Origin: a virus
Length of the DNA: 29,756 nucleotides
Strand: one strand, 5' to 3'
Virus record (IMG/VR): IMGVR_UViG_3300018424_000147
Location: 1-29,756 of that record
In this document: positions 1 to 29,756 of the stretch, piece by piece
How positions within the stretch are numbered: position 1 is the first letter of the stretch
Layout: each line of letters opens with the position of its first letter
Program-made: the position numbers and the translations under genes
The notes under the pieces: model-generated
Database searches by the model: none
Seen by the model: the letters and a program-made list of their open reading frames with translations, nothing else
Told to the model about the DNA's origin: nothing

Positions 1-578
1 AGATCGCACGTAAGCAGAAGCGACGTCTTCACTATGTGTCTAATATCATGGTCGTCTCTGATCCTGCCAATCCTCAGAACGAAGGCAAAGTCTTCCTCTA
101 TGAGTATGGCAAGAAAATCTTTGACAAGATCAATGATCTCATGCACCCCGCTTTTGAAGACGAGGATGCAATCAACCCATTTGATCTGTGGGAAGGTGCC
201 AACTTCCGCCTGCGCATTCGCAAGGTAGAAGGTTATCGTAACTATGACAAGTCTGCATTCGACTCTCCGACTGCTCTGTCTAACGATGACAGCGAACTTG
301 AAACCATTTGGAAACAGGAACATGGTCTTGCCGAGTTCCTCGATCAGAAAAACTTCAAGTCGTACGAAGAGCTGCAGCAGAAGTTGATGCGGGTACTTGG
401 TGGTCTGCAACCTGATAGTGTAGCAGAAGATGTACCATCTGCCTCACCAGCAGCTCCTGAGGTTGCTCCTGCATGGACACCTCCAGCAGCAACAGCAGAA
501 CCAGAGACAACTACAACTACGTCATTTGATGACGATGATGAGTCACTGGATTTCTTTAGGAAGCTTGCTAACGAATAA
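1..578 (+). CDS. 32: gp32 single-stranded DNA-binding protein, C-terminal part (5' end outside window)
   Basis: T4-type gp32 coats single-stranded DNA during replication, recombination and repair and recruits partner proteins. The frame is open from nucleotide 3 with no stop, so the GTG at 36 is not the real start; the gene begins left of the window. The stretch reading NIMVVSDPANPQNEGKVF, followed by YGKKIFDKIN, and later WEGANF plus a Y-x-N-Y-D motif, match the core OB-fold region of T4 gp32 as I recall it. A Pro/Ala/Thr-rich flexible linker (about residues 130-165 of the visible part) leads to an acidic tail containing DDDDESLDFF, the equivalent of the gp32 A-domain that binds polymerase accessory and recombination proteins. 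Three 60-base blocks counted at 43-47% GC, higher than much of the baseplate region. It converges with the minus-strand tail operon and is closed by a terminator. Confidence 0.93.
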   Translation, partial: IARKQKRRLHYVSNIMVVSDPANPQNEGKVFLYEYGKKIFDKINDLMHPAFEDEDAINPFDLWEGANFRLRIRKVEGYRNYDKSAFDSPTALSNDDSELETIWKQEHGLAEFLDQKNFKSYEELQQKLMRVLGGLQPDSVAEDVPSASPAAPEVAPAWTPPAATAEPETTTTTSFDDDDESLDFFRKLANE

Positions 579-592
579 GCTTGGGAAGCTTA
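576..592 (+). other. Small perfect hairpin containing the gp32 stop codon
   Basis: A 7-bp perfect inverted repeat (TAAGCTT and AAGCTTA) flanks a GGG loop. The gp32 stop TAA at 576-578 forms the first bases of the left arm, and the hairpin lies directly before the terminator stem. It could protect the mRNA 3' end or modulate termination; this role is inference. Confidence 0.4.
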
Positions 593-654
593 GGGTCGTA
601 GATCTTCAAAAGCGCGAGTCATGATGTAGCGCGCGGGTCTACGACCCCTTTTTT
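593..654 (+). terminator. Rho-independent terminator after gp32
   Basis: A 10-bp perfect outer stem (593-602 with 638-647) encloses an inner 5-bp stem (612-616 with 630-634). It is followed by C and six T residues at 649-654. The T run is only on the plus-strand side, so it terminates gp32 transcription. The stop codon of the converging tape-measure gene (653-655, minus strand) abuts it. Confidence 0.85.
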
Positions 655-2788
655 ATGTCCTAGATTCTTTGCCTAAAAATGGATCAATAGATCTAAATGT
701 TGGTGTAGCTGAATCTAATTGAGATCTACCACTCGAGCCGGTAGGTGTAGAAACTAATGGATCCTTTTTAATTCTATTCATTACAATAGGTATAATTTTG
801 GCCGCTTCATCACCAACAGAATCTTGAACTATATCAGTAATTTTTGTTTCTATATTGCCTACGGCATCGAGAATAGGCGGAGTAATTTCACTTGTCAATA
901 TTGATTCGATATCTCCCTCAAGTATTGCAGGCATATTTTTTACAATAGTTTCTATAGGTACACCTTCAACTTCTTCAGGCAATATGTCAATAATTTCTGA
1001 AGGCACATCACCTGCAACTAGTTGTTGCATCATATCAGGTGTTAAAAATTGGCCTTCTTGAGCGCTCATCAAACTCGTTGCAAATGATTTTATTTCTTCG
1101 ACTGCACCTGTTTCTTTTTCTTTTTTCTTTCTATTAATAATATTAGTTGTAACAAAGTTATCGATGCTTTCTAAACCCTTATCACCTACAACGTCAAGTA
1201 AAGCTTCATCGAGTGTTCTGCCATACATCGTCTCATAATCATCTTCTAATTTCCATAAAGCTTGTTGTGTATCGATATCTTTAAATGCTGCGATTATTTC
1301 TTTAGGTTCTTCGGCTAAATCAAACATCCCTTCGCCCAACAAATCACCGAGCAACGCTGCTCCTCTCTTGTTACCAAATTTCTCATTCATTTCTTGATCT
1401 GAAGCAACGTCTTCTATTGATTCATTACCCATCATATATTCTACGGCTTCACCAATTTTTTCATCTATTTGTGTATTATCAGCAATCATATTACCAACAC
1501 CTACACCCAGCGCCGCGGCGCCAAGACCTGCGCCGGCTATAGCAAGTACAGGCGCCATGGCCGCGGCACCCGCAGTGGTTGCTACTACAGCGCCCGCAGT
1601 AGCAATTAATCCCGCTGTTCCTAATGATCCGGCGATCAAATCATCTTCAAAATATTTTTCATATCCTTCTATACCAGCTTCTAATGTGTCTAATAGATCT
1701 GATTCTTCTTTAATTTCTGTTTCTTCTTCAGCTTCAGCGGCATCCATTTGATCGATATTATCCATTTGTGCTTCGATCATATCACCCATTTCTTCATCAT
1801 ATACAGGTTCGGCCGCTTCTTCGACTGTCGGATCTGGTGTGACCATATCTACGATGTCATCAGCAAACATAGCTAATCCGCCTAGAGTTGCGGCTTTTAA
1901 AGCTCTTGTTGCAGTTGCTAACATGCCAACACCCACCATGGCAGCACCAGCTTGCGCAGATGTTTTCAAAAATCCTGCTTTAGTTGGTTTATTTTTATTT
2001 TCTACATCTTCTTCATCGCGTCTTCTTTCATTATCTCTTTTTGTCTGAATGTTCAGACCTATCGCTTCTTTCAATGCATCTTTGATTGCTACTAAATTTT
2101 TATTTTGTAAATCGAGTCGCAAACTAATAGCATTCATATCATTGCGCATTGTATCTACAATATCAAACAATATTCCAATTTCTGCAATTTTTGTTGGTAT
2201 CATTGTACCTGCAGCGATGAACGGATAGCCTCCTTCTTCGTCAATCTGAATATCTTCAATAATTTCTATTGTAGCAAGGGTACTTGCTTTTTCTTCATTA
2301 TCTTCTAATTTTATTTGTGAAGCAGAAGTCATTAAAGCATTTAATGCTGCAGCAAATTGAGTAATATTAATAGTAGGATCTTCTTTATGACTAACAGATT
2401 CTTGAGGGATTGGAGCTCCAACAATAGTACCGCTAGCTCCATCGGGAGATGATTCAGAACCTTGACCACCGCCTAACATAGACCCTAAGCCGCCTAATAT
2501 ACTAACACCGCCCAGTGTCTTTGCAATTTTAGATTTAAAACCTGATGCTTTTGTCTGTATTTGTTGTTTTTTGGCGGCTGCTTTTTCTTTTCTGGCCGCT
2601 CGGAGTTCAGCTGCGCGCTTATCTCTATCAGCTTGTTCTTTTTTAGTACGATTGTTTTTGCGATCTGCAGGTTTAGCTGCCGCATCTTTCTTCGGTTTTG
2701 GCTTTTTAGCAGGTTTTTTCTTTTTCAATTTTCTAGCTAATTGAATAAGTTTTTTGGCGCCGCCAGTAATTAAACTTGCTTTACCCAT
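653..2788 (-). CDS. Probable tape-measure / tail-length protein (T4 gp29 position)
   Basis: A 711-residue protein. The N-terminus is very basic (about residues 10-85, runs of Lys/Arg with Pro and Ala). There are Gly-rich hydrophobic stretches near residues 95-107 and two long hydrophobic segments at about 270-310 and 388-434, the second mostly Ala/Gly/Val. The rest is acidic and predicted helical. Tape-measure proteins are typically long, helical and carry hydrophobic segments that enter the host membrane. The position agrees: it directly follows the gp26-type assembly gene and its frameshift extension, and tape-measure genes follow chaperone pairs in most tailed phages. T4 gp29 is 590 residues. 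At about 0.15 nm per residue, 711 residues would span roughly 105 nm, close to a T4-sized tail. The start at 2788 has AGGTG upstream, inside the last codons of the preceding frame, suggesting translational coupling. No clear sequence match to gp29 was recognised, so the function rests on position and composition. Confidence 0.55.
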   Translation of the reverse strand: MGKASLITGGAKKLIQLARKLKKKKPAKKPKPKKDAAAKPADRKNNRTKKEQADRDKRAAELRAARKEKAAAKKQQIQTKASGFKSKIAKTLGGVSILGGLGSMLGGGQGSESSPDGASGTIVGAPIPQESVSHKEDPTINITQFAAALNALMTSASQIKLEDNEEKASTLATIEIIEDIQIDEEGGYPFIAAGTMIPTKIAEIGILFDIVDTMRNDMNAISLRLDLQNKNLVAIKDALKEAIGLNIQTKRDNERRRDEEDVENKNKPTKAGFLKTSAQAGAAMVGVGMLATATRALKAATLGGLAMFADDIVDMVTPDPTVEEAAEPVYDEEMGDMIEAQMDNIDQMDAAEAEEETEIKEESDLLDTLEAGIEGYEKYFEDDLIAGSLGTAGLIATAGAVVATTAGAAAMAPVLAIAGAGLGAAALGVGVGNMIADNTQIDEKIGEAVEYMMGNESIEDVASDQEMNEKFGNKRGAALLGDLLGEGMFDLAEEPKEIIAAFKDIDTQQALWKLEDDYETMYGRTLDEALLDVVGDKGLESIDNFVTTNIINRKKKEKETGAVEEIKSFATSLMSAQEGQFLTPDMMQQLVAGDVPSEIIDILPEEVEGVPIETIVKNMPAILEGDIESILTSEITPPILDAVGNIETKITDIVQDSVGDEAAKIIPIVMNRIKKDPLVSTPTGSSGRSQLDSATPTFRSIDPFLGKESRT

Positions 2789-2790
2789 TA

Positions 2791-3680
2791 TTACACCTGA
2801 TCTGATAATTCATTTTTATTTTTCATCTTTTGTATTTTTTCTTTTATAAAATCTAAATGTAAATCTCTTTCAAATGGAATCATGTTTTCGACTTCAGTTG
2901 TTGAATAATTATGATACTGAGTTATATTAAAAGTCAGTTTGTAGTGCGAATACAAATCTATATAACTCAGTCCAACATAAAAAAATCGTTTAAATTCCTA
3001 AAAACTGTTTTCTTGTCTTTACCGTTACTATTAGTATAGTATACTGTATGCTCGATCTTCGGCAATTGTTGGAAGAATTTTGCAATTTTAGCATATGATT
3101 CTACAGGCAATGCTTCGAGAAATTCGTCTTTTGTTCTTTGATCTTCTAAATCCCAAGCATATGTTTCTTCTTCATCAAAAACATATTCGATGCAATGTTT
3201 TACTAACTCGTATGTAATATCGCTTAACGAAGACAGATTATTGATTCTCTCAGAAATTTTAGGAGTTGGATATTTCATTACCAAACCTGTTACATCATCC
3301 AACATCACAGTTTTAGATATTTCTCCATCTGGATATTTAATTTCTACTTCGTTTAGATCAACTTCTAAATCATACTCGATGCCATCATCGCTATCAACTA
3401 CTTTAAATTTGACAATATTACCAACTGAGACAGCCCGTATTTTAATAAACAAATATTCTAAATCAAATGTAGAACATTTATCGATATCGAAGTCTTCTGA
3501 CACAACACAATTATTAATTACTTGTTTGATTGCGTTGTAGACTTCGTTTGTTTCTCCTGTTTCTTTCGATACTAAAAGAATTTTTTCTTCTTTGACAAGA
3601 AAGGGACGATAAAACAGTTTCTCTCCGGTCGAAGGTAAAGAAATTTCAAAGGATGGAGTTTGAATTTTAGGTAGTGCCAT
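2791..3680 (-). CDS. Predicted -1 frameshift fusion: gp26-type protein with C-terminal extension (tail chaperone 'GT' form)
   Basis: The gp26-type frame stops at 2967-2969, but the -1 frame is open from just after a TAG upstream of the slip site down to a TAA at 2791-2793. A slip at the seven-T run (2979-2985) would add 62 residues after residue 234, giving a 296-residue product. The added segment begins YVGLSYIDLYSHYKL and later contains NMIPFERDLHLDFIKEKIQK. A Tyr/His-rich start followed by a 'MxPFER'-like helix resembles the T-domain style of tail chaperones. There is no ATG near the start of this extension; the only in-frame ATG (2881-2883) would give just 30 residues, so an independent gene is unlikely. 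In lambda and many phages the G and GT products chaperone the tape measure, whose gene begins 3 nt downstream here. This is prediction from layout and not demonstrated. Confidence 0.72.
2916..2971 (-). promoter_or_regulatory. Frameshift-stimulating stem-loop downstream of the slip site
   Basis: On the transcribed minus strand, 2971-2960 pairs perfectly with 2927-2916 (12 bp). Within the loop, a second 6-bp stem (2956-2951 with 2943-2938) closes a 7-nt loop. The stem starts 7 nt after the slippery heptamer, within the 5-9 nt typical of -1 frameshift stimulators. The zero-frame stop codon lies inside the 5' arm. Confidence 0.72.
2967..3680 (-). CDS. 26: gp26-type baseplate hub / tail assembly protein (zero-frame product)
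   Basis: A 237-residue protein resembling the T4 gp26 family (T4 gp26, about 208 residues, is needed for assembly of the central baseplate hub and is not clearly a virion component). The recognisable start is MALPKIQTPSFEISLPSTG, then a segment reading YRPFLVKEEKILL, and later an acidic middle with the 'F-x-L-E-Y-L-F-I-K-I-R' pattern. It is soluble, mixed alpha/beta, without membrane segments. The start at 3680 is preceded by AAAGG at a good distance. It sits between a tube-like protein and the probable tape measure. The seven-T slippery run (2979-2985) four codons before the stop allows a longer frameshifted form, listed separately. Family assignment is from recalled sequence patterns and position. 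Confidence 0.78.
   Translation of the reverse strand: MALPKIQTPSFEISLPSTGEKLFYRPFLVKEEKILLVSKETGETNEVYNAIKQVINNCVVSEDFDIDKCSTFDLEYLFIKIRAVSVGNIVKFKVVDSDDGIEYDLEVDLNEVEIKYPDGEISKTVMLDDVTGLVMKYPTPKISERINNLSSLSDITYELVKHCIEYVFDEEETYAWDLEDQRTKDEFLEALPVESYAKIAKFFQQLPKIEHTVYYTNSNGKDKKTVFRNLNDFFMLD
2979..2985 (-). promoter_or_regulatory. Slippery heptamer T-TTT-TTT for -1 ribosomal frameshifting
   Basis: Minus-strand sequence reads GAT TTT TTT ATG in the zero frame, so the heptamer T TTT TTT permits P- and A-site tRNA-Phe to re-pair one base back. It is the only heptamer of X-XXY-YYZ type I found in the short window where the -1 frame is open and the zero frame has not ended. Confidence 0.72.
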
Positions 3681-3698
3681 ATTATAACCTTTTGTTTA

Positions 3699-4232
3699 TC
3701 AATTAATTGAAAATTTGGTATAACGATAGCTAACATTGACTTTAGCTAATTCGTCATATGAACCCCAAGAAAAATTGATGGGTTCGACAGAAGTAGGAAA
3801 CACCTCTTCGAGATGATATGTTTTGACAGGCGCTTGACTGTTTCTATTATGAATCATAATCATCATATCAAATACATAATCTTTATAGAATAAAGCGCCC
3901 ATTTTTGCATTAGCTTGACCGGGTGCGCCGAAATCGATTATCTTATCGCCCCAATCTTTAAATTGTTTAAGTAATTCACCTTGATCATCAACAGTATGCA
4001 CGACTTGTATTTCTTGAGGATTATATCGATATGGTATATTGTACATTTTACCATTACCATACGGCGAGAAATTATCAACTGAAAGCCACGCTAAACCTGG
4101 TGTTGTGACTGATTCAGCTCGCAAAACAACTTCTCTCCCATTTAGCGGAGTGCCAGTTAAAACAACTTGATACAAAGTGGCGGGCAAACTATCTTTGACT
4201 GTGCTGCGCCAAGAATCTACATTGAATGACAT
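3699..4232 (-). CDS. Tail tube-fold protein (gp19/gp54 type; probable tube initiator or tube subunit)
   Basis: A 177-residue protein with the tail-tube fold shared by T4 gp19, gp48 and gp54. Visible features are an N-terminal LPATLYQVVLTG strand, a central 'T-P-G-L-A-W' loop, then PYRYNPQEIQVVHTVDD leading into a QFKDWGDKI helix. The C-terminal strands run from MIMIHNRNSQAP through EEVFPTSVEPINFSW to VNVSYRYTKF. The end aligns by eye with both T4 gp19 and the tube domain of gp54. The length is close to gp19 (163 residues). Its place among hub and tape-measure genes, away from any sheath gene, favours a baseplate tube initiator (gp54 role), but it could be the main tube subunit. It starts one base after the stop of the upstream gene, with AGAGAAGA as ribosome-binding site. 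Confidence 0.75.
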   Translation of the reverse strand: MSFNVDSWRSTVKDSLPATLYQVVLTGTPLNGREVVLRAESVTTPGLAWLSVDNFSPYGNGKMYNIPYRYNPQEIQVVHTVDDQGELLKQFKDWGDKIIDFGAPGQANAKMGALFYKDYVFDMMIMIHNRNSQAPVKTYHLEEVFPTSVEPINFSWGSYDELAKVNVSYRYTKFSIN

Positions 4233-4233
4233 T

Positions 4234-4836
4234 TTATCTTCTCTGAATTAATTGCTTAGAGTCTTTCCATACGACATTCTGTTTTGATTTTTTAAATCTT
4301 TGTGTGGGTAGCATTAATGCTATATCCCATTCCTCGTATGGAATCCAAAGAAACCGTGATCTTACTTGTGAATTAAGATAACGTTTGACAGTAGGCCTAA
4401 AGTATTTATATTTTGCTGCATTATTTAATAAACTATAGTTTAATCGTAATTTTTTTGATTCACGTATATTATCTTGTCTTTCAATACTGTATAATCTATC
4501 CATTAAACGAGCTCTGAAAATGGGTGGCAAATAATGCAAATTCATGCCGAGAAATCCATCAGTATATTTCTCTAAAACAAAAATCAGAGGAAACATATCA
4601 TAATACGGTAGTTTTTCTTTATGTTTAGGATCATAGAAAAACATATACATTCGACCAACATCGAGTGCCACCATTTTATTATAAGTTCTAGCTCTGTTTC
4701 TTAGCTCGCGACGAGTATTTACATTGCGTACAGCAGAAGCAGTATCTCTGTACCAATCTCTTGCCTCTTCTGAACCTGGTTCAAAGCCTTCGGCTTTCCC
4801 ATCATTTGCAATTTTCTGAAAGATATATGTGGCCAT
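4234..4836 (-). CDS. Conserved T4-like virion/assembly protein of unknown function
   Basis: A 200-residue basic protein rich in Arg, Lys and Tyr. A central segment reads YYDMFPLIFVLEKYTDGF followed by LGMNLHYLPPIFRARLMD; I recall this 'G-x-N-x-H-Y-L-P-P' pattern from uncharacterised proteins of T4-like and jumbo phages. No membrane segment or signal peptide is seen. Its start overlaps the stop of gp4 by one base (TAATG), so the two are translationally coupled, and in T4 gene 4 lies next to gene 2 (DNA end protector). A role in DNA packaging completion, head-tail joining or DNA-end protection is possible from context, but there is no sequence support for gp2 itself. I do not assign a function. 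Confidence 0.7.
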   Translation of the reverse strand: MATYIFQKIANDGKAEGFEPGSEEARDWYRDTASAVRNVNTRRELRNRARTYNKMVALDVGRMYMFFYDPKHKEKLPYYDMFPLIFVLEKYTDGFLGMNLHYLPPIFRARLMDRLYSIERQDNIRESKKLRLNYSLLNNAAKYKYFRPTVKRYLNSQVRSRFLWIPYEEWDIALMLPTQRFKKSKQNVVWKDSKQLIQRR

Positions 4837-5282
4837 TAGAATTTAATGCCTAGTTCTTTTTCGGTGAGTATCATGAATTCCCAGCCTTGTTTCTTACAAA
4901 ACTTTTCAGCTGCGACCCATTTAGATTTATTTATTCCCCATGTCCGCACTTCATATAAATACTTCTTAGTGAGCTTCTTTTGCGGAGTTGGCTCTACGGT
5001 TTCGTGTCTTGGTTTTATTTCCACTACGACCGTATCAAGTTTGCCTTCGCGATTGACTTTCTTTAACCAGAAGTCTGGAAAATATCTGTGCATTCTACCA
5101 TCTATTGGTGATCTATAAGGAATGATTAACTCTTCACTAGCCCATTCTTTTACACTCGGATGATCATCAAGATACTTCATGAAGACTAATTCCCAGCGAC
5201 TTCTATAAATAATATTGGTAGGATCACCGCGATACTTTCGAGGATTTTTTGGTTTAAAAGTTCCTTTATAAGTTTTAGCCAT
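4836..5282 (-). CDS. 4: gp4 head completion protein (PD-(D/E)XK nuclease-like)
   Basis: A 148-residue protein matching T4 gp4 (gp50/gp4, head completion, about 150 residues). Conserved patterns are the N-terminal KPKNPRKYRGDPTNI, the YRSRWE motif, and a nuclease-like core. With E31, D70 in FPDFWLKK, and E88-x-K90 in VVVEIKP, it carries the signature of the PD-(D/E)XK fold (TnsA-like). The C-terminal helix reads INKSKWVAAEKFCKKQGW. It acts on filled heads before tail joining. I chose ATG at 5282 rather than the TTG at 5318, because T4 gp4 also begins just before the K-P-K-N segment and because the longer start would overlap the divergent gp48 gene. No good ribosome-binding site is visible before 5282. 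Its divergent partner starts 22 nt away. Confidence 0.88.
   Translation of the reverse strand: MAKTYKGTFKPKNPRKYRGDPTNIIYRSRWELVFMKYLDDHPSVKEWASEELIIPYRSPIDGRMHRYFPDFWLKKVNREGKLDTVVVEIKPRHETVEPTPQKKLTKKYLYEVRTWGINKSKWVAAEKFCKKQGWEFMILTEKELGIKF
5204..5211 (+). promoter_or_regulatory. Candidate T4-type late promoter (TATAAATA) for the baseplate operon
   Basis: An exact copy of the T4 late -10 element TATAAATA lies on the plus strand about 93 nt before the gp48 start, inside gp4 and antisense to it. It is correctly oriented and is the closest perfect match upstream of the long plus-strand operon. Exact matches also occur by chance in AT-rich DNA, so location is the main support. Confidence 0.5.
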
Positions 5283-5304
5283 ACATTTATATATAGGAAA
5301 CCAC

Positions 5305-6534
5305 ATGGCAATTGACAAAACTTCACTAAATTCTATTGGACCATTAGCTGGTCAATTAAAAAGCAATCTTTCTTCTATAGAAAAAACTCAAATGGCCGCT
5401 GTAAAAAATATCGGTTCATCTCTGACGTCAAATCCTGGCGTTATCAATGGAGATGTTAGCGGGACTATTTCACGCGCCACAAATAGTCAAAAATCGATGT
5501 TAGAGTTAGGTACTACATTAGCCGCCAAATTAAATGGTGCCGGCGCTATACCAAAAACATCGAGCGATGCATTGATACCAGCTGTTGTCAATTCTGTTCA
5601 AGAAAAAACTAAATTACCTGGTTTGTTTCCTAAAAACCCGGTTGATATGAATATTGCTAGCAACCGAGTACCTGATCCATATAAGACAAGTCCGCAAGAA
5701 AGAATAAAGAAAAAGAAAGAACGATTATTAGGTAGAGAAGATTACCGTTATGATGGTTTAGATTATCCGCCAGATTTAAAACAAAATGCAGCAGCGCATC
5801 TCGAACTTCAGTTCCATCGTTATGAGCGCCCTTCACCCACAGAATCCGGAAAAACAGCACTCGATGAGACTGTTAGATTACCGATACCTGAAGCTTTTAA
5901 TGTATCACACGGCATTAGATATGAAGAAAGAGATACCGGTGTGTTGGGTGAAATGGCTCAGACAACCGCTGGTCAAAGTCTTGCAGCTGGCATGAGATCG
6001 ATGAGAGATGGTAAAGAAGTAGATGCAGGACAATTGATATCGAGTATGGGGGAAAATTTCAAAGAAGATGCAGCTAATGTATTAAAAAGCGCAGCATTTT
6101 TAAAATTAGTTGATTCAGAACCAGTTTTGGGCGGTATTGCTGGTCAAATGGCTGGTACTATACCAAATCCTCATCCTTCTGTATTTTTTAAAGGTTTAGA
6201 TTTACGAGAATTTGATTGGAGCTGGAAATTTGTACCGAGATCTGCCGAAGAAGCCGCTGTATTAGATAAAGTTTTAAGATATATCAAAGAAAAAATATTG
6301 CCAGTAAATGCCAATACATTTATTGATTATCCACATTTAGTACAGCCTGTAGTAATGCCAGAAGACGGACTATGGGGTAAATTTAAAAAATGTGCAGTAA
6401 AAAACTTTAGTATAAACTTTTCCGACGAAGGTACTTCTGCATTTTTTCAAAATGGGAAACCCGTTTCTATTAGATGTAATATGAGAATACAAGAAGTAGA
6501 AATGTTTGTATCTAGAACTGAGGGTGGATCATGA
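5305..6534 (+). CDS. 48: gp48-type baseplate tail-tube cap protein
   Basis: A 409-residue protein (T4 gp48 is about 364). T4 gp48 caps the hub and, with gp54, initiates tube polymerisation. The first 115 residues are Ser/Ala-rich and predicted flexible or helical. A basic stretch follows (KKKKERLLGREDYRYDGLDYP, split around residues 134-154). The C-terminal half contains the tube-like domain: NPHPSVFFKGLDLREFDW near residue 287, a following F-V-P-R-S-A-x-E-A helix, and a final strand ending VEMFVSRT. This pattern, 'NPxxxVxFKGxxxRxFxxxxxFxP', is shared by gp48/gp54-class proteins. A ribosome-binding site (AGGAAA at 5295-5300) fixes the ATG at 5305. The stop overlaps the gp53 start by 4 nt (ATGA). 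gp54 is the alternative assignment. Confidence 0.8.
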   Translation: MAIDKTSLNSIGPLAGQLKSNLSSIEKTQMAAVKNIGSSLTSNPGVINGDVSGTISRATNSQKSMLELGTTLAAKLNGAGAIPKTSSDALIPAVVNSVQEKTKLPGLFPKNPVDMNIASNRVPDPYKTSPQERIKKKKERLLGREDYRYDGLDYPPDLKQNAAAHLELQFHRYERPSPTESGKTALDETVRLPIPEAFNVSHGIRYEERDTGVLGEMAQTTAGQSLAAGMRSMRDGKEVDAGQLISSMGENFKEDAANVLKSAAFLKLVDSEPVLGGIAGQMAGTIPNPHPSVFFKGLDLREFDWSWKFVPRSAEEAAVLDKVLRYIKEKILPVNANTFIDYPHLVQPVVMPEDGLWGKFKKCAVKNFSINFSDEGTSAFFQNGKPVSIRCNMRIQEVEMFVSRTEGGS

Positions 6535-7394
6535 GTATTCGTCATCAATATTTTAGAAAATTTCCGTTGATTGCATATAATGGTGAACCAGCTGTCAATA
6601 TTTTAAGACGAGTAGATTTTAATAATAAAGTAAAAGATTTTTACACGGCTTTCTATGAGACCGAAATAAAAGATGGCGAAAGAATAGAAACAATAGCTTA
6701 TGATTATTATGATGATGTTGATTTAGATTGGTTAATATATCATACAAATGATATCATAGATCCATATCATGATGTTCCGCTCGAAGATTCAGTTTTTCTA
6801 CAACACATTAAAAATAAGTATGGATCTATAGAAAAAGCCCAAGCAAAAACTTTTGTATATCGTAATAATTACCGCGGTGATATTTCTGTATTATCGTATG
6901 ATGGATATAATGCTTTGCCTACAAATCACAAAAAATATTATGATCCAGTCAGCAATGTGTCAGGCGTAAGAGGTTATCAGCGCAAAAAAGAAGAAATGTA
7001 TGCTTCTACAAATATGAATATTTCTTATTCATTTAGTTCAGAAGTTGCAAATACTTTTGATATTGATGAGCTAGTCAGATTTTCAGATAGTGTAGCGACT
7101 GTTTCAGCTGCAAATACTTCTGCAGTTATATTAAAACATGTTTCAGGTGATTGGAGTACAATGACAACCAATTTTGATGTGACTGGTGATGATTCAAAAC
7201 AAACAATAAATTTTGATCATAGTACATATACTCTTTTACAAAATGTAATCCCAGCTGATGAACAAGTATATTTTTCTCCATATAGTTATTTTGATTTAGA
7301 ATTAGAAAAAAACGAATTAAAGAGAAATATATACTTAGTTGATGATTCATATACAGTTACTCTTAACGATCAACTCGATAATTTGATGAAATAA
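6531..7394 (+). CDS. 53: gp53 baseplate wedge protein
   Basis: A 287-residue protein; T4 gp53 is 196. gp53 links neighbouring wedges in the inner baseplate and has a LysM-like core. The N-terminal two-thirds shows the family pattern: a Y-F-R-K-F-P start, ERIETIAYDYYDDVDLDWLI near residues 49-68, then YHTNDIIDPYHDVPLEDSVF, corresponding to T4's 'LYWVLLMCNDNYDPYYGW' region. An RG-D and S-Y-D segment follows. The C-terminal third (about 150-265) is an extra Thr/Ser/Ala-rich beta region absent from T4, followed by a final helix (NDQLDNLMK). The start overlaps gp48 by 4 nt, and the stop is one base before the next gene. Confidence 0.85.
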   Translation: MSIRHQYFRKFPLIAYNGEPAVNILRRVDFNNKVKDFYTAFYETEIKDGERIETIAYDYYDDVDLDWLIYHTNDIIDPYHDVPLEDSVFLQHIKNKYGSIEKAQAKTFVYRNNYRGDISVLSYDGYNALPTNHKKYYDPVSNVSGVRGYQRKKEEMYASTNMNISYSFSSEVANTFDIDELVRFSDSVATVSAANTSAVILKHVSGDWSTMTTNFDVTGDDSKQTINFDHSTYTLLQNVIPADEQVYFSPYSYFDLELEKNELKRNIYLVDDSYTVTLNDQLDNLMK

Positions 7395-7395
7395 T

Positions 7396-8676
7396 ATGGC
7401 TAGACAAGCAAATGATGCCGGCGACATTATCATTGTAGGTGATAAGATTGAGCTGACAAAATTTAATGGATCAAAACCAATGAACATTCATAATATTGTT
7501 CAGAGGTTTGATATTTTTGAATCTTTAGATAATCATACAGTGACTGCTGATTTTTATATCGGTGAAGGCATTGATTTAGTCAACGAGTATCCGCTCGGTG
7601 GTGAAGAACTGATATCAGTAAAATTGCAAACACCTAATAGAAAAACTATTTCATACGATTTTTTTATAGAAAGTGTAGTCGCGATGCGAGCCAATGATCA
7701 ATCGAATATGCGATATTATATTTTGCGCTGTACTACAAAAGACTTTCTAAAAAATAGTTTTAAAGTTTATACGAAAAGATACAAAGATATGTTGTATCAT
7801 GATGCTTTATTTAATTGTATTAAGAACGATTTAAATGCAGAAGTAGATTTAAAAACTATAGAGAATACAAAAGGCAAATTTGATTACGTTGTCAATAATG
7901 TCAGACCATTTCAAGTAGTAGATATTATTAAAGAAAGAGCAGTATCAGCTGAACAAAATAAATCATCGCTCTTTGTTTTTTATCAAGACAATGAAGGCTA
8001 TCATTTTCAAACAATAGAAAAACTAATTAAAGACAGAAAACCTCAAGCTTCAGAAAAAAACTTTGTTTTAGATACAGTGAATAGAGTAGCCGATTATGGA
8101 ACTGATATAAACTTTAGAAATATTTTATCGTATGAAACAATATCACAAGGTTCATCAATAGGCAAAGTAATGAAAGGAGCTATGAGAAATCAAATTCGTC
8201 AATTTGATATACATCGTGGCACATATTATTTAAAAGAAGAATACAATAATCCTGTTGATCATACAAAATTTGCCAAAACAGATGATCCAAATGATTTTAA
8301 TAGTTCAGATTATAATAATTTTACTACCGTGCGTCCGGGCCTGACACGAATGTCTGTAAAAGATGGTACACGAGAAGAAATGGAACATAATAAAAATATA
8401 CATTTTCAACGGGCTTTTCGTGAAAGAATGTTTCAATATTCTATACGATTTAGAACATATGGTGATACAAATATGAGAGTTGGTGATATTGTTAATCTTG
8501 ATTTACCAATTATAGCTGGTACGACTGAAAGTAGACCACGAGGTAAAATCTTTGTATCTAATTATATCGTAACTAATTTAAAGCATCGTTTAGAAAAACA
8601 ACATGACGGCAGATTTAATCATTTTTTGGTAATGGAAGCTGCTAAACCAAATCAGTTTAATCAGCCTTTGGGATAA
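7396..8676 (+). CDS. 27: gp27-type baseplate central hub protein
   Basis: A 426-residue protein (T4 gp27 is 391). In T4 a gp27 trimer forms the cup that joins the tail tube to the gp5 spike. Here the N-terminal domain reads as strands (IVGDKIELTKFNG, IVQRFDIFESLDNHTVTADF) followed by 'G-I-D-L-V-N-E-Y-P-L-G-G-E-E', the usual start of phage hub tube-like domains. The middle contains an L-R-C-T-T-K-D-F-L segment, and the C-terminus (about 325-415) contains a second beta domain with the strand NMRVGDIVNLDLP and an F-V-S-N-Y-I-V-T-N-L strand. The next gene is the gp5-type spike, starting 4 nt downstream, the same 27-before-5 logic as hub-spike pairs elsewhere. Assignment is by fold-level pattern and position. 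Confidence 0.78.
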   Translation: MARQANDAGDIIIVGDKIELTKFNGSKPMNIHNIVQRFDIFESLDNHTVTADFYIGEGIDLVNEYPLGGEELISVKLQTPNRKTISYDFFIESVVAMRANDQSNMRYYILRCTTKDFLKNSFKVYTKRYKDMLYHDALFNCIKNDLNAEVDLKTIENTKGKFDYVVNNVRPFQVVDIIKERAVSAEQNKSSLFVFYQDNEGYHFQTIEKLIKDRKPQASEKNFVLDTVNRVADYGTDINFRNILSYETISQGSSIGKVMKGAMRNQIRQFDIHRGTYYLKEEYNNPVDHTKFAKTDDPNDFNSSDYNNFTTVRPGLTRMSVKDGTREEMEHNKNIHFQRAFRERMFQYSIRFRTYGDTNMRVGDIVNLDLPIIAGTTESRPRGKIFVSNYIVTNLKHRLEKQHDGRFNHFLVMEAAKPNQFNQPLG

Positions 8677-8680
8677 TGAG

Positions 8681-10888
8681 ATGGCATATTATAATTTAGG
8701 TGAATCTTTTAATTGGTTTGTAGGCAGAGTTGTCAAGCTTGATCCTGAAGAAGAAAAACAAACTCAACGTTATCTTGGCCGTGTAAAGGTAAGAGTATTA
8801 CATGATCAAACTGGTGAATTAGGAAAAGTAGAAGGTACATATGGTATTAATGATGAAGATCTATTATGGGCGTGGCCGCTTTCTTCTATTCAATCTTCGA
8901 GTTTAAGTTATCGTAAGATAGTTGAATTAGAAAAATTTGAGACACCATTTTGGATTGATGCTGTTGGTACATCTCCGACTGGTATTGCAATTGGCACATA
9001 TGTATTTGGATTTTATCTCGACGGTCATGAAGCAAATATTCCAATTATTTTTGGTACGTATCATAAAAATTCATTATATCCTGAGCCGCCTACTGATAAA
9101 GCTACAGGTGAAATGCTACAGGTAGATGTACCAACTGAAGAATATGAATACATGGATGTATCAGCCTTAGCGAAAGGTTGGTGGTCTGATAAACAAAGAG
9201 TGGCTAATCATCCTCTCGGTCAAGATTATGAAGCTGAAATTGCACCTGAAGTAGGTGGACAATTATTACCTAAACATCCGTATAATTCTGGTAAGTTAGG
9301 TCTAGTAAAACAACCGCCATCAGATTATGATACAAAATATCCATATAATTTAGTTCATACTACAAAATCTGGACATGCGATAGAAATTGACGATACTCCA
9401 GGCCATGAAAGAGTTCATATTTGGCATCGTTCAGGAAGCTATGAAGAAATTTCTAATGGTCCGCCAGAACAAAATAGAGATGGATTAAAGGGAGCATATC
9501 CACAAAATATGGGGCCTAATGCATGGGAAGAACCAGATTATTCCCATACATCAGTAAAAGAAAAGTGGGAAGGAAGACGAGTTAGAAAGACTACAGAAAA
9601 TGAATATAATATTGTTGTAGGAAATAAAGAAACACTTGTTCAAGAAAGTTTAAAGATAGAAGTTGCTAATAATACTACGTCAGGTATTAGTAATAACGAG
9701 TTTCATACGACAGGCAATAATATGTTTATTGCCGTTGGATTTGCACCGCGAACAACAACTGATGGCGAGAGAGTAATAAAATCAAAAATAGCTCGTTATC
9801 AAAATGATGAATTTATTTGGAATAATGCTGAGAATAAATTATTACAAATTATGGACAAAAAAGTTTTGCCCGAAAAACAACAGGCAAACTTTATTACTGA
9901 TGTAGCAAACAACGTACAACTACATATCGGTTGGTCATATACGTATGCACGAGAACTTGACGAGCATTCAAAGAAAAATTATTATATAGAGCTAGCAAAT
10001 AATCAAGTCACAACTATTGGTTGGATACCGAGAAATAATGAAAGAGGTGATGGTGAATCTAGACAGTTAAGTGATATCGAAGTTGTCAGTCAATATACTG
10101 ATGTTAAAAATAATAGTCTACTGAATATTGGTTGGAAACCTCTTGACGATGCTAGAAATATCACAAAAACTGATGTAGCAAATAGATATGAAGATATTAG
10201 AAATAATAGTTTTACAACTGTAGGTTGGAAACCAGTTGATGAAGCTAGACAAGTTACAGACAATGATGTTACTAATAGCTATTTAGATATCAAAAATAAT
10301 CAATTGTCTCTCGTTGGTTGGAAACCAGCTAGTGAAAGCAGAACAGAATATGGAACTGCGAATCATATTACTGACGTTAAAAATAATACGTATTTAAATG
10401 TTGGTTATGATCCCGCAGGGAGTGATGCGAGGCAAGCTAGCGATGATGATGCATTTAATTATTATGTTGATGTTAAAAATAATGCTTCTCATACAACTCA
10501 AAATAACTTTTATCTCAGTGTAGGTAATTTACCAGCAGATGAAAGAAAAAGAGGGAATGAGGAAAGAGGTTTATATATTGATGTATCAAATGAATGGGTG
10601 ACGCGCGTAGGTACTGACATGGCGCTCGACGTTAGAGGTAATCAAACGCTAAATACTATTGGCAATACATTTTGGGATATGCATGGAGCAGCTACATTTA
10701 ATTCTCGCAATGAATTCACTGTAAAATCTGAGGTGGGTGTGACATTCGATACTCCCAGTGTATCTATTCTCGGACCATTATTTGTACGAGATGGTATGGG
10801 AACAAAAATCGGTGTTTCGGATACATTTACAGCATTGAATGGTAAAGTAGTAACAGTGACTAATGGTGTAATAACTGGTATAGAATAA
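8681..10888 (+). CDS. 5: gp5-type baseplate hub spike protein lacking a lysozyme domain
   Basis: A 735-residue protein (T4 gp5 is 575). The N-terminal OB-fold-like domain covers about residues 8-140: WFVGRVVKL, RYLGRVKVRVLHDQTGEL, then DEDLLWAWPLSSIQ and 'G-I-A-I-G-T-Y-V-F-G-F-Y-L-D-G', a standard spike OB signature. A beta section at about 220-270 (HTTKSGHAIEIDDTPGHERV, then IWHRSGSYEEI) matches the start of VgrG/gp5 beta-prisms. No lysozyme domain lies between them, unlike T4 gp5. From residue 407 to 633 about seven degenerate repeats occur (see the repeat entry), then a Gly-rich beta-helical end. It should trimerise on gp27 and puncture the envelope. Peptidoglycan cleavage, if any, must come from another protein. 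The following gene starts 10 nt downstream. Confidence 0.85.
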   Translation: MAYYNLGESFNWFVGRVVKLDPEEEKQTQRYLGRVKVRVLHDQTGELGKVEGTYGINDEDLLWAWPLSSIQSSSLSYRKIVELEKFETPFWIDAVGTSPTGIAIGTYVFGFYLDGHEANIPIIFGTYHKNSLYPEPPTDKATGEMLQVDVPTEEYEYMDVSALAKGWWSDKQRVANHPLGQDYEAEIAPEVGGQLLPKHPYNSGKLGLVKQPPSDYDTKYPYNLVHTTKSGHAIEIDDTPGHERVHIWHRSGSYEEISNGPPEQNRDGLKGAYPQNMGPNAWEEPDYSHTSVKEKWEGRRVRKTTENEYNIVVGNKETLVQESLKIEVANNTTSGISNNEFHTTGNNMFIAVGFAPRTTTDGERVIKSKIARYQNDEFIWNNAENKLLQIMDKKVLPEKQQANFITDVANNVQLHIGWSYTYARELDEHSKKNYYIELANNQVTTIGWIPRNNERGDGESRQLSDIEVVSQYTDVKNNSLLNIGWKPLDDARNITKTDVANRYEDIRNNSFTTVGWKPVDEARQVTDNDVTNSYLDIKNNQLSLVGWKPASESRTEYGTANHITDVKNNTYLNVGYDPAGSDARQASDDDAFNYYVDVKNNASHTTQNNFYLSVGNLPADERKRGNEERGLYIDVSNEWVTRVGTDMALDVRGNQTLNTIGNTFWDMHGAATFNSRNEFTVKSEVGVTFDTPSVSILGPLFVRDGMGTKIGVSDTFTALNGKVVTVTNGVITGIE
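9899..10579 (+). repeat. Degenerate in-frame repeats of about 31 codons within the gp5-type spike
   Basis: Seven units, 29-37 residues each, share the core D-(V/I)-x-N-N-x(4)-(I/V)-G-W-x-P followed by a polar x-R-x segment and D-V-x-N-x-Y. Examples are DVKNNSLLNIGWKP, DIRNNSFTTVGWKP and DIKNNQLSLVGWKP. The first two and last two units are the most divergent. This differs from the eight-residue V-x-G repeats of the T4 gp5 needle. Confidence 0.85.
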
Positions 10889-10898
10889 GGTAAAAATA

Positions 10899-11594
10899 AT
10901 GTCAGTTGAAAAAACAATAGATCGACTCAATGAAATGAAAGCGGAACTTGAAGCCGCTACAGGCATGACTGAGGTAGAAATACCTGGTCCTCCTGAAGGC
11001 CAAACTGCAATGGTCGCAGGAGAGTTTAGTTGTGAAAGATTAGAAATGCTAGTTGAAGAACACGTAAAAACTGTTGTTGATATGATTAAAGGAAAAGCAC
11101 AAGAGATTAGCGAGTTAATGTCTAATTATGCACCGATATTATCATTACCATCTGATCCGTTAAAAATAATTAAATGGGCTAAAAAGGTAGTGACTGGAAT
11201 GGCAGGTCCAGCAATCGAGGCGGCAATTAAACTGGCTATACAGATAGCTCAATTGGCTGGAGCATTGGCTGGATTAGCAGCGGCTGCAGCACAGGCCGCT
11301 ACGAGATTAGCTAATTGTATTACCGATTTAGTTTTTGATACACTCAGCACTCTCAAAAATACTTTACTCGAAAATGCAATTGGTTTATATAATCAAGCAA
11401 CCGGGATTTATGAAAGTCTGAAAGATCAGGCCTTAGAGCAATTGGGCTTTAATGAATTACTTGATCTCAGAGAAGATGTACTAGGCCAGGTCACTACATT
11501 GATGGATACAGTAGGAGAAATAGAAACTGCTGTTGATAGCATTAATCAAAGTGCCGATACTTTAAATAATATAGAAATACCCGCGGGAGTTTAA
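10899..11594 (+). CDS. Ala-rich helical protein of unknown function between spike and spike tip
   Basis: A 231-residue protein, almost wholly helical by composition. Residues 1-30 form a charged amphipathic helix (ETIDRLNEMKAELEAA), followed by a Pro/Gly linker (EIPGPPEGQ). A hydrophobic centre, about residues 100-135, includes IKLAIQIAQLAGALAGLAAA and would suit a membrane-inserting or tightly packed helix pair. The C-terminal half has heptad-like helices (VTTLMDTVGEIETAVDSINQ). No family recognised. The location between gp5 and the probable spike tip suggests a baseplate hub component, and T4 gp28 (distal hub, 177 residues) is a positional analogue only. AGG at 10889-10891 serves as ribosome-binding site. 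Confidence 0.65.
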   Translation: MSVEKTIDRLNEMKAELEAATGMTEVEIPGPPEGQTAMVAGEFSCERLEMLVEEHVKTVVDMIKGKAQEISELMSNYAPILSLPSDPLKIIKWAKKVVTGMAGPAIEAAIKLAIQIAQLAGALAGLAAAAAQAATRLANCITDLVFDTLSTLKNTLLENAIGLYNQATGIYESLKDQALEQLGFNELLDLREDVLGQVTTLMDTVGEIETAVDSINQSADTLNNIEIPAGV

Positions 11595-11596
11595 TA

Positions 11597-12403
11597 ATGA
11601 GTACATGTCATGTTGATTTGAATCCCGATGGAACTCGCAGTCATACTACTGAAGGCAATTTAGTTCCTTCTTATTCGACAGTTAATGGTGTAGCCGTAAA
11701 TGGATCTGCATACCATCTACCAATATTTCCATATAATGTTATTAATGTTGCAAATACATTAAATTTTTCGAATGATACAATTGGATTTGTCGAGTTTTGT
11801 AATCAATTAGAAACAAATGCTTATCAGTTAGCAAATGATTTAGCAGCATTAGCTAATACTAAAAATACAGAAGCTGCAAATGTGAGAGATGATGTTGGAA
11901 ATACATGTGAAGTAGATTTTGATATTCAGGCTAATAACTTTATTATAAATTGTAATGCTATGGTTGTAGATCAATGTGATGGTATATTACCTGATGTACA
12001 ATTTTATAGCAATGATTTTAATGTTGAAGCCAATAATTTTGTAATCAATTCTGATGTACAATTTTACAGTAATGAATTTAATGTAAATGCTAATGATGAT
12101 TTTGATGTTAAAGCTAATAATTTTGTAATCAATTGTAATTCAACATTTACAATTGAACATAACGGAGGGAATGATCCCGAAGTTATTATAAATTGCGACA
12201 ATTTTAAAATTGTTAGTCAAGGAGTTACTATTACAGTTTCTGGTGGCAGTATATCGATAAGCGGGGGCACTTTAGATTTGCCGGCCGGTACGACAGTTGA
12301 TGGTTCTGCTATTGCTACTCTAAATCATACTCATACACCCGGAACATTAGCAGCAGATATTAACACTGGCGCAATTAGTGGTAGCACTGGTATTGGATCA
12401 TAA
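11597..12403 (+). CDS. Probable baseplate spike tip (beta-helical, HxH apex motif)
   Basis: A 268-residue protein, Asn/Asp-rich and beta-strand-rich. The N-terminal 100 residues look globular. Residues about 105-200 hold repeated strands (FNVEANNFVIN, FDVKANNFVIN), and about 200-235 a Gly/Ser/Thr beta segment (VTITVSGGSISISGGTLDLP). Near the C-terminus, H244-T-H246 lies in LNHTHTPG. In P2 gpV and phi92 gp138, an HxH motif at the spike apex binds a buried iron ion in the trimer and the tip pierces the outer membrane; the arrangement here (beta helix, then V-D-G-S-A, then HTH near the end) follows the same pattern. T4 uses the PAAR protein gp5.4 on gp5 instead. Function inferred from motif and from the adjoining hub genes. 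CATAAATA overlaps its stop. Confidence 0.6.
   Translation: MSTCHVDLNPDGTRSHTTEGNLVPSYSTVNGVAVNGSAYHLPIFPYNVINVANTLNFSNDTIGFVEFCNQLETNAYQLANDLAALANTKNTEAANVRDDVGNTCEVDFDIQANNFIINCNAMVVDQCDGILPDVQFYSNDFNVEANNFVINSDVQFYSNEFNVNANDDFDVKANNFVINCNSTFTIEHNGGNDPEVIINCDNFKIVSQGVTITVSGGSISISGGTLDLPAGTTVDGSAIATLNHTHTPGTLAADINTGAISGSTGIGS
11991..12110 (+). repeat. 60-bp tandem repeat in the spike-tip gene
   Basis: Two in-frame copies begin with the identical ten bases CTGATGTACA at 11991 and 12051, 60 nt apart. Both encode D-V-Q-F-Y-S-N-x-F-N-V-x-A-N. A third partial unit at about 12094-12140 encodes FDVKANNFVIN. This is consistent with duplication of beta-helix coils. Confidence 0.75.
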
Positions 12404-12406
12404 ATA
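12399..12406 (+). promoter_or_regulatory. Candidate late promoter (CATAAATA) ahead of gp25
   Basis: Seven of eight bases match the T4 late element TATAAATA. It overlaps the stop codon of the preceding gene and lies 20 nt before the gp25 ATG, in one of only two plus-strand intergenic gaps longer than 20 nt in the baseplate operon. The same octamer occurs in the other such gap, before gp8. Confidence 0.45.
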
Positions 12407-12425
12407 GAAATTAAAAGAGAAAACC

Positions 12426-12863
12426 ATGGGTGTAAAAACAGCCAAGAAGAATGACGAATATAAGCTATCAGATAAAAGACGTGATTTTTATAGCGATTTT
12501 AATCATACTTTTTTAGCTCATCCTCATACTCAACAAATTAGCCGTAAAACTAATGCTGATGCTGTTAAAATGGCATTGCGCAATCTTATTCTCACTAATA
12601 AATATGAGAAGCTGAGAAATCCCGATTTTGGTGGTAATATTAGAAGACATTTATTCGAGCCATTCGATGATCAGCGGATACCTCAAGAAATTGAAAGACA
12701 TATTAAAGAGCTCGTAAAAAATTATGAGCCGCGAGTTCGATTAAACAGCGTTGAAGTAACTTCAAACGAAGAATACAACGAAATGAATGTACATATAGTT
12801 TTTAGTATCATTACATCTCAAACGGACGAAACGCTAGACATCACACTTTATAGAGTACGTTAA
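12426..12863 (+). CDS. 25: gp25 baseplate wedge protein
   Basis: A 145-residue protein (T4 gp25 132). gp25, homologous to P2 gpW and type VI TssE, has a lysozyme-like fold without catalysis and anchors the sheath end to the wedge core. Family features: a basic start, FYSDFNHTFLAHPHTQQISR, then 'D-A-V-K-x-A-L-R-N-L-I-L-T', FGGNIRRHLFEPFDD, and the diagnostic E101-P102-R103 in NYEPRVRLNSVEV that contacts gp6. The C-terminal strand contains VHIVFSI. It is preceded by a 22-nt gap carrying a candidate late promoter and AGAGAAA. gp6 begins one base after its stop, as in the conserved 25-6-53 wedge core. Confidence 0.95.
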   Translation: MGVKTAKKNDEYKLSDKRRDFYSDFNHTFLAHPHTQQISRKTNADAVKMALRNLILTNKYEKLRNPDFGGNIRRHLFEPFDDQRIPQEIERHIKELVKNYEPRVRLNSVEVTSNEEYNEMNVHIVFSIITSQTDETLDITLYRVR

Positions 12864-12864
12864 A

Positions 12865-14652
12865 ATGGCCGCAAGCAAAAATCTTACAACTCTCGATTTC
12901 GATAGCATAAAACAAAATCTAAAAGAATATCTATCCGGTTCAAAAGAATACGGTCATATCTTTAAAGATTATGATTTCGAAGCTTCGAATATCAATGCTC
13001 TTCTTGATGTTTTAGCATATAATACGAATCTAAATAATTTTTATATTAATATGATAGCAAGTGAAATGTTTTTAGATTCTGCTTTATTACGTGATTCAAT
13101 TATTTCTCATGTAAAAGAATTAAATTATATTCCTCGATCATTTAGATCTGCATATGCACGTGTAAATATTGTGCTAACAGATAATACTACGAATGCTACG
13201 GTTTTGATTCCGCGCGGCACTACTTTTACTGGCACTTCAGGAAATAAAAACTTTACGTTTACTACTTCAGAAAATATACAAGCTCTACAGACGGACACAA
13301 ACCAATACACGGCTGAAGATGTTATTCTATATGAAGGAGATTATGTAAAAGACTCTTTTGTTGTTGGTCAAACAGCTCGCTATATCGTAACAAATAAAAC
13401 AATTGATACTAATAGTATTAAAGTTACAATAATTGAGGATAATGGTGCTACAGTTTTGTCATATGAAAGGACAGATAGTTTACTTGGTCTCGGTGTTGCT
13501 GATCAAGTTTATTTTCTTCAAGCCGCAGAAGGTGATACTTACGAAATACAATTCGGCGACGGAGTAATAGGTCGACCGCCAAAAAATAATTCTATCGTTC
13601 TTATAGAATATCGTGCGTGCAATGGCGAATTACCAAATGGTATTTCAAAATTTGCTGCTGATGGTCCTATCGGCACAGCATCTGTTACTGATATCGAGAC
13701 TATCGAACGAGCAGCAGCAGGCTCTGTACCCGAAAGTTTAGAATCAATTAAACTCAATGCTCCTCGTGCTTTTACTACACAGGAAAGAGTTGTGACTGCT
13801 AACGATTATGCTACATTATTAAAAGCAAATTTTTCAGAAATCAATGATGTTGCTGCATATGGCGGAGAAGAGTTCGAACCGCCTATGTTTGGTAAAGTTA
13901 TCGTCGCAGTTGATTTAAAAAATACAGATGAATTGCCAAAAAGCTTTAGAGACAAGTATAGACAATTTGTCAAACCTAGAAGCCCGTTATCTATCGATCC
14001 AGTTTTCGTAAAACCTGATTACATGTATCTGAGTGTTAATTCAAATGTGAAATATAATATTACTCAGACATCTCTCGGTGTAGATGATATACGAGCAATT
14101 GTAATTTCTGCTATACAATCATTTAATGCAAATAATTTGGAAGGATTTAATAAAACGCTACATTATAGTAAATTAATCGCTGCTATCGACGCCGCTCAAG
14201 ATTCTATTATCAGTAACGATACGACAGTATCTGCTACAAAGTTTATTGCAATACCAGAACAGACAAAAAGAAATTACACTCTTGATTTTGCAATGCAATT
14301 AAAAAATGATATAGGTCAAAAGTTAGGAAATCATTCGAAAAATCAATTGTCTGTTGTTAAATCTGAACCATTTACCTATGACGGTATGACATCTTTTCTC
14401 GAGGATGACGGCTTAGGCACAATTAACGTTGTTAGAGAAAATGGAGATGAGCACGAAATTATTACTCCGATTGGAGTTGTTAATTATGATACTGGGGTAA
14501 TTAAACTAGAAAACTTTTCGACAGGTAGTTTAAAGACCACGTTTAAATTGACTGTTACGCCTCGAGCTAAAGATATTTTTTCACAACGGCGCTCTATTAT
14601 CAGAGTCTTAGACGAAGATATTTCTGTAAAAATCCAGCAGGTTAGACTTTAA
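12865..14652 (+). CDS. 6: gp6 baseplate wedge protein
   Basis: A 595-residue protein (T4 gp6 660). gp6 dimers form the inner ring of the baseplate (gpJ/TssF class) and drive the dome-to-star change. The N-terminus is highly characteristic: LDFDSIKQNLKEYL, then DYDFEASNINALLDVLAYNT near residues 40-59, NFYINMIASEMFLDSALLRD, and a V-K-E-L-N-Y-I-P-R-S segment. The centre carries a beta domain with LIPRGTTF and FGDGVIGRPP, plus RVVTANDYATLL near residue 310, all standard gp6/gpJ features. The C-terminal 120 residues contain DISVKIQQVRL at the end. Start and stop are tightly coupled: one base after gp25, and TAATG overlap into gp7. Confidence 0.95.
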   Translation: MAASKNLTTLDFDSIKQNLKEYLSGSKEYGHIFKDYDFEASNINALLDVLAYNTNLNNFYINMIASEMFLDSALLRDSIISHVKELNYIPRSFRSAYARVNIVLTDNTTNATVLIPRGTTFTGTSGNKNFTFTTSENIQALQTDTNQYTAEDVILYEGDYVKDSFVVGQTARYIVTNKTIDTNSIKVTIIEDNGATVLSYERTDSLLGLGVADQVYFLQAAEGDTYEIQFGDGVIGRPPKNNSIVLIEYRACNGELPNGISKFAADGPIGTASVTDIETIERAAAGSVPESLESIKLNAPRAFTTQERVVTANDYATLLKANFSEINDVAAYGGEEFEPPMFGKVIVAVDLKNTDELPKSFRDKYRQFVKPRSPLSIDPVFVKPDYMYLSVNSNVKYNITQTSLGVDDIRAIVISAIQSFNANNLEGFNKTLHYSKLIAAIDAAQDSIISNDTTVSATKFIAIPEQTKRNYTLDFAMQLKNDIGQKLGNHSKNQLSVVKSEPFTYDGMTSFLEDDGLGTINVVRENGDEHEIITPIGVVNYDTGVIKLENFSTGSLKTTFKLTVTPRAKDIFSQRRSIIRVLDEDISVKIQQVRL

Positions 14653-17558
14653 TGTCAATTGAAATAGAAAAAAATATTTCTAAATTCGTCAGTACGCAAC
14701 TGCCAGATTTTTATCGTGAAGAAGGGCCGCAGTTCATTGCTTTTGTAAAAGCATATTATGAATGGTTAGAAAGCAAACAATTTGAATATAAACCTCGCGA
14801 TGCAAAAGATAGCGATCCATGGACAGTCGTCGATAATCCATCAGCAACGTTACATCACAGCAGGAATTTAACAAATTATAGAGATATTGATAATACTCTC
14901 GACGAGTTTATTCTAGACTTTAAAAACAAATATCTGCCGAATATTCAATTTAATATTGCAACAAATAAGAAACTGTTTATTAAAAATGCTTTAGAATTTT
15001 ATAGAGCGAAGGGTACAGAACGAGCAGTTGATCTCTTTTTTAAATTAGTATATGGATTAGAAGCGCGAGTATACGAGCCAGCTCGCGATCTTTTTAAACT
15101 ATCTGATAATGAATGGGAAAATAAAAGATATTTAGAAATGGTACCTAGTCCTATTAATGTAGGATTTATAGGTAGACAAATTTATGGTGATACATCGAAA
15201 GCTACAGCTTTTGCTGAAAGATTAGTAAGAGTTAAAAAGGGATCTTTGTTTGTAGAAGTAATATACCTAAGCGCATTGAATGGTGTATTTCAGACAAACG
15301 AACAAATAAGAACTAGACCAGAAATAGGATCAGATATAGTATATCAAAACGAAGTGATTGGTTCTTTGACCTCTTTAGAAATTAATGCTACTGATCCAAA
15401 TTTTGTGGTAGGTGAAGAGGTTGTCGTCGAGGGCGGAAAAGGTAAAAAGGCCCGGGCAATCGTTACTAGTATAGAATCAGAGGTGGGTGTAGTAAGTTTT
15501 GATATTCTCGATCATGAATCAGGTTGGGGATATAGCGCGGATTCTCTTGTAATTGGTGCCGATAGAGAATTATTATTAGATGATATAACTGTTGAAAATA
15601 CAGATTATTTTTATCATGTTGATCCGTTTCAACGATTTAAATCTGTACATCAAGATTTATCATTAATTACTTTTGATCAAGATAATAGTAACGCGGCTGC
15701 ATATACTTTAGGCACAGACTTATTAGTCTATCATAATGGTAATACTGCATCAAATGTTGTTTTTAATTGTACTATTGTTGAAGTTAATACAAATCAAGAC
15801 TATATAATTGTAAACTATATAAAATCCAATTATGTAAATTCAAATAATGAAATACAATTAGATGATGGTAATTTATTTCATTCAAATGTAATTAGCTCTT
15901 TTTATACATCAGACGGCGCCGAGTTAGTTGTCGACACAACAGCAAACATTGTTGATGCATCTATATCAGGCAATGTTATTGCAACGAGCAATACTCTTAC
16001 ACTTGAATATACAACAACAGGACAACCACTGATAGGCGGAGATATTCTATATCAAAAAGAAGAAACAGCGGGTGTAAGATACGTACATGCCGTTGTAGCA
16101 AACACATTTGCAAATACTACTTCAGGTCAGCTGTACGCTAATGTTATCAGAGAAAAAGGTTTTTTTAGAACAAATAAACCATTTTATCGAAATCGTGTTG
16201 GTGAAAAAGATTTAGAATGCAATATTACGAAATTATCAAATGTACAAATTGGTATTATTAATAATGGAACCGAATTACAGGGCGGCATACCATTTAAAAA
16301 ATTAGCAAATACTTACACATCAAATACCGAATTAGGTTCGTATGCAAGTGGTTCGTCGAATAATAATAGCTTTTCTTTTACCAATAAGGCATCGTTCAAA
16401 GGACCTGAATCATCTCTTTCTGATACACAAGATTATTTCTATTATGAAACGACAACAAGAGAAGGTGGTCCGTTCTATATTAATCTATTAGATATCGCTT
16501 CAACTAATATAGGCGATATATTAAATTACGATACCGGTAATCCTAATTCTGTTTTTGAATGGATTGCATCTGGTAACCAAATACAATTATCTAATACGGT
16601 TTTATCTGATGCTTTAAATTATACTAATACAGCTATATCAGTAGGGTCATTAGAACAAATTGTAGTGACTAACCCGGGTGAAGGATACGGTATCGCTCCA
16701 TCTTATATTGTATTTGATCCACTTGCGTTCCATACTGAGAGATATGATTTCTATATTAAATACTATGATGAAGGTGCTGATAATATTAGAAAAGCTTTTA
16801 GACTGGGAGAGATAGTAAAATCTGCTGGCAAAGACAATGCATTCGGCAGAATTATGAGCTTTGATATTACTAAAAGAGAAATGAAGGTCACACGACTTTT
16901 TGCTTCTCAAGATGTAACTGCTAATTCAGATACTCAGTGGAGCGTAGATGAAGACTTTAGAATAGGTGATACACTTGAAGGACAAACATCGGGTGTCGCA
17001 GTGACTATTGAAGTAGTAGATGAATTAAGAATGCATCCAAGAGTAGGTTTAAATGCTGTGATTAATACCGAAACTCTATCAGGTGATGGTTTTGCAACTT
17101 CATTGAGAGTTATTGATTCGGGTATCGGATATTTTGGCCGGCAGCTCGATCCGGTCACAGATACTTACGTCAGAGGAGAACCTCTCGTTTTAAGATCTGT
17201 AACTGATTCTAATAAATCAATATCTGTGTATGGTTATTTAGGTCAAAATGGTATAGCGCCCGGTGTACATCCCAATAGAAAATCATTTTTGAGTTCGGAT
17301 AAATATCTTCATGACAATGATTTTTATCAAGAATATTCATATCAAGTTTTAACTTCTCTGCCATTTAGCAAATATAAGCAAACACTCATAGATGTATTGC
17401 ATTTGTCAGGAAGTAAACCATTTGGTGGTTTTGTCGGTACTTCAGAATCACCTGTCGGAATTGATGCAACTCAATCATCGACAACATGGAATATTAAACA
17501 ATATGGTTTATTTGTTAATGAAAATACTTTCTATACTAACACTACAGTTAGTACATAA
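14652..17558 (+). CDS. 7: gp7 baseplate wedge protein
   Basis: A 968-residue protein (T4 gp7 1032). gp7 forms with gp6 and gp25 the heterotrimeric wedge core and reaches outward to gp8, gp10 and other parts. The start (KFVSTQLPDFYREEGPQFIA, then FVKAYYEWLES) is the N-terminal signature seen in far-T4 gp7 proteins, followed by LEFYRAKGTERAVDLFFKLV near residues 113-132 and YEPARDLFKLSD. The remainder is a string of beta modules with Gly/Thr/Ser turns, including IGDTLEGQTSGVAVTIEVV near residue 770, a motif type shared with gp8 and the 929-residue protein. The C-terminus has SSDKYLHDNDFYQEYSYQV, typical of the family. Its start overlaps gp6 by one base. Confidence 0.85.
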   Translation: MSIEIEKNISKFVSTQLPDFYREEGPQFIAFVKAYYEWLESKQFEYKPRDAKDSDPWTVVDNPSATLHHSRNLTNYRDIDNTLDEFILDFKNKYLPNIQFNIATNKKLFIKNALEFYRAKGTERAVDLFFKLVYGLEARVYEPARDLFKLSDNEWENKRYLEMVPSPINVGFIGRQIYGDTSKATAFAERLVRVKKGSLFVEVIYLSALNGVFQTNEQIRTRPEIGSDIVYQNEVIGSLTSLEINATDPNFVVGEEVVVEGGKGKKARAIVTSIESEVGVVSFDILDHESGWGYSADSLVIGADRELLLDDITVENTDYFYHVDPFQRFKSVHQDLSLITFDQDNSNAAAYTLGTDLLVYHNGNTASNVVFNCTIVEVNTNQDYIIVNYIKSNYVNSNNEIQLDDGNLFHSNVISSFYTSDGAELVVDTTANIVDASISGNVIATSNTLTLEYTTTGQPLIGGDILYQKEETAGVRYVHAVVANTFANTTSGQLYANVIREKGFFRTNKPFYRNRVGEKDLECNITKLSNVQIGIINNGTELQGGIPFKKLANTYTSNTELGSYASGSSNNNSFSFTNKASFKGPESSLSDTQDYFYYETTTREGGPFYINLLDIASTNIGDILNYDTGNPNSVFEWIASGNQIQLSNTVLSDALNYTNTAISVGSLEQIVVTNPGEGYGIAPSYIVFDPLAFHTERYDFYIKYYDEGADNIRKAFRLGEIVKSAGKDNAFGRIMSFDITKREMKVTRLFASQDVTANSDTQWSVDEDFRIGDTLEGQTSGVAVTIEVVDELRMHPRVGLNAVINTETLSGDGFATSLRVIDSGIGYFGRQLDPVTDTYVRGEPLVLRSVTDSNKSISVYGYLGQNGIAPGVHPNRKSFLSSDKYLHDNDFYQEYSYQVLTSLPFSKYKQTLIDVLHLSGSKPFGGFVGTSESPVGIDATQSSTTWNIKQYGLFVNENTFYTNTTVST

Positions 17559-17561
17559 ATA
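17554..17561 (+). promoter_or_regulatory. Candidate late promoter (CATAAATA) ahead of gp8
   Basis: The same octamer as before gp25, again overlapping the stop codon of the preceding gene and 22 nt before the next ATG. AGAGAA follows as a ribosome-binding site at 17574-17579. It matches seven of eight bases of T4 TATAAATA. Confidence 0.45.
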
Positions 17562-17583
17562 ACTATTATTTTTAGAGAATAAA

Positions 17584-19752
17584 ATGGCAAAGACACTTGT
17601 ACCAGCTGAATTTAAAACACATATTATAGATCAGCTAATAGAATCAATCACAGAAAGAGCTAACACATCTTACTATGCTTTTGTGGGAGATCATGAATCT
17701 GTTGCCTCGACACTCGAAGAAGTAAATCCTCCTCTCGAAACAATAAAAAAATTAAATTCAGATGTTTTCCGAAATATGATTTTTGGAAAACGTTTATCTA
17801 ATACCGATATTAAATTCGTAGTGAATAGAAACGATTGGGTTGAAGGTACTACATACGAAATGTATGATGATGAAACTATAGAACTTCAAGATAAAAACTT
17901 TTATATTGCAGTCGATGAAGATTCATACAAACATGTATATAAGTGTCTTTATAATGCAAATAATTCTCCCAGCACTATCAAACCTCTTTTTGAAGATGCA
18001 AAATATGATGCAAATCTATATGTACCCGGTGATGACTATTATGAAACATCTGATGGTTATCAATGGAAATACATGTATTCTATTACATCTACAGAATTTA
18101 CTAAATTTGCTACTGAAAAATTTATGCCAGTTACAGCGAATACTGCTGTACAAGATAATGCTATCGAAGGCTCAATTGATGTAATTAAAGTGATTACACA
18201 CGGTAAAAATTATCAAAATCATTTGAGTGGTAAATTTGAAGTAGCGGATTTGAATAGAATTTCAGCATCGATAGCAGCCATTTATAATTTAACAAATGCA
18301 AATCGATGTTATCGTTTAGAAGTTGGTGCTGATCAAACTGAAAATTTCTATAAAAATACTATGATGTATTTGACAAGCGGTGTAGGTTCAGGTCAATATC
18401 GCAAGGTTATAAGATCAATAGAAATACCAGATATTGGTGGTGTTTTTGTAGAATTAGAAGATAACTTTTTGACCATACCGGATGAAACAACAACTTATGA
18501 ACTTTCGCCCGCAGTTGAGATTATAGGAGATGGTACGCAGACTACAAATGCAGTAGCGCGCGCTATTATTAACGCAACAGCCTCTGATAGCGTACACAAA
18601 ATAGAAATGTTAGATGTCGGAGCGAATTATTCTTATAGTACAGCAAGAGTTTTGACGGGTAGTCCAAGACAAGTAAATGGTTTGTCTGTTGTTGTAACTC
18701 CAGCAGAAATCAGACCAATCGCATCACCTCAAGGTGGTCATGGTGCAAATACTGTAGTTGAATTCGGAGCTAAAAGAATTTCATTTAGTACTCGATTTAA
18801 TCGAGGGGAATCTGGATTAGTTGAACCTGTAAATACTTTCGGACAATTTGGAATTATCAGAAATCCACAATTTGCGAACGTTGCAATTTATACCGAAAAT
18901 GTTTCAGGAGGTTTCATTGAAGGAGAAACTATTTGCCAATTTACTAAATTGCAATTAGGTGATCAAGCATCATGGATGGCTAATAGCGTTGTCGGTAATT
19001 TTATGTTAGATCAATCTGGTTTATCCAGTAACGAATACGGTAGACATTTTAAATCGGGCGATTATGTGTACATAGTGACCAATGATGGAGTTAATCCTAC
19101 TCATCTATTAACAACGGTAGGTAATGCATCTAATTCTACTGCTATTCATTTATCTGAAGCGACCAATTTTACTGACGGTACATTATGCACTGTATATTAT
19201 GTTCATAAACAAGCTGAAGCCACTGTTCGTAATGTGAACCCGCCATTTCCATTAACAAATACTCCTGCTACAGGCATGTTAGTTGATGATTGTACTCCAG
19301 AATTTAGAAAAGGGAGTACAATATATGGGTTACAATCTAAAAATATAGCAACCATTAAAGGAATTGATATAAATAATAGGATTAATGATGGCAATGCTGA
19401 TTTTATTTTTAATAATTTTAGGCAAACTATAAAAATAATCGGCTCTGCTATTTCTAATGGTCCATTTGAAGAAGATGAAACAGTGACTCAAGGATCTGCT
19501 ACAGCACAAGTTCATTCTATCCAAGGAAATAACATTTATCTTACTAATATTGTAGGAGACTTTAGTACAATTGGAGACATAGTTGGTTCAAGTAGCGGTG
19601 CTATTATGTCTGGTATTGTCGGTAATGAGCTAGATATTGTGTATGGAGATCTAGATCCAAACTCAGGTAGTGTGATTTATATACAAAATGATATTCCTGT
19701 CGATAGAGAAGAAAATCAAACAGAAGAAATTCGTGTAATATTGGAGTTTTAA
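17584..19752 (+). CDS. 8: gp8 baseplate wedge protein, enlarged
   Basis: A 722-residue protein, about twice T4 gp8 (334). gp8 is a dimeric wedge subunit bridging gp7 and gp10. The N-terminus shows the family layout: AYYAF-type strand (NTSYYAFVGDHESV), then RLSNTDIKFVVNRNDWVEGT, Y-V-P-G-D-D-Y-Y-E-T, and DGYQWKYMYSI near residue 157 (T4: 'GDGYVWEYLFEI'). The last residues NDIPVDREENQTEEIRVILE correspond closely to T4's 'NRPPIIMAMDQTEEINILF' end. Between them, roughly residues 200-700, lies an inserted series of beta modules, including GSATAQVHSIQGNNIYLTNI and IGDIVGSSSGAIMSGIVGN. This makes the assignment secure at both ends with a large internal expansion. The next gene starts 3 nt downstream. 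Confidence 0.9.
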   Translation: MAKTLVPAEFKTHIIDQLIESITERANTSYYAFVGDHESVASTLEEVNPPLETIKKLNSDVFRNMIFGKRLSNTDIKFVVNRNDWVEGTTYEMYDDETIELQDKNFYIAVDEDSYKHVYKCLYNANNSPSTIKPLFEDAKYDANLYVPGDDYYETSDGYQWKYMYSITSTEFTKFATEKFMPVTANTAVQDNAIEGSIDVIKVITHGKNYQNHLSGKFEVADLNRISASIAAIYNLTNANRCYRLEVGADQTENFYKNTMMYLTSGVGSGQYRKVIRSIEIPDIGGVFVELEDNFLTIPDETTTYELSPAVEIIGDGTQTTNAVARAIINATASDSVHKIEMLDVGANYSYSTARVLTGSPRQVNGLSVVVTPAEIRPIASPQGGHGANTVVEFGAKRISFSTRFNRGESGLVEPVNTFGQFGIIRNPQFANVAIYTENVSGGFIEGETICQFTKLQLGDQASWMANSVVGNFMLDQSGLSSNEYGRHFKSGDYVYIVTNDGVNPTHLLTTVGNASNSTAIHLSEATNFTDGTLCTVYYVHKQAEATVRNVNPPFPLTNTPATGMLVDDCTPEFRKGSTIYGLQSKNIATIKGIDINNRINDGNADFIFNNFRQTIKIIGSAISNGPFEEDETVTQGSATAQVHSIQGNNIYLTNIVGDFSTIGDIVGSSSGAIMSGIVGNELDIVYGDLDPNSGSVIYIQNDIPVDREENQTEEIRVILEF

Positions 19753-19755
19753 GTA

Positions 19756-22700
19756 ATGCCCCTAAATACAAACTTACTCTCATCTCCGTATTTTGATGAT
19801 TTCGATAGATCAAAAGATTACTATCGTATATTATTCAAACCTGCAACTGCAGTTCAAGTACGAGAAGTAAATCAATTACAATCTATTTTGCAAGATCAAG
19901 TCGAGCAATTCGGTGATCATATTTTAAAATCAGGTACGATTCTCGAAGGTTGTGACTTTGAATTTAAAAATGCTTTTCCTTATGTCAAGATTCTAGATAC
20001 TACGCAATCAGGGGCTGCAGTAGATTTGGCTGACATCAATGGATTATTTGTAAAAGAAAACGTTACAAATAAAATCGCGCGCGTAGAACACGTAGAAAAC
20101 GGTTTTGAAAATGATCCAAATGGTAATCTAAAAACACTGTATCTCGATTATAATGATGATGCAGATGTAACACAAGTTGTTGATGCATTTACGCAAGGCA
20201 ATATTCTCAGAGTATTTGCAAAAGATAATAGACTATTCGATCTGACTGTATCTTCAGGTGGTACAGTACAAGCGTTTTCAAACAGTGATGTTGTCGTTAT
20301 TCTACCAGCAATTGAAGTAGAAACAGTCACCGATTCTGATAATAATTGGCCTGTACCATTTGTTCAAGGAGAATCTCTCGAAAATTCTTCTGGTACGATC
20401 GAAGTATTATTGACTAATGATTCTGATTTTTATTCAAATACAGAAAATTTGACTTCTATTCTAAGAATTAAGCCAAATCCGACTAAACAATCAGGTAGCG
20501 GACTAGATGTAAAATCTTGGGAAGATTTAGCAGTCGGTACAATTTTAACATCTTCATCCAGTAATAATGAATTGAGAATTGTAAAATTCTTAGGTCAAGG
20601 AGCAACTGGTAAAGTTGTAACGACAAGCGCAGGTCAAGTATCAGATTTAGAATTGACTAGAGGTGGTTTTGGTTATAGTGTATTGCCTCATGTCAGTGTA
20701 TATTCTCTCGGTGCTACTCCTACACAAATTCAAAACCTTGTTATTTCACCACAAGATTTTTATCAAGAAGTTACAATTGCTGGCACAGCAGATTTTATTG
20801 ATCCAGTTGGTTATGGTTATGGCGCTTCAGTATCATCAGGTAAAATTTATCAGAAAGGTTTATTTTTGAATGTTGGTCCACAATTTAAAATGGTTACCAA
20901 ATATTCTAATACTCCTTCAGATCTCTCTATAGGTTTTAATAGCGTTGAATCAGTTGTCAATGTATTTACTGATGCATCATTATATGATAATGCCGGCGGT
21001 TTCCTCAACTCAGGCGCTCCGGGTGCAGATCGTTTAAAGCTTACTCCAACTCTCGTAGTTAAAAATCAAACAGAAGAATTAGCTTCTTCTGATTATTTTC
21101 CTCTTGTAAGATTCGCAGAAGGTCAACCATACTCACAAAATAAGCAAACACAATACAATAAAATCGGTGATATGATTGCTCAGAGAGCGTTTGAGGAATC
21201 TGGTAACTATGTTTTAGACGAATTTAATGGTACTACACAGTCTACTTTAGATTTTACAGATTCGGCCACGAATTTTAAATATGTTCTCGATCCTGGACAT
21301 GCATATATTCAGGGTTATAGAGTTAAGACAGAGACTAACTTCGCCAAATCTGTACCTAAATCAACAGAATTTGAGACAGTAACGGGTACTGGAATTGATT
21401 TAGATTATGCAAACTATATTGTTGTCAATGAAGTAGGCGGCGGACATATTTTTACTGAAACACAACTAGTAAATTTAAAAGATACTGCAGCTAATTTTAT
21501 TAGCGAAAATATCGGTGGAGACCCGGCATTATTAGGTGGTACTACTATTGGTACAGCTCGTATAAGAAATGTTATATATGAATCTGGTATTCAAGGTACT
21601 GCTGATGCGAAATATCGTGTATATCTGTACGATATTAACATGAATACAGGCAAAAGATTTGATAGTGTAAGAGCATTATATAGCCCAAATAATGGTGGTA
21701 CAACAATTGATGGTATTGCTGATGTAGTTCTTGAGAATGGTAATGAATTTGTATTGCGCAGTATAAAAACAGTAGCGAGTGCTGATAATTATAGAGCAGC
21801 GGTTTATACTAAAAATGCAGAAATTATAGGTGCTGCGCGCAATGCGATGATTTTTAACATTAATGCTCCTATCAAATCGTTTTCTACCTATTCGTACATA
21901 TATCGACAATCTACCACGTCAGTATCAGTCGCGACAAATGGTCAATTAAGTGTATCAGCAGATTCAGGAAATGTCATATTCCCATACATTGCTTCTCTTA
22001 GTGATGTAGAAGAAAATGATCTGATCATTATACCAGAAAATGATATTGTAGTGTCATCAGCAGATTTTACTGGAATTTCAGTAACAAGTAAAGAATCTGT
22101 AAACCTCGGTTTTGGTGTCAATGCTTATGAAATAACAGTCGGCGCAAGTCCGGTTACTACATTTGCAGCTACTTATGAAGTGGGTGATTGGATCCGCGAT
22201 GCTAGCAATAACGCAGCTCAAATTTTGAGCATTGGCGGTCAAAATAAAATGACCATTAGAACATATAATAGTGCTTTTGCTGTCGGTACTCATTCGTTTA
22301 CTCGATTTTTCCCGAAAGACGTACCTATACCTCTAGACAAAAGATCTAATATGTCAGCTAGCGTAGATAGCAATCAACTTAATTTGACCGTAGATCTTGG
22401 TTACAATGTAAATTCTGGTTCATCTGTTACAATTACATATGACCAAAAAGTTACAGACACTAAATCTAATCTAACGGTTAATCGCGGTTCACTCGTACGC
22501 GTGACATCTGCTGGTACTTGGCCAAAATGTTTAGGTTTCTCTGGTATTTTTAGATTAAGAGCCGTATACAATGGCACAACAAAATCGGCAACTAATATCA
22601 CTGATGAATTTTATATTGATCATAATCAAAATTCCAATTATTATGGTTTGGGTTATTTGTATAAAGATGAAAAAGTAGAAAATCCTACTGCATTAGCAAC

Positions 22701-25700
22701 AGAAATTTTGATTGAGTTCGATCATATATCAGAAGCTACACACGGCTTAAAAATCATTGATTCTTACAGTATAAATGATGTAACGCCATTGGCTAATTTA
22801 ACTAGTTCGATGCATACATTAGAAATACCAGAAATGAATGGTCAAAATGGCAAATATTATGATCTGAGAGAATGTGCTGATTTTAGAATATTTGCTTCTA
22901 ATACTGCAAATTTAACTACGAGTGATACAGATCCAAATTTAACATGCAATCCATCAGAAACTGTTTCATTCCCTACAGGTGTTAATTTTAAATTTCCAAA
23001 ACCTCAAAGTGATTTCACATTTGACTACGATGTTTATCAATCACGTAGAGATGAAATTGCTATCAAAGCAGATGGAGCTTTTGATATTACTGTAGGCGCT
23101 TCAGAAACAAGAAAGAAAGATGACATACAAAAACTCGTCATTTATACTTGCGATGTTGCGCCCTATCCTTCTATTCCAGAAAATATTTCTTCACAATTAA
23201 AAGAAATCATTAATAAGAGAATTATTAATATTAGTGCTGGTAGTAATAGGATTGGTCGTTATAGTAATTTAATGACACGAGTCGATAAACAGACGTCTGG
23301 TTATACTATGCAAGAAATTTCTGCCCTCGAAAGGAGAATTGCTGCATTAGAATATAATCAAAATATTTCGGCTTTAGAAAATTCTACTCGAAATAGAACA
23401 ATTCAAAGTTCTGTAGATTCTACTCTCGAAAGATATAAATTCGGTTTCTTTGTTGATAATTTTGAAAATTATAATATGTCAAATATTACTGATCCAAATT
23501 ATCAAGCATCGATTTACGAATATTTGTTGCAACCTAATAAAAATGAATTGACATTAGAATTTGATGTTGCTAAGAGATCTAAAAAATATGTAACTGGTAA
23601 ATCGGTTAGATTCCCTTGGACCCGCAGAAAGCTAGTATCACAAGATTATGCTACATATGCAGCAGTGCCAGTTATTCCGGAAATTGTCATAACTCAATTT
23701 TGCAATTTTGTAACGAATAATAATAACAAATATATTGGGTCAAATGCTACGGCTACATCAATTTATGATAGCGTTTGGGAAGAATTTACATTTGTAGGAT
23801 ATAGTAAACTACCTGAAGATGGATTAACGAGACAAATAAAAATTGATTTCTTCAATCCCGACGGTGGCATTGCATACGAAGTAATTCAGTCAAATACACC
23901 GCCTACTAATAATAGTCAAGAAACTGGTACCGTAGTATGGGCTCCTACGCAAGTTACTACAACTATACCATCTTCTGAAAAACAAGAATTGTATAGAAGA
24001 GCCTATGCTGTTAAAAATGGCGAGAATAAAGTTTATAATAGAGTTAATCCATGGTTAGAAGATGGATTAGTTGGTTCATTTACAGTTGGTGGAACAGCAT
24101 ACAGCTCGCGAGCTGGAGCTGGCCAAATTAAATTTGATTATGATCATACAAAAGGAAAGTATATTACTGTTAGAGTTCATAAATCAAAACCAGTATTTAA
24201 TATGCAAGTGTGTTATTATGCTGAAACGCAAGCGGACGATATCTACGATCAAGGTTCTACTAGCCAAAATTATGAACCACCTTGCCCCCGCGGAGAATTT
24301 TTATATAGCAAGTGCGAAGGAACTACGAAGATTGCAATAGTTTGTGATGGTAATCGTGGAGAAATGGTGGGAACTAGAACACCAAACTCTCCTGATTGTG
24401 GCTTTACAACAGATACTGGTCCATCTGGCGGCGGACCTGACACAACTCCGCCAGATAATACCACTGTATGTCCTGCAGCTGGCACGGTTACACGTCCGGA
24501 TGGTCAATGTAGTGGAACTACAAAAAGAATTTGGGTATACACTGGTGAGAGCATAGAAAGCTTAGGCGGTTATGGTAATGCTTCTAGTCCAAGCAATCAA
24601 TTTATAGGCGAATGTCAAGTAGAAATTAAATCTACCGAAGTTAATTCAACAGATTGCGGTTACGTTCCTACTACTGTTACTCCTGAAATAGTCTTTAATA
24701 ATTTATTAAGTAATTTTGTTACTCCTTATTGTCCTGGTGAAAATACTGATAATGGTGGACATACTGACTGCGGAGGCGGTGGTGATACTAACGTATGTGT
24801 AACAACTACTACACCTGAGCCTGAACCCGAAAAAGTATCAATCAGTATATTTGACACAACAGCAAGAGAAAATAGCACTGCATATTTGAAAGTTCGTCTT
24901 GATAGACCGATGGATCGCGACCTTAATATAAACTTTAAGACAACCGATGGAACTGCCACTGAAGCAAATCAAGATTATATTCCGAGAGCAGGCACATTAA
25001 AAATACCAAAAGGCAGTGTCGAAGAACAAATTTACGTACGCGCGCGACAAGATTTGGTTTCTGAAGGCGATGAGACTATGCATGTAGATTTGCTTGATGT
25101 TGATTACGAGTATGCATCATTTGAAGTTTCGCGCGGCACATTAACAATTACTAATGTCACTGTGCCTGTTGTTTCAATTAGTGATTCGCGTGCTAATGAA
25201 AGATCGGGAAGTATGTCTTTTACTGTCACGTTATCTGAAGAATCTAATATAGCGTGTTCTGTTGATTATGCAACTGCAACTGCAACTACACGTAATCCAA
25301 GATGGTTTGATTCAGCTACTGCTGGTCAAGATTACACCGCGACTAGTGGCACATTGACTTTTGCAGCGGGCGAAACTGAGAAAATAATTACAGTTCCTAT
25401 TTTGACTGATACTGTAAATGAAAAAAATGAATTATTTAATGTAGTTTTATCAAATGCTGCAGATTGTCATATTGCTGGCGGCGGTGGTGGTACAGCTAGA
25501 GGTATTATTTTTAATACAGCATTTGTTGCTCCTCCTCCAATTATTACAATAAATGATGATGTTAGAGATATTAAAATTATTGATACTTGGACGACTATCC
25601 CATCATTCCCGGGAAATAAGGCTATCGTAATTGGCAATCCTCATACAGCTGGATCAGGTGGTTCTGCGAATGATTTTATTAGTCAAAATATTACTGTTGG

Positions 25701-25860
25701 TGCTGGTGTTGTAGCAGGCGAAGCATATACTGCAACAATACCAACGACTAATATACCAACACCCAATATTAATTTAAATAACAATATTGCAGCAGCTGGT
25801 GGATTTAATGTAAGTAGTTTAATAAACAAAGGTAACGGGCCTGCATTTAAAGCCCGATAG
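19756..25860 (+). CDS. Giant DUF4815-type baseplate wedge/adaptor protein with Cys-rich region and two Calx-beta domains
   Basis: A 2034-residue virion protein. Residues about 8-66 (YFDDFDRSKDYYRILFKPAT, then AVQVREVNQLQSILQDQVEQ and F-G-D-H-I-L-K-S-G-T) are the diagnostic start of the DUF4815 family of far-T4 baseplate proteins. Further family features are GDMIAQRAFEESGNYVLDEF near 473, DPGHAYIQGYRVKT near 513, a short coiled coil (EISALERRIAALEYNQNI, about 1187-1204) and VRFPWTRRKLVSQDYATY near 1285. Residues about 1505-1690 form a Cys/Gly/Thr/Pro-rich linker with two related Cys units. Residues about 1694-1800 and 1803-1935 are Calx-beta-like domains, the first with S-E-G-D-E-T and the second with the variant N-E-K-N-E-L. 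A Gly/Asn/Pro-rich tail follows. By position it replaces T4 gp9/gp10, joining the wedge to fibres. No membrane segment was seen. Confidence 0.8.
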   Translation: MPLNTNLLSSPYFDDFDRSKDYYRILFKPATAVQVREVNQLQSILQDQVEQFGDHILKSGTILEGCDFEFKNAFPYVKILDTTQSGAAVDLADINGLFVKENVTNKIARVEHVENGFENDPNGNLKTLYLDYNDDADVTQVVDAFTQGNILRVFAKDNRLFDLTVSSGGTVQAFSNSDVVVILPAIEVETVTDSDNNWPVPFVQGESLENSSGTIEVLLTNDSDFYSNTENLTSILRIKPNPTKQSGSGLDVKSWEDLAVGTILTSSSSNNELRIVKFLGQGATGKVVTTSAGQVSDLELTRGGFGYSVLPHVSVYSLGATPTQIQNLVISPQDFYQEVTIAGTADFIDPVGYGYGASVSSGKIYQKGLFLNVGPQFKMVTKYSNTPSDLSIGFNSVESVVNVFTDASLYDNAGGFLNSGAPGADRLKLTPTLVVKNQTEELASSDYFPLVRFAEGQPYSQNKQTQYNKIGDMIAQRAFEESGNYVLDEFNGTTQSTLDFTDSATNFKYVLDPGHAYIQGYRVKTETNFAKSVPKSTEFETVTGTGIDLDYANYIVVNEVGGGHIFTETQLVNLKDTAANFISENIGGDPALLGGTTIGTARIRNVIYESGIQGTADAKYRVYLYDINMNTGKRFDSVRALYSPNNGGTTIDGIADVVLENGNEFVLRSIKTVASADNYRAAVYTKNAEIIGAARNAMIFNINAPIKSFSTYSYIYRQSTTSVSVATNGQLSVSADSGNVIFPYIASLSDVEENDLIIIPENDIVVSSADFTGISVTSKESVNLGFGVNAYEITVGASPVTTFAATYEVGDWIRDASNNAAQILSIGGQNKMTIRTYNSAFAVGTHSFTRFFPKDVPIPLDKRSNMSASVDSNQLNLTVDLGYNVNSGSSVTITYDQKVTDTKSNLTVNRGSLVRVTSAGTWPKCLGFSGIFRLRAVYNGTTKSATNITDEFYIDHNQNSNYYGLGYLYKDEKVENPTALATEILIEFDHISEATHGLKIIDSYSINDVTPLANLTSSMHTLEIPEMNGQNGKYYDLRECADFRIFASNTANLTTSDTDPNLTCNPSETVSFPTGVNFKFPKPQSDFTFDYDVYQSRRDEIAIKADGAFDITVGASETRKKDDIQKLVIYTCDVAPYPSIPENISSQLKEIINKRIINISAGSNRIGRYSNLMTRVDKQTSGYTMQEISALERRIAALEYNQNISALENSTRNRTIQSSVDSTLERYKFGFFVDNFENYNMSNITDPNYQASIYEYLLQPNKNELTLEFDVAKRSKKYVTGKSVRFPWTRRKLVSQDYATYAAVPVIPEIVITQFCNFVTNNNNKYIGSNATATSIYDSVWEEFTFVGYSKLPEDGLTRQIKIDFFNPDGGIAYEVIQSNTPPTNNSQETGTVVWAPTQVTTTIPSSEKQELYRRAYAVKNGENKVYNRVNPWLEDGLVGSFTVGGTAYSSRAGAGQIKFDYDHTKGKYITVRVHKSKPVFNMQVCYYAETQADDIYDQGSTSQNYEPPCPRGEFLYSKCEGTTKIAIVCDGNRGEMVGTRTPNSPDCGFTTDTGPSGGGPDTTPPDNTTVCPAAGTVTRPDGQCSGTTKRIWVYTGESIESLGGYGNASSPSNQFIGECQVEIKSTEVNSTDCGYVPTTVTPEIVFNNLLSNFVTPYCPGENTDNGGHTDCGGGGDTNVCVTTTTPEPEPEKVSISIFDTTARENSTAYLKVRLDRPMDRDLNINFKTTDGTATEANQDYIPRAGTLKIPKGSVEEQIYVRARQDLVSEGDETMHVDLLDVDYEYASFEVSRGTLTITNVTVPVVSISDSRANERSGSMSFTVTLSEESNIACSVDYATATATTRNPRWFDSATAGQDYTATSGTLTFAAGETEKIITVPILTDTVNEKNELFNVVLSNAADCHIAGGGGGTARGIIFNTAFVAPPPIITINDDVRDIKIIDTWTTIPSFPGNKAIVIGNPHTAGSGGSANDFISQNITVGAGVVAGEAYTATIPTTNIPTPNINLNNNIAAAGGFNVSSLINKGNGPAFKAR
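24271..24833 (+). other. Cys-rich double unit inside the giant wedge protein
   Basis: Two related units occur in frame. One runs from CPRGEFLYSKCEGTTK to NSPDCGF, the other from CPAAGTVTRPDGQCSGTTKR to NSTDCGY. Each has C-P at its start, a C-x-G-T-T-K core and ends in D-C-G-(F/Y). A shorter Cys/Gly/Asp segment and a TTTPEPEPE linker follow. Possible disulfide-stabilised or metal-binding surface module; function not known. Confidence 0.7.
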
Positions 25861-25869
25861 GATTTAACA

Positions 25870-28659
25870 ATGGCTAGAAAAAATAATATTATACCTTTTG
25901 ATAAACTCAGAGGTCCAGGCGAAAATATATTTGGAATTCCTAATGTATTAAGGGGATTTCAAAAACCATTGCCTAAAACATTAGAAATGACAAGTTTAAA
26001 ACCTAATACTCGATATAAAGTTGTCATTGATAATCAACCTGGTAATGATTTCGAAGATATCACAGATTTTTGTGATCCTGTCGGAGATTCAATCGAATAT
26101 AATACACATAAAGCGTCGAATCGAGGTCGTTGGACATATTTTAAATCTGATCCGTCGGGTAAATTAACTCTTAGAGTAAGAAATATAGGAAATGATGAAG
26201 CAAATATTACAGACTCGAATGGAATCGATTGGACTGATACGTGGAAATATTGGAATGTTAGAACTCAAGCTAATGATAGAGCTCGTGATAAAGTCAAACT
26301 TATCGCATACAATAAGTTTCTAGCTCCAGATACTGATGTAAAAATTAAAACTTTAAAGGAAGATATTTCATCATCAACAACTCTTACATCTGGAGGTAAA
26401 AGGCCGAGTCTTCCGCCTGAATTAGCTTTAGATAGAGGAGAAGTTATTGGCTGTATTTTTCCAGTTCCAGGAATTATTAGACCTCCAACTGGCAGATATA
26501 CATGCGACATGTATCAAACTTTTTGGGTTTCAGCTGAAAAATTTGATAATAGTGAAACAATAGATATCACTGATATATCTTTATATTTTAGAAAAAAATC
26601 AGAAGCTTTAAATAATAAGTCTGGGCGAGCTCGACCGGGCGTTAATATTTTTATTGCTAAATGCGAAAAAGATGGGACACCAATTGTAGAAGAAGCCATT
26701 ACTTCTTCATTTACACACATTTCATGGGCAAGTATTAATCCAAGTCCCAATGCTTCTGCTGAAACACGTGCTACCTTTACTACACCAATTACTGTTGAAA
26801 CAAATAATTATTATGCTATTGGTATTGCAGTAGAAGATAAAGATACTATATTATGGGATAATTTGAAAGGTGATTATCTCATGATTGATAGTAATAAAAC
26901 AGAATTAATTTCTCAAGGTAGTTCAAAAGGTCATCGTGGATCTGTTTACCGTTTTAATAGTAGTCAAGCCAAAAGATTAGCTTATCCAGGAAAAACTGGA
27001 TGGACAGAAGTATCTGATATTGATATTAAATTTGATGTGCACATTGCAGAATACGACGTTAATAGTGTAGATATTTCTCTTGTGAATAAGCCATATGAAT
27101 TTTTAACTATTTCAAACACATCAGCTGGATGGGCAGCAGGAGAATTAGTATTTAAAGATACTACTAATCTTACTGGCAATGTTACAATAGCAGCCGGCGC
27201 CACAAAAATTGTGGGTAGTGGTACTGACTTTACTACATTGCGGCACGGTCAAAAAGTTGTAGTTACACATCAAACTGATTTGACTGATATGCAAGTTTTT
27301 ACAATCGATCGTTCTATTGGTTCTAATACATCTCAAACCGTTCTTTATGTCAACGAAAAATCTAGATCGCCAATTTCAGGTGGCAGCATTAAATTAACTG
27401 TTGTTGGAGAGCTCGAATACTATGATTATTATAATCGTCGAGTACGACTAAGAGAATCATCAGTCACGCAAGATGAGTACGCTTTAGATAATACAATGAT
27501 CTTCGCTGTAGGTGATACTATTACCGGTATAGAAACTGGTACTCAAGGTTATGTCAATTCTGTTGATGAGTTGCCAGTATCAGTATTTAAAACCGATTGG
27601 AAAGCAGAAATTCAGCCTCAATTCAAACCTCTTACATCTTATAATGTATCATATGAGAATGTACCAGGAGATTATTATTTAGGAACAACTAATAATGTAT
27701 TTTATTTGAATTATCCGAACTTTGTTCGCGAATACGAAGGTACTATTCTATCTGCATCTGTTGAAGCACAACAGACTGATACGTATATAGCTAATAATGA
27801 ATATCGATCTGCGCAGATTAATATAACTTATCAATATTTAGGTGATAATGGACGTTCATATAAATCTCCAACACTCGATCTAGAAAATTTAAATATGATT
27901 TGCCATCGTTGGAGTATTAATAACAGTAATACTAACGAGCATTTAAATTTTGGTAGTGCAAATACGAGACACATTACAAAAGTATTAAAAATGGGTCAAG
28001 GTAATTCTGCTGAAGATATACGGGTAATACTCAATGCGTATAGACCCGAAGGTACTAATATTGATGTATACGCAAAAATTATTAATGAAAAAGATCCAGA
28101 AGCATTTGACGATAAACAATGGACTAAACTCGATTATGTGTCTCAAGAAAATGATTCAGTGTTTAGTAGTAAAGAAAGTTTGTATGATTATCGTGAGTAT
28201 GAATATACTTTTTCAAACTTTACTGAAGCTGCGTCTACATTACAAGGTACATTCGTTACTCAATTCCAAAATACAGTTATTAGCGGTGTAAATTTTGATT
28301 CAACTGAAATTTCTAATTTAAATTCAGGTGATACTATTAAACTTTATAGTCCACTTTTTGATTCTAATTATCAATTATATACTGTCGATTCAGCTAATAA
28401 TACTACAGGAACAATTACTTTAAATACACCTATTGCTAATGTAAATATCGAAGGAACTGGTTTTAAAGTAGATACAATGATCGCTGATCAAGCTGCATTT
28501 AAGAATCCAGATAATTATGGTATTATTCGATATTTTAATTCTGCCGGTACTGTTTTTGATACTTACAATGCGGTTGCAATAAAATTAGTATTCCGTGCTG
28601 AGTCACGGCGATATGTACCAAAAGTTGACGATCTCAGAGTAATCGGTGTTACAGCATAA
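25870..28659 (+). CDS. Large virion structural protein, companion of the DUF4815 protein
   Basis: A 929-residue beta-rich protein. An early segment (LEMTSLKPNTRYKVVIDNQP, about residues 38-57, then D-I-T-D-F-C-D-P) resembles the 'LKPNTRHYFFFDG' module that I recall from far-T4 baseplate proteins. Residues about 720-765 contain AYRPEGTNIDVYAKIINEKD and P-E-A-F-D-D-K-Q-W-T-K-L, and the end is AIKLVFRAESRRYVPKVDDL followed by R-V-I-G. These segments typify the C-terminal portion of cyanophage-type gp10-like or DUF4815 proteins, where I recall both parts sometimes in a single chain. The centre has repeated turn modules such as GDTITGIETGTQGYVNSV. It probably attaches to the preceding 2034-residue protein at the baseplate periphery. 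ATG at 25870 follows a 9-nt gap with AGG at 25860-25862. Confidence 0.7.
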   Translation: MARKNNIIPFDKLRGPGENIFGIPNVLRGFQKPLPKTLEMTSLKPNTRYKVVIDNQPGNDFEDITDFCDPVGDSIEYNTHKASNRGRWTYFKSDPSGKLTLRVRNIGNDEANITDSNGIDWTDTWKYWNVRTQANDRARDKVKLIAYNKFLAPDTDVKIKTLKEDISSSTTLTSGGKRPSLPPELALDRGEVIGCIFPVPGIIRPPTGRYTCDMYQTFWVSAEKFDNSETIDITDISLYFRKKSEALNNKSGRARPGVNIFIAKCEKDGTPIVEEAITSSFTHISWASINPSPNASAETRATFTTPITVETNNYYAIGIAVEDKDTILWDNLKGDYLMIDSNKTELISQGSSKGHRGSVYRFNSSQAKRLAYPGKTGWTEVSDIDIKFDVHIAEYDVNSVDISLVNKPYEFLTISNTSAGWAAGELVFKDTTNLTGNVTIAAGATKIVGSGTDFTTLRHGQKVVVTHQTDLTDMQVFTIDRSIGSNTSQTVLYVNEKSRSPISGGSIKLTVVGELEYYDYYNRRVRLRESSVTQDEYALDNTMIFAVGDTITGIETGTQGYVNSVDELPVSVFKTDWKAEIQPQFKPLTSYNVSYENVPGDYYLGTTNNVFYLNYPNFVREYEGTILSASVEAQQTDTYIANNEYRSAQINITYQYLGDNGRSYKSPTLDLENLNMICHRWSINNSNTNEHLNFGSANTRHITKVLKMGQGNSAEDIRVILNAYRPEGTNIDVYAKIINEKDPEAFDDKQWTKLDYVSQENDSVFSSKESLYDYREYEYTFSNFTEAASTLQGTFVTQFQNTVISGVNFDSTEISNLNSGDTIKLYSPLFDSNYQLYTVDSANNTTGTITLNTPIANVNIEGTGFKVDTMIADQAAFKNPDNYGIIRYFNSAGTVFDTYNAVAIKLVFRAESRRYVPKVDDLRVIGVTA

Positions 28660-28850
28660 TGAAAGAAAATCTAAAATATGAGCGTGTAGGTGAAGGAGCC
28701 TTTATAAATACAAGTACTGAAGATTTAAAATCATATCAGATGGCACGAGAGCGAGCAACGAGAGAAAAACAATTACAAGAGAGAGTTGATTCCTTAGAAG
28801 CCGAAGTGAGGCAAATCAAACAAATTCTTTTAAAACATATAGTAGGATAA
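28659..28850 (+). CDS. Small coiled-coil protein of unknown function
   Basis: A 63-residue protein starting on the last base of the preceding stop (TAATG). The N-terminal half is polar (GEGAFINTSTEDLKSYQMAR). The C-terminal half is a strongly charged heptad helix (LQERVDSLEAEVRQIKQILL), predicted to be a coiled coil. Short proteins of this type occur in far-T4 structural operons, but I do not recognise a named family. It may be an adaptor or trimerisation aid for the neighbouring structural proteins (inference). Tight coupling on both sides, only 3 nt to the next gene, argues that it is a real gene. Confidence 0.72.
   Translation: MKENLKYERVGEGAFINTSTEDLKSYQMARERATREKQLQERVDSLEAEVRQIKQILLKHIVG
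28703..28710 (+). promoter_or_regulatory. Candidate late promoter (TATAAATA) ahead of the fibre gene
   Basis: An exact T4 late -10 element on the coding strand inside the 63-residue gene, about 143 nt upstream of the fibre start. It may boost expression of the last gene. Several exact matches are expected by chance in DNA of this composition. Confidence 0.3.
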
Positions 28851-28853
28851 AAA

Positions 28854-29756
28854 ATGGCATTATTGTCCGGATTTGATCAGCTCGACGTATCTAATAATAC
28901 GTTTGCAGACTGGTTACTTAAAACAAATAACATTATCGATTTAATCCGAGGCGATACGGTTTCTGGTGCTACATCGGTTATGACAGCCAATTCGTTACCA
29001 GGCGGTTCAATGACATTTGGTAATGCAACTCTCTTTGGCCAATTTACTGCTAACACTATGATGGTCCTCAATCAAGGCGGAAATGATGGTACCGATGATA
29101 GTGTATTTGCGAATGGTGATTTTGGTGGTTTAAGAGGTGGTAATTGGGATCCGTCTACTAATACTTTATCAGCTGACACTCTCTACGTTGTTTCTAATAC
29201 TACATTTACAGATGAATCAGTAGAAGTATATGTTGATTCAACATACGGACTGATCGTTGAACGTTTTATTGAAGCACGACATGATGTCCGATTTGTTGGT
29301 TCAGGTTCAAACACTAATCCTAATTTAAATTGGGATGATGCTAATACAGTACTTAGCTTTAATAATGATATTCGTGCAACGTTCGGTGGTTCCTCTAATG
29401 CAGAGCCATGGGGTGGAACTAGTCAAATGGAAATGTTCTACTCAAGTGGTAGAATGTATTCGAACACTGACGTTCAAGACGTTCGTTCAACTGCTAATCT
29501 AAATCTTATTACAGATCGCTTTGAGCTAAGATCAGAGACTGGCGGCGAGGAAATGATTACCGCCAATCTAAATGGCGAAGTAGTTTTATTCTGGAATGAT
29601 ATTGCTAAGATGACCACTAATACCTATGGTATTACTGTACATGGTGATGCTATCCTCGAAGATGATCTCGTAATCTTCGACGGCAATAAAATCTTGATGG
29701 GTGGTAATACTACTTACGATGGTACAGAAGATCTAACCACTTATAAGTTCCAGATG
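28854..29756 (+). CDS. Probable tail fibre / virion structural protein, N-terminal part (runs off window)
   Basis: ATG at 28854 opens a frame of 301 codons with no stop to the window end, so the gene is partial at its 3' end. The start reads MALLSGFDQLDVSNNTFADW, then LLKTNNIIDLIRGDTVSGAT, a typical anchoring N-terminus of far-T4 fibre or structural proteins: a helix followed by an S-G-x-T loop. Beyond it come Gly/Asn/Asp-rich strands such as HDVRFVGSGSNTNPNLNWDD, F-N-N-D-I-R-A-T-F-G-G, and GITVHGDAILEDDLVIFDGN, a segmented beta fold expected to trimerise. GC looks somewhat higher than in the preceding genes, as is common in fibre genes. Attachment to the baseplate through the two large preceding proteins is inferred from order. 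Confidence 0.75.
   Translation, partial: MALLSGFDQLDVSNNTFADWLLKTNNIIDLIRGDTVSGATSVMTANSLPGGSMTFGNATLFGQFTANTMMVLNQGGNDGTDDSVFANGDFGGLRGGNWDPSTNTLSADTLYVVSNTTFTDESVEVYVDSTYGLIVERFIEARHDVRFVGSGSNTNPNLNWDDANTVLSFNNDIRATFGGSSNAEPWGGTSQMEMFYSSGRMYSNTDVQDVRSTANLNLITDRFELRSETGGEEMITANLNGEVVLFWNDIAKMTTNTYGITVHGDAILEDDLVIFDGNKILMGGNTTYDGTEDLTTYKFQM

Follow-up and report, generated by a model that had tools for sequence, protein, structure and literature searches.

Most annotated relatives of the T4-type virus studied here have a small separate gene, called gp51 or hypothetical protein, after gp26, and the question is whether such a gene exists at all. The stretch analysed (the window; 29,756 nt of a T4-related phage, IMG/VR record IMGVR_UViG_3300018424_000147) carries on its minus strand a gp26-type gene, followed by a short region that is open in the -1 frame and then by a 711-aa ORF. 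The sequence-only reading had proposed that the gp26-type gene and the -1 frame are joined by programmed ribosomal frameshifting. It is predicted, with high confidence, that a short and a long tail assembly chaperone are produced in this way from one gene.

The gp26-type locus and its signals

The order of genes on the minus strand was found to be gp4 (head closure), gp2 (DNA end protector), a tail tube-like protein, gp26, the -1 extension and the 711-aa ORF. The same block, made up of gp4, gp2, the tail tube-like gene, gp26, the gp51 frame and a large ORF, occurs with small variations in phiM12, HTVC008M, Vibrio phage D484 and Aeromonas phage CC2. The gp26-type gene (2967–3680) encodes a protein of 237 aa, the short form or TAC-N, which matches PF12322 (T4_baseplate, 2e-52) and phrog_150 (7e-58). 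Its AlphaFold model (pLDDT 89) retrieved gp26 and hub assembly chaperone proteins from a viral structure library. A fold search of the PDB and a profile search of PDB sequences, both with the short form, returned nothing significant, and no structural link to lambda gpG was therefore found. No solved structure of a tail chaperone with this fold was retrieved, and the putative chaperone role is therefore drawn from gene order and from the literature, where the hub assembly chaperones of T4 already include gp26 and gp51 (PMC3004832).

In the zero frame the gp26-type ORF ends with AAC GAT TTT TTT ATG TTG GAC TGA, which contains the slippery heptamer T_TTT_TTT (2979–2985). A 7-nt spacer (2972–2978) separates the heptamer from the 5' arm (2960–2971) of a stem, which pairs perfectly over 12 bp with the 3' arm (2916–2927). 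The loop of this stem holds an inner 6-bp hairpin (2938–2956; 2956–2951 with 2943–2938), identified by folding, the detail of which is not conserved. The stop codon of gp26 (TGA, 2969–2967) sits inside the 5' arm. The -1 frame is open after a TAG (3000–2998) until a TAA (2793–2791), leaving a gap of two bases to the ATG (2788) of the 711-aa ORF. The extension (2791–2979) would supply residues 235–296 and the TAA of a predicted fusion of 234 + 62 = 296 aa. When the sequence was re-read, the coordinates given earlier for the heptamer, spacer, both stems, -1 frame and 296-aa fusion all proved correct.

By itself the heptamer is unremarkable, as dozens of in-frame slippery heptamers occur in this A+T-rich window; what makes it significant is where it lies, the stem that follows and its conservation. 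A second in-frame heptamer, T_TTA_AAC (2988–2994), lies 9 nt upstream of T_TTT_TTT. This strong slippery sequence, absent from the sequence-only reading, opens into the same -1 frame. It was rejected as the main slip site, since it is not kept by the relatives and lies 16 nt from the stem.

According to the proposed mechanism, most ribosomes would terminate at the TGA of the gp26-type gene and yield the 237-aa short form. A minority would move back by one base with two tRNA-Phe on T_TTT_TTT, a slip that the 12-bp stem 7 nt downstream would aid, and would continue in the -1 frame to give a 296-aa long form with a gp51-type C-terminal domain (TAC-C). If lambda gpG/gpGT is taken as a guide, the N-terminal part may coat the tape-measure protein and the extra C-terminal domain may recruit tail-tube subunits. 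We infer both the slippage and its rate; a low level of the long form would be expected from the lambda case.

The Ala/Lys-rich 711-aa ORF (653–2788) is presumed to be the tape-measure protein on account of its position and size. The sequence-only reading had named it as such, and position and size do fit; a sequence match, however, was not obtained. Profile searches gave no significant family match for the ORF and none for its homologues in close relatives, and BLASTP against T4 gp29 and the HTVC008M tape measure revealed no similarity. The large ORF downstream of the chaperone locus does match tape-measure families in HTVC008M, Cr30, S-PM2 and D484. The cyanomyovirus S-CREM2, which has a 418-nm tail, possesses two consecutive ORFs of 1,565 and 1,456 aa (14937–24008) after the chaperone locus, both of which are called endolysin; in a comparison of ORF length with tail length, either or both of these candidates could be the tape measure.

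Conservation of the slip site, the -1 frame and the RNA structure

Eighty relatives were taken from viral contigs, and each of the 78 whose 3' end is intact has an in-register T_TTT_TTY near the gp26 stop. A non-redundant set was then formed from these relatives and named isolates by removing near-duplicates at 85% identity, which left 79, and 77 of these have the in-register T_TTT_TTY at the end of gp26. Of 79 Phe-Phe pairs at other places in these genes, only 2 have T_TTT_TT, a contrast which is internal to the genes themselves. The first Phe codon of the heptamer is invariably TTT (TTT accounts for 66% of Phe codons), and the codon before it invariably ends in T. The probability of this arising from synonymous choice is ~10^-27.6 if rows are assumed to be independent, a figure that is overstated since relatives were treated as independent.

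Two relatives, on the Ackermannviridae side, lack the canonical heptamer and have an open -1 frame. Among Ackermannviridae and their relatives (L092, L094 and L098–L103) an open and conserved -1 extension is present and the heptamer is replaced by N_NTT_TTY, as in ATT TTC ATT TAA, GTT TTT CGC TAA and CTT TTT CAA TAA at the end of gp26. This suggests frameshifting at a non-canonical site. The extension of the enterobacterial members reads ..SYFVMCDELK.HGYSIFEI.ESMPWHLDLLTE.., and in GEC_vB_N6 and Menlow the first start codon of the -1 frame appears only at +32. Phage nACB2, assigned to the Ackermannviridae by its record, has kept the canonical T_TTT_TTT, and its -1 extension is entirely unannotated.

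Past the gp26 stop the -1 frame has no stop codon in 3,478 codons from 74 complete extensions (54–67 aa in length), compared with 330 and 370 stops (9.5 and 10.6%, respectively) when the remaining two frames are read. Divergence at the three codon positions is 0.44/0.27/0.60, as expected of a protein-coding frame, and the median dN/dS is 0.32, indicating selection at the protein level. The extensions share the consensus FYxGLSHxxLxNYYxxxFxLxQHHKYSxTEIENMIPFERDIYVxML. The -1 peptide of the window matches phrog_634 ("baseplate hub assembly catalyst", gp51) at 3.7e-15, a family matched by 28 of 28 extension members. It also matches the extreme C-terminus of phrog_150 (231–279 of 282; 0.0017), a match that alone points to the existence of fused forms.

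Within the 29.8 kb of the window, the stem is the sole perfect inverted repeat of 12 bp whose loop is no longer than 60 nt, where 0.15 would be expected. The RNA downstream of the slip site has a z of -3.1, with none of 200 shuffles folding as well. For the relatives, the 72 nt after the slip sites have a mean z of -2.64 (n = 74), compared with -0.32 in controls (n = 222; three stretches per gene; p 1.7e-21). For the 38 sequences of the window's group, pairing in the stem columns is 75% at zero slide and 25–37% after sliding; eight pairs have changed on both sides, and the covariation score was reached by none of 500 shuffles. The cyanophage-type group has a different, compact hairpin near the slip site (columns 13–23 with 33–43), with a covariation score above all 500 shuffles; RNAalifold predicted no consensus structure for this group. 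Part of the covariation may be due to protein constraint, as the stems overlap coding sequence. Retention of the heptamer, a stop-free -1 frame and covarying stem bases had all been put forward by the sequence-only reading as means of checking the frameshift, and each was thus observed among the relatives.

Start codons and rival explanations

The -1 frame might instead be an independent small gene, gp51, whose own start ribosomes would use through re-initiation or through coupling to the end of gp26. The majority of GenBank entries show it in this way, and most annotated relatives have a separate ORF labelled "gp51 / baseplate hub assembly catalyst" or "hypothetical protein", in many cases a small gp51 whose start codon lies at the gp26 stop or shortly beyond it, with overlapping TGATG or TAATG stop-start junctions in Cr30, phiM12, D484 and AG3. 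However, the -1 frame contains no ATG, GTG or TTG up to +20 after the gp26 stop in 35 of the 74 complete cases, and none occurs before +60 in nine. A start accompanied by a Shine-Dalgarno-like motif was found up to +20 in only five of the 74; the sequence-only reading had held that such starts in most relatives would refute frameshifting. In 16 of the 74 a -1 stop ends at -16, directly abutting the heptamer. An independent gene would also leave unexplained the invariant in-register heptamer and the structured RNA just after it, and this explanation is considered very unlikely. For the window itself, the claim that the frame has no usable start holds in substance, but a TTG does exist at 2955 (54-aa ORF), without a Shine-Dalgarno sequence and within the stem-loop region. 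Extra internal initiation may occur in some of the species with overlapping junctions.

Frameshifting on the ribosome is hence the preferred reading, and it is backed by the heptamer in 77 of 79 relatives, the absence of stops from the -1 frame, the compensatory changes in the stem and the rarity of starts. The change of frame could also be carried by the mRNA if RNA polymerase stuttered on the T run. Homopolymers can slip, and the run in the window consists of seven T; but in 33 of the 77 relatives the heptamer is only T6 followed by C, which is short for polymerase slippage. Transcriptional slippage would, moreover, require neither the strict T_TTT_TTY register nor a compensating stem at the spacing of ribosomal frameshifting, and is regarded as even less probable than a separate gene. 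A single ORF split by an error of sequencing or assembly, homopolymer indels being a common error, is refuted by the same arrangement in all relatives examined, including the independently sequenced isolates S-PM2, HTVC008M, Cr30, phiM12 and S-CAM1.

It had also been expected that standard annotation would leave the stretch blank. This applies to S-PRM1, S-CAM1, DSL-LC03, CC2 and Menlow, but not to most relatives, in which a separate gene is annotated.

Comparison with T4, lambda and other phages

T4 gp51 (249 aa) is homologous to T4 gp26, with PF12322 covering residues 1–201 (4e-52), phrog_150 its full length and phrog_634 its C-terminus. The profile of the -1 domain aligns with residues 208–244 of T4 gp51 (hhalign E 1.5e-4, probability 51%). 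T4 gp51 therefore consists of a gp26-like domain and the C-terminal domain that the window holds in the -1 frame, and it follows from this make-up that T4 has as separate genes what the window would obtain by frameshift. In T4 and CC31, gp26 and gp51 are separate genes on opposite strands, without a frameshift, whereas the window has one gene and a predicted shift. Among the part of the fragment's ORFs that was scanned, the -1 frame after gp26 is the only place of the gp51-type domain, which has no N-terminal domain attached to it there, and the T4 arrangement, with the long form as a separate full-length gene, was not found.

The sequence-only reading had likened the locus to lambda G/GT, and the comparison is apt: as with lambda gpG/gpGT, a short chaperone gene has a slippery site near its 3' end and an open, coding -1 extension, directly upstream of the presumed tape-measure gene. 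The window differs in having T_TTT_TTT and a long-range stem, and no relation to lambda gpG in sequence or solved fold was detected. A chaperone gene, an open -1 frame and then the tape measure, with a poly-T slip motif, are also described for Vandenendeviridae and Andersonviridae, with phage Adele as the example (PMC12846349); the motif of the Adele type is GTTTTT, compared with T_TTT_TTY here.

The abstract of a study dedicated to T4-like phages reportedly states that frameshifting is conserved in several of their groups and that T4 uses separate genes. The gene pair concerned is said to be gp26/gp51, which fits the domain matches of T4 gp51 found here. Conservation of the tail-assembly-chaperone frameshift in long-tailed dsDNA phages has been reported (Xu, Hendrix and Duda, 2004) and reviewed (PMC5009743); in that 2016 review, which sets out the lambda G/GT scheme, T4 was still the exception. 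The tail assembly chaperones of T4-like phages have since been identified (Vladimirov, Gautam and Davidson, 2022, Virology 566:9–15), as reflected in the papers that cite this work: it is cited by one (PMC12846349) for poly-T slippery signals of the TAC-N genes of T4-like phages, and by PRFect for some T4-like phages that carry a short and a fused long gene rather than frameshifting. The sequence-only reading was not aware of routine annotation of the frameshift for T4-type gp26 genes; judging from these citing papers, it is not new for such genes. As such frameshifts were already reported there, the locus is known biology of the lambda type, a further well-supported example from an uncultivated virus with no new mechanism. 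What the present tests add is the evidence from the window, the extent and register of conservation, the RNA covariation and the count of start codons.

Both strategies are found within one family, the Straboviridae. Aeromonas phage CC2 (Emmerichvirinae) has the frameshift arrangement, with T_TTT_TTC and no gp51 annotated there, and T4 and CC31 have separate genes. Phage Aeh1 was reported to be without gp51 (PMC3037559), and the arrangement of CC2 fits this. A tentative scenario, towards which we remain slightly more doubtful than convinced, is that the frameshift-made pair is ancestral across Kyanoviridae-like phages, Ackermannviridae and several Straboviridae. One slip site would then have two alternative RNA stimulators, a long-range stem of 9–12 bp in the window's group and the compact hairpin in the cyanophage type; the Ackermannviridae would have moved to the weaker N_NTT_TTY, and the T4 lineage would have lost frameshifting through gene duplication.

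A remark made in 2010 (PMC3037559) was that the first 200 residues of T4 gp51 are missing from cyanophage gp51, which reaches only ~20% of the T4 length. The short "gp51" of marine T4-like phages is explained if it is usually the last part of a frameshift product and not a separate gene. With regard to tail biology, these phages would be grouped with lambda rather than T4. Database matches to the -1 frame with E no higher than 1 numbered 580 records. The frame is present in hundreds of records of cyanophages, pelagiphages and vibriophages, many of which show a separate gene or a blank, and their annotation could be corrected in bulk.
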